From Shewanella sp. c952 (GTDB lineage: Bacteria > Pseudomonadota > Gammaproteobacteria > Enterobacterales > Shewanellaceae): a stretch of DNA of 64,000 nt. The stretch covers positions 1-64,000 of the forward strand of contig NZ_BPEW01000008.1 in NCBI RefSeq assembly GCF_019654975.1, in the 5' to 3' direction. The translations under genes and the position numbers were made by a program. Of the stretch, positions 1 through 64,000 are shown in pieces (the stretch's first letter is position 1; the number at the start of each line of letters is the position of its first letter). The notes beneath the pieces were generated by a model that searched no databases, was not told the DNA's origin, and was given only the letters and a program-made list of their open reading frames with translations.

Positions 1-150
1 GTGCTAAAGTATTACTTTTTACAGGCAGTTATCAAGCTTTAAATTAACAACTTGGATACAGATGTAACCCGTGATTAGTGTTTAGTCTGAGTCTTTCCCT
101 GTTAAAAAGTCGATCTTTTATTTGTAATTTTTTATTTATTGGAAGTAATC
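1..150. other. Non-coding leader upstream of the Atm1-like gene
   Basis: AT-rich stretch at the window edge with no supported gene. It ends in GGAAG (141-145), which serves as ribosome binding site for the ATG at 151. The end of any gene to the left cannot be seen. Confidence 0.5.
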
Positions 151-1923
151 ATGCGCCCCTCCTTATATTTTGATGGTCCCGTTGGAAAACTCAATTGGCA
201 TGTTTTGAAACTGCTTTGGCCATACTTGTTAGAGTTTAAACAAAGGGTGGGGTTGGCACTGTTATGTTTAATCGTGGCCAAAGGGGCGAGTGTCGGTTTG
301 CCGTTTGTGTTAAAAGCGCTGGTTGATGATTTGACCCTCGACGGCAAGAATGCCCTTTTAGCTGTACCTGTTGGGTTAGTCGTTGCCTATGGCGGTATTC
401 GACTGTTAAACACCATCATTTCAGAGGTCAGAGATACCCTATTTGGTAGAGTGACTGAACGTGCAATACGGCGCTTAGGGATAGCAGTATTTGAGCATTT
501 GCACCGACTTGATATGGCTTTTCATCTAGAAAGGCGCACTGGTGGCTTGTCTCGTGATATCGAGCGTGGCACCAGTGGTGTGAGTTTTCTGATGCGCTTT
601 ATGGTGTTCAATATCGTGCCAACAATGTTAGAGATTATCTTGGTCGTCGGCATCTTATTTTATAACTATGGTGTAGGTTACGCTGCAGTCACACTGCTTT
701 CAGTAGTGGCTTATGGTGCTTACTCAGTGGTGGCTACCGAGTGGCGTACAGGTTATGTCAGAGACGCAGCCAAAGCGGATTCTGTTTCTAACACCCGTGC
801 AGTCGATAGTTTGCTTAACTATGAAACGGTAAAATACTTTAATAATGAACAATATGAAGCCAACCGTTATGACAGTGCTTTAGCTGACTGGGAAGAAGCC
901 AAGCGCAAGAATCGTTTGTCATTGTTTGCTTTAAATGCAGGTCAAGCTTGTATTATCTCAGTCGCGATGACCGTTATGCTGGCGATGGCGGCTAATGATG
1001 TTGTCCAAGGCGTAATGAGCATTGGTGACTTTGTGCTGATTAATGCATTTATGATGCAGCTGTTTATTCCGCTTAATTTCTTAGGTTTTGTTTACCGAGA
1101 GATCCGTGGAGCATTCGCCAATATTGAGCGTATGTTTGGCCTGTTAGATAAAGAGCCACTGATCGAAGATATCGATAATGCAAAAACTGAAAAGCTGACC
1201 AAAGGCGTCGTCTCATTCGAACAAGTTAGCTTTAGTTATGACAGCCGGCCTATTCTTGATGAGGTTAGTTTCTCGGTTAAGTCAGGCCAAAAGGTCGCGA
1301 TTGTCGGCGACAGCGGAGCAGGAAAATCAACGATCGTAAAATTACTGTTTAGGTTTTACGATGTTGTGTCTGGTGCTATTCGCATTGATGGCCAGGATAT
1401 TCGAGAATTAAGTCAAGATACCCTGAGACAAGCGATTGCTATCGTCCCGCAAGATACTGTGCTGTTTAATGACACATTAATTGAGAACGTACGCTATGGT
1501 CGCCCCTCAGCTACAGATGCTGAGATAGCAGAAGCGATTGAGATGGCGCACTTAGGTCACTTCATTGAAAGCTTGCCTGAAGGTGGTGAGACTCGTGTTG
1601 GTGAACGCGGTTTAAAGTTATCTGGCGGTGAAAAACAACGGGTTGCAATTGCCCGAGCGATTCTAAAGCGGGCGCCGATTTTAGTCTTTGATGAAGCAAC
1701 GTCTTCGCTGGATAGTCATTCTGAACAGGCCATTTTAACAGCACTGAAAGAGGTGGCTAAAGGCCATACTAGTTTAGTCATTGCCCACAGATTGTCGACG
1801 GTGGTTGATGCTGACCAAATATTGGTGCTTAGTCAGGGGCGGGTGGTTGAAACTGGGACTCATACTAGCTTGCTTAATGCTGGAGGTTTGTATGCGAAAC
1901 TTTGGCGTATTCAGCAAGAGTAG
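151..1923 (+). CDS. Atm1/HMT1-type ABC exporter (fused permease-ATPase)
   Basis: A 590-residue half-transporter with an N-terminal six-helix membrane domain (about residues 20-310) and a C-terminal nucleotide-binding domain. Walker A GDSGAGKST starts at residue 386, the signature LSGGEKQR lies near 490-497 and Walker B LVFDEA at 511-516. The overall look, including the NYETVKYFNNE segment, is that of the Atm1/HMT1 family, whose members form homodimers in the inner membrane and export glutathione-linked or metal-related compounds; the substrate here is inferred only. The ATG at 151 is preferred over a TTG at 139 because GGAAG lies at 141-145. It stands alone, followed by about 130 non-coding bases. 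Confidence 0.85.
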   Translation: MRPSLYFDGPVGKLNWHVLKLLWPYLLEFKQRVGLALLCLIVAKGASVGLPFVLKALVDDLTLDGKNALLAVPVGLVVAYGGIRLLNTIISEVRDTLFGRVTERAIRRLGIAVFEHLHRLDMAFHLERRTGGLSRDIERGTSGVSFLMRFMVFNIVPTMLEIILVVGILFYNYGVGYAAVTLLSVVAYGAYSVVATEWRTGYVRDAAKADSVSNTRAVDSLLNYETVKYFNNEQYEANRYDSALADWEEAKRKNRLSLFALNAGQACIISVAMTVMLAMAANDVVQGVMSIGDFVLINAFMMQLFIPLNFLGFVYREIRGAFANIERMFGLLDKEPLIEDIDNAKTEKLTKGVVSFEQVSFSYDSRPILDEVSFSVKSGQKVAIVGDSGAGKSTIVKLLFRFYDVVSGAIRIDGQDIRELSQDTLRQAIAIVPQDTVLFNDTLIENVRYGRPSATDAEIAEAIEMAHLGHFIESLPEGGETRVGERGLKLSGGEKQRVAIARAILKRAPILVFDEATSSLDSHSEQAILTALKEVAKGHTSLVIAHRLSTVVDADQILVLSQGRVVETGTHTSLLNAGGLYAKLWRIQQE

Positions 1924-2023
1924 TGACTCGAATAGATTGGTATAAGTGTTTGAGGTTTTAAGCAAAGGCTGTATACAATTCAGCCTAGGTTCAGATTAGT
2001 GTGCTTATAATCATTTAACATTA

Positions 2024-2037
2024 ATAATCATGATTAT
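2024..2037. promoter_or_regulatory. 14-bp perfect palindrome before a small gene
   Basis: ATAATCATGATTAT reads the same on both strands and ends 15 bases before the ATG at 2053. It could be an operator for the small gene downstream; it resembles AT-rich operators in general, but no specific regulator can be named. Confidence 0.3.
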
Positions 2038-2052
2038 GCTGAGAAGGTCAAT

Positions 2053-2316
2053 ATGAAGAACATACCTCTACTTGTACATATCGAAGGGCAAGACAGCAAG
2101 GTTAACACCGATTGGCTTGCCATTATGGCTACGCTTAAAAAACGTGGTTTAGAAAAAGATGAGCTCGAAGTGGTCTATTTTGAATTGTCAGCAGGCATGC
2201 GCGTTACGACTCGTGGTTTAAGCTTGGCGAAAGCAAGCCCTGTTGAGCCGCTGAAAGGTTTGCTACACGAACCGAAATTTTCAGCCCGTGATTACGCTGG
2301 AATGCTAACTGCTTAG
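2053..2316 (+). CDS. Hypothetical protein, 87 aa
   Basis: A short soluble protein with no signal peptide or membrane segment and no motif I recognise. It is preceded by AGAAGG (2041-2046), a good ribosome binding site for the ATG at 2053. Its stop overlaps by four bases the stop of the convergent gene on the other strand. Composition is like the neighbours. A real gene is likely, but the function is unknown. Confidence 0.6.
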   Translation: MKNIPLLVHIEGQDSKVNTDWLAIMATLKKRGLEKDELEVVYFELSAGMRVTTRGLSLAKASPVEPLKGLLHEPKFSARDYAGMLTA

Positions 2317-2507
2317 TAGTTTAGCTTGCCTATTTTCCAGCTTTCACAGAGTAAATCTTGAGGAGAAGGTGCTTTCATCGGCTGCAAACTGGTGATTTTG
2401 CCTTCTCTAAAACAGACATATTCCCCTTCTATCACTGTCATTCGTTGGCAGCTATTGCAGCTTATAGATAGCCCTTTATTTTGCTCAGGCATATCTTTGT
2501 CATCCAT
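2313..2507 (-). CDS. Small cysteine-containing protein, 64 aa
   Basis: A 64-residue protein with a CNSC pair near residue 17 and two further cysteines (near 36 and 54), giving four cysteines that could bind zinc or an iron-sulfur cluster. GGAG sits about seven bases before the ATG at 2507. It overlaps the convergent upstream gene by four bases at the stops. No family is recognised; the metal-binding idea rests only on the cysteine spacing. Confidence 0.6.
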   Translation of the reverse strand: MDDKDMPEQNKGLSISCNSCQRMTVIEGEYVCFREGKITSLQPMKAPSPQDLLCESWKIGKLNY

Positions 2508-2686
2508 TACTTGACTCCATACTTAAAAGAATACTGTTTGGACTAGCATTAACCTACTTATCTAAAGATAGTTATCACTAACCCTTATTGGATATGCTAT
2601 TTAATCACTAAAAATGCAGTTATCCAAGTCTATTTAACTATTAAATTAACTTTATTAACTAATAATTCAGATGGTGACTGTGTGAA

Positions 2687-3229
2687 CTATTTTCCAAAAT
2701 GATGCTTCTCTAGACTCATCTCGCCGGTCTCTTTTATCGTTAATCGGTATAGATCTCCGTAGTCTGACTCTTTTAATGCTGTTATTTTTGGCGCTCCCAA
2801 TGCACTGATAATAAGTGGAACCGTATTGGAATGGCCTGCGATTATGCTGTTTCCATCTGAACCGTTAACGAGCTCAACGACTTGTGTTATGTGATCTTGC
2901 AAACCGTCAGCAGTGCCGACGATGGATATTGTAATATTATTAGCCTCTGCAATGGGCTTTAGTGTTAATTGTGTGCGCTGGTAGTTACTGGCGATGGCTT
3001 GGGAAAAGGAGAGTTTAGGTAAGGCCTTAATGAGTGCCGTGGCTCGTATTGTTCCCTTTTCACTTAATGCTGGGTCGCGTGTACCATCACTGAGTTTTTC
3101 TGCGTGACGCACCACTATGACCGTTTTGCTTTTTACTGTTTTGAGAGTCGCTTGTTCGACAGCGAATACGCTATTGCCATTCAACATGAAAATGGCGAAT
3201 ACGAATATTGTTTTGATGGTGACTTTCAT
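2687..3229 (-). CDS. Exported histidine phosphatase, SixA/phosphoglycerate-mutase-like
   Basis: A 180-residue protein with an N-terminal signal peptide (about residues 1-23). The histidine phosphatase signature RHAEK is at 41-45 (nucleophile H42) and a second catalytic histidine is in AGHSNT (H133). The short length matches small SixA-like members of histidine phosphatase branch 1. The signal peptide suggests a periplasmic phosphatase; its substrate is unknown. It is monocistronic, with 179 bases of AT-rich DNA after it. Confidence 0.75.
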   Translation of the reverse strand: MKVTIKTIFVFAIFMLNGNSVFAVEQATLKTVKSKTVIVVRHAEKLSDGTRDPALSEKGTIRATALIKALPKLSFSQAIASNYQRTQLTLKPIAEANNITISIVGTADGLQDHITQVVELVNGSDGNSIIAGHSNTVPLIISALGAPKITALKESDYGDLYRLTIKETGEMSLEKHHFGK

Positions 3230-3398
3230 AGATAGGCCTTGAGTTTACTCATTTTATTTCTGATAAAGAAAGGTTTAACTGCATTACTCGTTTAGTTGTT
3301 AACATTTTTACAGCTCAAAAACATCTTTGATAGATTAATCTTTCTGAATATGAAATAAAAGTTTATGCTGAAATGACGACGCACTTTTGGAGCAGATT

Positions 3399-4148
3399 AT
3401 GTGGATTGAAGGCAAAGTCATAGAACGCCAAGATTGGAGTGACAAGTTATTTTCCCTAAAGATTAAAGTCGATATTGGTGACTTTATTGCTGGTCAGTTT
3501 ATTAAGTTGAGTCAGTTGATTGATGATAAACGCATTGGTCGAGCTTACTCTCTAGTTAATCCGCCCGGAACCGATTATATCGAGGTGTTGGCCGTTGCTG
3601 TGGATGATGGCCAGCTGTCGCCTAATCTTCAAGCACTCTCTAAAGGTGATGTTATTGATGTAGCGACCAAAGCCTCGGGCTTTATGACCCTTGATGAGCT
3701 TCCTAAAGATGATAACAAGGGAGAGCATTTATGGTTTTTAGCAACAGGCACAGCCGTCGGCCCTTTTATCTCAATGATGGCGACCAATGAACCATGGCAA
3801 AGTTACCAGAAGGTAGTGTTAGTTTATGGTGTGCGAGAGGTTGAGGATTTAGCCTACTTGCCCCAGCTTAGAGCGTTTGAAGCCAAATATCCGCAGCAAT
3901 TTAAACTGGTGTTATCGGTGACGCGAGAGCCTTTTGAGGGCGCATTAAGTTGTCGGATCCCTGATGGGCTTAACAATGGTGATATTGAAGCTAAAGCGGG
4001 TATCAAGCTATCAGCTAAAGATTCACAAGTGATGATTTGCGGAAATCCTGGAATGATTACTGATGCTCAACAACTTTTAAAAGAACGGGGCTTAGCTAAA
4101 AATTTACGTCGTGCTCCTGGACAAATTACTGTCGAAAAATATTGGTAA
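3399..4148 (+). CDS. fpr: Ferredoxin-NADP+ reductase
   Basis: A 249-residue FAD enzyme that exchanges electrons between NADPH and ferredoxin or flavodoxin. The FAD-binding segment RAYSLVNPPG lies near residues 47-56, the NADP domain begins around GTAVGPFISM, and the C-terminus VEKYW with its aromatic residue is typical of bacterial Fpr. The ATG at 3399 is chosen over a TTG at 3387 because GGAGC (3389-3393) fits it. The following gene starts only 10 bases after the stop, suggesting co-transcription. Confidence 0.9.
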   Translation: MWIEGKVIERQDWSDKLFSLKIKVDIGDFIAGQFIKLSQLIDDKRIGRAYSLVNPPGTDYIEVLAVAVDDGQLSPNLQALSKGDVIDVATKASGFMTLDELPKDDNKGEHLWFLATGTAVGPFISMMATNEPWQSYQKVVLVYGVREVEDLAYLPQLRAFEAKYPQQFKLVLSVTREPFEGALSCRIPDGLNNGDIEAKAGIKLSAKDSQVMICGNPGMITDAQQLLKERGLAKNLRRAPGQITVEKYW

Positions 4149-4158
4149 GGAGCGCAGT

Positions 4159-4758
4159 ATGAAATTGTATTATTCCGATGCATCACCTTATGCGCGCTGC
4201 GTGCGAGTGTTTATTTGTTATCACAACATTGAAGATGTTGAAGAGATTATAGCTAATCCTTTTGATAACTCTCCTGAACTACTTAGAATCAACCCGTTAG
4301 CTAAAATCCCCTGTTTACAATTGAATGATGGCTCTGCACTGTTTGATAGCGAGGTGATTATGCGCTATTTGGATGCTGAGCATGGTCAGTCTGGTTTATT
4401 TGGTTCGATGGAACATAATTGGTCACAACAGTGCCATTTTTCATTGTTAAAAGGCATTTTTGATAGCGCTGTTTCGTTAAGGCAAGAGCAACTTCGCGAG
4501 GATGAAGGCTTACGGTCTTCGTTCTGGACCTCGCGATTTGAACAGGCTTTATTAAGAGGCTTAAAAGAGGTTGAGACGTTGGGGATTACTCGTAGCACTG
4601 AATTAACAGCGTTGCAGGTTATGTTGGTTTGTTTATTGGAATACATCGACTTTCGTCACCCAGATCTACCTTGGCGTAATGTCACTTCAGCATTGAGTGT
4701 TTGGTTAAAACAGGCACAGCAAGCTGATGTTTTTATTGCGACAAGGCCGAAGATGTAG
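4159..4758 (+). CDS. Glutathione S-transferase / SspA-like protein
   Basis: A 199-residue cytosolic protein with an N-terminal thioredoxin-like GST domain (opening MKLYYSDASPYARCVRV, with IPCLQL and the following DSEVIMRYL glutathione-site segment near residues 50-70) and an all-helical C-terminal domain. AAGGAG at 4147-4152 sets the ATG at 4159. It follows fpr by 10 bases. A GST-family detoxification or redox role is likely; the true substrate cannot be read from sequence. Confidence 0.8.
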   Translation: MKLYYSDASPYARCVRVFICYHNIEDVEEIIANPFDNSPELLRINPLAKIPCLQLNDGSALFDSEVIMRYLDAEHGQSGLFGSMEHNWSQQCHFSLLKGIFDSAVSLRQEQLREDEGLRSSFWTSRFEQALLRGLKEVETLGITRSTELTALQVMLVCLLEYIDFRHPDLPWRNVTSALSVWLKQAQQADVFIATRPKM

Positions 4759-4899
4759 ATTGTCGTAGATGAATTACATAGTTATATTAAGCTCATGTTA
4801 ATTAAGCTGTTACTAAATGGTAGTGGTAAGTTTTTAGTGGCTAAAAGTTTGCACTAATTACTTGCTGTTATTGCTCTGATTGATTACCCTTGTTGCAAT

Positions 4900-4914
4900 T
4901 GAGAATTATTATCA
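4900..4914. promoter_or_regulatory. Fur box upstream of the ferric iron ABC operon
   Basis: TGAGAATTATTATCA matches the 7-1-7 Fur consensus TGATAATNATTATCA at 14 of 15 positions. It lies 42 bases before the start of the iron-binding-protein gene, where a repressor would block transcription when iron is plentiful. Confidence 0.8.
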
Positions 4915-4955
4915 GCATCGTGCTGACTATTAGATATTGTAAAGGGGTAAAGGTC

Positions 4956-5963
4956 ATGAGAGTAATCACCAGTCTAATGATGGTTGGACTTCTGTGTAGT
5001 GCAAGTGTGGTGAGTGCCGCTGAAAGATTAACAGTTTATTCTTATCGTCAGGCCTTCCTTATTGACCCTATTCTAGCTGACTTTACTAAGCAAACCGGTG
5101 TAGAAGTCGACGTCGTTTTTTCAAAAAAAGGTATCGCTGAACGTATGATGCGTGAAGGTAGGTTATCAAAGGCTGATATTGTACTGACATCAGATTTTTA
5201 TCGTTTAATGGAATTGGCTGAAAAAGATCTGGTGATCCCTGCTAAAAGTGACGTCCTTAAACAAAACATACCGCAAAAATACCGCTCTCCTGATGACATG
5301 TGGTACGCCTTAACCATGCGGGTCCGTAACGTCTATTCGTCTAAAGATAGGTTAGGTCCGTTGGATATTAACTATGAAGACTTAGCAGATCCTAAATACG
5401 CCGGCAAAATATGTACCCGCAGCGGTAAGCATCCTTACAATGTGTCTTTAGTTGCTTCGATGATCGCTCACCACGGTGAAGCGGAAGCAAAAACATGGCT
5501 AGAAGGTTTAAAGTCGAACCTTGCACGTAAACCTCAAGGTAATGATAGAGCTCAGGTGAAAGCGGTAAGTGAAGGGTTATGCGATATAGCGATTGGTAAC
5601 AGTTATTATCTCGGTAAGATGTTACAAGACCCTAAGCAGAAGCCTTGGGCTGATGCGGTGGAGATTAATTTCCCGAATCAAGATAACCGTGGTTCGCATA
5701 TCAATGTATCGGGTATGGCGTTGGCTAAGCACACTAAAAATACCGAGACGGCTATTCAGTTGATGGAGTTCCTATCAAGTGATGCTGCGCAACAAACGTA
5801 CGCTGATGTTAATATGGAATATCCAGTTAAGGCTGATGTAAAACCGTCGAAACTTGTCGCTTCTTGGGGGCAATTTAAAGCGGATGACCTTCCTATCTAC
5901 AAGTTAGCGCAATACCATGGTGCAGCGATTAAGCTTTTAGATGAAGTGAAGTTTGATCTTTAA
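4956..5963 (+). CDS. fbpA: Periplasmic ferric iron-binding protein of an FbpABC-type ABC importer
   Basis: A 335-residue extracellular solute-binding protein with a signal peptide (about 1-21, ending VVSA). The mature protein begins ERLTVYSYRQ, as in FbpA/FutA proteins, and carries the paired tyrosines Y217-Y218 in GNSYY that coordinate Fe3+ in this family. GGGGTAAAGG just before the ATG at 4956 is the ribosome binding site. Permease and ATPase genes follow, but a terminator-like hairpin lies in the 145-base gap before the permease. A Fur box precedes the gene, supporting iron rather than another anion or polyamine as substrate. Confidence 0.88.
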   Translation: MRVITSLMMVGLLCSASVVSAAERLTVYSYRQAFLIDPILADFTKQTGVEVDVVFSKKGIAERMMREGRLSKADIVLTSDFYRLMELAEKDLVIPAKSDVLKQNIPQKYRSPDDMWYALTMRVRNVYSSKDRLGPLDINYEDLADPKYAGKICTRSGKHPYNVSLVASMIAHHGEAEAKTWLEGLKSNLARKPQGNDRAQVKAVSEGLCDIAIGNSYYLGKMLQDPKQKPWADAVEINFPNQDNRGSHINVSGMALAKHTKNTETAIQLMEFLSSDAAQQTYADVNMEYPVKADVKPSKLVASWGQFKADDLPIYKLAQYHGAAIKLLDEVKFDL

Positions 5964-5985
5964 GCTTACTATTTAAGGTTGGTCT

Positions 5986-6007
5986 AACACTATTGCTATA
6001 TAGTGTT
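5986..6007 (+). other. 8-bp hairpin in the fbpA-fbpB gap
   Basis: AACACTAT (5986-5993) pairs with ATAGTGTT (6000-6007) around a 6-base loop. No T-run follows, so it is more likely a 3'-end stabilising stem for the upstream mRNA than a terminator. Confidence 0.4.
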
Positions 6008-6041
6008 TCAGCTTGAATCTTTTGTGGTTGTACTGTCAGAG

Positions 6042-6070
6042 CCTATCTTTATGATAGGTTTTGTTTTTTT
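6042..6070 (+). terminator. Intrinsic terminator / attenuator inside the iron transport operon
   Basis: CCTATC (6042-6047) and GATAGG (6053-6058) form a six-base stem with a 5-base loop, followed at once by TTTTGTTTTTTT. It sits 39 bases before the permease start. Partial read-through would give more binding protein than membrane components. Confidence 0.7.
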
Positions 6071-6108
6071 GGTACTTTTATTTTCATGACTTCTGGGCAT
6101 CTAACATC

Positions 6109-7740
6109 ATGATATTAGGCTTAGCAAAACGCTGGTCTGTTGCAAGTTACACCTTAGCACTGCTCATCGTTATGCCGCTTGTTGCGCTAATATTGCAGTC
6201 ACTTTTACCTGATGAAGCGGTATTCGGCCATCTAATGGCAACCGTTTTGCCGACTTATATAAGTAACACTTTGTTGCTTATTTTTTGGGTGGTGATTGGT
6301 GCTCTCATCTTTGCAATCCCAGCGGCTTGGTTGGTGGCTAAATGTCGATTTCCAGGCCGAAATATATTCCAATGGGCACTGCTATTGCCGTTAGCTATGC
6401 CTGCTTATGTTGTTGCCTACGTTTACACTGATCTTTTTGATTATGCAGGTCCTGTTCAGCGAAGCCTTAGAGCATTATTTAGTTGGCAGACGCCTCACGA
6501 TTATTACTTCCCTGAGGTGCGCTCGCTAGGTGGCGCCGCAATTATGCTGGCGTTAGTACTTTTCCCCTATATTTATCTATTGGCTCGTACCGCATTTATG
6601 GAGCAGTCTGCAAGCTTGGGGCATGCAGCACGTGTTATGGGCTGTAGTCCTTGGAAGAGTTTTTGGCGATTAAGTTTGCCAATGGCAAGGCCCGCGTTAG
6701 CCGTTGGGGCAACGCTCGTCGCTATGGAAACTGCTGCTGACTTTGCTACCGTAAGTTACTTTGCAGTGCCTACACTGACGACTGCTGTTTATGATACTTG
6801 GTTTGAATACGGCAGTTTAACCGCTGCTGCTAAGCTTTCTACAATCATGCTGTTTGTGGTGTTTGTGATGGTGGGCTTTGAGCGCTTCGCACGTCGTAAA
6901 CAACAGCTTTTTCAAAAGCAGTCTGCGCCAGGCGAGCTTGACTACTATTGTCTTAATGGTGCGCAGGCATATGCTGCTACAGGCTATTGTTTTATCTTAC
7001 TGGCATTAGCATTTATTCTGCCTTTTGTAATTTTATTGCAATATGCATGGGGTTATTTTGCGCAGAGTTGGAATGCCAATTTTTTTGAGTACAGCTTTAA
7101 TAGCTTATGGATTTCGCTATTAGTCAGCGTTATCTGTGTCTGTATCGGTATTGTGCTAATGTTCGTCAGAAGGGTGAGTCCTCGTAAAGCTGATATGCTG
7201 CCTTCCAGATTAGCTTCTACCGGTTATGCGCTGCCAGGTACGGTACTCGCTATTGGAATTCTAGTGCCTTTTACTCAACTTGACTTTGCTATTAATGATT
7301 TAGCTTACTATTTGGGATTCCAAGAACCTGGGCTGATATTAACTGGCAGCACATTTATTCTAATATGTGCTTTTTGTATTCGTTTTGCTGCAATTGCTAT
7401 TGGTAGCATAGAGAATAGTTACAAGCGTATTTCACCCTCTTTAGACATGGCGAGTGTGACCTTAGGTCTAACGCCTAAATCAATGCTCGCTAGGGTTCAC
7501 ATTCCTTTGCTTAGAAAAGGTATTTTCGCCGGATTGCTGTTGGTCTTTATCGAGTGTATGAAAGAGCTTCCTGCAGCTCTACTACTTAGGCCGATCGGTT
7601 TTGAAAATTTGGCGACTTATGTCTTTCAATTTGTTTCAGATGAACAGCTCGAACACGGTGCATTAGCTGCAATAGTCATTGTGTTAGTCGGTCTCGTTCC
7701 TTTGATTTATCTCAATCGTTCGTTGGAGCAAGAAAAGTAA
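6109..7740 (+). CDS. fbpB: Ferric iron ABC transporter permease (fused two-copy type)
   Basis: A 543-residue inner membrane protein built of two homologous permease halves, about six membrane helices each, as in FbpB/SfuB. Each half has a cytoplasmic EAA-type loop that contacts the ATPase (around the segments AARVMGCSPWKSFWR and ASVTLGLTPKSMLARVHIP). The ATG at 6109 is preferred because the reading frame upstream runs through the terminator T-run at 6059-6070; no strong ribosome binding site is visible. The ATPase gene starts two bases after the stop. Confidence 0.85.
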   Translation: MILGLAKRWSVASYTLALLIVMPLVALILQSLLPDEAVFGHLMATVLPTYISNTLLLIFWVVIGALIFAIPAAWLVAKCRFPGRNIFQWALLLPLAMPAYVVAYVYTDLFDYAGPVQRSLRALFSWQTPHDYYFPEVRSLGGAAIMLALVLFPYIYLLARTAFMEQSASLGHAARVMGCSPWKSFWRLSLPMARPALAVGATLVAMETAADFATVSYFAVPTLTTAVYDTWFEYGSLTAAAKLSTIMLFVVFVMVGFERFARRKQQLFQKQSAPGELDYYCLNGAQAYAATGYCFILLALAFILPFVILLQYAWGYFAQSWNANFFEYSFNSLWISLLVSVICVCIGIVLMFVRRVSPRKADMLPSRLASTGYALPGTVLAIGILVPFTQLDFAINDLAYYLGFQEPGLILTGSTFILICAFCIRFAAIAIGSIENSYKRISPSLDMASVTLGLTPKSMLARVHIPLLRKGIFAGLLLVFIECMKELPAALLLRPIGFENLATYVFQFVSDEQLEHGALAAIVIVLVGLVPLIYLNRSLEQEK

Positions 7741-7742
7741 TT

Positions 7743-8771
7743 ATGGCTACGTTACAAGTCAGCAATGTTCATAGTAGTTACCAAAATAACGTTGTGCTTA
7801 AAGGGTTAGATTTAACGGTTGAAAAAGGCGAGATTGTCGCTTTGTTGGGGCCTAGTGGCTGCGGAAAAACCACATTGCTGCGGGCTATTGCCGGCTTGCA
7901 GAGTATTTCTGCTGGTGAGATAAGGATCAACGGCAAAGCTGTGGTTTCTGATAACGAGTTTGTTGCCAGTGAAAAGCGGGGAATAGGAATGATCTTCCAG
8001 GATTACGCTTTATTTCCTCACTTGACTGTTGCTGAAAACGTACTCTTTGGCGTAAAGCTAGCCGATAAGGCCAATAAAGCTGCACGGCTTGAGAAAATGT
8101 TGGCTCTCGTCAAACTAGATGGGCTGGGGGAGCGTTATCCGCATGAGTTATCTGGTGGGCAGCAGCAAAGGGTATCGATCGCAAGGGCATTGGCCTATGA
8201 GCCTGAAGTCCTTTTGTTAGATGAACCCTTTTCTAATATTGATGCTAAAGTCCGCAGAGAGATGATGCTTGAGATCCGCAATATTTTGAAGAATCATAAT
8301 ATTAGTGCGGTTTTTGTGACGCACAGTAAGGACGAGGCGTTTGTTTTTGCAGACAAGCTAGCATTATTTAACCAAGGGCAAATCGTTCAATGTGGTGATG
8401 CCGAACGCTTGTATTTGCGACCTCAAGATAAGTATGTCGCTGACTTTCTAGGCGCGAGCAATTATCTTGAAGCAACAGTAATAGCAGACAAAACTGTGTC
8501 CACACTTATTGGTGATATTGAAAGCGAACTACAGCTTAAAGTGACAATCGGTAGTGATGCCGAATTATTACTAAGACCTCAGCAGTTGCAGATCGCTAGA
8601 AGTGAATCGGGAACCGGTGAAGTTATCGAAAGACGTTTCCTTGGTAGTGTTTGCCAGTACTTGGTTAACATTGGTAACAAGACGCTTGATATCCATAGTG
8701 AATACTTAGATATCAAGATCGGTGAAAAGGTGGCAATTACTACAACGCCGCACAGTTTAGTATTGTTGTAA
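7743..8771 (+). CDS. fbpC: Ferric iron ABC transporter ATP-binding protein
   Basis: A 342-residue ATPase with Walker A GPSGCGKT at 36-43, Q-loop in MIFQDYALFPH, signature LSGGQQQR from residue 136 and Walker B LLLDEP from 157. A C-terminal regulatory (TOBE-like) domain follows from about residue 240. It energises import of Fe3+ delivered by the periplasmic protein encoded upstream. The start lies two bases after the permease stop, indicating translational coupling. Confidence 0.88.
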   Translation: MATLQVSNVHSSYQNNVVLKGLDLTVEKGEIVALLGPSGCGKTTLLRAIAGLQSISAGEIRINGKAVVSDNEFVASEKRGIGMIFQDYALFPHLTVAENVLFGVKLADKANKAARLEKMLALVKLDGLGERYPHELSGGQQQRVSIARALAYEPEVLLLDEPFSNIDAKVRREMMLEIRNILKNHNISAVFVTHSKDEAFVFADKLALFNQGQIVQCGDAERLYLRPQDKYVADFLGASNYLEATVIADKTVSTLIGDIESELQLKVTIGSDAELLLRPQQLQIARSESGTGEVIERRFLGSVCQYLVNIGNKTLDIHSEYLDIKIGEKVAITTTPHSLVLL

Positions 8772-9071
8772 TTGACGTAATCGAGGCCATTAACTGACTT
8801 TTATCGCAACATAGTAAAGTACAGTGTATTTATTGAGTTGCTTTTACCAGTGTTTATTGACTATTTTACTAAGCTTGAATCTAGTGCGTTTAGTGCATAT
8901 TAAATTAGACGCTCTCCGCGCTTACTCGTGCTGATACTGTTAGCTAGCTTGGTAAGTTGATTAAAGATAAGTCTTTATTTTTGGTTAATGTGCGTCAGAT
9001 ATAATTATTAATGACTAAAGTTGTAGATAATATTGCCGAAGATTAATGAATAATAAGGGTTACAGATAAAA
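8772..9071. other. 300-bp intergenic region, nothing firm
   Basis: AT-rich gap between the iron transporter and the Dyp peroxidase. It must hold the peroxidase promoter and a ribosome binding site (AAGGG near 9053). No convincing terminator hairpin follows fbpC, and no clear operator or small gene was seen. Confidence 0.4.
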
Positions 9072-10004
9072 ATGGATAGTCAGGTTATGCCACGTGAACA
9101 GCTGGGAGTTTGTGCGGAAGGAAATTTGCACAGTGTCTATTTAATGTTTAATGCGAATGATGGTGTTGATTTACAAATGCGCCCGTGTGTAGCAAATGTG
9201 GCTCAATATATTCATGATCTTGCCGATCAATTTGCTGACAGTGCCTTTAATGGCTTTGTCGCTGTAGGCGCTAACTACTGGGATACGATTTATCCTGCTG
9301 CTAGGCCTTGCCAGTTAAAACCATTTCCAGCCATGAACCAAGAAAACAGAGACGCACCAGCGATAGAGTATGATCTGTTTGTGCATGTTCGCTGTGACCG
9401 CTTTGATATTCTTCACCTTGTCGCCAACGAAGTATGCCAAATGTTTGAAGGGCTGGTAGAGCTTGTCGATGAAGAACGTGGTTTCCGTTTCATGGATAGT
9501 CGAGATTTGACCGGTTTTGTCGATGGTACTGAAAACCCTAAAGGTCGCAGTCGCCAAGAGGTCGCATTAATTGGAGAGGAAGATGCGGCATTTAAAAATG
9601 GCAGTTATATCCATGTGCAGAAATTTGCTCACAATTTGAGTAAATGGAATCGCCTACCTGAAAAGAAGCAAGAAGATATTATTGGCCGTACTAAAGCCGA
9701 GAATATTGAATATGCTTCTGCAGATAAGCCGTTAACCAGTCATATTAAACGGGTTAACTTGAAGGATGATGCAGGTAACTCAATGGAGATCTTACGCCAG
9801 AGTATGCCTTACGGTACGGTCAAAGAGCAGGGATTAATGTTTATCTCTACTTGCCGTAACTCGGTGAACTTTGAAAAAATGCTCGAAAGCATGGTTTATG
9901 GTGATAACGAGGGAAATCATGATCACCTTATGCATTTCACCCAAGCTTTAACCGGATCATCGTTTTTTGCACCCTCGTTAGATTTTTTAGACAAATCGGC
10001 CTAA
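9072..10004 (+). CDS. Dyp-type haem peroxidase
   Basis: A 310-residue cytosolic peroxidase without signal peptide. The family motif GXXDG appears as GFVDG (148-152) with distal aspartate D151; H224 in SHIKR is placed as the proximal haem ligand and R242 in LRQSM as the distal arginine. These numbers agree with what I recall for Shewanella oneidensis TyrA. Such enzymes use H2O2 to oxidise dyes and phenolics; the physiological substrate is not settled. It lies downstream of the iron importer on the same strand but 300 bases away and ends in its own terminator. Confidence 0.9.
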   Translation: MDSQVMPREQLGVCAEGNLHSVYLMFNANDGVDLQMRPCVANVAQYIHDLADQFADSAFNGFVAVGANYWDTIYPAARPCQLKPFPAMNQENRDAPAIEYDLFVHVRCDRFDILHLVANEVCQMFEGLVELVDEERGFRFMDSRDLTGFVDGTENPKGRSRQEVALIGEEDAAFKNGSYIHVQKFAHNLSKWNRLPEKKQEDIIGRTKAENIEYASADKPLTSHIKRVNLKDDAGNSMEILRQSMPYGTVKEQGLMFISTCRNSVNFEKMLESMVYGDNEGNHDHLMHFTQALTGSSFFAPSLDFLDKSA

Positions 10005-10024
10005 AGCGCTAAGCAATATCAACA

Positions 10025-10052
10025 AAAAAACGCACATTCAGTGCGTTTTTTG
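10025..10052. terminator. Bidirectional terminator between Dyp peroxidase and cupin genes
   Basis: AAAAACGCAC (10026-10035) pairs with GTGCGTTTTT (10041-10050) around ATTCA. A-run on one side and T-run on the other let it serve both convergent genes. Confidence 0.85.
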
Positions 10053-10071
10053 TTGGTATGTATCAGCGCAA

Positions 10072-10530
10072 TTAATCTTCATCTTTATCAAAGTAGCTCA
10101 TGGGACGACGGTTATAAACTTCGTTCATGCTTCGAACCAATACTTTATTGGTTTCCGGATAAACGACTACATCGTGAACATCGCGGTTTCCTACAACTAA
10201 AAAGATAAAGTCAGCCTCACTGTGATTAACAAATTTATGTGCGATACCTGAGTTGGCGGTAAAGCAGATATACTTGCCTTCACTAAACACATGAGGCTCT
10301 CCATCAAGATAAAGCGTTGCTTCACCTTGCATAGCGTAAATATGCTCTTCTTCCTTGGTGTGATAATGAGAAAGGGCTGAAGTCATGCCTGGCGCTAATT
10401 TTTCCATGGTTACGCCGACTCTTTCAGCCCCTGCGGTATCACCAATATGTTTCTGATGACTGCCATAGTCCTTTTCGTGAGACCAGTACTCCCAGCCCAC
10501 ATCAGAAACATCAATCAATTTGTTTTTCAT
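10072..10530 (-). CDS. Cupin-domain protein
   Basis: A 152-residue single-domain cupin. The conserved metal-site pattern is visible in HYHTKEEEHIYAM followed by EATLYLDG, with the second cupin motif in GIAHKFVNHS. The ATG at 10530 is supported by TTGAGGAT upstream on the minus strand; the longer frame to 10545 starts at the TTG inside that ribosome binding site. Cupins include isomerases, dioxygenases and sugar-binding proteins; no specific reaction can be assigned. It is monocistronic and convergent with the Dyp gene. Confidence 0.75.
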   Translation of the reverse strand: MKNKLIDVSDVGWEYWSHEKDYGSHQKHIGDTAGAERVGVTMEKLAPGMTSALSHYHTKEEEHIYAMQGEATLYLDGEPHVFSEGKYICFTANSGIAHKFVNHSEADFIFLVVGNRDVHDVVVYPETNKVLVRSMNEVYNRRPMSYFDKDED

Positions 10531-10654
10531 TTTTATTATCCTCAACGTAGGAATGCTGTCCTATCTGGGAGTATAACGATATTGTGAAAATAAAAAATGA
10601 TAGATTCAATATATTGTATAAAGAAAAGATTGGAGTTTTACTTAAGAATGGAAT

Positions 10655-10683
10655 AGGGCGGCGTTTCCGCCCTTTTGTTGTTT
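10655..10683 (+). terminator. GC-rich hairpin after argR
   Basis: AGGGCGG (10655-10661) and CCGCCCT (10667-10673) form a strong stem. The T-rich tail (TTTTGTTGTTTT) is on the plus side, whereas argR ends here on the minus strand, so its polarity is odd; it may simply protect the argR 3' end. Confidence 0.5.
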
Positions 10684-10692
10684 TCTAAAAAG

Positions 10693-11163
10693 TTAATCCG
10701 TGTAATTGAACAACGACTTAACTGTTTCTAATGTATCTTCAATTTGCTGAATATTTGATGGGCTGATAAAAATGGTATCATCGCCAGCGATAGTGCCAAG
10801 AATACCCTCAGGCTTGCCTATTGAGTCGAGTAACCTTGCGATTAATTGCGCTGCACCTGGACTGGTACGCACTACAATCATCGACTGATTATGATCGACA
10901 TCCAAAACTAAATTTTTAAGTGGACTACCAGCAGTTGGGACACCAAGTTCAGCAGGCAAACAGTAAACCATCTGCTGTTTAGCATTTCTGGTTCTCACTG
11001 CGCCAAACTTACTCAACATGCGGGATACTTTAGATTGGTTGATATTACTAAAGCCTTCCCCTTGAAGGGCTACCACAATTTCGCTTTGGGAGCCGAAACG
11101 CTCCTCTTTAAGAATTGACTTAAATGTTTTAACTAATTCGTCTTGATTTTTGCTTGCTTGCAT
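10693..11163 (-). CDS. argR: Arginine repressor ArgR
   Basis: A 156-residue transcription factor that hexamerises on binding L-arginine and represses arginine biosynthesis genes. The N-terminal winged-helix domain (with [11 protein letters not shown] and the SKVSRML recognition region) and the C-terminal arginine-binding domain ([11 protein letters not shown], with the double aspartate) are both intact. It is divergent from mdh, as in Escherichia coli. Near-consensus ARG boxes in the shared promoter region imply autoregulation. Confidence 0.95.
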
Positions 11164-11514
11164 ATTTTATTATTCTTTATTCAAAAAAATCCGTTATATG
11201 ATGATTATATTCGCCTTTCATGTCAAATGTTATTCGTTTTTTTGAATAAAAATTCATAGGTGAAGCTTGGTTTCAATTGCGAATCATTATGTAGAGTATA
11301 AATTCTAATTTTTTTAGCCTTAGCATTTCTAGAGTGTAACCGGCCCAAAGCTAGGCGGGCTGGGCTCTGAATGTGAATGTGCACTGAAAAGTGAGTCTAA
11401 AGTAGATTGAACACGACTAAGGGATAATTGAATTTTTGTTGTGAATCCAGTACTGTTGCGCCATTAGAAAAACAGATCTACATCACAAAAATCCAAGAAT
11501 TGACGGAGATAACT
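11164..11514. other. argR-mdh divergent promoter region
   Basis: A 351-bp gap holding promoters for both genes. The paired ARG boxes (reported separately) are its main readable content; TTTGAATAAA-type half sites also occur nearer argR (around 11170-11190, minus orientation). No small gene is supported. Confidence 0.6.
11221..11258. promoter_or_regulatory. Paired ARG boxes (ArgR operator)
   Basis: TTTGAATAAAAATTCATA (11241-11258) fits the 18-bp ARG-box consensus WNTGAATWWWWATTCANW at every position. A weaker copy, TGTCAAATGTTATTCGTT (11221-11238), matches 14 of 18 and is two bases away. A tandem pair is the normal target of the ArgR hexamer. Confidence 0.85.
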
Positions 11515-12450
11515 ATGAAAGTTGCTGTACTTGGTGCTGCTGGCGGTATTGGCCAAGCGCTTGCCCTACTATTAAAAACTCAATTACCTGCTGGTTCTAA
11601 ATTGTCGCTTTATGATATTGCTCCTGTAACACCTGGTGTTGCGGTTGACTTAAGCCACATACCAACTGATGTTGAAGTAAAAGGATTTGCTGGTGAAGAT
11701 CCTACCGCTGCACTTGAAGGTGCAGATGTAGTGCTAATTTCTGCTGGTGTTGCACGTAAGCCTGGTATGGATCGCTCAGATCTGTTCAACATCAACGCTG
11801 GTATCGTACGCAATTTGGTTGAAAAGTGTGCAGCGACTAGCCCTAAAGCGCTTATCGGAATTATTACTAACCCAGTAAATACCACTGTAGCGATTGCTGC
11901 TGAAGTGCTAAAGAAAGCTGGCGTGTATGATAAGAATCGTTTATTTGGTGTGACGACTCTTGATGTTATCCGCTCTGAAACCTTCGTTGCAGCCGCAAAA
12001 GGCCTGAACGTTGCTGACGTGAAAGTTAATGTTATCGGTGGCCATAGTGGTGTGACTATTCTTCCGCTTCTTTCTCAAATCGAAGGCGTGAGCTTTACTG
12101 ATGAAGAAGTTGCAGCACTAACAACACGTATCCAAAATGCGGGTACTGAAGTTGTAGAAGCTAAAGCCGGTGGCGGCAGCGCAACACTTTCTATGGGTCA
12201 AGCGGCGTGTCGTTTCGGTTTGTCTCTAGTGCGTGGCCTACAAGGTGAAGCAAACGTTGTTGAGTGTGCCTATGTCGATGGTGGCAGCGAGCATGCTGAG
12301 TTCTTCGCACAGCCAGTCGTTCTAGGTAAGAATGGTGTTGAACAGGTACTTGCATACGGCGATGTTAGCGCATTTGAAACAAATGCACGTGATGCAATGC
12401 TAGACACACTAAAAGCTGATATCGATTTAGGTATTGAGTTCGTTAAGTAA
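11515..12450 (+). CDS. mdh: Malate dehydrogenase (NAD)
   Basis: A 311-residue enzyme, the usual length for gammaproteobacterial Mdh, interconverting malate and oxaloacetate in the TCA cycle. It opens with the NAD-binding [19 protein letters not shown]; substrate-binding arginines lie in [12 protein letters not shown] and the catalytic histidine in [11 protein letters not shown]. The ATG at 11515 is set by CGGAGA; the longer upstream frame is not needed. A strong bidirectional terminator follows. Confidence 0.97.
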
Positions 12451-12481
12451 TTCTATTTTTTAAAAGTTAGTTGCTTAAACG

Positions 12482-12511
12482 AAAAACGGAGCCAAATGGC
12501 TCCGTTTTTAT
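12482..12511. terminator. Bidirectional terminator between mdh and ispB
   Basis: AAAAACGGAGCC (12482-12493) pairs with GGCTCCGTTTTT (12498-12509) around an AAAT loop, serving the convergent mdh and ispB. Confidence 0.9.
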
Positions 12512-12527
12512 TTTGCTAAGCTGCATA

Positions 12528-13499
12528 CTAATGGTTGCGTTGTACCGCAATTTTAGCCAGCGATACTAGTGCCGTTTTATATTCTGACTCAGGCAGTATG
12601 CTTAATGCTGCGATAGCCTTATTTGACTCTTCTATCGCACGCTGCTCTGTATACTCAAGTGCGCCACAGCTTTTTAGTGCACTCAAAATGACTTCAATGT
12701 GCTCCGTGCCATCACCTTTCTCGATCGCTTCTCTAATCAAGGTTTTTTCAGTGTCGCTGCCATTAGCCATAGCGAAAATGAGCGGCAGGGTAGGTTTACC
12801 TTCTGCTAAGTCATCACCAATGTTTTTGCCTAGCTCTTCTGTTTCTGCTGTGTAGTCAAGAAGGTCATCGGTTAACTGGAAAGCGGTGCCCAAGAATTTG
12901 CCGTATTCAGCAAGTGCCGTTTGCACCTCTTCTGAGCTTTCTGCTAATAAGCCAGCTAAACGTGTAGCGGCTTCAAACAGCTTTGCTGTCTTACAATAGA
13001 TGACACGCATATAGCTGTCTTCTGTTGTGTCAGGGTCGTTACAATTCATTAATTGTAGGACTTCGCCTTCTGCGAGCACATTGGTGGCATCAGCAAGGAT
13101 TTCGAGCACTTCTAGACTTTTTAGCTCCGTCATCATTTGAAATGAGCGGGTGTAAAGGAAGTCACCAACGAGCACACTTGCACTATTACCAAAAAGGGCA
13201 TTAGCCGTTTCTCTGCCGCGACGCAGCATTGATTCATCAACTACGTCATCGTGTAATAAAGAAGCGGTATGAATAAACTCAATAATAGCGGCCAATTTTA
13301 GGTGAGACTCGCCGTTATAGTCTATCGCTCTAGCGGCCAAAATTGACAATAAAGGTCTTAAGCGTTTACCGCCACCGTTAATAATGTAAAAGCCTAACTG
13401 GTTAATTAGGGCTACATCAGACTCTAGTTGTTTATAGATCAGTTGATTGACAGCTTGCATATCGCTATCAGCCAATTGACGAATGGCGTTCAAATCCAT
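12528..13499 (-). CDS. ispB: Octaprenyl diphosphate synthase
   Basis: A 323-residue trans-polyprenyl synthase that builds the quinone side chain from FPP and IPP. The first aspartate-rich motif is DDVVD (84-88) and the second DDLLD (211-215), with the GGGKRLRPLL segment at 42-51 binding the diphosphate. Divergent from rplU-rpmA-obgE, as in E. coli. Chain length (eight units) is inferred from family and context. Confidence 0.93.
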   Translation of the reverse strand: MDLNAIRQLADSDMQAVNQLIYKQLESDVALINQLGFYIINGGGKRLRPLLSILAARAIDYNGESHLKLAAIIEFIHTASLLHDDVVDESMLRRGRETANALFGNSASVLVGDFLYTRSFQMMTELKSLEVLEILADATNVLAEGEVLQLMNCNDPDTTEDSYMRVIYCKTAKLFEAATRLAGLLAESSEEVQTALAEYGKFLGTAFQLTDDLLDYTAETEELGKNIGDDLAEGKPTLPLIFAMANGSDTEKTLIREAIEKGDGTEHIEVILSALKSCGALEYTEQRAIEESNKAIAALSILPESEYKTALVSLAKIAVQRNH

Positions 13500-13555
13500 A
13501 AATAGGCTCTATTTGTTGGCTACAATGACAATTCGCAGCTCATTTTAGACATAAA

Positions 13556-13564
13556 TGTTATAAT
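13556..13564 (+). promoter_or_regulatory. Extended -10 promoter for rplU
   Basis: TGTTATAAT is a perfect extended -10 element (TGN plus TATAAT) without a good -35. Transcription from here would give an rplU mRNA leader of about 210 nucleotides. Confidence 0.5.
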
Positions 13565-13779
13565 AGGAGGATTCTACCTAAATTTACGCTGCAAGACAGT
13601 AGTTGTCGGTAATTGTGAGAGTTATTTGGGTCTTTTTTTATTCTTATTCAATTAGCACTTGTCAGATGCGGGTTCTTAGCGTAAACTCCGCGACCATTGT
13701 CATTAAAGCTTTTATAGCACCCCTGCATCAATCTATTATGTTTTGAGCGGCGTGTTAGAAATATCGGAGTAAAATAGCT

Positions 13780-14091
13780 ATGTACGCTGTTTTTCAAAGT
13801 GGCGGCAAGCAACATCGCGTTGAAGCCGGTCATACAGTTCGTTTAGAAAAATTAGAAGTCGCTACAGGCGAAACTATCGAGTTTGATCAAGTTCTTTTGG
13901 TTGCTGATGGTGAGACTGTACACGTAGGTGCACCTTTAGTTGAAGGTGGTAAGGTTGTTGCTGAAGTAGTTAGCCACGGCCGTGCGGAGAAGGTAACTAT
14001 TGTTAAGTTCCGTCGTCGTAAGCACCACGATAAGAAGATGGGCCATCGTCAATGGTTCACCGAAGTTAAAATTACAGCTATTAGCGCTTAA
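13780..14091 (+). CDS. rplU: Ribosomal protein bL21
   Basis: A 103-residue large-subunit protein, the exact usual length, starting [15 protein letters not shown] and carrying the conserved basic segment [16 protein letters not shown] that contacts 23S rRNA. It is the first gene of the rplU-rpmA unit, 15 bases before rpmA. Confidence 0.98.
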
Positions 14092-14103
14092 TTAGGAGTC
14101 TAA

Positions 14104-14361
<258 letters not shown>

Positions 14362-14389
14362 TCTTTAGCTTTAGCTAAGATTGATACTA

Positions 14390-14420
14390 AGCCCCGCCAT
14401 TGGTGGGGCTTTGTTTTTTT
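14390..14420 (+). terminator. Terminator after rpmA
   Basis: AGCCCCGCC (14390-14398) pairs with GGTGGGGCT (14402-14410), one G-T wobble, followed by TTGTTTTTTT. Confidence 0.9.
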
Positions 14421-14469
14421 TAATATTAAGTAAATTGTGTTTTGGCGACTAGAATCGTTAAGAGTATAA

Positions 14470-15666
<1,197 letters not shown>

Positions 15667-15692
15667 ATAGTTTCAGTTAAGGACGTTGAGAA

Positions 15693-16454
15693 TTGTACGC
15701 TGACACACAAAATGATATTACACGTCAAGTTGTTAGGGTTGCTCAACTTCTTTTAGCTTATGGTGCTGACTCTGAACTTGTTGAAGAGATTAGTCAGCGC
15801 CTAGGCTATGCGTTAGGCCTTGTTAGTGTTGAAATCTCGATCTCTTCAAACTCCCTCGTTTTAACTAGCCTAGTTCATGGGCGCTGCATAACCACTACCC
15901 GACGAACCCGTGAGCACGGGATCAATATGACCATAGTATGCGAGCTTCAGCGTATCTGTCTATTGACTGAGAAGGGGATTTACGGCTTGCATGAGGTGCG
16001 TAAGCGTGTGGCTCGTATTGAGCCTAAAACTTATCCAGCAAAGTACGTAGTACCTATGATAGGTTTGTCCTGTGCAAGTTTTTGTCATCTGTTTGGTGGA
16101 GACATTGCGGCTTGCGTAATCACCTTTATGGCCTCAGCAATTGGTATGTTTGTTAGGTTGTCGATTGCAAAACGGCATTTCAATTTATTGCTTAACTTTA
16201 GTGTTACAGCTTTTGTAACCACCATAGTCGCGCAAACCGGCTTTCAATTTGATCTCACCGAAACCCCAAAATTACCGATGGCGGCTAGTGTATTAATGCT
16301 GGTGCCGGGGTTCCCGATGATTAATGCTATTTCGGATATGGTAAAAGGTCATTTAAATGTAGGGATTTCCCGCTGGGGGCATGCGACCTTGTTAACACTG
16401 GCATCTGTTATCGGTATTACAATGGCAATGCAGATAGGAGGCCTATTTTTATGA
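15693..16454 (+). CDS. yjjP: YjjP-like subunit of a split ThrE-family exporter
   Basis: A 253-residue protein with a soluble N-terminal half and four to five membrane helices in the C-terminal half, matching the DUF1212 (ThrE N-terminal) family. In Corynebacterium ThrE both halves are fused; in E. coli YjjP and YjjB are separate and linked to succinate export. The start is a TTG at 15693 with AAGGA nine bases before. Its stop overlaps the next gene's ATG (ATGA), so the two halves are translationally coupled. Substrate here is unknown: threonine, serine or dicarboxylate. Confidence 0.85.
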   Translation: MYADTQNDITRQVVRVAQLLLAYGADSELVEEISQRLGYALGLVSVEISISSNSLVLTSLVHGRCITTTRRTREHGINMTIVCELQRICLLTEKGIYGLHEVRKRVARIEPKTYPAKYVVPMIGLSCASFCHLFGGDIAACVITFMASAIGMFVRLSIAKRHFNLLLNFSVTAFVTTIVAQTGFQFDLTETPKLPMAASVLMLVPGFPMINAISDMVKGHLNVGISRWGHATLLTLASVIGITMAMQIGGLFL

Positions 16455-16921
16455 TATCTCTTATTTTAGCAATGCTAAATGATGCGGTTTTTTCTGCGAT
16501 CCCTGCGGTAGGTTTCGCTATGGTGTTTAATGTTCCGCGTCGTTTCTTGCCATTTTGTGCACTGGCAGGCGCATTAGGCCATGGTAGTCGAACTTTATGG
16601 CTTAATGTTGGCTTACCTATAGAATGGGCTACCTTTTTGGCTGCAGCGCTTGTAGGGATTGTTACTATTGGTTTTGCTAAAAGACATTTAGCCCCTCCAC
16701 TAATGTATGCTGTGGCAGCTATCATCCCTATGATCCCTGGGACGTACGCATTTAATACGGTTATTGCACTTGTCCAGTTAACAGCTCAATCCCATGTGAG
16801 TCCTGAACTGACGTCAGAAGTAATCAGCAACGGACTTAAAACTGTATTTATTCTTGGGGCATTGTCTGTAGGTCTTGCCATGCCTGGACTACTTTATTTT
16901 CGTTCGCGTCCAGTTATCTAA
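16451..16921 (+). CDS. yjjB: YjjB-like subunit of a split ThrE-family exporter
   Basis: A 156-residue, four- to five-helix membrane protein of the DUF3815 (ThrE C-terminal) family, the partner of the preceding YjjP-like protein. The ATG overlaps the upstream stop by four bases. The helices carry the PAVGFAMVFNVPRR and IPMIPGTYAF segments typical of the family. Confidence 0.85.
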   Translation: MISLILAMLNDAVFSAIPAVGFAMVFNVPRRFLPFCALAGALGHGSRTLWLNVGLPIEWATFLAAALVGIVTIGFAKRHLAPPLMYAVAAIIPMIPGTYAFNTVIALVQLTAQSHVSPELTSEVISNGLKTVFILGALSVGLAMPGLLYFRSRPVI

Positions 16922-16942
16922 CAACATTAAGAGGGAACTGAT

Positions 16943-17425
16943 TTGAAAATTGCTATGATTGCCGCGATGGCGAACAACCGTGTTATTGGTAAAGATAATA
17001 AAATGCCTTGGCATTTGCCTGAAGATCTGCGCCATTTTAAGGCTCTAACCTTAGGTAAACCCGTAGTCATGGGGCGAAAAACCTATGAGTCGATCGGTCG
17101 ACCATTACCTGGTCGACACAATATTGTCATTAGTCGTCAAGCCGATTTACAGATAGAGGGTGTAACAACGGTGACGAGTTTTGCACAAGCAAAGCTCGCG
17201 GCGGGGGATTGTGAAGAGTTGATTGTTATGGGCGGCGGCCAGCTTTATGCCGAACTTCTACAACAATCGGATATTTTATATTTAACTGAGATCTCGCTTG
17301 ATGTCGAAGGAGATACCTATTTTCCTAACTGGGATGATGGCTCTTGGCTGGAAGTATCGAGAGATGTAGCTAAAAATGATAAACAAATGCAATATAGCTT
17401 TATCAAATTAGTTAAAAAGTGTTAA
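16943..17425 (+). CDS. folA: Dihydrofolate reductase
   Basis: A 160-residue enzyme reducing dihydrofolate with NADPH. The active-site segments IGKDNKMPWHLPEDL (acidic residue D/E and W), GRKTYESIGRPLPGR and the GGGQLYAE nucleotide loop are all present. The start appears to be the TTG at 16943 (GAGGGA upstream), giving MKIAMIAAMANNRVIG, which aligns well with E. coli FolA. In E. coli folA also neighbours apaH; here two genes lie between. Confidence 0.93.
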   Translation: MKIAMIAAMANNRVIGKDNKMPWHLPEDLRHFKALTLGKPVVMGRKTYESIGRPLPGRHNIVISRQADLQIEGVTTVTSFAQAKLAAGDCEELIVMGGGQLYAELLQQSDILYLTEISLDVEGDTYFPNWDDGSWLEVSRDVAKNDKQMQYSFIKLVKKC

Positions 17426-17534
17426 ATTAACGGGGTTATTTAGTACCCTGTAACGATGATCAAGAAAGTGCATTATTCACTCATTGTGCTTTCTTAATAC
17501 AATAAATAAAAACTAAAAGAGTAAGGAGTGTCTG

Positions 17535-17930
17535 ATGCGCTTGCTATCCATGAGCATCGCTACACTATTTGTGGCATCTTCAATATCGATTTCATCCCCG
17601 GCGTTAGCTAATCAAGATCAACTCGCTGCAAATATTTGTAACTACGTTGTTAGCGATGACAAGAACCGTCTTCGTAAAAAACTAAAAGAAAGCCGAGTTA
17701 AGCTACGAAATATTTATGACGGCGTTTCATGTAATGGTGACAGCTTATTAAGAATCGCTATGAAAAGTGGTTCTAATGCAGTAGGTACATTTGTCGCTAA
17801 AAGATTACCCGTTTCGGATCTCGGTAAAGCAGAAGCCGATGGGCAAACTATTATTGCATGGGCAGAAAGCAACGGACATGCAGGTAGTGAAATTACATCG
17901 GCAATTAAGAGCCGTATCGCTGGCGGTTAA
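17535..17930 (+). CDS. Exported DUF3718 protein
   Basis: A 131-residue protein with a signal peptide (about 1-25, ending PALA) and two cysteines (in NICNYV and GVSCNG) that could form a periplasmic disulfide. The body matches the DUF3718 family seen in Shewanella and relatives; its function is not known. A clear terminator follows. Confidence 0.7.
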   Translation: MRLLSMSIATLFVASSISISSPALANQDQLAANICNYVVSDDKNRLRKKLKESRVKLRNIYDGVSCNGDSLLRIAMKSGSNAVGTFVAKRLPVSDLGKAEADGQTIIAWAESNGHAGSEITSAIKSRIAGG

Positions 17931-17955
17931 TTTTCATTAGTTAATTGTGCCAAAT

Positions 17956-17987
17956 AAAAATACTGGGTTAACCCCAGTATTTTTTTG
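17956..17987 (+). terminator. Terminator after the DUF3718 gene
   Basis: ATACTGGG (17960-17967) pairs with CCCAGTAT (17973-17980) around TTAAC, followed by seven Ts; the A-run before it makes it partly bidirectional. Confidence 0.85.
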
Positions 17988-18162
17988 CCTGAAATTTAAT
18001 GTGACTAGAGTTAATAGCTTCACCTTAGTATAAAACTCCTCTGTACTTGTTATTTAATATGAATGGTTAGTTTTTTAATCTATAAGATCTAGCTCTGGAG
18101 GTATTAAATGCCAATCCTATTTTAGTATTATCGTTAAATAGCTTGATTGGGAACAAGTGAAT

Positions 18163-18194
18163 AAAAAAGGGAGCCATAATGGCTCCCTTTTTTA
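18163..18194. terminator. Terminator after the chemoreceptor gene
   Basis: AAAAAAGGGAGCC (18163-18175) pairs with GGCTCCCTTTTTT (18181-18193) around ATAAT; on the minus strand it ends the chemoreceptor mRNA. Confidence 0.88.
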
Positions 18195-18210
18195 TATATC
18201 GGAAAAGAAT

Positions 18211-20232
18211 TTAGACTTTAAACTCTTTCACTGAAGCTTGAAGCTCTTCAGCAAGCTGAGCAACTTGATGGCTAGATTGTGCAGTTTGATCTGCGCCTGT
18301 AGATGTCTCTTCTGAAATAGCGGCTATATGCTCTAGTTTCTCTGAAACTTGCTGGCTAACTAAGTTCTGCTCTTGCGCCGCATGCGCGATGTGGGTACCA
18401 GAGTCATGAGCTTGGTGTACAGCATTACTAATACTTTCTAGCGCTATGTTAGCTTGCTCTGTCTTATCAACACATGAGCTTGCCTGTGAGCGACCAAGCT
18501 CCATTACAGCTACAGCCTCTTGAGTACCTTGTTGGAGTACTTCAATCATCTGCTGGATCTCTTGGGTTGAATCTTGGGTTCTAGAGGCCAGGCTACGTAC
18601 TTCATCAGCGACAACGGCAAAACCTCGGCCCTGTTCACCTGCTCGTGCAGCTTCAATAGCGGCATTCAATGCCAATAAGTTAGTCTGCTCAGCGATTGCT
18701 CTAATTACATCCAATATTGAGCCAATTGATGCACTATCTGCATGGACTTTATTGATCACCACTCCAGCTTTCGATACTTCATCAGCTAGAGCAAGAATAG
18801 TACGTTTGTTCTCATCAGCAATTAGGCGCATATGTCGACTTTCGTCATCTGCAGCTTTAATTTGGCTTAGGGCTTCATCTGCACTAGCGGTAACTTGCTG
18901 AGCACTTGAGCTAAGCTCAGTAGTTGCAGTAGCAACTTGATCAACCTGACTCTTTTGCTCCTGAATACCAACCGTGGTTTGTGCGGTAATCGCAGATGTC
19001 TCTTCTGCTGCCGCTGCGAGTTGATCTGAGCGGTCTAGGATCCCTTGGATCAAGGAGCGTAAACTGTCGACCAGTTTATTACAGTTAGCTGAAAGCTTAG
19101 CAAACTCATCATGGCCGCTATCATCAAGCTTATGGGTTAGATCGCCTGATGCCAGTATATTAAGAGCGTGGTTTATCTTCTCTAAAGAACGAGTTAAAGG
19201 TCGCACTACCGCGATGCTAACTACGATAGCAACCACAATGGCGATAAGTACCAAGATAATTGTTTGAACGCTAGCATTGTCGATATCTTTTATTGCTCGT
19301 TCACTTACCTGTTTTGAAATTGATTCGATGGTTGAAGTTAGGCTCGCCATCTGTTTATTCACGTCACTTGCCTGTTTCTCGACAGAGCTTAGCAATTGAG
19401 ACGCCTTGCTATTTAATTCGATCTCGCTGGCTTTCATCGAAATAAGAGAGTTGTTACCTTTAACGAGACTAAAGACTTTAGACGCTTCTGTATTGATTTC
19501 ATCAATCAGTTCTTGTTCAACAACACCTTCCCAATGATTAGTTACATATTTCAGCCTGCTCTTGGTGTCGCTGACAATATAATCGAGTTCTTTTGAAATA
19601 GTATTAAATTTAGATTTATCAGTTGTGCCGATTAAATCGAAGCTAGTGCTGACGATACTGCTTAGGCTTGAATCTAGTGTACTTGCCGTGGCGGCAATTT
19701 CTTGTTTAATGACATCTTCGCTAAGCTCAAAATCGATAAGGTCCAACAGTAGTGATGCGCTGTCATCAACTGCGATTTCAACATCATCATATCTGTTTTT
19801 AATTTTAGCTTGAGTCAGCAGTGCATTCTCACGAGTGCTAATCATGTTTTCACTTTGATTTTTAAAGCCGTTGTAGCTATTTTTTAGCTTGTTAATGACT
19901 TGGCTAAAATCGCTTCTGTTACTGACTAACGCTGTGAGTTGATTTAGTTCTTGCGAAAATGTGTTGCTTGCAGCTGTAAATTGAGACTTTATCGCTGGTA
20001 CGGCATTGCTGTCTGGACTGTGATAAGCAACTAATACTTGTTTTTCTTGCTTGGAGAGCGTGTGAGATAGGCGATTGCTAGACTCTAGAGCCGGTAAACT
20101 AAGATCTTGTAGTAGGGTGGTGCTAGTTTTGAGCTTACTATTGGTAAACCACGATGCGGCGCCTAAAACGATGAGTAGAAAGGTGACAAATGCAAAGCCT
20201 CCAATCACTCTAGTTGCTACATTTAATTTCAT
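18211..20232 (-). CDS. Methyl-accepting chemotaxis protein
   Basis: A 673-residue chemoreceptor. A first membrane helix (about 10-30) and a second (about 325-350) bound a helical periplasmic sensing domain of roughly 290 residues; a HAMP domain follows, then the cytoplasmic coiled coil. The hairpin tip has the near-invariant [24 protein letters not shown] before the ATG at 20232 marks the start. No CheR-tethering pentapeptide is seen at the C-terminus. The ligand is unknown. It sits between folA and apaH, which adjoin in E. coli, so it may be an insertion into an old gene order. Confidence 0.92.
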
Positions 20233-20325
20233 AGAAGCTCCATTTATTATTATATTATTATTACGGATGACAACACTAGATTGGAAGGCACGCTATAAAT
20301 TATATCGACCAATATCGCAGATAGT

Positions 20326-21150
20326 TTAACTCTTTTTTAACCTATTTTGAGTAATTTTTTGATCTGACTCCGCATGCCACAAAGTTAGGTGCTCTCCCCA
20401 GCAACAGCCAGTGTCCAGAGCCTGCAGTTTAGGTGAACTGACTTTGCCCATTATTGCGGCCCAGTGACCAAATACTAATGTATGAGATGGGCGTAATTTT
20501 GCTTTATGGTCAAACCAAGGTGATAGTTGTTGATTGTTACATTGTTCAATTGGTAGCTTGCAGTCAAAATCTAAACGACCATCTGCATAAATGTATCGCA
20601 TCCGGGTGAGTGCATTTATGGTGTAGATATTTTTATCTAGCTCCGATAGCCCTTCATGCCAACTATCAATTGAGTTGGTGTACATTATTGCGATTAAGCT
20701 CGTTAAATAATCATCTTGTTGCAGTGCTCTGGAAACATTCTCTGCTTGTTCTTTTAGAGTCTGTAGATCCCAGTTTGGAGGGACTCCAGCATGAGTCATA
20801 ATGATGTTTTGTTCAGAATGTTCTTGGTAGAGTGGTTGCAGCCGTAACCAATCAACTAGATTTCCAATCTCCTGAGAGTGTAGGAGTTCATCTAACTGAT
20901 CTTTAGGGTTAGCTCGCTTTAGCTTCCCATGAACAGCAAGTAAGTGCAGGTCATGATTGCCGAGTACTATTTTAGCAGAGCCAGATAATGCTTTAAGGTA
21001 TTGCAGAGTTTGTAAAGAACCTGGACCGCGAGCGACAAGGTCGCCAACTGTCCACAAACAATCGATTGATGGATTAAATGCCACTTTATCGAGAACGAGT
21101 TTTAGCTCCTCAAAACATCCCTGAATATCACCTACAAAGTAATTTGCCAT
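20326..21150 (-). CDS. apaH: Diadenosine tetraphosphatase (symmetrical)
   Basis: A 274-residue metallophosphatase that splits Ap4A into two ADP, and removes Np4 caps from RNA. Metal-site motifs GDIQGCFEE, GDLVARGPGS and GNHDLHLLAVHG appear in order within the first 90 residues. It is the last gene of the minus-strand lptD-surA-pdxA-rsmA-apaG-apaH run, 15 bases after apaG. Confidence 0.95.
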   Translation of the reverse strand: MANYFVGDIQGCFEELKLVLDKVAFNPSIDCLWTVGDLVARGPGSLQTLQYLKALSGSAKIVLGNHDLHLLAVHGKLKRANPKDQLDELLHSQEIGNLVDWLRLQPLYQEHSEQNIIMTHAGVPPNWDLQTLKEQAENVSRALQQDDYLTSLIAIMYTNSIDSWHEGLSELDKNIYTINALTRMRYIYADGRLDFDCKLPIEQCNNQQLSPWFDHKAKLRPSHTLVFGHWAAIMGKVSSPKLQALDTGCCWGEHLTLWHAESDQKITQNRLKKS

Positions 21151-21165
21151 GTAACGGTATAACCT

Positions 21166-21546
21166 TTAATGAAGTAAGCCTGGTATGGCAAGACTAAAAG
21201 CAGAAATGGGGGCTTTAAACTCTTCACCATTTTTCTTGATCATGGTGTAGTTCCCCTCCATAACTCCAAATGGAGTTTCCAAAACAGTTCCACTGGTGTA
21301 CTGGTAGGCGGTATTGGGCTTTATCGTCGGAGTTTCGCCGACAACGCCTGCTCCTTCGACTTCGCTTTTTTGTCCATTTGCATCCGTAATACACCAGTAG
21401 CGACTTTTTAAGGTGACATCTTGATCACCTAGGTTGATTATCGTAATGGTATAGCTGAATAGGTATTTTTCTTCATCAGGTGTTGATTGTGCTTCAATAT
21501 ATTCCGTTTTAACTTCAACTTTAATGGGGGTTAAGCGTTGGTTCAT
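21166..21546 (-). CDS. apaG: ApaG protein
   Basis: A 126-residue single-domain protein of immunoglobulin-like fold (motif RYWCITDANG, then GVVGETPTIKP). Family length and position between rsmA and apaH are as in E. coli. The biochemical role remains uncertain. Confidence 0.94.
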   Translation of the reverse strand: MNQRLTPIKVEVKTEYIEAQSTPDEEKYLFSYTITIINLGDQDVTLKSRYWCITDANGQKSEVEGAGVVGETPTIKPNTAYQYTSGTVLETPFGVMEGNYTMIKKNGEEFKAPISAFSLAIPGLLH

Positions 21547-21690
21547 CTGTAGCCTCAGTTATCAAAATCAGCAAAAGGTAGCGATATACTAATGGGACTT
21601 TTAACGAATAGATAGCGACGTGGGCGGGGGCAACTTAAAATAAAAGGGCAAATATATGCCCTTTATAAATACTTTAACGGTTAGTACCGT

Positions 21691-22503
21691 TTATGATTTA
21701 GCCTGCTTTTCAATAAACAGATTTGCCATCGCAACGTATTGTTGCACGCTAATCTGTTCCGGTCGCAATGTAGAGTCTATTTCAAGTTGAGCAAACTCTT
21801 CATCAGATAACATATGCTTAAGATTATTTCGCAATGTTTTACGACGCATATTGAACGCTGTAGTCGTTAAATGCCTCAAGACTTCGACATCCTTACACGG
21901 GAAAGGTTTTGTCTTATAAGGAACTAAACGTACAACTGCCGAGTCGACTTTTGGCGGTGGGGTGAAGCACCCTGGTGGTACTTCTAGCACTGGCATGACC
22001 TGACAGTGATACTGCGCCATGACGGTTAAGCGGCCATAGGCTTTTGTTCCTGGGCTAGCCGATAGTCTCAGTACAACCTCTTTTTGCAACATAAAGTGCA
22101 TATTTTCGATGTACTGGGCAAACTCGAAAAGGTGGAACATTAGCGGAGTCGAGATATTGTATGGCAGGTTACCAAATACCTTCATCTGCATATCTTCACG
22201 GACAAGTTGCTTGAAATCAAAATTCAAGGCATCACCCTGATGGATCTCAAGCTTATCCTTTAGCGTTGGATGAGTTTTCAAGCGCTCAACCAAGTCTTTA
22301 TCTAGCTCTACAACGGTTAATTTATCGATGCCGCTAGCAACAGGCTCTGTAAGCGCAGCAAGGCCCGGACCAATCTCAACCATTACGTGCTCGTTGTCTG
22401 GCGATATTGCGCCAACAATGCGATTGATCACATTTTCGTCGGTTAAGAAGTTCTGACCGAAGCGTTTTCTAGCCGTGTGGCCTAAATGTACTTTATTACT
22501 CAT
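21691..22503 (-). CDS. rsmA: 16S rRNA dimethyladenosine transferase
   Basis: A 270-residue SAM-dependent enzyme (KsgA) that dimethylates A1518 and A1519 of 16S r[11 protein letters not shown], the SAM-binding [11 protein letters not shown] and the catalytic GNLPYNIS are present, with the C-terminal [10 protein letters not shown] segment. It starts 14 bases after pdxA. Confidence 0.96.
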
Positions 22504-22517
22504 GGGTTAACTTTTCA

Positions 22518-23501
22518 CTAATTCTTTGCGGCCAAATCAATGGCTCTATTTAATGCACAGACAAAACTACCAATATCAGCGGAGCCAGTGCCTGCAAGCT
22601 CTAGGGCCGTACCGTGGTCGACCGATGTTCTTATGTAGGGTAATCCTAGAGTAATATTGACTGAACTGCCAAAACCTCTAGCTTTTAGTACTGGAAGGCC
22701 TTGATCGTGGTACATAGCAAGTACCACATCTGCATCTTCTAAGTATTTAGGTTGGAACAACGTGTCTGCAGGTAATGGACCGATGATATCCATATCCAGC
22801 GCTCTTAATTCTTCGAGTGCAGGAATGATAGTATCAATCTCTTCTCTGCCTAAATGACCGTCTTCCCCAGCATGTGGATTTAGGCCACAGACATAAATTC
22901 TCGGGTTGGGAATGGCGAATTTTTCAACCAAGTCCTGGTGAAGAATTTTTATTATTTGATGTAAGCGATCGCGAGTAATGGCTTTTGATACATACGCGAG
23001 AGGAATATGTGTTGTCACCAATGCAACCTGTAAGCCAGGGGCTGCTAGCATCATAACCACATCTTGACAGTTTGCCTGATTGGCAAAAAATTCTGTGTGG
23101 CCGCTAAACGGGATCCCCGCTTGGTTGATGATTCCTTTATGCACTGGACCTGTTACCACGGCGTCAAACTCGCCGACCATGTTTTTTTCTCCAGCGAAAC
23201 GCAGGGTATCAACAACATAGTGGCTATTTTGCTCATCAAGCTTGCCACATACCACTTCGCTTTCTAGAGCAAAAGGCACAATAGTAAGCGTACCAGCTTC
23301 TTGTGCTTTAGGAGCTTGGTTCGGTTGGTAAGGGCGCAATTGAATAGCGAGACCGAGTTTCTTAGCTCGAGCTTGTAGCAATTCAGGATCAGCACAAACG
23401 ACTAGCTCAGCAGGCCAAGCCTGCTGAGCTAGTTGAATCACTAAATCTGGTCCTATCCCCGCCGGTTCACCCGGCGTGATAGCGATTCGTTTAGTCGACA
23501 A
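22518..23501 (-). CDS. pdxA: 4-hydroxythreonine-4-phosphate dehydrogenase
   Basis: A 327-residue NAD-dependent enzyme of pyridoxal 5'-phosphate synthesis. Substrate and metal-site segments [31 protein letters not shown] and [11 protein letters not shown] are intact. Only five bases separate it from surA, so the two are surely co-transcribed. Confidence 0.95.
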
Positions 23502-23506
23502 TATGG

Positions 23507-24811
23507 TTAACCTCGGTTTGGTTCCGGCTCGAAAATATCAATAAATGCTTCAGCACGCATTTCATCTAACCAGTTCTGTAACTCTTCGTTAAACTTACGG
23601 CGATAGATTAACTGGTGAGCGCGGTTTGTATTAAACTGTTCAGTAGCATCCGTGGTGCGTCTTCCTTCAAGCTGAACAATATGCCAGCCGTGAGTCGAGC
23701 GGAATGGCTCACTGATTTCGCCTTTCTTAAGGGAATTCAATGCTTGTTTAAATGCAGGAACCCAAACATTTGGATCTGCCCAGCCCAATTCACCACCTTT
23801 TACTGCCGAACCTGGATCTTCTGAGTATTGGCGTGCAATGTCTTCGAATTTAGCTTCGCCAGAAAGGATCTGAGCTAAGAATCTATCCATCATGCCTTTC
23901 GCTCGTTCCTCTGACAGGATCGGAGACGGCTTTAGCAGAATATGACGAGATTTAACTTCTTCAATCTCTTGGGTTTGCAAACCTCGAGCATCCATTATTT
24001 TCAGGATATGAAGTCCTGCGCCACTTTTGATGGGGCCAATGACATCATTAACCTTGGCATCATTGACGACTTCGGCAAATAAAGTTGGCATTTCATTGAT
24101 GTTCATGTAATCCCAAATACCACCCTCTAGCGCTTTTGGGCCTGAAGAGGCTGCAATGGCAATACTTCTAAAGTCATCACCATCTTTTAGACGTTTCAGA
24201 ACTGTATCTGCTCTTTTGCTAGAAGCTTCAAGTTGGGCGCTGGTTGCATCACTAGGTACATCAATAAGAATGTGACCTATCTGAAATTCAACGTCTTTTA
24301 GGCCTTGTTCATTAATAAGACTTACTAAGTTGTTAATTTCTTGCGGTGAAACTTGGATACGACGCTGAACTTGAATACGTTGAATCTCGCCAAGCGTCAC
24401 TTCTTCACGGAGCTGCTCTCGGTACTGGGCAAAAGAGGTACCGTCACTTTCGATCTGAGCTCTCATATCCTCAACAGATATTTTTTGCTCTTTAGCGATA
24501 TTCGCAATGGTTTGATCTAATTGCAGATCACCAATATGCAGTCCTATACGGTCGGCCATCTGCATCTGCAGGCGCGTAAGGATCAGGCGTTCAATAACTT
24601 GAGTGCGCAACGCAGTATCTGACGGTAGCTTCTGACCCGCATTAGCAGCGTTTGCTTTAATGGTTTTAACCATGCCTGCAACTTCACTTTCTAAAATGAT
24701 GCCTTCATTTATTTGTACTGTGACTCGGTCTAACGGTTCAACCGCAGCGTGAACAACTTGGCTCATCGCCAATGTTAGTAAAGCAAAAATCAATCTGTTA
24801 CAGCGTTTCAT
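23507..24811 (-). CDS. surA: Periplasmic chaperone / peptidyl-prolyl isomerase SurA
   Basis: A 434-residue protein that escorts outer membrane proteins across the periplasm. A signal peptide (about 1-22) is followed by the SurA N-terminal domain and two parvulin domains (roughly 170-275 and 285-385), then a C-terminal helix. The ATG at 24811 is chosen over a TTG at 24817 because AAGGA lies nine bases before it. Placed next to lptD, one of its clients. Confidence 0.95.
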
Positions 24812-24936
24812 CCACAAAAATCCTTGGCATTTATGAGTGTCATTTGCGGTATTCGCATACCGTGTTAATGATTCTTTTGTCCTGCTTTGACTGCTTGTCT
24901 TCAGCTAGGTTCAGCATTTTAGCTAATTTTGTTTAT

Positions 24937-27261
24937 CTAATTCTTCAAGTAAAGCGGTTTACGATAGTTAAATAGACCATCGTCAAGCATATCTGAAACC
25001 CCTAAAGGACCCGAACCGCCTAAGCCTTTTATCACGAAGTTTAAGTAAACACCGCTTTCAAATAGCTCTCGAGTATCATTGACTGGGTTGTCTTCGTCAA
25101 CGTAATTAGTCTTAATTCGATAATGATAACTCAAACGTACTGCCCAGCAACATGATTCATATTGAAATCCAGTATAGGTTTCTACGCTGCGGCTCTCATT
25201 GAGGTCATAATACCAGTTTCCAACCAGATATAAGTTGTCGTTAATTGGCCATGCACCTCTAAAGCCGACTTGCTTAATATCGACGGACTCATTGGTGTTG
25301 GTATTGAGTAAGTCGGGCACATAACGATAACTGGCCTGTAATAGCTTATTTTTACCTGGGCGATAATCAACCGTTAATTCACTCTTCTTGTTTTCGCTCT
25401 CTTTGGCGTCATATTGAATCGAGCCGCTTAAGAACCAATCGGCATAGAGTTGGGTGCTGAGCTCTGCGGCTAGTGCGGAGTTCGAGGTGTTCTCCTGAAC
25501 AAATGTGTCGGCACTGCCGTTGACATCATTGATGCCTACACGGCTATCTTCTAAATAAATAATTTGACCTAAGCTGAATTTAAAAATCTCTTTGTTCTGT
25601 TCGTCAAACAGCTTGGTGGTTAAACCTAAGGTAAATTGATTGGCATCAGCAATTCTATCTAAGCCTGAAAAGCGACGTTCGCGAAACAGGCCGTTATAAT
25701 CTTCTTGTAACTGAGCGGTATCGTAAATACCAATATTCGATTGATCTTCATAGCCAACATAAAGGTACTGGAACTGGGGCTCTAAAGTTTGACGATAATT
25801 AGTATTAAAGTAATCAGTAAAGCGTTCGAAATTGATCTGACCATGAATTCGAACTTGCGGTAGCGTACGGTTGACGGTGTCATCAAGTGGCGAGTTTGCC
25901 AAATTTGAGTTGTCGTCTTGCCAATAATTAGTTTGCAGTAGTTTAACTTCACTTGTTAGTGAACCTGCTGGGCCATGAATCGGATATGAAATACTCGGCT
26001 CAATATGCAAACGCGTCGCGGTTGAGTATTCACTGTCTTGATGGGAGAAGTTAGTGACTTCACTCATCAAGTTAACATCAAAACCGCGCCAGTATTCAGG
26101 TGCTCGATAGTTAAAGGTAAACTGTGGCATAACTTGGTAAGGTTTTTCCTCCTCTCCAAGTACTTTAATATCTTGCACGCGGCCGCTTATGTCCCAGTTT
26201 TCTTCAAAATAACTAATTTCACCAATCCGAGTTAACTGGTTATCTGTCGCACGTTGAACATCGGAATTAAGATCGTTGAAGTAGTTATTATCAGAGACAT
26301 CGGTGTAGTTAGCCAATACGCGCCAATTTTTGTCTATGGCTCCGCTATGTTCCCAATGATACAGGTAACGATTCGGACTGTTGGTTAACTTATCGTCGTC
26401 GGGTAAAAATTCGAAGTTCAATTGACCTTGCTGCTTTTCACCAGCCAGATATCTAAACTCTGTTTTGGTATATAAACCACGAGCAGACATATAGTTAGGT
26501 GTAAATGTAAGATCAAACTCAGGTGCAATATTCCAATAATAAGGCACGGCAAATTCTACGCCGTTAGTGGTACTGGTACTAAACGATGGGAATAAAAAAC
26601 CTGATTTTCGTTTATCTGATACTGGAATTGTCATGTAAGGAATATACATAACGGGTACGCCACCAATTTTAAGCTTGGCGTCCCAGATCTCTCCCCACTC
26701 CTCAGTGCTGTCAATTTTTATTTTGTCAGCTTCTAGTAACCAAGATGGCGAATCGGGAGGACAGGTGGTGAAGTTAGTCTTGGAGAGCAGTAAATTGTTA
26801 TCTTTGGTGATCTCCAGTTTATTGGCATCACCATGAATTTGTTGTCCGTGCAGCCAATACTGTGCGCCGAGTAATGTGGCACTATTACTGCGCATCTTAG
26901 CTACTAAAGAATCGGCGGTAACGGTAAACTGCTCATCTTGAAATACCAAGTTACCGTTGGCGGCTAGCTCCTCAGTCTCTTGATCTAAAATAGCCTCATC
27001 CGCAGAGATGTTACGTCCGCCTTGACTAAAACTCACATCACCACTGAATTGGGCTTGTTTGCCCATTTGTGCTTTGGAGCTGTCAGAAATGATAGAGATA
27101 CGTTCAAGATCTGCTGGGCTGTCTAAATCATACAGCGGCACGTACGGTTTTACTGGAGGCTCAATAACACACTGCGAACTTTCAACAGTTGCAGTATTGG
27201 CGTCATTTGCCAAGACTAATTGGGGAAGCAGGCTCAAGGCCAGAAAATAACGGATCTGCAT
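24937..27261 (-). CDS. lptD: LPS assembly outer membrane protein LptD
   Basis: A 774-residue protein with signal peptide, an N-terminal OstA-like beta-jellyroll and a large C-terminal barrel that inserts LPS into the outer leaflet. Four cysteines stand at C31, C167 and C704-C705, matching the E. coli set (31, 173, 724, 725) that forms the two inter-domain disulfides needed for function. It is the first gene of the minus-strand operon and divergent from amgK. Confidence 0.96.
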   Translation of the reverse strand: MQIRYFLALSLLPQLVLANDANTATVESSQCVIEPPVKPYVPLYDLDSPADLERISIISDSSKAQMGKQAQFSGDVSFSQGGRNISADEAILDQETEELAANGNLVFQDEQFTVTADSLVAKMRSNSATLLGAQYWLHGQQIHGDANKLEITKDNNLLLSKTNFTTCPPDSPSWLLEADKIKIDSTEEWGEIWDAKLKIGGVPVMYIPYMTIPVSDKRKSGFLFPSFSTSTTNGVEFAVPYYWNIAPEFDLTFTPNYMSARGLYTKTEFRYLAGEKQQGQLNFEFLPDDDKLTNSPNRYLYHWEHSGAIDKNWRVLANYTDVSDNNYFNDLNSDVQRATDNQLTRIGEISYFEENWDISGRVQDIKVLGEEEKPYQVMPQFTFNYRAPEYWRGFDVNLMSEVTNFSHQDSEYSTATRLHIEPSISYPIHGPAGSLTSEVKLLQTNYWQDDNSNLANSPLDDTVNRTLPQVRIHGQINFERFTDYFNTNYRQTLEPQFQYLYVGYEDQSNIGIYDTAQLQEDYNGLFRERRFSGLDRIADANQFTLGLTTKLFDEQNKEIFKFSLGQIIYLEDSRVGINDVNGSADTFVQENTSNSALAAELSTQLYADWFLSGSIQYDAKESENKKSELTVDYRPGKNKLLQASYRYVPDLLNTNTNESVDIKQVGFRGAWPINDNLYLVGNWYYDLNESRSVETYTGFQYESCCWAVRLSYHYRIKTNYVDEDNPVNDTRELFESGVYLNFVIKGLGGSGPLGVSDMLDDGLFNYRKPLYLKN

Positions 27262-27423
27262 CTTAGGTCAATTAATTATGATTTCTTAGTCTGGACTATT
27301 GAAGAAGAGAAAAGTTGCACCCTTTCTTGGGCAACTCAGCCAAATAATTTGTTTCAATCGCTTAGCTGTTTCCATTTTGTCGTTATAATAAAGCAATTTC
27401 TTCTTAAGAGCCATGAGGTGCCC

Positions 27424-29083
<1,660 letters not shown>

Positions 29084-29084
<1 letters not shown>

Positions 29085-29863
29085 TGCGAATTTGGGGTAA
29101 GGTTTTCGGTTTTATTATTGGCTATATGTTCGGTCGCCTTGGCGGTGCCATTTTTGGCTTGTGGCTTGGGCATATGTATGACCGCCGTCAAAGTGCTAGA
29201 GCAGGTATAGGCAGTAGCAGTAAGCGCCAAGCGCTATTTTTCAATACCACATTTGCTGTCATGGGGCATGTAGCAAAAGCGTCTGGTCAGGTTACAGAAG
29301 TTGATATTCGTATTGCAAATGCGCTGATGGATCAAATGCGTCTTACTGGCGATGCAAGGGCCGATGCGCAGGCTGCGTTTAGAGAAGGTAAAGAGAGTGA
29401 CTTCGATATTCACGCCTGTTTGAAGACGTTTAGATTGATCTCTATGGGTCGTAAAGAGCTACTACAGATGTTCTTAGAGATCCAAATTCAAACGGCGCTA
29501 TCAGACGCGAAGCTGGATCCTAAAGAACATACGATTCTATCGACCATTGCAAAAGAGTTAGGCTTTAGCCAAAAGCAACTCGATGAACTGTTGGCAAGAT
29601 GGCAAGCTGAATTCAATTTCCATCAACAGGGCGGAGCGGGTCATCAGACTTCCGTTGCTGATGCTTATGACGTGTTGGGAATGGAAGAGTCGATGTCAGA
29701 CCAGGATATTAAGCGTGGTTATCGTAAGTTAATGAATGAACATCACCCTGATAAACTGGTGGCCAAAGGTTTGCCACCTGAAATGATGGAGCTGGCAAAA
29801 ACAAAAGCACAGGATATTCAAGCCGCTTATGATAGGGTTAAAAGTGATAGAGGTATGCGTTAA
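29084..29863 (+). CDS. djlA: DnaJ-like membrane co-chaperone DjlA
   Basis: A 259-residue protein with one N-terminal membrane helix rich in glycine (GKVFGFIIGYMFGRLGGAIF), a central TerB-like helical domain and a C-terminal J domain with the HPD triad in NEHHPDKLV. The ATG shares one base with the murU stop. The lptD-djlA neighbourhood is also found in E. coli. Confidence 0.93.
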
Positions 29864-29903
29864 GCCTTGAATTAGTGAAAGTAAAATAATAAAAGGAACT
29901 GTC

Positions 29904-30515
29904 ATGAAAAAGAGTCTAGTACTTGCATTGATCGGATTATGCTCCTTACCCGCTGCTGCTGAAGTCTATGTTGCCCCTTTTGGAGGGTATAGTTTCGGCG
30001 CCAGCAATTTTGATGTCTACAGCACTCAAGGTGAAGATAGTGGCACCGTGAAGCTGTCAGAATCTGAGAACTATGGCGTTATGCTCGGCTTTACCACAAA
30101 AGATCCCGGTAATGTTTATTTACTCTATAGTCACCAATCTACTGATCTGCGCGCAAGTGGCAATTTTAGCCCTAATATCATTTCTAAAATGGATGTCGAC
30201 TATTTTCATGTTGGTGGCAGCCTGTATTTCCCAGTCGAAAATGTAAAACCTTATGTGACTACCAGTCTTGGTTTGACTCAGCTACGCCCCAGTGGTGAAT
30301 ATTCTAATGAAACTCGTTTTTCGGTTGCGTTAGGTGGCGGGGTTGAGTATCAAGCGACTAACGCGCTGTCATTATTTGCCGAAGTAAAAGGCTACGCGAC
30401 TTTTATTAGCGCAGACAATCAACTCTTTTGCAGTGGCCAAGGTTGTATCTGGAATATTCAATCTGACATTATGTGGCAAGGCCAAGCTAATATCGGTGCA
30501 AGTTTGAAATTTTAA
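29904..30515 (+). CDS. Small outer membrane beta-barrel protein
   Basis: A 203-residue protein with a signal peptide (about 1-19, ending PAAA) and alternating hydrophobic strands, ending in ASLKF; a terminal phenylalanine is the usual barrel-assembly signal. The size suits an eight-stranded barrel of the OmpA/OmpW/PagP size class. No precise family is assigned. AAGGA precedes the ATG. The next gene begins 17 bases after the stop. Confidence 0.7.
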   Translation: MKKSLVLALIGLCSLPAAAEVYVAPFGGYSFGASNFDVYSTQGEDSGTVKLSESENYGVMLGFTTKDPGNVYLLYSHQSTDLRASGNFSPNIISKMDVDYFHVGGSLYFPVENVKPYVTTSLGLTQLRPSGEYSNETRFSVALGGGVEYQATNALSLFAEVKGYATFISADNQLFCSGQGCIWNIQSDIMWQGQANIGASLKF

Positions 30516-30532
30516 AAATGTGAGAGTGATAA

Positions 30533-31489
30533 ATGCGAATAGTGGTATTAGATGGATATGCATTGAATCCTGGCGATCTAAGTTGGCAGCCTCTTGAAGA
30601 CATTGGAGAGTTGGATTGTTTTGAGCGTACACCAGCACAAGATGTGTTGGCGCGCAGCAAAGAAGCCGAGGTATTGTTCACTAACAAAACGGTGCTTGAT
30701 GCCGCTACCTTAAAGCAGCTTCCGAAACTTAGATATGTCGGGGTGCTTGCCACTGGCACAAATGTGGTTGATATCGATGCTGCTAAAGCACTTGATATCG
30801 TGGTCACCAATGTTCCAGGTTACGGCCCTGACGCTGTAGCACAAATGGTATTTGCGCATATCTTACACGCCACACAGCAAGTTGCTCGTCACTCTGATGC
30901 TGTTATGCAGGGGAGATGGTCATCAAGTGCTGATTTTTGTTTTACCCTGTCGCCGCTGCAATCACTTAAAGGTAAAACCTTAGGCTTAATCGGCTTTGGT
31001 GATATTGGCCGCACAGTCGCCCAAATCGCGCTAGCGTTTGGTATGAAGGTGATGGTTAATACTCGACATTCCAGTCTTAAACTACCCATGGGATGCACTT
31101 GGGTAACGCAAGATGAGTTATTCCTCAGCGCAGATATCGTATCACTGCATTGCCCATTAACAGCTGCTACTGACAAGTTCATTAATCAAGACGTACTCAG
31201 GAAAATGAAACGTAGCGCTATGCTGATAAACACTGCTCGTGGCGGCTTAGTTGATGAAGTGGCTTTGGCTGATGCTTTGGTAAAAGGGGAGATAGCTTTT
31301 TGTGGTGTCGATGTTTTATCGACAGAGCCACCTGAAGCAGACAATCCACTGCTATCAGCGCCAAATATTACTATTTCACCGCATAATGCTTGGGCAACCA
31401 TTGAAGCAAGACAAAACTTGTTAAATATTGCTGTAAATAACCTGATTGCTTTTTTAGCAGGAAAGACAATTAATAGAGTTAACGAGTAG
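30533..31489 (+). CDS. D-2-hydroxyacid dehydrogenase (NAD-dependent)
   Basis: A 318-residue enzyme with the NAD-binding GLIGFGDIGRTVAQIA and the catalytic set Arg in NTARGGLVDE, Glu in STEPPEADNP and His in SPHNAW. It resembles glycerate or hydroxypyruvate reductases; the exact substrate is not certain. It follows the barrel gene closely but the two are not obviously related in function. Confidence 0.85.
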   Translation: MRIVVLDGYALNPGDLSWQPLEDIGELDCFERTPAQDVLARSKEAEVLFTNKTVLDAATLKQLPKLRYVGVLATGTNVVDIDAAKALDIVVTNVPGYGPDAVAQMVFAHILHATQQVARHSDAVMQGRWSSSADFCFTLSPLQSLKGKTLGLIGFGDIGRTVAQIALAFGMKVMVNTRHSSLKLPMGCTWVTQDELFLSADIVSLHCPLTAATDKFINQDVLRKMKRSAMLINTARGGLVDEVALADALVKGEIAFCGVDVLSTEPPEADNPLLSAPNITISPHNAWATIEARQNLLNIAVNNLIAFLAGKTINRVNE

Positions 31490-31505
31490 CATGATTGGTT
31501 GAAAA

Positions 31506-31545
31506 AAGGCTCTGTATCTCAGCAGAAATATAGAGCCTTGTTAGT
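31506..31545. terminator. Hairpin between hydroxyacid dehydrogenase and purT
   Basis: AAGGCTCTGTAT (31506-31517) pairs with ATATAGAGCCTT (31528-31539), one wobble, with an A-run before and a short T-rich tail after; a weak bidirectional terminator. Confidence 0.5.
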
Positions 31546-31576
31546 CAGTTTTAATCAACTACCTTTAGCAAAGCTG

Positions 31577-32752
31577 TTAAAGAACGACGTTAACTTTACT
31601 GGCAGAGGTCAGTGCTTTGTCGACTGCTTTTTCAATGCTGCTATCTCTGGCTAGTGCAACACCGAGTCGTCTGCTGCCATCAATCTGTGGTTTACCAAAT
31701 AGTCTAATTTGAGTATTGGGCGCTACTAGCGCTTCAGCAACTCCAGAAAATTGAATATTAGTCGATTGGCCATTGGCTAAGATCACCGCTGATGCACTGG
31801 GACCATGTTGTACAATATTACTGATAGGCAAGCCTAAAATTGCCCGCACATGCAGTGCAAACTCAGATAAGTCTTGGCTGATCATAGTCACCATACCGGT
31901 GTCATGGGGGCGAGGTGATACTTCTGAAAAGTAAACATCATCACCTTTGATAAATAGTTCAACACCAAACAAGCCATAGCCGCCAAGTGCCTTTACCACT
32001 TTTTCACCGATATCTTGTGCTTTAGCTCTAACAACATCTGACATAATTTGTGGCTGCCATGATTCTCTATAATCACCATCCTCTTGACGGTGGCCAATAG
32101 CGTCGCAAAAATGAATGCCGTTTATGGCGTTAATTGTTAGTAGAGTAATTTCGTAATCAAACGCGATAAAGCCCTCAACAATAACGCGTCCACCGCCAGC
32201 CCTGCCGCCTTCTTGGGCATACTGCCAAGCCGAGTCTATTTGAGCTTCATCTCGAACCACGCTTTGGCCTTTGCCTGATGAACTCATTACCGGTTTTACC
32301 ACACAAGGTAAACCAATCTGGCTAATGGCCTTTCTAAATTCGTTTTCGGTATCGCAAAAGAAATAAGGTGAAGTTGGAATTGATAATGTTTCAGCAGCTA
32401 AACAGCGTATGCCTTCTCTATCCATGGTCAACTGTGTTGCTTTGGCTGTTGGGATTATATTTACCCCTTTGGCTTCTAGTTCAACCAATGCTTGGGTGGC
32501 GATAGCTTCAAGTTCAGGGATCACCAGATCAGGTTTTTCTAAGTTGATGACCTGCTCCAATGCCTCGGGATCTAGCATGTTTATCACATGGCTGCGATGC
32601 GCAATCTGCATTGCCGGCGCATTTGGATAACGATCAACGGCGATAACTTCAATACCAAAGCGTTGCAGTTCAATGGCTACTTCTTTACCCAACTCTCCAC
32701 AACCAAGCAGCATAGCGCGCTTAGCGTTTTGACTTAATGCAGTACCTATCAT
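31577..32752 (-). CDS. purT: Formate-dependent GAR transformylase
   Basis: A 391-residue ATP-grasp enzyme that makes formyl-GAR from formate and ATP, an alternative to PurN in purine synthesis. The N-terminal dinucleotide-like domain ([17 protein letters not shown]), the ATP-grasp core ([16 protein letters not shown]) and the metal site ([13 protein letters not shown]) are all visible. It stands alone and no PurR box was recognised upstream. Confidence 0.95.
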
Positions 32753-33032
32753 CTTTTTTACCTTTGTTTAAATTGTAGGGATGCTCTCCTTGCTGCAATG
32801 TAAACAACATAGGGGCATTATTTATTATTGTTTTTAGTCTACCTTGCCAATTGAGCTCGCAATGTAGCATTGACGATAAACGTGCGGCAGATCACGCTGA
32901 TTTAGAAAAACACTCTATGCTTATATAATGTTTTAATTCAAAAAAACATAGCTTTGTAAGTAGTTTGTTGCCAAGATGTTTGTATAGAATTGACAGTTAT
33001 AGATGTAATCAAAACAATAAAAGGAGAGCGCT

Positions 33033-33434
33033 GTGTTTTTAGATTACTTTGCGTTAGGCATCATATTTTTTGTCGCCATTTTTATTTTTTACGGCGTAAT
33101 AGCAATACACGATATTCCTTATGAAATCGCTAAAAAGCGAAATCATCCGCAGCAAGATGCTCTGCATGTTGCGGGCTGGGTGAGCTTATTCACACTACAT
33201 GCTATATGGCCATTTTTGTGGATTTGGGCGACACTTTATCGCGAAGACCGAGGTTGGGGTTTCAGCCAAGTAGTTGAGAAAGAACAGATATTAGAGAGTG
33301 AGGTTAAAGGCCTGACTGAAACGGTTAGAAAACTGGAGCAAAGATTAGCTGCAGTTGAAGGTATCAATGCTACCGCTGAGTTGAGCAAATCTGTCGTGGA
33401 TACGACTAATATCACGCCAGAGGAGAAAGTGTAA
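33033..33434 (+). CDS. DUF3302 inner membrane protein (YiaW/YibI-like)
   Basis: A 133-residue protein with two membrane helices (about 5-27 and 48-67) and a C-terminal coiled coil (VEKEQILESEVKGL). The DUF3302 family pairs with HlyD-like proteins, as in E. coli YiaW-YiaV and YibI-YibH. The GTG start at 33033 is set by AAGGAGAG. The partner gene starts two bases after the stop. Function is unknown. Confidence 0.8.
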   Translation: MFLDYFALGIIFFVAIFIFYGVIAIHDIPYEIAKKRNHPQQDALHVAGWVSLFTLHAIWPFLWIWATLYREDRGWGFSQVVEKEQILESEVKGLTETVRKLEQRLAAVEGINATAELSKSVVDTTNITPEEKV

Positions 33435-33435
33435 T

Positions 33436-34572
33436 ATGGATTTACTACTGATTCTTACCTACACCGCTGTGTGCATTGCTATTTTTAAAATATTTAAAAT
33501 TCCGCTAACAAAATGGACTGTACCCACTGCTATTTTAGGCGGTATTTTTATTGTCGGTGCTTTAATTTTATTAATGAACTATAACCATCCTTACACACCT
33601 TTTGCTAAGGATATGTTTGTTTCGACGCCTATAAACCCATTAGTTAGAGGCGTCGTGGTTTCGGTTGACGTGGAACCTAATACTCCGATTAAAAAAGGCG
33701 ATGTGTTGTTTAAGTTGGATGCAACTGGTTACGCCGCTATTGTGAAGCAAAAGCGCGCAGCATTAGTTGCTGCCGAACTTGAAGTACCTCAATTGGAGGC
33801 TGCTTGGGAAACTGCTAAGGCTGCTGTAATGAGAGCCGAGGCTGATAGAGATAGAACTAAGTCTGCATTCGACCGTTATGAAAAAGGCCGCAAACGAGGT
33901 GGTGCTAACTCACCATTTACAGAGCTAGAACTGGACAACAAACGTCAGCTCTATTTAGCTGCTGAAGCACAGCTTACTGCAGCAAATGCCGAGGCGTTAC
34001 GTGTAAAACTGGCATACGAGTCTAACGTTGACGGGGTGAATACTAAAGTCGCAGGAATTCAGGGAGAGCTTGAGAAAGCGCTGTTTGATCTTGAGCAAAC
34101 CGTGGTGCGAGCACCTGCTGATGGTATGGTGACACAGATGGCACTGCGCCCAGGAATTGTTGCTGTCCCTATGCCGTTAAGATCATTACTGAGTTTTATT
34201 CCGAATGAAGATCGTCTTTTTGCTGGCGCATTTTGGCAGAATTCTCTGTTAAGGCTTAAAAAGGGAGATGAAGCTGAAGTTATTTTAGACGGAGCACCAG
34301 GGGTAGTATTTAAAGGTAAAGTCGCTCAAGTATTACCTGCGATGGCTGAAGGTGAGATCCAATCTGGTGGGCGATTAATTACAGCAAGTTCAATGACATC
34401 TCGTGGTCGTTCAATTGTTGTTATTGAGCTTGAAGATAGAGAGATTCTCAATCAATTTCCAGCGGGTGTATCTGGACATATCGCGATATATACCGAGCAC
34501 TTTGCTCATGTGGCAATTATGCGCAAAGTCTTGTTGAGAATGCAGGGCTGGTTGAACTACCTATTCCACTAA
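33436..34572 (+). CDS. HlyD-family membrane fusion protein (YiaV/YibH-like)
   Basis: A 378-residue periplasmic adaptor anchored by N-terminal membrane helices (about 5-50), with a split lipoyl domain (around VSVDVEPNTPIKKGDVLF and VRAPADGMVTQ), a long helical hairpin between and a beta-barrel domain after. Such adaptors normally bridge an inner membrane pump and an outer membrane channel, but neither is encoded here. A terminator follows. Confidence 0.85.
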   Translation: MDLLLILTYTAVCIAIFKIFKIPLTKWTVPTAILGGIFIVGALILLMNYNHPYTPFAKDMFVSTPINPLVRGVVVSVDVEPNTPIKKGDVLFKLDATGYAAIVKQKRAALVAAELEVPQLEAAWETAKAAVMRAEADRDRTKSAFDRYEKGRKRGGANSPFTELELDNKRQLYLAAEAQLTAANAEALRVKLAYESNVDGVNTKVAGIQGELEKALFDLEQTVVRAPADGMVTQMALRPGIVAVPMPLRSLLSFIPNEDRLFAGAFWQNSLLRLKKGDEAEVILDGAPGVVFKGKVAQVLPAMAEGEIQSGGRLITASSMTSRGRSIVVIELEDREILNQFPAGVSGHIAIYTEHFAHVAIMRKVLLRMQGWLNYLFH

Positions 34573-34593
34573 GAGTTGAGTCGTTGAGTTTGA

Positions 34594-34622
34594 TAAAGGG
34601 ACCTTTTAGGTCCCTTTATTGT
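34594..34622 (+). terminator. Terminator after the HlyD-like gene
   Basis: TAAAGGGACC (34594-34603) pairs with GGTCCCTTTA (34609-34618) around TTTTA, followed by a short T tail. Confidence 0.75.
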
Positions 34623-34653
34623 TAGTAAATTTTGATAATTAAGGTTGTAAAAC

Positions 34654-36123
34654 ATGCAAGATATAAGGGATTTAACTGCGATTTTACGCTCCAACACGCC
34701 TATCGTGGTTATCGAAACCTATGAAGAGTATCGAGTTCTAGATTTACTAAAAAGGGTGTCACAAGTTTTATATCAACCGTTATTTAGCTGGAGCATCACC
34801 AAGGGCTTATCTCGGGTAGATAAACAGCTAGGAGTGCAAAAATTTAACAGTGAACCTGCCGATATATTAGGACAGATAAAATCAACGCCTCAAGGAGGAA
34901 TTTATGCGCTTTGCGATTTTCATCCATTTGTCATTGATGAGCCGAAGAATACCCGTTTACTAAAAGAGATAGCACTAGAGTATGAATCGTTAAAGCACAC
35001 TATCATCTTGATTAGTCATGCTTTTGATATACCGCCTGAAATCAAACGCTATTGTGCCCATTTTAGATTGTCTCTGCCAAACAGTACTCAGCTTCTTAAT
35101 ATTATTCAGCAGCAGGTCAGACAAGCAAATCAACAGGGCTTGAACATTGAAGTGGATGAGTCGGCAGCGTTAAAGCTCGCAGATAATCTTCGCGGAGTCA
35201 CATTTGATGATGCCCGTCGCCTAGCTCATAAGGCAATTGTTGATGATGGAGCTATTACTCACTCAGATATAGATCTTGTTAATCGAGGTAAGTTTGAACT
35301 GCTTAATATGGATGGGGTGCTGCAGTTTGAATATGACACTAGTGATTTTTCTCAAGTTGCTGGTTTGCATAATCTCAAGCAGTGGCTGCAGCATCGTAAG
35401 CCGCAATTAGAGCAGACCTGCAATATTGAAAGCCCTAAAGGTATCTTGCTACTCGGAGTGCAAGGAAGTGGTAAAAGCTTGGCGGCGAAGGCGGTTGCTG
35501 GATTATGGCAAAGGCCGTTACTAAAACTTGATATGGCAGCGCTGTATAACAAGTATATTGGTGAGACGGAGAAGAATCTACGTCAAGCATTAACGTTGGC
35601 CGATCTGATGTCACCCTGCGTATTGTGGATTGATGAAATAGAGAAAGGCTTAAGCAGTGGTGATAGCGATGATGGTACTTCTAAACGGATATTGGGCACC
35701 GTACTTACCTGGATGGCTGAGAGGAAGTCAGAGGTGTTTTTAGTTGCTACGGCAAATGACATCAGTGCACTGCCACCGGAGCTGATGCGAAAAGGGCGTA
35801 TGGATGAAATATTTTTTGTCGATCTTCCTGATGATGAGATCCGCCAAGCCATCTTTCTTATTCATGTACAGAAGCGAGGTATAGAGCCTAATGTATTGGA
35901 CTTGGCGCAATTATCGATAGCGAGTGAAGGTTTTTCGGGAGCTGAAATTGAACAAGCGGTGATCTCAGCAATTTATACAGCCAGAGCGACTAATCAAAGA
36001 GTGGATCAACAGGTGCTAATGACTGAACTGCTCAACACTCGACCCTTATCGGTCGTTATGCGTGAGAAACTTTCAGGCTTAAGAGAGTGGGCATCGGGGA
36101 GAACTGTCAATGCGCACAATTAA
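34654..36123 (+). CDS. Ycf46-like AAA+ ATPase
   Basis: A 489-residue cytosolic protein with an N-terminal domain of about 230 residues and a C-terminal AAA+ module: Walker A GVQGSGKS at 268-275, Walker B LWIDEIE, sensor-1 in VATAND and arginine-finger region RKGRMDEIF. It belongs to the Ycf46 type of single-ring AAA+ proteins also found in cyanobacteria and plastids. Its cellular role is poorly known and nothing nearby explains it. Confidence 0.8.
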   Translation: MQDIRDLTAILRSNTPIVVIETYEEYRVLDLLKRVSQVLYQPLFSWSITKGLSRVDKQLGVQKFNSEPADILGQIKSTPQGGIYALCDFHPFVIDEPKNTRLLKEIALEYESLKHTIILISHAFDIPPEIKRYCAHFRLSLPNSTQLLNIIQQQVRQANQQGLNIEVDESAALKLADNLRGVTFDDARRLAHKAIVDDGAITHSDIDLVNRGKFELLNMDGVLQFEYDTSDFSQVAGLHNLKQWLQHRKPQLEQTCNIESPKGILLLGVQGSGKSLAAKAVAGLWQRPLLKLDMAALYNKYIGETEKNLRQALTLADLMSPCVLWIDEIEKGLSSGDSDDGTSKRILGTVLTWMAERKSEVFLVATANDISALPPELMRKGRMDEIFFVDLPDDEIRQAIFLIHVQKRGIEPNVLDLAQLSIASEGFSGAEIEQAVISAIYTARATNQRVDQQVLMTELLNTRPLSVVMREKLSGLREWASGRTVNAHN

Positions 36124-36273
36124 AATACTCGCTTATGTACCACGATTAATAGCAATTAAGACCTTGTCGATATTATTCAGCATTGGTTAAACTGGCGGTA
36201 AAATTGCGCGGGTACTCTGAACTCATCACAGCAGCGCTTCAAATTTAAAACGGGCTTTAAAGGGAAATCATAA

Positions 36274-36888
36274 ATGAGTTTTAGTGTATGGCTAGGATTG
36301 CTCGCTATCTGTTGTTTAGGCGCGATGTCTCCAGGGCCTAGTTTAGCTATGGTGGTAAGGCATACTTTAGGTGGTGGTCGAGGCAAAGGTATTATCTGTG
36401 CATGGGCTCATTCCATCGGTATCGGCGTTTATGCCTTGGTGACTTTACTCGGGCTAGCAGTGGTACTTAAGCAGGCTCCGATGGTATTTAATGGTATCGC
36501 GATTATAGGGGCATTGTATTTAGCTTACATGGGCGTACAAGCTTTGCGCTCTAAAGGTGGTATGTCGGACAAATTGGCAGCGGGTAAGTCAACGGATGCA
36601 TTTACTGCTGCTCGTGATGGCTTGGCTATCTCACTGTTTAACCCAAAAATTATGCTGTTCTTCTTGGCGCTTTTTAGTCAGTTTGTCATGGTCGCAGATA
36701 ACATGACTGCTAAAGGGTTGATTGTGCTGACTCCTCTACTGGTGGATGGCCTTTGGTATACTCTTATTGCACTGGTTTTATCACACTCAGCAGTGTTACC
36801 TAAGCTGCGAGAGAAAGCGGCATTGATTGATAAGCTGTCTGGGGTTGTACTGATTTTATTAGCGCTAAGAGTACTGGTTACCCTATAG
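36274..36888 (+). CDS. LysE/RhtB-family amino acid exporter
   Basis: A 204-residue membrane protein with about six helices and the family signature GAMSPGPSLAMVVRHTLGGGR near the N-terminus. Members export amino acids such as lysine, threonine or homoserine lactone; the substrate here is not predictable. It starts at ATG 36274 with AAAGGGAAA before it. Confidence 0.85.
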   Translation: MSFSVWLGLLAICCLGAMSPGPSLAMVVRHTLGGGRGKGIICAWAHSIGIGVYALVTLLGLAVVLKQAPMVFNGIAIIGALYLAYMGVQALRSKGGMSDKLAAGKSTDAFTAARDGLAISLFNPKIMLFFLALFSQFVMVADNMTAKGLIVLTPLLVDGLWYTLIALVLSHSAVLPKLREKAALIDKLSGVVLILLALRVLVTL

Positions 36889-36917
36889 GATGGAGCTTTA
36901 GGTACTATTTACGTAAT

Positions 36918-36949
36918 AAAAAAGCCATCAGCAATGATGGCTTTTTTGT
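36918..36949. terminator. Bidirectional terminator between LysE and DUF3144 genes
   Basis: AAAAAAGCCATCA (36918-36930) pairs with TGATGGCTTTTTT (36935-36947) around GCAA; it serves both convergent genes. Confidence 0.9.
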
Positions 36950-36967
36950 GCAGCTTTTAGGTATTCA

Positions 36968-37288
36968 TTAAGAATTGAATACTTGCACAGAGTCATCTTT
37001 AGCAGGCTCTTCAGCTTTTGGCTGTGATGGATTCTTAATATGGTCTTCAAGATTGTCTTTCAACATCTCTTTATACTCGTTACTAAACCATTCAAGAGCA
37101 TTATCTTTTTCTGCTGCAAGATCAGCTGATTTTAGTGATGCTTCAAACGCATTAAAACGAGCTGCTGCAAAACGCATTCCTGTGCCGACTTTACCGACAT
37201 CTTGCTCTTTTGCTGAAAGTTCGTTGGCCAATGCGATGAATTGATCGGCTATTTCAAAAATTGTGGTTTCTTTTTTAGCTTCTGACAT
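36968..37288 (-). CDS. DUF3144 protein
   Basis: A 106-residue acidic, helical cytosolic protein matching the DUF3144 family (opening with FEIADQFIALANEL and later MRFAAARFNAFEA). No enzymatic motif is present and the function is unknown. It has its own short leader and shares the downstream terminator with the LysE-type gene. Confidence 0.72.
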   Translation of the reverse strand: MSEAKKETTIFEIADQFIALANELSAKEQDVGKVGTGMRFAAARFNAFEASLKSADLAAEKDNALEWFSNEYKEMLKDNLEDHIKNPSQPKAEEPAKDDSVQVFNS

Positions 37289-37363
37289 TCTGCTTATGCT
37301 CTTAATGATTGAGATTTAGATGACTGATTCTATCTTAAATTAGCAGCTAATAAACCATTGATA

Positions 37364-37897
37364 TCAACTATTGGGATCTGAATCGGTAATAACGCTACCG
37401 TCTCTAGAGTCGTAATAGATAGACATAGTCTGTTCTGGGAGAAAGTAAAAGAAGCACTGGTCTGGGCTTTGATAAGCGGCGCGATAAACTGCATCGGGCG
37501 TATTTACCGAGTTAGAGACAATGGGAGCATCTTCTAGTACCGTGCGCCAAACAGACATGCAGTCATTGGTATTATTTAGCCGCGGGCTGCTCTCAAAGGG
37601 GGGATAACTTTGCGCAGGAAAGCCCCATTGGTTGATATCTAATTGACCAGATGCACCACCGCTAAATACTTGCAAATTGTCAGCTGGACCTGAATTTCCT
37701 GCCGCAGCCCATTTTACATTGGCTAAGGTTATTCCTCCTTTAAAGGCACCACCGGTCGCTTGATGGGTGGCTATCTCTGCATCTTGTCTTAGGTTAATAA
37801 ACTTAGGGAAAGCGATAACGGCAAGAATACCTAAGATGATAATAACAACAACCAGTTCAATTAACGTGAACCCCTGTTGGACTGATTTATTGGTCAT
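37364..37897 (-). CDS. Type IV pilin-like protein (MSHA type)
   Basis: A pilin of about 177 residues with a short leader ending in QQG, then GFTLIELVVVIIILGILAV: a class III prepilin peptidase site with Glu5 of the mature protein. A C-terminal cysteine pair could form the D-loop disulfide (in NDCMSVW and PDQCFFYF). The ATG at 37897 is preferred because a GGAT lies upstream, though 37909 is possible. It is a paralogue of the neighbour 50 bases away, and no assembly genes are near. Confidence 0.83.
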   Translation of the reverse strand: MTNKSVQQGFTLIELVVVIIILGILAVIAFPKFINLRQDAEIATHQATGGAFKGGITLANVKWAAAGNSGPADNLQVFSGGASGQLDINQWGFPAQSYPPFESSPRLNNTNDCMSVWRTVLEDAPIVSNSVNTPDAVYRAAYQSPDQCFFYFLPEQTMSIYYDSRDGSVITDSDPNS

Positions 37898-37947
37898 GAA
37901 TAGATCCATTATTCAGTTTGTCTGAATTGAGTTTAGCTTAACTTAAT

Positions 37948-38493
37948 CTAACTGTTTGGATCTGAGTCTACTGTAACGGAGCCTAAATTAGAATTGTATT
38001 GAATTGATAAGTTGGTATTTTCTCTATAGTTAAATGTACAAGTCGCAGTTGCACTATAGATTGCTTTATAGTCTGTCTCATCGGCATTGTTATTAGATAC
38101 ACTCGGCTCATCACCTTGAAAGATAACTTGCCAGACCGAAATACAGTCGTCAACATTGTCAAGCTTGGGCGATGCTTCATTGCCATGAATATAGTGCTGT
38201 GCAGGCCAGCCATTAGCATTAAAGTCAACTTCACCTGATTGTGCAGTGCCAAATACCGGTAGGTCTTCCACTGGTCCATTACCAACTTTTACAGCCCATA
38301 CCGCTCTTGACAGATCAAGCCCTGACTTAAATGCCCCTGCAGTACCTTTAACTGTCGATACTTGTGCATCTTCAGACAAATTAATGAACTTAGGTAAAGC
38401 AATAACTGCGAGGATCCCTAGGATAATGATGACAACAACAAGCTCTATTAATGTAAATCCAGACTGTGACTTTGAAGATGAAGGGTTCAACAT
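37948..38493 (-). CDS. Type IV pilin-like protein (MSHA type), paralogue
   Basis: A pilin of about 181 residues with leader ending SQSG and then the same hydrophobic GFTLIELVVVIIILGILAV. The mature parts of the two tandem pilins share the pattern NVDDCISVW / NNTNDCMSVW and a final VDSDPNS / TDSDPNS, so they arose by duplication. ATG 38493 has AGGA upstream. Their assembly machinery must be encoded elsewhere. Confidence 0.83.
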   Translation of the reverse strand: MLNPSSSKSQSGFTLIELVVVIIILGILAVIALPKFINLSEDAQVSTVKGTAGAFKSGLDLSRAVWAVKVGNGPVEDLPVFGTAQSGEVDFNANGWPAQHYIHGNEASPKLDNVDDCISVWQVIFQGDEPSVSNNNADETDYKAIYSATATCTFNYRENTNLSIQYNSNLGSVTVDSDPNS

Positions 38494-38628
38494 TTGAGAG
38501 GCCGTCCTAGGCAAAAAATGAGCGCATATTTTATCACCTTAGTGACTTAATACCAATGACTAAACATCAAACAATCTAATGGATTGCATGGGTTAAGCCG
38601 AACTTTTACTATAGAGGAAAATACTTAT

Positions 38629-39306
38629 ATGAGCAGAGCTATGGCTACGGAATCAAGTTGGGAACAATTCATCCAGCAGCAGAAACAGCAGGACTACTTT
38701 ATTGAGCTTGAGGCATTTGTTAGCGCAGAGCGAGCAGAAAAAGTTATCTATCCAGATGAGTCCTTGGTGCTCTCAGCATTTGAACACACCCCGCTGGAAA
38801 AGGTTCGGGTGGTGCTGATTGGCCAAGATCCTTACCATGGTCCAAATCAAGCCCATGGTTTGTGCTTTTCGGTGCAAAAAGGGATTAAAACTCCGCCATC
38901 ATTGGTTAATATGTATAAAGAGTTGCTGACTGATATAGAAGGTTTTAAGACGCCTGACCATGGTAACTTGCAAGCCTGGGCAGAGCAGGGGGTGCTGATG
39001 CTTAATACGGTGTTAACCGTAGAGCAAGGTAAAGCACATTCTCACGCTAAATCAGGTTGGGAAACATTTACCAGCAATGTACTGCTGCATCTCAATGAAC
39101 AGCCACAACCGATTATATTTGTGCTTTGGGGGGCTCATGCGAAGAAGAAAGGCAAGGTCATTACTGCTAAGCAGCACAAAATTGTCTGCGGACCTCATCC
39201 ATCACCACTGTCTGCTTATCGCGGTTTTTTTGGTTGCAAACACTTCTCTCAAATCAATACGCTAATTGCACAACAAGGCGGCCAACCAATTGATTGGCAG
39301 GTATAG
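38629..39306 (+). CDS. ung: Uracil-DNA glycosylase
   Basis: A 225-residue base-excision repair enzyme. The catalytic GQDPYHGP stands at 65-72 (D67) and the DNA-binding [10 protein letters not shown] near the end. AGAGGAA before the ATG at 38629 decides the start over the longer frame. It converges on the 5-FCL gene with only 26 bases between, and no separate terminator. Confidence 0.96.
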
Positions 39307-39332
39307 AATACTGTAACCCTCACAAGTTTGGA

Positions 39333-39959
39333 CTAACCAAATGAGTAGTTTTTTGATGGTGTGATAATGAAAGGTAACGGAATATCCCATAGCTGACTGG
39401 CAAGTTTACTGACTTGTTGGCAGTCATGGGCATAACCAATAGGCAATGGTTTGCTCGTCGCTTGCCAGTTGGCTAGGGTTCTGTCGTAGTAACCGCCCCC
39501 CATCCCCATTCTATTGCCGAATCTATCAAATGCTACCAGCGGGGTTATCACCACGTCTAATTGATGCGGCAGGATCATTTGAGTGATGTTGAGTTTGGGC
39601 TCCCAAATACCTAAATTGTTTTTCTCTAGAGCGCTCTTTGGCTCATATTGAAGAAAGATCAGGTTGCCAGCACTAAAGGGGTGTAGCCTAGGCAAGTAAA
39701 CTTGAATTCCCAGTTGCCATAGCATTTCAATCAAAGGCGCTGTGTCGAGCTCACCGTCATTAGTAAGGTAGAGCGCAACTTTAGCTGCTTTTAGTTGTTT
39801 GAGTTTATCTAGCGCACTTTTTGCCGCTAAAATGGAGGATTGTTTTTGTTGCGCTAAACTCAACTTACGACGAGCTGTGCGCACAGTCTTACGTATGGTC
39901 TTAGGGCTATTTGAATCTATTGTTTGGTTGGTATCTGCTACTAATGACATTAGGATCAT
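39333..39959 (-). CDS. 5-formyltetrahydrofolate cyclo-ligase
   Basis: A 208-residue YgfA-type enzyme that returns 5-formyl-THF to the folate pool using ATP. The basic N-terminal RTARRKLSLAQQ and the C-terminal GMGGGYYDRTLA loop are signatures. In many gammaproteobacteria 6S RNA lies just upstream, but I do not see it here. The start may be 39959 or the ATG at 39950; neither has a strong ribosome binding site. Confidence 0.88.
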   Translation of the reverse strand: MILMSLVADTNQTIDSNSPKTIRKTVRTARRKLSLAQQKQSSILAAKSALDKLKQLKAAKVALYLTNDGELDTAPLIEMLWQLGIQVYLPRLHPFSAGNLIFLQYEPKSALEKNNLGIWEPKLNITQMILPHQLDVVITPLVAFDRFGNRMGMGGGYYDRTLANWQATSKPLPIGYAHDCQQVSKLASQLWDIPLPFIITPSKNYSFG

Positions 39960-40084
39960 ACTGAGTTTAGTCGATAAGCTTGAGTCTACGGGCTGATTGA
40001 GGTTATCGCAATCGCTAACCGCTCATCTTGATAGGCGAGAATTTTCCACGATAGCTTAGATATTGCAGACTTAATACCAGCCAA

Positions 40085-40114
40085 TAAAAAGCCCAACAGT
40101 GTATTTGTTGGGCT
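40085..40114 (-). terminator. Terminator after the RIO kinase gene
   Basis: Plus-strand AGCCCAACA (40090-40098) pairs with TGTTGGGCT (40106-40114); read on the minus strand the stem is followed by TTTTT. Confidence 0.85.
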
Positions 40115-40154
40115 GTAGATGATTCAATTGAATGAAAGCGTTTACTGACGAATA

Positions 40155-41018
40155 TTAATATTCATCCTCTTCAGCGGCATCTTTAATGCGCTCTTTACGC
40201 TCTTGCTCCTCTTCAAATGCAGCTTGGATCTCTTCCAATACTGCATTAATGTCAGCGGTATGCTCGCTCTCAATAAACTCACCAGTTAACTCGCTTTCAG
40301 GTGACAGTTCACCAGATTCGAACTTTAACCACATCTCTTGTGCATATTTGGTTTTCAATAATGATGGTGCAAACTGACCATAGTATTGGGTCATATTGTT
40401 CACGTCTCGAAGTAACATACGCTTGGCGTTATTATTGGCTGCAGCATCTACTGCTTGAGGTAGATCGATAATTACCGGGCCTTTGTCATCCAGAAGTACA
40501 TTGAACTCAGAGAGATCGCCATGAATAAGGCCAGCACAGAGCATACGTTGTACATCTTTCATCACTTGATAGTGATGTGCGGTCGCCATCTCGGCAGTAA
40601 GGCTAATATCATTCAGTCTTGGCGCCACGTAGCCTGCGTCGTCAGTGACCAGCTCCATCAACAATACGCCATCAAAGCAGCCATATGGTGTCGGTACTCG
40701 CACACCGGCATAAGCTAGGCGAAACAGCGCATCAACCTCGGCATTTTGCCAAGCCTGTTCTTGCTCTTGGCGGCCATAATTTGAGCCTTTTTCCATTGCT
40801 CGAGCGCGGCGACTGTTGCGGCCTTTACGGCCTTCGCGGTATTCGACGGCTTTTTTAAAGCTACGTTTGTCAGCTTCTTTGTAGATTTTAGCGCAGCGGA
40901 CATCATCGCCACACCTTACGATGTAGACATCAGCTTCTTTGCCACTCATTAACGGACGAACAACTTCGTCTATTAATCCTTCATCAACCAATGGTTGGAG
41001 TCGTTTAGGGGTTTTCAT
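40155..41018 (-). CDS. RIO1-family serine protein kinase
   Basis: A 287-residue atypical kinase. The nucleotide-binding segment is MSGKEADVYIVRCGDDVRCAKIYKE, the catalytic loop HGDLSEFNVLL and the metal-binding loop IIDLPQAVD. Bacterial RIO proteins of this type have been described in Pseudomonas (PA4780). A very acidic, charged C-terminus closes the protein. Substrates are unknown. Confidence 0.88.
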   Translation of the reverse strand: MKTPKRLQPLVDEGLIDEVVRPLMSGKEADVYIVRCGDDVRCAKIYKEADKRSFKKAVEYREGRKGRNSRRARAMEKGSNYGRQEQEQAWQNAEVDALFRLAYAGVRVPTPYGCFDGVLLMELVTDDAGYVAPRLNDISLTAEMATAHHYQVMKDVQRMLCAGLIHGDLSEFNVLLDDKGPVIIDLPQAVDAAANNNAKRMLLRDVNNMTQYYGQFAPSLLKTKYAQEMWLKFESGELSPESELTGEFIESEHTADINAVLEEIQAAFEEEQERKERIKDAAEEDEY

Positions 41019-41085
41019 AGTGCTCTTATACCTTACTTAAGCAAGCTATGGAACAAAAGTGGCTAATTCATCATAAAAGATGGGC

Positions 41086-42561
41086 CTATGGCAGTCTTTT
41101 AGCGCTTGTTCGTTTGTTGCCAGCAGTTAAACGTTTTGAGGCTTTGGGCTCTTCGGCAATCATATCAGTAGTATTTAGATAGTTAAGGGCATATCCACTC
41201 AGTTTTATGTGAGGAGAGAGCCCAACACCTGAAATCAATCTACCTTGGGGGCTATAAGTCAGTGCTGCACTGTACTTTATGCTAATACCGCTATGCTTCA
41301 GCTTCACCGAATAACGCGGGCTTAAGCTGCCTCGGGTTTGCTCTCCTACGACCTTTACATTTGGCCAGTTTGCCGCTCTTAGTGCCAGCCATTCACACTC
41401 TTGCTGACAGCTTGAATCGACGAGTAAGTGTAGCTGTCTTTTTTCACTCGCCGCGTTGGAATATTCCTCTGTTCCGCGTACAAGCCAATGGCTAAAAGCT
41501 TGTGTACCATCAAACTGGCTATTAAAACCTACAGTTTCTAATTGAGTTTGTTCAAAAAAAGATAACTCATTTAACGGAAAAAAAGCTTGTTTTGAGAAGG
41601 TGGCAGAAGTTGAGCTTGGAAAACGTTTGTATTTTATCAAGCCAATGGTGCTGTTATAAGGAGTGTAGCTAGGAGCAACGTTATCGTTAATCCATTGGTT
41701 AAGTCGGTTATCTATTGAAGTTAACTGTCGAATATCCAGCTTAATGGGGTTGCTAGTGTTAGCTTCAAGTTGCTTAAAAAAGTGACTCTTAAACTTGTTA
41801 TCTGCTGGGTATTGTAAAGTCTCTCGCGCCAAAGACGCTTGCTTATGTACAAGTGTCGCGCTGTAGCTTACATCAATCTTGCTATCGCTTGAGTTGTCTA
41901 ATCGCATCGTACGTTGAATGCTATCGCCAGCTGAATTTGTAAAAGTGAATTGAGCCGAATCCGACAGGGGAAGGCCTATTTGTTGTCTTAGTTGGTTAAT
42001 GCGAGATATCCAGCGGCTTTGCTCTATTGCGGAAAGCTTCAAAGAGTCAGGGATATACTGTTGAGCAGCGGTTACCCACCTATTCATTGGCAGGCCATCA
42101 ATATGGGTGAGATATGGATAGTCTTCATCAAACTGCTCTTCCTTCGACATAAATGCAAGCCAGTGTTTGCCATCATGGTGTAACACGCCTTGGAAGCTTG
42201 TTAGCGCTTTGGATCGAGGCGTACTATTGGGCTGCGAGACGCTAACAGCAGGATCGTTTAATGTCGACAGCCAAGCTTGTAAACGAATCTGGAATATTGA
42301 GCTGTTAGTGTGCGGGAGATTGGCGAGTAGCAAACGTTGTGCAGTCAAATTAAACTTGTGTTTTTTGTCAGGATCTAATGCCGCAAAAGCTGATTTTTGA
42401 TTGATATCTCTGAGTAACTGTTGAATGTCTTGTTTTTGCTGCTCTGAAGTTAGCTGATAAGAGGCGCTGTGTGGGAAAAAAGAGATCCTAATTAGCTGCA
42501 CGGCACTTATGAGCATCATAGTTGCAAAGATAAAAAAGATACTTTTAACGCTCAATGCCAT
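41086..42561 (-). CDS. Membrane-anchored S41-peptidase-like protein, active site uncertain
   Basis: A 491-residue protein with one N-terminal membrane helix (about 7-26), so its bulk should be periplasmic. The C-terminal third resembles the S41 (C-terminal processing peptidase) core: LLVDSSCQQECEWLALRA, GEQTRGS and GRLISGVGLSPHIKLSG. At the place of the usual nucleophile serine (three residues before a conserved Glu) there is C385. It may be inactive or a cysteine variant. The alignment is by eye, so the family call is tentative. It lies alone between the RIO kinase and pldA. Confidence 0.5.
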   Translation of the reverse strand: MALSVKSIFFIFATMMLISAVQLIRISFFPHSASYQLTSEQQKQDIQQLLRDINQKSAFAALDPDKKHKFNLTAQRLLLANLPHTNSSIFQIRLQAWLSTLNDPAVSVSQPNSTPRSKALTSFQGVLHHDGKHWLAFMSKEEQFDEDYPYLTHIDGLPMNRWVTAAQQYIPDSLKLSAIEQSRWISRINQLRQQIGLPLSDSAQFTFTNSAGDSIQRTMRLDNSSDSKIDVSYSATLVHKQASLARETLQYPADNKFKSHFFKQLEANTSNPIKLDIRQLTSIDNRLNQWINDNVAPSYTPYNSTIGLIKYKRFPSSTSATFSKQAFFPLNELSFFEQTQLETVGFNSQFDGTQAFSHWLVRGTEEYSNAASEKRQLHLLVDSSCQQECEWLALRAANWPNVKVVGEQTRGSLSPRYSVKLKHSGISIKYSAALTYSPQGRLISGVGLSPHIKLSGYALNYLNTTDMIAEEPKASKRLTAGNKRTSAKRLP

Positions 42562-42660
42562 ATCTAATCCCTGATATGGGCAGGCTTAATTAATCATATA
42601 GCCTGCCATTTCTAACAATTCGGGTCACTGCATTTATGCCCACACTTCCCAGCAACCTAG

Positions 42661-43605
42661 CTAAAGAATGTCGTTAATCGAGATCCCTATACCTATGCGT
42701 TGGTTATGAGAATTATAGTCGATTAAACTTTCACCGTAGCCATTAAAGTATTGGGTGTATAAGCGTAAGTTGCCCATGATGGGATAACTCCAAGTAAATT
42801 CAACCGCGCCATAGTTAGGTTTTTGTACATAGTTACGTACCATCAAAGTAAATCTATGCTCATCCAGCCCATAAACGCCTCTGAATTCAATATTGCCCAT
42901 ATAGTCTGTGATATCAGGATTATCATCCCCTTGAGGCGATGTCGGTGTCTCCTTTTCATCTTCGGGGATGCGCCACCATGCTTTTGCTTCGAGTGCAAAT
43001 GGCCCTGAATCGAATACCATCATGCCGTAAATACGATTCCAGCTTCTTGATAAAGAGCCTGCTTGGCCATTTGATTGATGCACAGCGCCTACTCCCCAAA
43101 AAGAGTTCTTTAAAGGGCCGAGCTGCCAGTCGTTAGTGAAAAGCATAAACACTTCAGGTTCATGATTTGTTTCTCTAAACGGCGAAGAGATATCTTTGTT
43201 ATAAACCTGCCAATAAGATTGGTTGGTATAAGCGGCAAATAGGTGACCGTTGTCGCCAAAAACATTGTGCCACAGTGGAAACTTAAAACTTATTTGAAAT
43301 TTAGCTTCTAAATTATCAAGGGTAAAAGGATGCTCTTTTGCCTCTTGAGCAAAGGGTTCCATATTCGGTGAACTGTTGTAAGTCACAGGAAGAATGTAGT
43401 TCACCTTATGCGGTGTTATCACATAAGGGCGGTCACCGGTTTCTGTTTCTTGGGTAATACGGTTATCTACCAGTGACTTCTCACGCTTGACTTCGATATC
43501 TTCAGTGCTGCTATTTGCTTGCTCTGTGCTTTTAACGGGTTCGGCAACTGATGTAAATGTGCAGCTTAATCCAATAGACAAAAATAGTGCGCCTAGCTTG
43601 TTCAT
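42661..43605 (-). CDS. pldA: Outer membrane phospholipase A
   Basis: A 314-residue barrel enzyme with a signal peptide (about 1-21). The catalytic segment HQSNG gives H176 and S178, with N190 in SWNR; spacing equals E. coli PldA (142, 144, 156). About 50 extra residues rich in charge lie between signal peptide and barrel. It is a calcium-dependent dimeric enzyme of the outer leaflet that removes mislocated phospholipid. Confidence 0.93.
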   Translation of the reverse strand: MNKLGALFLSIGLSCTFTSVAEPVKSTEQANSSTEDIEVKREKSLVDNRITQETETGDRPYVITPHKVNYILPVTYNSSPNMEPFAQEAKEHPFTLDNLEAKFQISFKFPLWHNVFGDNGHLFAAYTNQSYWQVYNKDISSPFRETNHEPEVFMLFTNDWQLGPLKNSFWGVGAVHQSNGQAGSLSRSWNRIYGMMVFDSGPFALEAKAWWRIPEDEKETPTSPQGDDNPDITDYMGNIEFRGVYGLDEHRFTLMVRNYVQKPNYGAVEFTWSYPIMGNLRLYTQYFNGYGESLIDYNSHNQRIGIGISINDIL

Positions 43606-44024
43606 AACATTCCCTGAAATTGGTCAAAATGGTGCTTTTCTAGTTTGCGGATAAGTTTACCTAGCCAGCGAGGTTATTAACAGAGATATAGCAATCTGGT
43701 AACCCTTTCCATGATGTGGCGAACAATTCATGCTAATGAGTCGATGCGTTGTGATGTAAAGCTAATATTGGCCAAGCTAACTAGATCCAAATGCAATAAC
43801 TTAGTGCCGAATAGCAGTTCGTTGAATGGCCTGTTTAGCATGAAAAATACAATCTCCGACTATAAGTAATTGATTTAAAAGTTTTTAGTGACTTTTGAGT
43901 GCTGATTTTATGATACATGCTATCGTGCTAATAACTAAAAGTTATAAATGATTTGAATTTTCTATTTATTATGGAATAAGAGGGCGGCTATATTCAGGCT
44001 ATCAAATTAGAGTGAGGGTGCGTG
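43606..44024. other. 419-bp region upstream of the sulfate assimilation cluster
   Basis: Divergent gap between pldA and the SUMT gene. It holds the inverted repeat ATAACT-AAA-AGTTAT (43931-43945), about 80 bases before the start, a possible operator. No gene is supported. Confidence 0.5.
43931..43945. promoter_or_regulatory. Inverted repeat upstream of the cys cluster
   Basis: ATAACT and AGTTAT flank AAA as a perfect dyad. Placement suits a regulator such as CysB, but CysB sites are loose and this link is inference only. Confidence 0.3.
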
Positions 44025-44840
44025 ATGGAGATTGTAACTTTACCGGGTCAAGCCGCAGGTGGAAAAGTGTGGCTAGTAGGTGCAGGCCCTGGTGACGTCG
44101 ATCTGCTAACCGTTAAAGCTTATCGAGTACTGCAAAGCGCCGACGTTGTGCTTTATGATGCTTTAGTGAGTGCAGACATTATGGCGCTCATTCCCAACAA
44201 TGCAGAAAAGATAGCAGTTGGTAAGCGTGCAGGTAAGCATAGTGCAGCGCAAAGCGAGATCAATCAACTGTTGGTGACCAAAGCCTACACCCGTAAAAAT
44301 GTAGTACGCCTTAAAGGCGGTGACCCATTCATTTTTGGCCGTGGTGGAGAAGAGCTACAAACAATTGTTGAAGCCGGTCTCTCATTTGAAGTGATCCCAG
44401 GGATCACTGCCGCAAGCGGTACTGCAGCGTATGCAGGGATCCCATTGACGCATCGTGATTTCGCGCAAGGGGTGAGTTTTATCACTGGCCATTGCCAACT
44501 AGAAAGCCGCCCTATGGACTGGCAGGGCTACGCTAACCCCAACAATACCTTAGTAGTATACATGGGGATCTTAAACGCCAACATTATAAAAGCTGGCTTG
44601 CTGGGCGCTGGACGTTCTGCAGACACTCCTGTTGCTATCGTGTCGAAAGCAACAACTCAAGAGCAGCGCACCTTTGTTGGTACACTCGATAATATTGAAC
44701 AATTAGCATCCGATCCAGAACTTGTCATGCCAGCTCTAATGGTCATTGGTGAGGTGGTCGAGTTGGCTGATAGCTTGAACTGGTTTAAGCCTCAAGGCTT
44801 GCCAAGCTGTGAAATGAATTTAAACAAACAAGTTAAATAG
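44025..44840 (+). CDS. cobA: Uroporphyrinogen-III C-methyltransferase (SUMT)
   Basis: A 271-residue SAM-dependent enzyme making precorrin-2, equivalent to the C-terminal domain of CysG. The motifs [29 protein letters not shown] and TGHC are intact. Here it supplies siroheme for sulfite reductase, consistent with its place at the head of cysDN. It lacks the dehydrogenase/chelatase domain of CysG, which must be encoded elsewhere. ATG 44025 has GAGGG seven bases before. Confidence 0.92.
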
Positions 44841-44881
44841 ATGTGCTTAGCACAATAGAATCAAGAAGACGGAGAATTAGC

Positions 44882-45790
44882 ATGGCCGCCAAAGAGTTAA
44901 GCCATTTGCAACAACTAGAAGCTGAGAGTATTCAAATTATCCGCGAAGTTGCGGCAGAGTTTGATAACCCAGTGATGATGTATTCCATCGGTAAAGACTC
45001 TTCAGTGATGTTGCATCTTGCACGCAAAGCTTTCTACCCAGGAAAGATCCCATTTCCTTTGCTGCATGTTGACACTGATTGGAAGTTCAAAGAGATGATC
45101 GCCTTTCGTGACGCACAGGCGAAAGAGTTTGGCTTTGAATTGCTAGTACATAAAAATCCTGACGGTATTGAAATGGGCGTAGGTCCGTTTACCCATGGCA
45201 GTGCAAAACATACCGACATCATGAAAACTCAGGGGCTTAAGCAAGCACTGAATAAATATGGCTTTGATGCAGCCTTTGGTGGCGCACGCCGTGATGAAGA
45301 AAAGTCTCGTGCTAAAGAGCGAGTGTATTCATTCCGCGACAAGCACCATACCTGGGATCCTAAAAATCAGCGCCCAGAGCTATGGCGTACCTATAACGGT
45401 GCAGTTAACAAAGGCGAAAGCATACGTGTATTCCCACTGTCTAACTGGACAGAGCTTGATATTTGGCAATATATCTACCAAGAGAGCATTGAGCTGGTAC
45501 CGCTGTATTTTGCGCAAAAACGTCCGGTTGTTGAGCGTGATGGCATGATGATCATGGTCGATGATGATAGGTTGCCTTTAGAAGAGGGTGAAACGGCTAA
45601 AGATGAATTAGTGCGTTTTAGAACACTAGGTTGCTACCCATTGACTGGCGCAATGCATTCAGAAGCGGATACGTTAGAAAAGATTATCGAAGAGATGTTG
45701 TTAACTCGCTCAAGTGAGCGTCAGGGACGACTTATCGATTCAGATCAAAGTGCCTCGATGGAACTCAAAAAACGTCAAGGTTACTTCTAA
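44882..45790 (+). CDS. cysD: Sulfate adenylyltransferase subunit 2
   Basis: A 302-residue PAPS-reductase-like ATP pyrophosphatase, the same length as E. coli CysD. The PP-loop [10 protein letters not shown] and [15 protein letters not shown] mark the active site. It makes APS from ATP and sulfate as a complex with CysN. ATG 44882 follows GGAG; the frame further upstream is not needed. Confidence 0.96.
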
Positions 45791-45833
45791 GCGCGGCAAG
45801 TTACAGCCTTATTAGATTTTAAAGGAATTACTC

Positions 45834-47273
45834 ATGAATCAAGCAGTCAATAACAACACCCGCTTAGCCGCTGAGCTTGAAGATTTAGGTGTGAAAGAAT
45901 ATTTATCTCAGCAGCAACATAAAGGTTTGCTGCGCTTTTTAACTTGCGGTAGCGTCGATGATGGTAAAAGCACCTTAATAGGACGTTTACTGCATGACAG
46001 TGCCCAAATTTATGAAGACCAATTAGCCAGTCTAAAAAGTGACAGTGCTAAAGTAGGCACTACCGGCGAAGAGATTGATCTGGCATTACTTGTTGATGGT
46101 CTGCAGGCTGAACGCGAGCAAGGGATCACCATCGACGTTGCCTATCGTTACTTTTCAAGTGACAAACGCAAGTTCATTATCGCTGACACTCCAGGCCACG
46201 AGCAGTACACTCGCAATATGGCAACAGGTGCATCTACCTGTGATTTAGCGGTTATTTTGGTTGATGCCCGTTATGGCGTACAAACTCAAACACGTCGTCA
46301 TGCCTTTATTGCTTCGCAGTTAGGTTTACGTCATTTTGTGGTTGCAATTAACAAGATGGACTTGCTTGGTTTCGACGAGAAAGTTTTTAATGACATTAAA
46401 GCTGAATTTGCTGAATTTGCGGCGCAGCTAGGTGATATCGATATTCGTTATGTGCCGTTATCAGCATTAAAAGGCGATAACGTCGTAGAGCGTAGTACAC
46501 AGACGCCTTGGTACACCGACGGTACTTTGCTTGATCTATTGGAGACTATCGATACTCGTCGTGAACTCAATAGCTTGCCAGTGCGTTTTCCTGTGCAATA
46601 TGTATTGCGTCCCGATCTCGATTTTAGAGGCTTCTCTGGCACACTGTCTTCAGGGGTTATTAAAGTCGGTGATGAGCTGGTGGCATTACCATCAGGTAAG
46701 CGCAGCAAGGTTGAGCGCATCGTGACATTTGATGGTGATCTTCAAGAGGCTATCGCAGGACAAGCGGTAACCTTAACACTTGAAGATGAAATCGATATTT
46801 CTCGTGGCGATCTATTATCACAAGTTGAAGATGCACCCACGCTGGCTAATCAGGTGAGCGCTGATATCGCTTGGATGGACGAAAAGCCGCTACAAGTAGG
46901 CCAGTTATATGATCTAAAAGTGGCGGGTAAAAAGTTGCAAGCAAGTGTCGCGAATATCGAGTATTTAGTTGATATCAATACGCTAGATCGTAAAGATAGC
47001 GACGTTATTGGCTTAAATGATATGGCGCGAGTGACACTTGAGTTAAATGAAGCGATTGCCATCGACCCATACACTTTGATCCGAGATACCGGTGGCATGA
47101 TCTTAATCGATCGGTTGTCGAATGCGACAGTCGCAGCGGTAATGGCTGTGACAACTTCAAAAGCAAAGCCCGCAAGCAGTCAGTTTACTGATTTTGAGCT
47201 TGAGCTTAATGCACTGATCCGTAAGCAGTACCCGCATTGGCAAGCACTTGATATTAGTAAGTTAGAGGGCTAG
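45834..47273 (+). CDS. cysN: Sulfate adenylyltransferase subunit 1 (GTPase)
   Basis: A 479-residue EF-Tu-like GTPase that drives APS synthesis by CysD. G1 [10 protein letters not shown]3 DTPGHEQY and G4 NKMD are present, followed by two beta-barrel domains. There is no fused CysC kinase; that is a separate gene downstream. Confidence 0.96.
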
Positions 47274-47275
47274 CC

Positions 47276-49000
47276 GTGTCAGAGCTGTGGGTGTTATCGA
47301 GCATACTGTTTGTCCTTGTTGCAGCCTTAATGGCTGGAATATGGACACCCGCAGCCCTATTTTTTACCGCCGCATTAACCACTTACCTTCTTGGAATGGT
47401 GGAGTTGGAAACAGCATTGGCAAGTTTCACCAATGCAGGCTTAGTGACGTTAGTGCTGATTATTCTGTCGACGACTGCGCTAGAGAAAACGTCATTGCTA
47501 GGCAAGCTCAGCCAAGTGGTAGGTCAGGGTTCATTAGCATCAACCATGGCAAAGCTCGGCTTTTCAACCGCTATTTTGTCTTCGTTTACCAATAATACTG
47601 CAGTGGTGTCATCCTTAATTGGTGTGGTGAGGCGTAATCAGTCACACGCACCGGCTAAGTTATTACTGCCACTGTCTTATGCGGCCATCCTCGGCGGCAC
47701 CTTAACGTTGATTGGCACTTCTACCAATCTTATTGTTAACTCCTTTGTTGAAAACGCAGGTTTGGAACCCCTAGGCTTTTTTGAGTTTTCACTGATTGGT
47801 GTTGTGATCGTCACGCTTGGCGTTGGTTTACTGGTATTGCTTGCCAATGTGCTGCCCGATAGACGTGAAGAAAGTGCAGAAGAAAACTTACCTTATCTGC
47901 TTGAAGCGCGTGTGGCTAAACAGTCGCAGTTGATTGGTAAGAGTGTACTGGATAACCGCTTACGTGCATTGAAAAAGCTTTACTTAGTTGAACTTGAGCG
48001 TAGTGGTATACGTATTTGCCCTGTTCCTCCGCATCTAGTGCTGCAAAGTGAAGACATATTACGCTTTGGTGGTGCAGTTGAATCGGTCGAATTATTGCAT
48101 CAGTTTGATGGACTTGAATGGTTTGGTAAGCAGCAAGCTAAAGGGCAGAACCTCATTGAAGCAGTGCTTTCTCCAACATCAAAACTGGTTGGAGCCTCGT
48201 TAAAGGCATCCAAATTTAGAGAGCGCTTTGATGGTGCTGTACTGGCTATTCGTCGTGGGCACCACCCGTTAAAAGGTGGCCTTGGTGATATTGAGCTGCA
48301 AGCGGGTGATGTTTTATTGATTACTCCCGGCGATAGTTTTAGCCATAACGCCAAGTTAGCCTCTGACTTTGTCGCGGTAAGTGGTTTAGATTTGAGTGTT
48401 CGGTTAGATAATAAACGCAGTCGTTGGGTGCTCGGCGGCTTTGTGTTAACCATTTTTGCCAGTCTTATAGGCGCTATACCCTTGATTAAAGGCTTACTGC
48501 TACTGCTGATTAGTTATGTCGCTATCGGTGCCGTGAGCTTAACAGAGTTAAAGCGACGCTTTCCTATTGAGCTGGTTGTTATTGTAGGCAGTGCACTTAG
48601 TTTAGCTAATCTGATGTTATCGACGGGGCTGGCAAATGATATCGCTAGCTTTATCTTAACATCACTCAATGGGTTTGGTGTTTTTGCCGCTTTTGTCTGT
48701 GTGTATTTTTTAACGTTACTGCTAACAGAGCTTATTACTAATAATGCGGCAGCAGCACTCGCTTTCCCAGTGGCTTACGCCATCGCCTTGAATTATGGCG
48801 TCGATACTCGGCCATTTATTTTAGCGGTTGTATTTGGCGCGAGTGCGAGTTTTATTTCGCCTTACGGTTATCAAACTAACCTAATGGTTTATAGCGCGGG
48901 GAATTATCGTTTTAGCGATTTTTTAAGAGTGGGAATACCGTTATCGGTATTGTACTCGTCGATAGTCATTATTTTAGTGCCAATGCTGTTCCCGTTTTAG
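47276..49000 (+). CDS. SLC13-type permease with RCK_C domains, probable sulfate transporter
   Basis: A 574-residue membrane protein with about 11-12 helices in two blocks and two TrkA-C/RCK_C-like domains between them (roughly residues 205-375). The paired hairpin motifs FTNNTAVVSSL and ITNNAAAALAFPV are those of the divalent anion:Na+ symporter family. The GTG start lies two bases after cysN, so it is an operon member and sulfate is the natural substrate guess. Confidence 0.85.
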   Translation: MSELWVLSSILFVLVAALMAGIWTPAALFFTAALTTYLLGMVELETALASFTNAGLVTLVLIILSTTALEKTSLLGKLSQVVGQGSLASTMAKLGFSTAILSSFTNNTAVVSSLIGVVRRNQSHAPAKLLLPLSYAAILGGTLTLIGTSTNLIVNSFVENAGLEPLGFFEFSLIGVVIVTLGVGLLVLLANVLPDRREESAEENLPYLLEARVAKQSQLIGKSVLDNRLRALKKLYLVELERSGIRICPVPPHLVLQSEDILRFGGAVESVELLHQFDGLEWFGKQQAKGQNLIEAVLSPTSKLVGASLKASKFRERFDGAVLAIRRGHHPLKGGLGDIELQAGDVLLITPGDSFSHNAKLASDFVAVSGLDLSVRLDNKRSRWVLGGFVLTIFASLIGAIPLIKGLLLLLISYVAIGAVSLTELKRRFPIELVVIVGSALSLANLMLSTGLANDIASFILTSLNGFGVFAAFVCVYFLTLLLTELITNNAAAALAFPVAYAIALNYGVDTRPFILAVVFGASASFISPYGYQTNLMVYSAGNYRFSDFLRVGIPLSVLYSSIVIILVPMLFPF

Positions 49001-49076
49001 ATTTTACTCAATCTTAAGCGTGTTACCTGATAGCTTGGCGCATTGTTATTTATTCGATTAAAGTTTTGGAGTGGTT

Positions 49077-49694
49077 ATGTCTGACATCGTTTGGCACCAA
49101 CATAGTATTGACCAAGAGTCTCGCGCAAAGCTGAAAGGGCAAAGCCCTGTGTTACTTTGGTTTACTGGGCTTTCTGGCTCTGGTAAGTCAACGCTAGCAG
49201 GAGCATTAGAGCGGGCGCTGTATGATGCAGGCTTTCATACTTATTTGCTCGATGGTGATAATGTTAGGCACGGTCTGTGTAAAGACTTAGGCTTTAGTGT
49301 TACAGATAGAGATGAAAATCTACGCCGAGTGGGCGAAGTTGCCAAGTTGATGGTTGATGCCGGTCTAGTGGTGCTATCTGCTTTTATCTCGCCGACTAAA
49401 GAGGAGCGCGAGCGCGTTCGTGCACTTTTTGATGAGGGACGCTTCATTGAGGTTCATGTGTCTACGCCGATAGAAGTCTGTGAAGCGCGTGATCCTAAAG
49501 GACTTTATAAAAAAGCCCGAGCGGGTGAAATAAAAGACTTTACTGGGATCTCCGCGCCATACGAAACGCCAACGGCGGCGGAGCTGACTATAGACACCAA
49601 TAAAGGTGATTTAGCATCTCAAGTTAGCGCGTTGCTCGACTATCTCGCAGCCATTCAGGTGATTGATGGAGCTAAGCTAAAAGCTGCAGGTTAG
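49077..49694 (+). CDS. cysC: Adenylylsulfate kinase
   Basis: A 205-residue kinase making PAPS from APS. Walker A GLSGSGKS at 31-38, then [16 protein letters not shown] and [14 protein letters not shown] as usual. GGAG at 49068-49071 sets the ATG at 49077. It ends the sulfate cluster and is followed by a strong terminator. Confidence 0.96.
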
Positions 49695-49720
49695 TTTTCC
49701 ACTCAAGCTGAACTGAAAAC

Positions 49721-49756
49721 AATGCCATACATGGATTCATGTATGGCATTTTGTTT
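49721..49756 (+). terminator. Terminator after cysC
   Basis: AATGCCATACATG (49721-49733) pairs with CATGTATGGCATT (49738-49750) around GATT, followed by TTGTTT. Confidence 0.88.
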
Positions 49757-49943
49757 ATACGGTGGCTTGGCTTAGTACTCCAGCAGAATTCCTAACAGGG
49801 AGTGGCAATTCTGTGAAATCTAAATATGTGGTTAAGTTAAAGGAGGACTGTGAGGCAGATTTTTTTACAAAGAGGTGAATTAAGTAAGCTACTATGTTCA
49901 TTCTCATAAATGAAGTTATGTTCCTAAAAGAGAAGCTTGGTCG

Positions 49944-50516
49944 ATGCCTAAACCTGAACTATCGAAAATTATTTCATTCGAGACAGCGCAAAAACTTGCT
50001 GAGTGGCTCAAAGAAAACCACGCAACTGAAACAGAGTTGTGGGTAAAGATATTTAAGAAAGGTTCAAAGATTCAGAGCGTGACTTGGGATGATGTGGTAG
50101 TAGAGGCTTTATGCTGGGGCTGGATAGATGGCATAAAGAAGTCGATTGATGGGCAAGCTTATCTTCAGCGTATTACCCCAAGAAAAGCTCGCAGCAGCTG
50201 GTCTAAAAGAAATACTGAACATGTCGAACGTTTGGTAAGTGAAGGGCGGATGAGGGAGCCTGGCTTGCTACAAGTCTTGGCTGCTAAAGAGGACGGTCGC
50301 TGGGAGAGTGCTTATCGTGTCAGTGAGATGGTGGTGCCCGCAGATTTCTTAGCTGAACTAGAGACTCTGCCGCAAGCCAAGCAGTTTTTTGAAAAGCTGA
50401 ATAAATCGAGTCGTTATGTAATCGCTCATGGTCTAGCAAGCGCAAAGAAACCTGAAACCAGACAGAGACGATTTAGCAAATACATGATTATGATGGTTAA
50501 TAAACAAAAGCCGTAA
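49944..50516 (+). CDS. YdeI/OmpD-associated-family protein
   Basis: A 190-residue soluble protein with the family signature ELWVKIFKKGS, then VEALCWGWIDGIKKSID and ITPRKARSSWSKRN. Members are often labelled bacteriocin-protection or OmpD-associated proteins, but the molecular function is not established. It stands alone with a 249-base gap before it, which holds only the cysC terminator. Confidence 0.8.
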   Translation: MPKPELSKIISFETAQKLAEWLKENHATETELWVKIFKKGSKIQSVTWDDVVVEALCWGWIDGIKKSIDGQAYLQRITPRKARSSWSKRNTEHVERLVSEGRMREPGLLQVLAAKEDGRWESAYRVSEMVVPADFLAELETLPQAKQFFEKLNKSSRYVIAHGLASAKKPETRQRRFSKYMIMMVNKQKP

Positions 50517-50575
50517 ATAATCGAGGCTCGGTATCAACGACTATCAACTGAGTGCGTCCTTTACTATATGACTCG

Positions 50576-51436
50576 CTAATCTATCCTGAAATCTTGGGAA
50601 AATACCGCTTTTAGTGCTTTGATGTAGCTGGTGTCAGTATTGAAGTGGATCAACTGCGCAAGTTCATCGCCTACTGGCGTAAAACGATAATAGCTAAAGA
50701 ACAGCTGACCACTTTTGGGTGTAAGCTTTAGCTTGATGTTACTGAGCGCAAAGTTAATCGGCTTTTTACTACTAAGTAGACCTGTTTCTAGTTCACTGCG
50801 GTGTAAAATTCCGGCCTCAATCAAGGTTAAAATATTGGAATAGGGTAAGCCAAACTGTGATAACGCTATATTGGTTTGGGTGGGCTTCTTAAATAGATGA
50901 CCTAAACCACCGGCATGCTTAAAGCCAATGACTAGTTTCAATTTGCTCTCATTATTAACCAGTACTGACATCCCTAAGGCTTTTTCCAATATCTGCGCTT
51001 CTTTGTGGGTTAGCTGTTTTAAAGTGGTTAATGTACGGAGGCTAAAGTTACCTGGGTTGGTGATCTCGCTGGCTAAAATACGCCCCCAAAGCTCCTGCAT
51101 TTTGCGATTGTGGATCTGCTCCGCAAGCTGAAAGAATTGGTGCGCCCAATCGGCATCGAGATCCATACCGGTTACATCAGATGGTGTTTGGCTTATGGCA
51201 ATCTTATAGATGGTTTCTAAATTTGATTGGTACTGGTTAGCGAGCTTTTGCGCTCTATACGCGCTGCGTTCGGTAATAGAAGCACTACTTGGCCGGTAAT
51301 CACCTTCGCTGCTGAGTCCAAGCATTCGTCCTAGGAGCAGTGCTTTCTTTCTTGCTGACACGTCGGCTGATTTAGCGCTATCAATAACCGTTGGTTTGTC
51401 TGTATGCACTTTTGTGTCTTGCACTGTTTCAACCAT
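50576..51436 (-). CDS. TIGR03899-family protein
   Basis: A 286-residue cytosolic protein with the motif LWGRILASEITNPGNFSLRT near residues 118-137, shared with DUF2806-like proteins. Function unknown; the family is mostly found in marine gammaproteobacteria. It has no signal peptide and is monocistronic. Confidence 0.7.
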   Translation of the reverse strand: MVETVQDTKVHTDKPTVIDSAKSADVSARKKALLLGRMLGLSSEGDYRPSSASITERSAYRAQKLANQYQSNLETIYKIAISQTPSDVTGMDLDADWAHQFFQLAEQIHNRKMQELWGRILASEITNPGNFSLRTLTTLKQLTHKEAQILEKALGMSVLVNNESKLKLVIGFKHAGGLGHLFKKPTQTNIALSQFGLPYSNILTLIEAGILHRSELETGLLSSKKPINFALSNIKLKLTPKSGQLFFSYYRFTPVGDELAQLIHFNTDTSYIKALKAVFSQDFRID

Positions 51437-51498
51437 CAGCCGAGTCCTTTGTAAACATTACAGTTATCTTTATGCCGAACAAGTCGTTCATTGTCTAG

Positions 51499-52686
51499 CT
51501 ATTTGTCTGCATTAACCAGTGGTGCTAGCTTGCCAAATAACGCTACCTCTTCGCCCCTTTGTGGATGTCGAGGCACATTTATCGCTAAGATCAGTGAGCA
51601 AACAGCGAAGCCTGCACCGATGTAAAATACCAGCGCTGGCGAGGTTAGCCACAAAAGCCCTAGAAGTGCAGGGATCACGACCGCCGCAATATGGTTAATG
51701 GTGAAACTGACCGACATAGTTGCGGCAATATCTTTGGGATCAGCAATTTTCTGAAAGTAGGTTTTTACTGCAATCGCCATCGCAAATAAAAGGTGGTCAA
51801 TCACGTAGAGCGCAGCGGCAGCTTCTGCGTGCTCGACTAGCGCATAGCTGACAAAAACCAGTATTAAACCAACATATTCAATAGTGAGTGCATTACGCTC
51901 ACCAATACGACCAATGAAGCGGCCTATGGCTGGTGCAAATAACAGATTTACCACGTAATTGATTAAGAATAGTGAGGTGATCTGGCTGATACTGTAGCCA
52001 AATTTTTCAACCATCATAAAGCCTGCGAATACCATGAAGATCTGTCTTCTGGCACCGGAGAAAAAGGTCAGCATGTAATATAGCCAGTAGCGTTTTCTGA
52101 GAATAATTTTCTTGTGTTGCACTTCACCCTGAGGAAACGTCGGGAAGTACATCGTAATAGTGATGACCATGACGAGTCCTAATACACCGATGATGGCATA
52201 CATCCATTGGTAATCGAGCTGTAGCCAAGTCATCACTAGCCAGATGCTGCCGTAGCCCAATAGTGCAGCTGCGCTTCGCCACGCGAGTGCTTTTCCTAAA
52301 AAGGCAGCGGTGTTTTTCTTTTCTACCCATTGCAGTGTTAATGATTGATTAACTGTTTCAAAGTAGTGAAAGCCAATCGACATCAATACCGTGGTGATAT
52401 ATAGCCCCAGCACTTGTGGGAAGAATCCGGTTATAGCAACTCCCACGCACAATAAGGTTAGCGATAATAAAGCAAAGGTTTGCTCTCTGATTAGCAGCAG
52501 TACAAAGATAGCAGTGAATGCTAGAAAGCCCGGAACCTCTCTTAAACTTTGTAATATGCCAATTTCAGCACCAGTAAACTGTGCTCGTTCAATGACAAAA
52601 TTGTTAAGCAGCACCTGCCAGACGGCAAACACGAGTGACATGATGAATGTCATCCAAAGTAATAATTTTTGCGGGTTATTCTTCAT
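51499..52686 (-). CDS. MFS transporter
   Basis: A 395-residue permease with 12 predicted membrane helices. The ATG at 52686 (MKNNPQKLLLW) is preferred over the longer frame to 52734, because the extra N-terminus is polar and unlike an MFS start; GGAT lies upstream. It encodes no motif that fixes the substrate. Confidence 0.8.
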   Translation of the reverse strand: MKNNPQKLLLWMTFIMSLVFAVWQVLLNNFVIERAQFTGAEIGILQSLREVPGFLAFTAIFVLLLIREQTFALLSLTLLCVGVAITGFFPQVLGLYITTVLMSIGFHYFETVNQSLTLQWVEKKNTAAFLGKALAWRSAAALLGYGSIWLVMTWLQLDYQWMYAIIGVLGLVMVITITMYFPTFPQGEVQHKKIILRKRYWLYYMLTFFSGARRQIFMVFAGFMMVEKFGYSISQITSLFLINYVVNLLFAPAIGRFIGRIGERNALTIEYVGLILVFVSYALVEHAEAAAALYVIDHLLFAMAIAVKTYFQKIADPKDIAATMSVSFTINHIAAVVIPALLGLLWLTSPALVFYIGAGFAVCSLILAINVPRHPQRGEEVALFGKLAPLVNADK

Positions 52687-53312
52687 TGAAACGATCCATG
52701 TACTACGGCGAAAGGATGAGCAGTATATACCCAATTAACATTAAGCAATACAAAGATGTGAATGCCTAAAAATACTCTCGCTTTTCGGACGCCAGATCCT
52801 TAGCTGCATTAATCACGCTGAAGTTCTCCATTTTTACTTGCCCTAATTTCGGCTTTGTAATCTAACGAGTTGGGTATGAGTTGCTTACACAAAACCTGCT
52901 TTGCAACGTGGTAAGTGTTCAGCTTCGACTTGGTGTAAGTGCTTTCTACACAAGTACATATTCAGCGCATATTGGTTGTGATATTACCAATGTAAAGCCT
53001 TATGTATGCTCCACTCTCTGGCACTATTTTTAGTTAACAAGTTTGTAATAGCTAAATAATTACAGATTTCACCAATTTAATCTCCACTGCCATTTTTAAA
53101 TCTATCTGCTATATAGGTCAAATTTAGTTATTGAAATATAACAGTTTATTGTTTGGGTGAATAAGTGTTACCGCTGTTAATTTGCTTTGGCTAATGTAAG
53201 TTTAATGTAAATTGTATTGTAAAGAATAATGCAAATCGTTCTCATTTGATGTAGTTTGGCGGCAATTATTAGGGATGCTGGTTTCCAGCAAGAATTAATC
53301 GAGAGCCGTTTT
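52687..53312. other. 626-bp intergenic region with a Fur-like site
   Basis: Divergent region between the MFS and porin genes. Its 3' end holds the Fur-like site at 53231-53249; the rest is AT-rich and shows no supported gene, terminator or repeat. Confidence 0.5.
53231..53249. promoter_or_regulatory. Fur-like box upstream of the porin operon
   Basis: GCAAATCGTTCTCATTTGA agrees with the Fur-type palindrome GCAAATGATTATCATTTGC at 15 of 19 positions. It ends 63 bases before the porin ATG, within promoter range. Confidence 0.72.
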
Positions 53313-54728
53313 ATGAAAAACATGTCAAAACATGTGAAGCTAAATCTACTGGCCGCCACCATCGCTGGCGTGTTCAGCGCCAATGCCATGTCTGCAACTG
53401 ATCCTGAAGTGTTAGCCGCTGCGATTGCCAAGCAAGAAGCTGAGTTGGTGGCCTTGAAGGGGCAACTTAAGGAGTTGGCTAAACAACAGCAACAGCAAAA
53501 TGTTCAGGCTGAAAAGCAGAAACAACAGCAGTTAGAGCAGCAAGCTGCAATTGAAACGGTTCAAGCTGAATCAAGCAAGCTAAGTAAATTCTCTTTTAAG
53601 TCTTACGGTAGTGTCATCTATACCAATGATGAGTACTACGACAATGTCCAAGACACTACGCCTGAACGTCGTGGGCGCTTCGATTTAGAGCGCATTGTGA
53701 CTGAGTTTGGCTATCAGTTTAACGATGAGTGGGACATGGAAGTTGAAATTGAATATGAGCATGGCGGTACTGGTTCATCTTTAGAGTACGACGGCTTTGA
53801 TGAATTTGGCGAGTTTGAAGCTGAAGTCGAAGCTGGCGGTGAAGTTATGATAGAGAAAGCGCAAATTCGTTATCGCCCAAGCGATGCCTTTGGCGTTAAG
53901 TTCGGTAATATCCACCTACCTGTTGGTTTGAGTAGCACCCTGCACAAGCCTAATCAATATCTTACTGTTCAGCGTCACAAAAGTGAGGCTGCAATGCTTC
54001 CAGCTGTCTGGAATGAAAACGGTATTGGTGTTTTTGGTGAAATAGCTAACTTCCATTATCAAGCGCAGGTTGTCAGCGGTTTAAATTCTGAATACTTCCG
54101 CACTTACGATTGGGTTGCTTCTGGTCACCAAAAACGCTTTGAGCATGTTAATGGTGATGATCTGGCATACGTCGTACGTTTAGATTACGGCAATTTTAAA
54201 AGCGGTTCGGCTGTCGGTGTTTCGTATTACTACGGTAATACCAGTGGTAACCGTCATAAAACTAACAAGATGAGTGCCGATGGTACCGTGGGTATTTTAT
54301 CGGTTGCTGGCGCCTACGTTGAAGGTCCGTGGATCCTTCGCGGTCAATACCTTAACGGGACCTTGAGCGACTCTGATGCCATTACTCAAGCGAACAAAAC
54401 AACCCCAGGTTTAAAGCCGGGCAACTTTGCTCAGCTAGGCAGCGAATCTGAAGCTTTCTTTGTAGAAGCGGGCGTTGACTTAAGCCACTTCACCTCTATT
54501 CCGGTCACTATTTTTGCCAATATCGATTATTCAAATCCGCTTAAAGAGGTTGAATCGGGCATCGCCACGAAGCGATACGAAAATACCTGGATTAGTGGTG
54601 GTATCAACTATTTCCCAATTCCAGAGATTGTCATCAAGGCTGAAGCGGGTGTGCAGCAAGTTGCTGTGTCTTCAATCCCTGATACTAACTTTTTTGCGCT
54701 GGGCGTGGGCTACCAGTTCTCGCTATAA
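53313..54728 (+). CDS. Outer membrane porin with N-terminal coiled coil
   Basis: A 471-residue protein with a signal peptide (about 1-28, ending NAMSA), a glutamine-rich coiled coil (about 30-90) that probably trimerises or contacts peptidoglycan, and a barrel domain of alternating strands ending in GYQFSL. It resembles OprO/P-type trimeric porins in layout. ATG 53313 follows GAGAG. A Fur-like site upstream and the imelysin gene downstream suggest an iron-linked channel; the solute is unknown. Confidence 0.75.
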   Translation: MKNMSKHVKLNLLAATIAGVFSANAMSATDPEVLAAAIAKQEAELVALKGQLKELAKQQQQQNVQAEKQKQQQLEQQAAIETVQAESSKLSKFSFKSYGSVIYTNDEYYDNVQDTTPERRGRFDLERIVTEFGYQFNDEWDMEVEIEYEHGGTGSSLEYDGFDEFGEFEAEVEAGGEVMIEKAQIRYRPSDAFGVKFGNIHLPVGLSSTLHKPNQYLTVQRHKSEAAMLPAVWNENGIGVFGEIANFHYQAQVVSGLNSEYFRTYDWVASGHQKRFEHVNGDDLAYVVRLDYGNFKSGSAVGVSYYYGNTSGNRHKTNKMSADGTVGILSVAGAYVEGPWILRGQYLNGTLSDSDAITQANKTTPGLKPGNFAQLGSESEAFFVEAGVDLSHFTSIPVTIFANIDYSNPLKEVESGIATKRYENTWISGGINYFPIPEIVIKAEAGVQQVAVSSIPDTNFFALGVGYQFSL

Positions 54729-54787
54729 ACAATCAAATACAAGTTAGCTTAATTAATTTACCTAAGTTATAAAAAATGGAGTTTTTA

Positions 54788-55936
54788 ATGAAACAATTTA
54801 CTCATTCAGCGGTTGCTATCGCGTTAATTTCTGCACTTGCTGCATGTGGTGGTTCTGGTTCTGACAGTACACCAACAACTGAACCTGATGACTCTTTCTC
54901 GTTCGATGCCACTGAGATGGTGACCAACCTTACAGAGGACGTCATCGTTGCCGGTTACAATGACTTAGCGGGTGAAGGTGAAGCGTTGTTACTCGCAACG
55001 CAAACATTGGTTGCAACCCCTACCCAAGCGAATTTAGAAGCAGCACAAGATGCATGGAAAGCGGCGCGTCAGCCTTGGGAACAGGGCGAATCACACATCT
55101 TCGGTCCAGTAGATTCAATGGGTATTGATCCGCATTTGGATAGCTGGCCTTTGAACACCATTGATTTAACAACGGTACTATCTACAACGACAGGCTTTGA
55201 TGCGGAAACCATCAAAGGTTGGAATGATGACGTGCAAGGTTTCCATACTATGGAATACCTACTATTTGGTGACGGTGTCGCAGATAACACTAAAGCCATT
55301 GCAGAGCTAACGGCTAATGAACGTGACTATTTAATGGGTCTTGCTGAAGTGTTCCGTGATTACACTAAAGACCTCGATGATGCATGGGTTGTTAGCCATG
55401 ATGCTAGCAGTGGCAAAGCTTATGGTGAGTTACTTAAAAAACCAGGTAGTGACGGTAATACATTCTACAGCTCAAACGTTGGTGTTGTTGAAGAGTTAAT
55501 TAATGGCATGATCGGTATTGTGGATGAAGTGGGTAACGGTAAGATTGCCGATCCATTTGGTGACACTGTCGCTAAGGCTGATACCTCAAAAGTTGAGTCG
55601 CAATATTCTTGGAACTCGCTAACTGACTTTAGCAATAACATTATTGGCGTACGTAATGTCTACCAAGGTGAGCTAACAGGTGCTGCAGACAAGCAAGGTA
55701 TTATTGATTTTGTTGCCGCAGCTGATAAAGACTTAGCCACGCGTGTCGGCACTGAAATTGATAATGCTATTTTGACTATTCAAGCAATTGAAGGCTCAAA
55801 TGACATGCCATTCCGTCAAGCTATCTCTGATACTGAAGGTCGCACACGCATCCAAACAGCAGTTGATGCATTATCAAAACTGCAAACAAGTCTTGAGTCA
55901 GATGTACTTCCACTACTAAAGACGTGGAAAGTGTAA
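54788..55936 (+). CDS. Imelysin-like (EfeO/IrpA-type) lipoprotein
   Basis: A 382-residue lipoprotein: signal peptide with lipobox LAAC (C20), then an imelysin domain with the metal-site motif GFHTME (G151, H153, E156). Imelysins are iron-regulated periplasmic or surface proteins thought to bind iron; no protease activity should be assumed. TGGAG before the ATG at 54788 sets the start. It follows the porin by 59 bases and is ended by a strong hairpin before the di-haem gene. Confidence 0.85.
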   Translation: MKQFTHSAVAIALISALAACGGSGSDSTPTTEPDDSFSFDATEMVTNLTEDVIVAGYNDLAGEGEALLLATQTLVATPTQANLEAAQDAWKAARQPWEQGESHIFGPVDSMGIDPHLDSWPLNTIDLTTVLSTTTGFDAETIKGWNDDVQGFHTMEYLLFGDGVADNTKAIAELTANERDYLMGLAEVFRDYTKDLDDAWVVSHDASSGKAYGELLKKPGSDGNTFYSSNVGVVEELINGMIGIVDEVGNGKIADPFGDTVAKADTSKVESQYSWNSLTDFSNNIIGVRNVYQGELTGAADKQGIIDFVAAADKDLATRVGTEIDNAILTIQAIEGSNDMPFRQAISDTEGRTRIQTAVDALSKLQTSLESDVLPLLKTWKV

Positions 55937-55951
55937 ATAAGTGACTTTTTA

Positions 55952-55984
55952 AAAGGCATAGGGTTAATCCCTATGCCTTTTTCA
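55952..55984 (+). terminator. Terminator between imelysin and di-haem genes
   Basis: AAAGGCATAGGG (55952-55963) pairs with CCCTATGCCTTT (55969-55980) around TTAAT, then TTTTT. It lies 83 bases before the next gene, so that gene needs read-through or its own promoter. Confidence 0.88.
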
Positions 55985-56066
55985 TGTTAATCACCGGTGC
56001 TTTAGTCTTTAACTGCTAGCTAGCCTAAAAAACTAAACCGACGGTAAAACGTGTGTGGTAAAGCCA

Positions 56067-57710
56067 ATGCGCAATAAAAATTATAAATTCAGTGTCAATT
56101 TTACCAAGCTTAATGCTTTAGCTTTCGCTGGCATATTGAGCTTGTCGGCATGTGGTGGTAGCGGTGATGATGAGACGACACCAACGCCAGAAGAGAAAGT
56201 CTACCCTAGCTATACCGATATCACAGCCAGTGGCGGTGATACTACAACTTATGATGCCTCTGAATCCGGTCATGGTTTTTCAACACCTGCACCGAATTTA
56301 ACTGCTGATGAACTAGCGTTACATTTGGATGGTGATCTTGGCTTTGAAACCGCTTTTACAACCGCGCCGAATCCAGCGCATCCAGATTTAGATGGTCTTG
56401 GTCCAGTATTTAATAATGCCGACTGTAACTCTTGTCATCAACGTGATGGTCGTAATTCAACGCCGCAAGTTGCTGCGGGTGAAACCAGAGTTAAGCTGGG
56501 CTCTGAAGCTGGTATTTTTCTTAGGATAAGTAAAGCACCTGATGAGCCATGTGTTACAGGTACTGCGGCAAATAACTATTGTGCACCCATTGCAGTACCA
56601 GATTTTGGCGGTCAGTTATTTCATCGTGGCGTGTTAAAAGCGCGCTCTGATTGGCAGCAAAACATGTTTATTGGTCAGGCAGATGTTTATCTGTCTTATG
56701 AGACAAAAACGGTTACCTATACTGATGGCACGAGTGTGACGCTAAAGAAACCGCTATTTGATGTAGAGAACCCTTATGACGCACCGGGTGAAACCAAATC
56801 AAGCTCTAATGTGACCTCTAATCTGCTTCAAGACGATGTGCTCATGGGCTGGCGTAATGGTATGCCTGTGTTTGGTTTAGGTCTTTTAGAAGCTATTCCT
56901 GAAGTTGATATTGTGGCAAATGTTGATGCTGAAGACAGTAATAATGATGACATTTCTGGGCGTGCTAACTACGTATTTGATGCTGTAAAAGCGCAAAACG
57001 GGGACAGTAATCCGTTATCGCTAGGTCGCTTTGGCTGGAAAGCCAACACACCAAGCGTCAGAGTGCAGTCATTAGGTGCATTGCGGGGGGATATAGGTAT
57101 CACTAACCCGTTATTTCCCGATGAAAGCATTAAAGGTACCGCACTGCATGATGATTACTTGGTGCGCACCGGCTTTACCGATACAGGTGAGGGGATTGAT
57201 GGTGAACCTGAAGCGAGTGCTGAATTTAGTGACTCTGTCGTGTTTTACGCTGAAACATTAGCTGTACCAGCAAGACGCAATGTTACTGACCCAGATGTTC
57301 GAGAAGGTGCGCGTCTGTTTGAACAACTTAACTGCAGTGGTTGTCATACGCCTAGCTTTGTCACTAAAGCTTCGGGGGACATTGGTGGCACAGAGATGAT
57401 TGCGGGGCACAAGAGCCAGACTATCTATCCTTTTACTGACATGCTGTTACATGACATGGGTGACGAGTTGGCGGATGGTCGTCCTGACTTTCTTGCCGAC
57501 GGCAATGAGTGGCGAACCCGTCCACTGTGGGGAATAGGCCTGACTCAAACTGTTAATCCTCAAGCTGGTTTCTTACATGATGGTCGTGCAGCAACACTTG
57601 AAGAAGCCATTTTGTGGCATGGCGGAGAAGCGCAAAAAAGCACCGATGACTTTATGGCGCTAACGGCTGCGGAGCGAACTCAAGTTATTGATTTTCTAAT
57701 GTCTCTATAA
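56067..57710 (+). CDS. Di-haem oxidoreductase-like lipoprotein (DUF1111)
   Basis: A 547-residue lipoprotein (lipobox LSAC, C29) with two c-type haem sites, CNSCH at 120-124 and CSGCH at 423-427. The DUF1111 family, often called thiol oxidoreductase, is related to di-haem peroxidases and commonly adjoins imelysin genes. It would act in the periplasm, perhaps changing the oxidation state of iron handled by the imelysin protein; that is inference. ATG 56067 is used; a GTG at 56055 is possible. Confidence 0.82.
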   Translation: MRNKNYKFSVNFTKLNALAFAGILSLSACGGSGDDETTPTPEEKVYPSYTDITASGGDTTTYDASESGHGFSTPAPNLTADELALHLDGDLGFETAFTTAPNPAHPDLDGLGPVFNNADCNSCHQRDGRNSTPQVAAGETRVKLGSEAGIFLRISKAPDEPCVTGTAANNYCAPIAVPDFGGQLFHRGVLKARSDWQQNMFIGQADVYLSYETKTVTYTDGTSVTLKKPLFDVENPYDAPGETKSSSNVTSNLLQDDVLMGWRNGMPVFGLGLLEAIPEVDIVANVDAEDSNNDDISGRANYVFDAVKAQNGDSNPLSLGRFGWKANTPSVRVQSLGALRGDIGITNPLFPDESIKGTALHDDYLVRTGFTDTGEGIDGEPEASAEFSDSVVFYAETLAVPARRNVTDPDVREGARLFEQLNCSGCHTPSFVTKASGDIGGTEMIAGHKSQTIYPFTDMLLHDMGDELADGRPDFLADGNEWRTRPLWGIGLTQTVNPQAGFLHDGRAATLEEAILWHGGEAQKSTDDFMALTAAERTQVIDFLMSL

Positions 57711-57731
57711 AATATAAGTATTAAGTCGCTT

Positions 57732-57763
57732 AGGGAATACGAAATTTGTGTATTCCCTTTTTT
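57732..57763 (+). terminator. Terminator after the di-haem gene
   Basis: AGGGAATAC (57732-57740) pairs with GTATTCCCT (57750-57758) around nine bases, followed by TTTTTT. Confidence 0.85.
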
Positions 57764-57889
57764 GATTTTGTGAGGTAGGTAAAGTTAAAGCGGCTTCTCG
57801 AACTGAAGCTCGTGATCTGATTCAATTAAAAATACTCGATTTTCACCTATGATTAACCCAATTAAATTTTACCTATAGGGGAGCATCTG

Positions 57890-58417
57890 GTGAGCAATAT
57901 TCTTATCGTTTATTCAAGCGTACATGGCCAGACCCGCAAAATTTGTGCTTATCTTGAAAATAAGCTGGTAGCCTTAGGCAATAAAGTTAAAGCCGTTAGT
58001 ATCGATGAAACCGTTGATTTGGCCGCGTTTGACAAAATCATTATCGGTGCAAGCATTCGTCATGGTAAGCATAACCCCGCTGTTTATGACTTTATTGAAG
58101 CCAATCAAACACTGTTAGAGCAGAAGCCTAGTAGCTTTTTCTCGGTCAGTTTGGTTGCAAGAAAGCCATTGAAAAATACAGCAGAAACGAATCCTTACAT
58201 GCAGGCCTTCATTGAAAAGTCTCCATGGCTTCCAGCACAAGTAGAAGTGTTTGGTGGTAACCTCAATTACCCAAGCTATGGTGTTGTTGATCGAAGCATT
58301 ATTCGCTTTATTATGTGGATGACTAAAGGGCCAACTGAAGCTGATACTAATATCGAATATACCAATTGGCAAAAAGTAGAGGCTTATGCTGATAATGTCG
58401 ACCAGCTGACGGTCTAA
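57890..58417 (+). CDS. hemG: Quinone-dependent protoporphyrinogen oxidase
   Basis: A 175-residue flavodoxin-like enzyme that oxidises protoporphyrinogen IX in haem synthesis and passes electrons to quinones. The FMN loop YSSVHGQTRKI, then IGASIRHGKHN and SLVARKP match E. coli HemG closely. The start is GTG at 57890 with AGGGGAG before it. A membrane protein gene follows 41 bases later. Confidence 0.92.
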   Translation: MSNILIVYSSVHGQTRKICAYLENKLVALGNKVKAVSIDETVDLAAFDKIIIGASIRHGKHNPAVYDFIEANQTLLEQKPSSFFSVSLVARKPLKNTAETNPYMQAFIEKSPWLPAQVEVFGGNLNYPSYGVVDRSIIRFIMWMTKGPTEADTNIEYTNWQKVEAYADNVDQLTV

Positions 58418-58458
58418 TTTGTTGTTTTGAGGCGTTAAGTTACCAATTTGAGGTGAGA

Positions 58459-58989
58459 ATGGCTAAATCAAGATTACAGAAAGTTCTGAACGTTTTCGTT
58501 GCGCGTCAGCACATCATGATTATTATTAGCGTTGCTTACCTCATCTTGACCAGTGGTTGGATCTTGATGGGGCGGAGTTTAAGAAATAATGCCAGCTTTT
58601 GGGATCTCAGTCATGTTTACCTTGGTTTATTCGCTGCCTTCCTCGCCGTTTCATTTTTAATAACCACATGCTTAAAAGGAAAGTGGCGTCAGTACTTTCC
58701 TTGGCTAATAGCAGATTTTTCACAACTAAAAAGTGACTTGCAGGGGCTGGTAAAAGGTAAGTTACCTATTGCGGGCGGTAGAGGCCTTTTTAGTATTGTC
58801 GAAGGCTTAGGGCTGCTAATATTCTTAGCTGTGGGGCTTACTGGGGCGCTGTGGTTTGTAACCCAAGGCTCTAGCGACGCACTTATGTGGCGTAGTTACC
58901 ACATCTATTGTGCCAAAGGCTTTATTGGCTTTATCGTCGTGCATGTTATCTTTGCTTGTTTACATTTGCTCGATTTTATCCGGAATTAA
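58459..58989 (+). CDS. Four-helix membrane protein, possible b-type cytochrome
   Basis: A 176-residue protein with four membrane helices (about 18-37, 48-71, 112-136, 150-172) and histidines at H18, H52, H148, H162 and H169 that could bind haem b, as in cytochrome b561-like proteins. The ATG at 58459 follows TTGAGG. It is placed just after hemG and could take part in its electron transfer; the pairing is suggestive but unproved. Confidence 0.65.
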   Translation: MAKSRLQKVLNVFVARQHIMIIISVAYLILTSGWILMGRSLRNNASFWDLSHVYLGLFAAFLAVSFLITTCLKGKWRQYFPWLIADFSQLKSDLQGLVKGKLPIAGGRGLFSIVEGLGLLIFLAVGLTGALWFVTQGSSDALMWRSYHIYCAKGFIGFIVVHVIFACLHLLDFIRN

Positions 58990-59060
58990 TTGTCACTAAT
59001 ACTGAAACAAAGCTTTTATCTTTAAAGGCTTTAAACTAACTTATCCTTATGGACTCGTGA

Positions 59061-60074
59061 GTGAAGGGGAGGCGATTGCGGCCAAAGGTTATTCAGCTAA
59101 TTGACGATGCAAAACTAGGTGGTGTAAATATAGCACTAGAAAGTCTTGCGGCCTCAAAACTGAAACATGAGTTTCAATTCCAGTTAGTTCACACTCAACT
59201 TAACCTGCCTAAATTTAGTCACTATGACGCATCCGTGATAGTGATCCACGCTGCAATGAGTTGGAAAAAAATACCTGCACTTTTAGCATTGAAAGTCGCC
59301 AATTGGTCGACGCCTATCTTGTATCAAGAACATCATTATAGCCGTGAATTTGTTGGCCATTGTGTGGACAATGCTACCCGTTTTAAATGGATGCTCAAAC
59401 TTGGTTATGCCGTGGTCGATAAGGTGCTTAGTGTTTCTAATCAACAGGCTGATTGGTTGGTGAGCTTTTGCCAGCTGCCTGAAAGTAAAATAGCTCGAGT
59501 TGGGCAGGCTAAAGAGTTAGCTTTGTTTAAGGCTGTCGCTAAGAGAGAACGTCATAGTCCGCTGCGGTTGGCCGCTTATGGACGGCTGACTAAGCAAAAA
59601 GGTTTTGATTTGTTAATCAAAGCGATTGCTCATTTCCCTGATACCGAAGTCACCTTAACTATTGCGGGTGATGGTGAAGATAAAGAGGCACTACAACAGT
59701 TGGTTGAGTGCCAGTCGCAAGTCCGATTTATTGGTGAAATAGAGGATGTAGCCAGTTTTCTGAGCACTGTTGATGTGGTGGTGATCCCTTCTCGCTGGGA
59801 ACCTTTTGGGCTCACTTGTATGGAGTCCGTTGCTGCTGGCAAACATGTTATTTTGCCCGCAATTGATGGCTTAGCCGATCAATTACCTGATTCTGAAGAG
59901 TGCATAGGCTTTGAGGTTATTACCTCTTTGTCTGTAATTGGGATCATCGAGGCGATAGACAATGTAAATAAGAGAACTGAAATAGGTGTTAGCGAGAGTC
60001 AACGCCATGTAACCGAGCTAGCTTGGGAAAACATGCTGGGACGGTGGCGGCAGTTATTAATCCAGTACAAATGA
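59061..60074 (+). CDS. GT4-family glycosyltransferase
   Basis: A glycosyltransferase of about 337 residues with the GT-B fold. The C-terminal nucleotide-sugar site is seen in LAAYGRLTKQKGFDLLIKA, AGDGEDKEAL and the EX7E-like PSRWEPFGLTCMESVAAGK. The start is unclear: GTG 59061 or TTG 59076, the latter with AGGGGAGG close by. No other polysaccharide genes are near, so the acceptor is unknown. Confidence 0.8.
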   Translation: MKGRRLRPKVIQLIDDAKLGGVNIALESLAASKLKHEFQFQLVHTQLNLPKFSHYDASVIVIHAAMSWKKIPALLALKVANWSTPILYQEHHYSREFVGHCVDNATRFKWMLKLGYAVVDKVLSVSNQQADWLVSFCQLPESKIARVGQAKELALFKAVAKRERHSPLRLAAYGRLTKQKGFDLLIKAIAHFPDTEVTLTIAGDGEDKEALQQLVECQSQVRFIGEIEDVASFLSTVDVVVIPSRWEPFGLTCMESVAAGKHVILPAIDGLADQLPDSEECIGFEVITSLSVIGIIEAIDNVNKRTEIGVSESQRHVTELAWENMLGRWRQLLIQYK

Positions 60075-60100
60075 AGCTATTTTAGCGGGTACAAATACAA

Positions 60101-60126
60101 AAAAGGCGCCTTTAGGCGCCTTTAAC
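60101..60126. terminator. Bidirectional terminator between GT4 and dsbA-like genes
   Basis: AAAGGCGCC (60102-60110) pairs with GGCGCCTTT (60115-60123) around TTTA. Confidence 0.8.
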
Positions 60127-60138
60127 ATAAGTAAATGG

Positions 60139-60795
60139 TTACTTATGTTCTACCGCTAGGTAGTTGATTAGGTCGATAAGCTCGCCAAGAGTACGTACAG
60201 AACTCATGTTAACGGCATACTTGTCGTTAACTACGAATGCTGGAACACTTTGTACTTTAAACTCTTGCTGCTGTGCGCGCCATAAAGCGAGTTTAGCGTT
60301 CGTTTCTTTGCTGTCAGCTGCTGCATCATATTGCGCGCTATCAACGCCAAGTTTAGCGAATACTGCTTTGATGTCGTCACGGCTTTTTAGTGGTTCAGCA
60401 TGTTTATGTCCTGAAGCACCATGATCGTGTTTCTCACCGTTGTCGCCTTGAATAACTTTAAACATCGCGTCAGTTAATGGCTTTGGATTATCCAAAGTTT
60501 GAATCACAGCAAGAGAGCGCATGACTTCAGTGTTGATTTCAGTGTTTGCAAAATCAACGTGCTTGCTATCAAAGGCCACTTGCTTATTTAGATTGGCTTT
60601 GATGTCTGGTAGGTACATCTTTTCCATATTGAAGCAGTTACCGCAGTAAAACGAGTAAAACTCAGTCAGTTTAGGCTCACTGCTTGGTGCTTTATTGCTA
60701 ACGACGGTGAAGTGTTTACCTTCAACGAATTGTGCGGCAAAGCTGCTCATTGGAGCAACAACTAAGGTAAGTGCTAAAGCGATATATTTAATCAA
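60139..60795 (-). CDS. dsbA: DsbA-like periplasmic thiol oxidase with CGNC site
   Basis: A 218-residue thioredoxin-fold protein with signal peptide (about 1-20). The active site reads C51-G-N-C54 where DsbA normally has CPHC; the cis-proline is P185 (SVPAF). The helical insert has a histidine-rich stretch (H123, H125, H130, H132) that could bind a metal. The overall plan is DsbA, but the changed dipeptide should shift its redox potential. It is monocistronic, with AGGAC before the ATG at 60795. Confidence 0.82.
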   Translation of the reverse strand: MIKYIALALTLVVAPMSSFAAQFVEGKHFTVVSNKAPSSEPKLTEFYSFYCGNCFNMEKMYLPDIKANLNKQVAFDSKHVDFANTEINTEVMRSLAVIQTLDNPKPLTDAMFKVIQGDNGEKHDHGASGHKHAEPLKSRDDIKAVFAKLGVDSAQYDAAADSKETNAKLALWRAQQQEFKVQSVPAFVVNDKYAVNMSSVRTLGELIDLINYLAVEHK

Positions 60796-61445
60796 GCTAA
60801 TGTCCTCAAAGTGACCTTTATCTTTATAGACAAGGTTGTGCAGTAACGAAAAATACAGTTATTAAGCTTCCGTTACACTAATTTATGTATACCAATCCTA
60901 CTTGAAGATGCCTTCTACGATTGGTTTTATTGGGCTTACGCTGTGTTATTTATTTTATCAAGGGAATAACCATTAGTGGCAATTAATGCCGTGATTAAAG
61001 CCCATTAAACACCCACTGCACCCTGCATGTTCAAACAGGATCTGTATACTTTTGTTAAGAATAAAACCAGATGCTTAATTATGACTTAAATTTGCCTTTC
61101 TGACATGCACTAGAGTGTGACATATATAATGCTTTAGATGAGAATCGAAATTTTTCACATTAAAGTTTGTAGTGCTTCACAATCTAGATTGAATTCGTAT
61201 AGATTTTTAATTTTTGCAGGAACTTAATGGCATTGCTGAACCATGTATTAATAGCGAGTAACGGCTATGTTTTAGATGACATCATCGTTCGTTATGAATA
61301 ATTTAAGCTTTTCATAGACATCACGACTAAGATTAACCTGATTAAGCTAACTACTTGTGTTAAATTTTAGCAAGATATTGAGTTTTTATCATTGAGTCGA
61401 AGCGCTCAGTGTTAAAACTAAAAAGTCATGTTGGGGGAAACGGAT
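60796..61445. other. 650-bp intergenic region with a MITE-like element
   Basis: Long AT-rich gap. The only structured part is the inverted-repeat element at 60887-61049; the rest shows no supported gene. The final part must hold the promoter of the exported protein gene. Confidence 0.6.
60887..61049. mobile_element. 163-bp MITE-like element with imperfect terminal inverted repeats
   Basis: The first 25 bases (60887-60911, opening GTATACCAATCCT) match the reverse complement of the last 25 (61025-61049, ending GGATCTGTATAC) at 20 of 25. A second, inner pair TGGGCTT (60931-60937) and AAGCCCA (60998-61004) nests inside. There is no coding frame. This is the plan of a non-autonomous miniature element; the related transposase is not in the window and no clear target duplication is seen. 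Confidence 0.6.
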
Positions 61446-62276
61446 TTGAATACACCATCATATATAATTATAGGTTCGATTGTTTTTGCTGGAATGGGGC
61501 TAACTGCCAAAGCAGAAGGCACTGATTGGCGAATTGCTTTTGGTGGCCATAATACGATAGTAGAGCAGGTTGACTCACATACTCTGGGCGCCCATGCAGG
61601 CTTTTTTGTTGAGCATGTTACTGAGTCCAATATTAGCTGGAAAGGTAATATTGATATTTTTATCGATGACGATAAAGATAAGCTCGATCCTGATCATATC
61701 CCTATCTGGTTTCAAACCGCTTGGTCAGTGGATGGCAATCTGTACCGCTTTTCTCCCACAATGAACCTGCAGTGGCAGGTAACTCTGGACGGTAAGCGAA
61801 ATACCGTAAGCTCGGTTGAGAAACAATCGAAACTATTCCCAGCCATTGTCGCTCGATTCGACAATCAAAAGTTTTATGCTGGACTCACGCTAGGCGGTGG
61901 TCATTATATGCTTGAGATTGATGATGATGTGCCAAGAGAGCGTGGCTATGATCGTGAAGATTTTCAAAATAAAACCGGCGCTTACACCGTTGCGGCTGAT
62001 ACAAAAATCATGCTGGGGAAATCATTTGATATCTATGCGGGCGCTCAAACATGGAATGACGGCAGTAACTGGTTGGAAAACAAATATTCAGCCGTTTTTA
62101 GCTATCACTCCGATAGTTGGATTGAGGACAGCGAGGTAAAGCTCAGTGTTGAGCACTCTGAGTATAATTTAGACCCATTTGATAATCGCGACAAAAACGA
62201 TGCTGACTATTTAGCTATTTTGCCTTGGGATCACGACACGTTAGTTCGAATATATGTCGATATGCCTTGGGGTTAA
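61446..62276 (+). CDS. Exported protein of unknown function
   Basis: A protein of about 276 residues with a signal peptide (about 1-23, ending LTAKA) and alternating beta-like strands, with an acidic stretch (FIDDDKDKLDPD) that might bind calcium. No family is recognised. The TTG at 61446 is likely the start because GGGGGA lies about nine bases before; an ATG at 61428 lacks such a site and spoils the signal peptide. A weak hairpin follows the stop. Confidence 0.6.
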   Translation: MNTPSYIIIGSIVFAGMGLTAKAEGTDWRIAFGGHNTIVEQVDSHTLGAHAGFFVEHVTESNISWKGNIDIFIDDDKDKLDPDHIPIWFQTAWSVDGNLYRFSPTMNLQWQVTLDGKRNTVSSVEKQSKLFPAIVARFDNQKFYAGLTLGGGHYMLEIDDDVPRERGYDREDFQNKTGAYTVAADTKIMLGKSFDIYAGAQTWNDGSNWLENKYSAVFSYHSDSWIEDSEVKLSVEHSEYNLDPFDNRDKNDADYLAILPWDHDTLVRIYVDMPWG

Positions 62277-62304
62277 GTGACGTTTTGAAAAAAGAATACT
62301 AAGA

Positions 62305-62325
62305 GCCGCCAAAGGCGGCCTTTAA
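62305..62325 (+). terminator. Hairpin after the exported protein gene
   Basis: GCCGCC (62305-62310) pairs with GGCGGC (62314-62319) around AAA; the T tail is short, so it is a weak terminator. Confidence 0.45.
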
Positions 62326-62354
62326 AGTGATATCACTGTCCTTGTGTGAGCGCT

Positions 62355-63956
62355 ATGAAAACCTTTTCGTTGTTAGTTTTACTGTTTGCAACCTTAGTGG
62401 GTATTGTCATTTCCCTGGCCATTGGTGAGCGTCTTTACGTTGAAGAAACTCGAACTATTGAAGTCGAGTTTGCTCGAGATATTGATGATAAAGCACAGGT
62501 ATTAGAGCAGGAGGTAATGCTCAATATTGAGGTTCTTTATGCCCTTAAAGGGGTCTTTATTAGCTCTGATCATGTCAGTGCTGAAGAGTTTAAACAGGTC
62601 GCTACCAGCTTTCTTCTGCGCCATCGAAATATTCAAGCCTTAAAGTGGATCCCTAAAGTTGATACGCGCAAGCGTCTCTCGGTTGAAAATAACCAACGAA
62701 ACTCTTACGAAGATTTTGAGTTTACCGAACGGAGCAACGATGAGAGTTTGGTAACAGCTAAAACTCGCTCCATCCATTTCCCTGTGGTGTATCTAGAGCC
62801 ATTTTCTGGCAATGAAAATGCGCTAGGGTTTGATTTAGCCTCTGATCCAACGTTAATGAGAGTGCTCAATAATGCTCGAGATTTGGGCTCCTCCATGGCC
62901 TCTGCTGGTATTAAACTTGTACAGGCCAGTGAGCAGAATTCTATTTATGTATTTTTACCCATCTATGATGGTGAACCCAATACGCTATTGAAACGACAAG
63001 AACGATTGTTAGGCTTTGTCGCAGGCGTTTTTAGAGTGGCAGACATGTTCGATAGCGCGATAAAGAGAACTTGGGTTCAAGGGATCTATTATACCTTAGA
63101 AGATATAAGCAACGATAAGCACCAGTCGCTCTACAGTAATTTGTCTAGTGACGTTTCTACTACCTTACATCAGAGTAATAGTGAGATAATTTATCAACGT
63201 CCATTGACCCGTTTTAGCGGCCGGCAGTGGCAAATTCATGCTATGCCGAGTGAAGGCTATATTGCAGAGCGACGAACAGCATTTCCCTATTTAGTTGCAC
63301 TGTTTGGCATATTAGGCAGTCTGGTGCTGGCCATTTATGTGTTCTTTATAATGAGGCACAGTCATATGGTTAATATGCAGGTGCTTGAGCGTACGCGGGA
63401 TCTAAATCTGGCTAAGAAAAAACTTGAAGCACTGTCTATGACCGATAGTTTAACCCGCATCGGTAATCGTCGTTTCTTCGATGATGCCTTTGAGCGGGAA
63501 TGGCAGTTAGCGATTAGAAATAAAACGCGATTAGCATTGCTGATGATAGATATTGATAATTTTAAGAGTTACAACGATACCTATGGTCATCTTGCTGGTG
63601 ATCAATGTTTAGTTAAAGTCGCTCAAGCAATCGCTGAAGCCCTACATAGACCCAGTGATGTCGTGGCGCGGTATGGTGGTGAAGAGTTTGTGGTGATCTT
63701 GCCACATACTCGAGATTGCTTATCACCCGCGCAGCGCTGCTGTGCAAATGTTGCCGCACTAAATATTAGCCACGCTAGCTCTACAACTCGTCCTTATGTC
63801 ACTGTGAGTGTTGGGGTAACAAGCATTATTCCTACAGAGTCTGACGATATGATAAAGCTCGCCGCTATTGCTGATATGGCGCTCTATAAAGCTAAAGAAA
63901 ATGGTCGTAATCAGGTGTTTGTAGATGCTGAGGCAATAATACCTAAGACGCTGTAG
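62355..63956 (+). CDS. CHASE-GGDEF diguanylate cyclase
   Basis: A protein of about 533 residues: membrane helix near the N-terminus, a periplasmic CHASE sensing domain (about 60-220), a second membrane helix (about 310-335) and a C-terminal GGDEF domain. The active site is GGEEF at 441-445 and an RxxD inhibitory site (RPSD) stands five residues before it, so it should make c-di-GMP with product inhibition. No EAL domain follows. A GTG at 62346 is an alternative start. The CHASE ligand is unknown. Confidence 0.9.
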   Translation: MKTFSLLVLLFATLVGIVISLAIGERLYVEETRTIEVEFARDIDDKAQVLEQEVMLNIEVLYALKGVFISSDHVSAEEFKQVATSFLLRHRNIQALKWIPKVDTRKRLSVENNQRNSYEDFEFTERSNDESLVTAKTRSIHFPVVYLEPFSGNENALGFDLASDPTLMRVLNNARDLGSSMASAGIKLVQASEQNSIYVFLPIYDGEPNTLLKRQERLLGFVAGVFRVADMFDSAIKRTWVQGIYYTLEDISNDKHQSLYSNLSSDVSTTLHQSNSEIIYQRPLTRFSGRQWQIHAMPSEGYIAERRTAFPYLVALFGILGSLVLAIYVFFIMRHSHMVNMQVLERTRDLNLAKKKLEALSMTDSLTRIGNRRFFDDAFEREWQLAIRNKTRLALLMIDIDNFKSYNDTYGHLAGDQCLVKVAQAIAEALHRPSDVVARYGGEEFVVILPHTRDCLSPAQRCCANVAALNISHASSTTRPYVTVSVGVTSIIPTESDDMIKLAAIADMALYKAKENGRNQVFVDAEAIIPKTL

Positions 63957-64000
63957 CTTTGTCGTTCGCTTAGTCGTGTAGCAAAGGACGGTGTTATCAG
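63957..64000. other. Non-coding window end
   Basis: The last 44 bases show no supported feature. Confidence 0.4.

Follow-up and report, generated by a model that had tools for sequence, protein, structure and literature searches.

The window, by which we mean the whole 64,000-nucleotide stretch analysed here, holds at 60887-61049 a decayed, one-armed deletion copy of a longer non-autonomous transposon. On one side of it lies a minus-strand gene (60139-60795) with a DsbA domain (PF01323, E 8e-13), which NCBIfam DsbA models also match with scores below their cut-offs; on the other side, a plus-strand open reading frame (61428-62276) matched nothing in Pfam or NCBIfam. The parts of the element, including the arm recognised by a one-arm covariance model (named R1), are as follows.

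60887..61049, whole MITE of 163 bp, from GTATAC to GTATAC, with inverted ends; absent from 18 examined orthologous sites
60888..60911, plus strand, left terminal inverted repeat TATACCAATCCTACTTGAAGATGC, from the end-motif search, the alignment of copies and the inverted-repeat scan
61025..61048, minus strand, right terminal inverted repeat TATACAGATCCTGTTTGAACATGC (minus-strand reading), from the alignment of copies and the inverted-repeat scan
60888..60889, presumed left TA target duplicate, by analogy with the clean TA at two other copies, its own site having drifted
61047..61048, presumed right TA target duplicate, on the same analogy, its own site having drifted
60911..60912, approximate junction where the left hairpin arm is missing (about 100 bp of the 264-bp form), from alignment with 264-bp copies
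60916..61022, minus strand, retained right hairpin arm with core AATGGTTATTCCCTT, found by R1 (31.5 bits, E 9.5e-7 and 7.4e-7)

The initial annotation had proposed a MITE-like element here, with terminal repeats agreeing at 20 of 25 positions, a nested inner inverted repeat and no coding frame, and each of these descriptions proved accurate. The ends at 60887 and 61049 match at 20 of 25 positions when inverted and are the sole pair in the window with at least 20 of 25 matches and a total length of 138-275; each of six first-order Markov copies of the window, a small control, contained no inverted pair of at least 20 of 25. The inner inverted repeat lies within the 163-bp element, and no listed ORF of at least 60 amino acids is found inside it. 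A repeat listing with an exact seed of 9 reported no inverted pair at these positions, probably because that seed exceeds the exact runs of the pair. Folded as DNA (plus strand), the 163-bp stretch beats 200 of 200 shuffles (z -3.6); as RNA it does so on both strands (z -4.0 plus, z -4.3 minus), with the pairing of the retained arm partly decayed. In a search of 60700-61500 and of 15 loci against Rfam 15, nothing reached gathering scores and the matches were all lower-scoring ones. The idea that such elements may carry promoter signals found no support for the window copy: none of the seven promoter-like sites of 60700-61500 falls within 60887-61049, and no terminator-like sites were found in the same interval. 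Directly adjoining the insertion is a non-coding block, TTGTTAAGAATAAAACCAGATGCTTAATTATGACT (61052-61086), nearly unchanged in most of 18 aligned relatives; it may serve to regulate the neighbouring genes.

It had also been noted that such elements can be numerous in a genome, and a sequence search recovered 19 related places in its own genome, counting the window copy. With up to 3 mismatches allowed, the end motif has 39 matches in the own genome and 0 in the control. In the comparison with other Shewanella that had been proposed, it occurs at up to 2 mismatches in 47 of 97 genus genomes, with 120 matches in one of them. We searched for orthologous sites with a query comprising the element and both neighbouring genes, which matched 91 of the 97 genus genomes and led to 29 retrieved loci from other genomes. 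Among the best 18 of these 29, the element is absent from all 18, two of which have flanks 91-96% identical. The outcome is thus not that of a single copy held at the same site by all relatives. The use of empty sites to define a target duplication succeeded away from the window. At the window site itself the nearest relatives read AATTTATATAGTTGTT and the filled site has drifted, showing no clean TA duplication; therefore TA is only presumed there. Six of thirteen other copies were compared with empty sites in four relatives. Two of the six have a clean TA duplication (against two and four relatives, respectively), one site (L047) fits a TA duplication and three are blurred; the copy at the L047 site is TATACCC-ended, present in G054 and absent from G086. 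The element belongs to a repeat family whose insertion at TA is shown at these other copies, at two of the six cleanly.

Full-length members of the family contain, inside the terminal repeats, two inverted hairpin arms of about 108 nt. The commonest length in the family is 264 bp, and forms of 327, 278, 269, 263, 243, 166 and 163 bp also occur; the window copy has lost about 100 bp adjoining the left end and retains the right arm only. With up to 2 mismatches allowed, the own genome contains the core GGTTATTCCCTTTTAAG at 62 places, against 0 in the control; this gave 61 loci for examination, as one place shares a locus and is not counted apart. Elements with four kinds of ends account for 47 of these 61 loci (12 F1, 8 F2, 17 F3 and 10 F4); of the remainder, one has unassigned ends and 13 were dropped with ends below 16/22. 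In 39 of the 47 elements, 74-78 bases separate the left end from the start of the core. Consensus sequences of F1-F4 align end to end and fold alike, into a terminal stem, a left hairpin and a right hairpin. Since R1 finds the right arm on the opposite strand, the two arms are inverted homologues. The ends of F1 are 35-52% identical to those of the other families and those of F2, F3 and F4 are 58-75% identical among themselves, so that, judged on sequence identity, a contrast of ends within the own genome is clear only for F1 against F2-F4. The 327-bp forms (L020, L027) are 63 bp longer and their inner stretch holds CTACATGGATGTAG; forms of 325-327 bp are also found in F3.

We then asked how well pairing is conserved in the arms. 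The 47 left arms of the own genome, found by a 17-base pattern and with base pairs taken from a single row's fold, have 89.2% of cells paired against 76.6 when shuffled. Their covariation is 0.366, where shuffled rows give 0.170 and slid ones 0.103 at most; none of 500 shuffles reaches either the paired share or the covariation. Two-sided change occurs at 20 pairs, which is not exceptional, being reached by 50 of 500 shuffles. A 25-row subset, hand-picked to exclude near-identical, shifted or broken rows and used as the source of R1, has 90.7% paired cells and a covariation of 0.403. Across the class, 30 left arms (from 26 other genomes plus the four own families) are 91.7% paired against 65.5% shuffled, with two-sided change at 32 of 38 pairs against 24.2 and a covariation of 0.688 against 0.201 shuffled and at most 0.146 slid. 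The 23 right arms, including that of the window copy, give 86.0% against 57.9, two-sided change at 32 of 37 pairs against 26.4, and a covariation of 0.710 against 0.206 shuffled and at most 0.185 slid. These class figures lean towards structure, as the rows were found by R1, which rewards structure, and the pairs in both alignments (A4 for left arms, A5 for right arms) were named by consensus after each of those rows had been folded singly. In single-sequence folds five pairs form in all 30 arms, and in 26 other genomes the inner loops remain unpaired at a constant position, their letters (CAAGGCGC and GCAACGC) being conserved. Together, the alignments show that in many genera a predicted hairpin fold is kept through changes on both sides of the stem, even where the terminal repeats are different.

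Of 274 genomes of the class, Gammaproteobacteria, 50 have an R1 match; they represent 42 of 222 genera, the own included. A further R1 match, within the window at 29461-29536, was taken as chance, being coding-like sequence without an inner hairpin. In 19 of 26 loci from 26 other genomes, R1 finds both arms at E 0.01. The ends beside the arms at 18 other-genome loci have an inverted identity of 21 to 27 of 27 at the best small shift and, as judged by eye for other genomes, ends mostly adjoin TA, often CTAG. For 12 hand-picked elements (66 pairs), median identity is 56% for the arms and 40% for the ends, random sequences treated alike giving 42%, and the arms are more alike than the ends in 60 of the 66 pairs; the ends of three own families were here taken from a sister copy of the compared arm. 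In ordinary MITE families the ends are constant and the interior is free. Here the ends are about as alike between families as random sequences and the interior is one fold, the reverse of that arrangement. We consider it an evenly balanced question whether these elements form a class-wide superfamily, in which an inverted pair of hairpins, its shape preserved by compensatory change, rides in unrelated terminal repeats and is carried by a succession of transposases, so that the body and not the ends would be the lasting unit. A single model finds such elements across the class, and the role of a MITE interior becomes testable. The open-licence literature yielded no recognisable description of them; an earlier account of the Shewanella copies is possible, since one MITE of the genus, SonMITE_1, is known to us by mention only.

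No DDE_3 or IS630-domain match exists in the own genome. DDE_3 is found in 48 of 97 genus genomes and, of 30 such loci examined, only L119, from the genus-mate G018, is bounded by a pair of inverted MITE-like ends, with a spacing of 1.12 kb. Its ends are 17/24 and 18/24 like MITE ends and not very alike each other, and this locus went unreported in a scan for inverted repeats flanked by TA. The L119 transposase is an IS630-family protein (NCBIfam NF033545, E 1.7e-64). A protein search with it returned 52 loci, 16 of which were examined; at 10 of the 16 the best TA-flanked repeat consists of MITE-like ends, although two of these 10 come from a single Pectobacterium and four from a single symbiont MAG. 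The others comprise two with shifted or decayed ends (L198, L219), the L119 element itself (L177) and three without such ends (L183, L186, L187). The best end match is that of Vibrio hannami (L188), with 22/24 at the right end. A further IS630 found in the genus, L135, carries the ends TACCATTTACATTAAATA, 15/18 like F3 ends by eye, and a candidate partner with only one like end (L125) was rejected. In other genera, DDE_3 is present in 6 of 16 genomes, where no end pair matching the genomes' own MITE ends was seen (five compared by script, G293 by eye); single end matches reach 21/27 (L326) and 19/27 (L325). The presence elsewhere of IS630 elements with like ends, together with the TA duplication at other copies, adds to the case for a MITE. 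It also supports, from end similarity, a trans-acting IS630-family transposase that recognises TATACCC..GATGC ends as the likely mover. A search with the hairpin-arm model gave no match at 13 of 14 IS630 loci, so that IS630 as such does not require the arms; at L127, arm matches lie in apparent MITE copies beside the IS630.

We therefore regard the window stretch as probably a one-armed copy of an IS630-moved MITE, from a family whose fold is kept across genera by selection on the folded single strand. An IS630-family transposase acting in trans at the TATACCC..GATGC ends would have moved the element into TA, and selection would then act on the folded strand, which suggests that the preserved folded shape itself does something. 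What it does is a separate matter. Our weakly held preference, to which we give somewhat less than even credence, is that the arms work as RNA hairpins when transcription of an adjacent gene reads through the element, forming a double hairpin that is stable or processed and makes insertions tolerable. That the structure acts as DNA is possible, though we doubt it: the arms would extrude as hairpins or a cruciform (a three-way form with the terminal repeats), be bound by the transposase or a host factor and so aid transposition. The constant build across genera, with ends of about 26 nt and two arms mostly 212-218 nt together, fits such a role, as does the like folding of both strands. At paired columns, however, G-T cells outnumber A-C cells, less so in right arms, and this leans towards RNA. 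The counts are 177 to 51 in the left arms of alignment A2, 72 to 14 in the left arms of A4, and 63 to 32 in the right arms of A5; once the three most extreme pairs of either kind are set aside, A2 gives 83 to 26 and A5 gives 27 to 18. These counts come from related rows that are not independent, with pairs named from RNA folds of the same strand and the rows of A4 and A5 found by a same-strand model. Some other function for the fold is rather unlikely.

Selection on the fold would be superfluous if this were an ordinary IS630-type MITE whose inner hairpins are functionless by-products of palindromic origin and template-switch repair. Such repair may keep inverted repeats complementary, and insertion at TA, IS630-like ends and the 13 IS630 loci without arms all agree with this explanation. 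It should, however, yield perfect palindromes, whereas the loops are kept unpaired and letter-conserved in 26 other genomes and two-sided changes are seen at 32 of 38 pairs; we find it unlikely. A REP/REPIN-type element, mobilised by a tyrosine transposase (RAYT), would likewise be palindromic, intergenic and present in many copies, and GTAG repeats occur in some Shewanella (PMC3733652). Yet the TA duplication, terminal repeats of 24-27 nt, a length of about 264 bp and IS630 relatives with like ends make this very improbable; REP/REPIN units are GTAG-tagged palindromes of 20-40 bp with a RAYT, and the size, TA insertion and long terminal repeats found here do not fit. The conserved non-coding block directly adjoining the element might suggest a regulatory element native to the intergenic region. 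Absence from the 18 examined orthologous sites and copies elsewhere speak against a native origin, and we give this view next to no credence.

The moved MITE that we prefer has counterparts in other bacteria. Correia/NEMIS, RUP, ERIC, YPAL and Nezha are linked to IS630 and TA. Two papers (PMC3733652, PMC10969869) name them as bacterial MITEs and, like them, the present elements are short, ORF-less, bounded by terminal inverted repeats, often intergenic and probably moved in trans, and their transcripts would fold. What may set the present elements apart is a two-hairpin body with two-sided changes across genera and differing ends. SonMITE_1 is a MITE of the same genus (Romine et al. 2008, cited in PMC10969869), described there as containing promoter-like sequence; it may or may not be the same family as ours. 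IS630-family elements (NF033545) share similar TATACCC..GATGC ends and TA flanks, and those from Vibrio, Psychromonas, Pectobacterium and symbiont genomes measure about 1.1-1.2 kb; unlike the MITE, they encode a transposase.

Two own-genome stretches on contig C29 (L009 1081-1620 and L037 1282-1524) look like F1/F2 chimaeras. Along with mixed arm affinities of F1, they suggest, on sequence likeness, that ends may be exchanged by recombination. The left arm of F1 is nearest to F3 (65%), whereas for its right arm, TATACCC-ended copies aside, the closest is L316 (69%), an element with similar ends. The arm tree, with 16 of 27 inner branches open, is too weak to settle end exchange. In G086 (L108 894-1500), a TATACCC-type MITE is interrupted by at least one MITE whose ends belong to a different family.

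Plasmid searches matched three Pseudoalteromonas plasmid records and one Halomonas record, two other element queries being unmatched among plasmids, as was one element query each against phages and E. coli. Gene boundaries within 100 bp of 25 of the 47 own-genome copies (F2 not represented) comprise 18 three-prime and 10 five-prime ends, no clear bias, and none of these 25 copies, which have long flanks, overlaps a called ORF of 100 amino acids by more than 30 bp. An end pair 1.5 kb apart in G021 (L080), considered as an autonomous element, was rejected, being two MITEs beside a gene. At the same locus (32-1108), a MITE at the 3' end of the gene seems to provide its last codons and stop.
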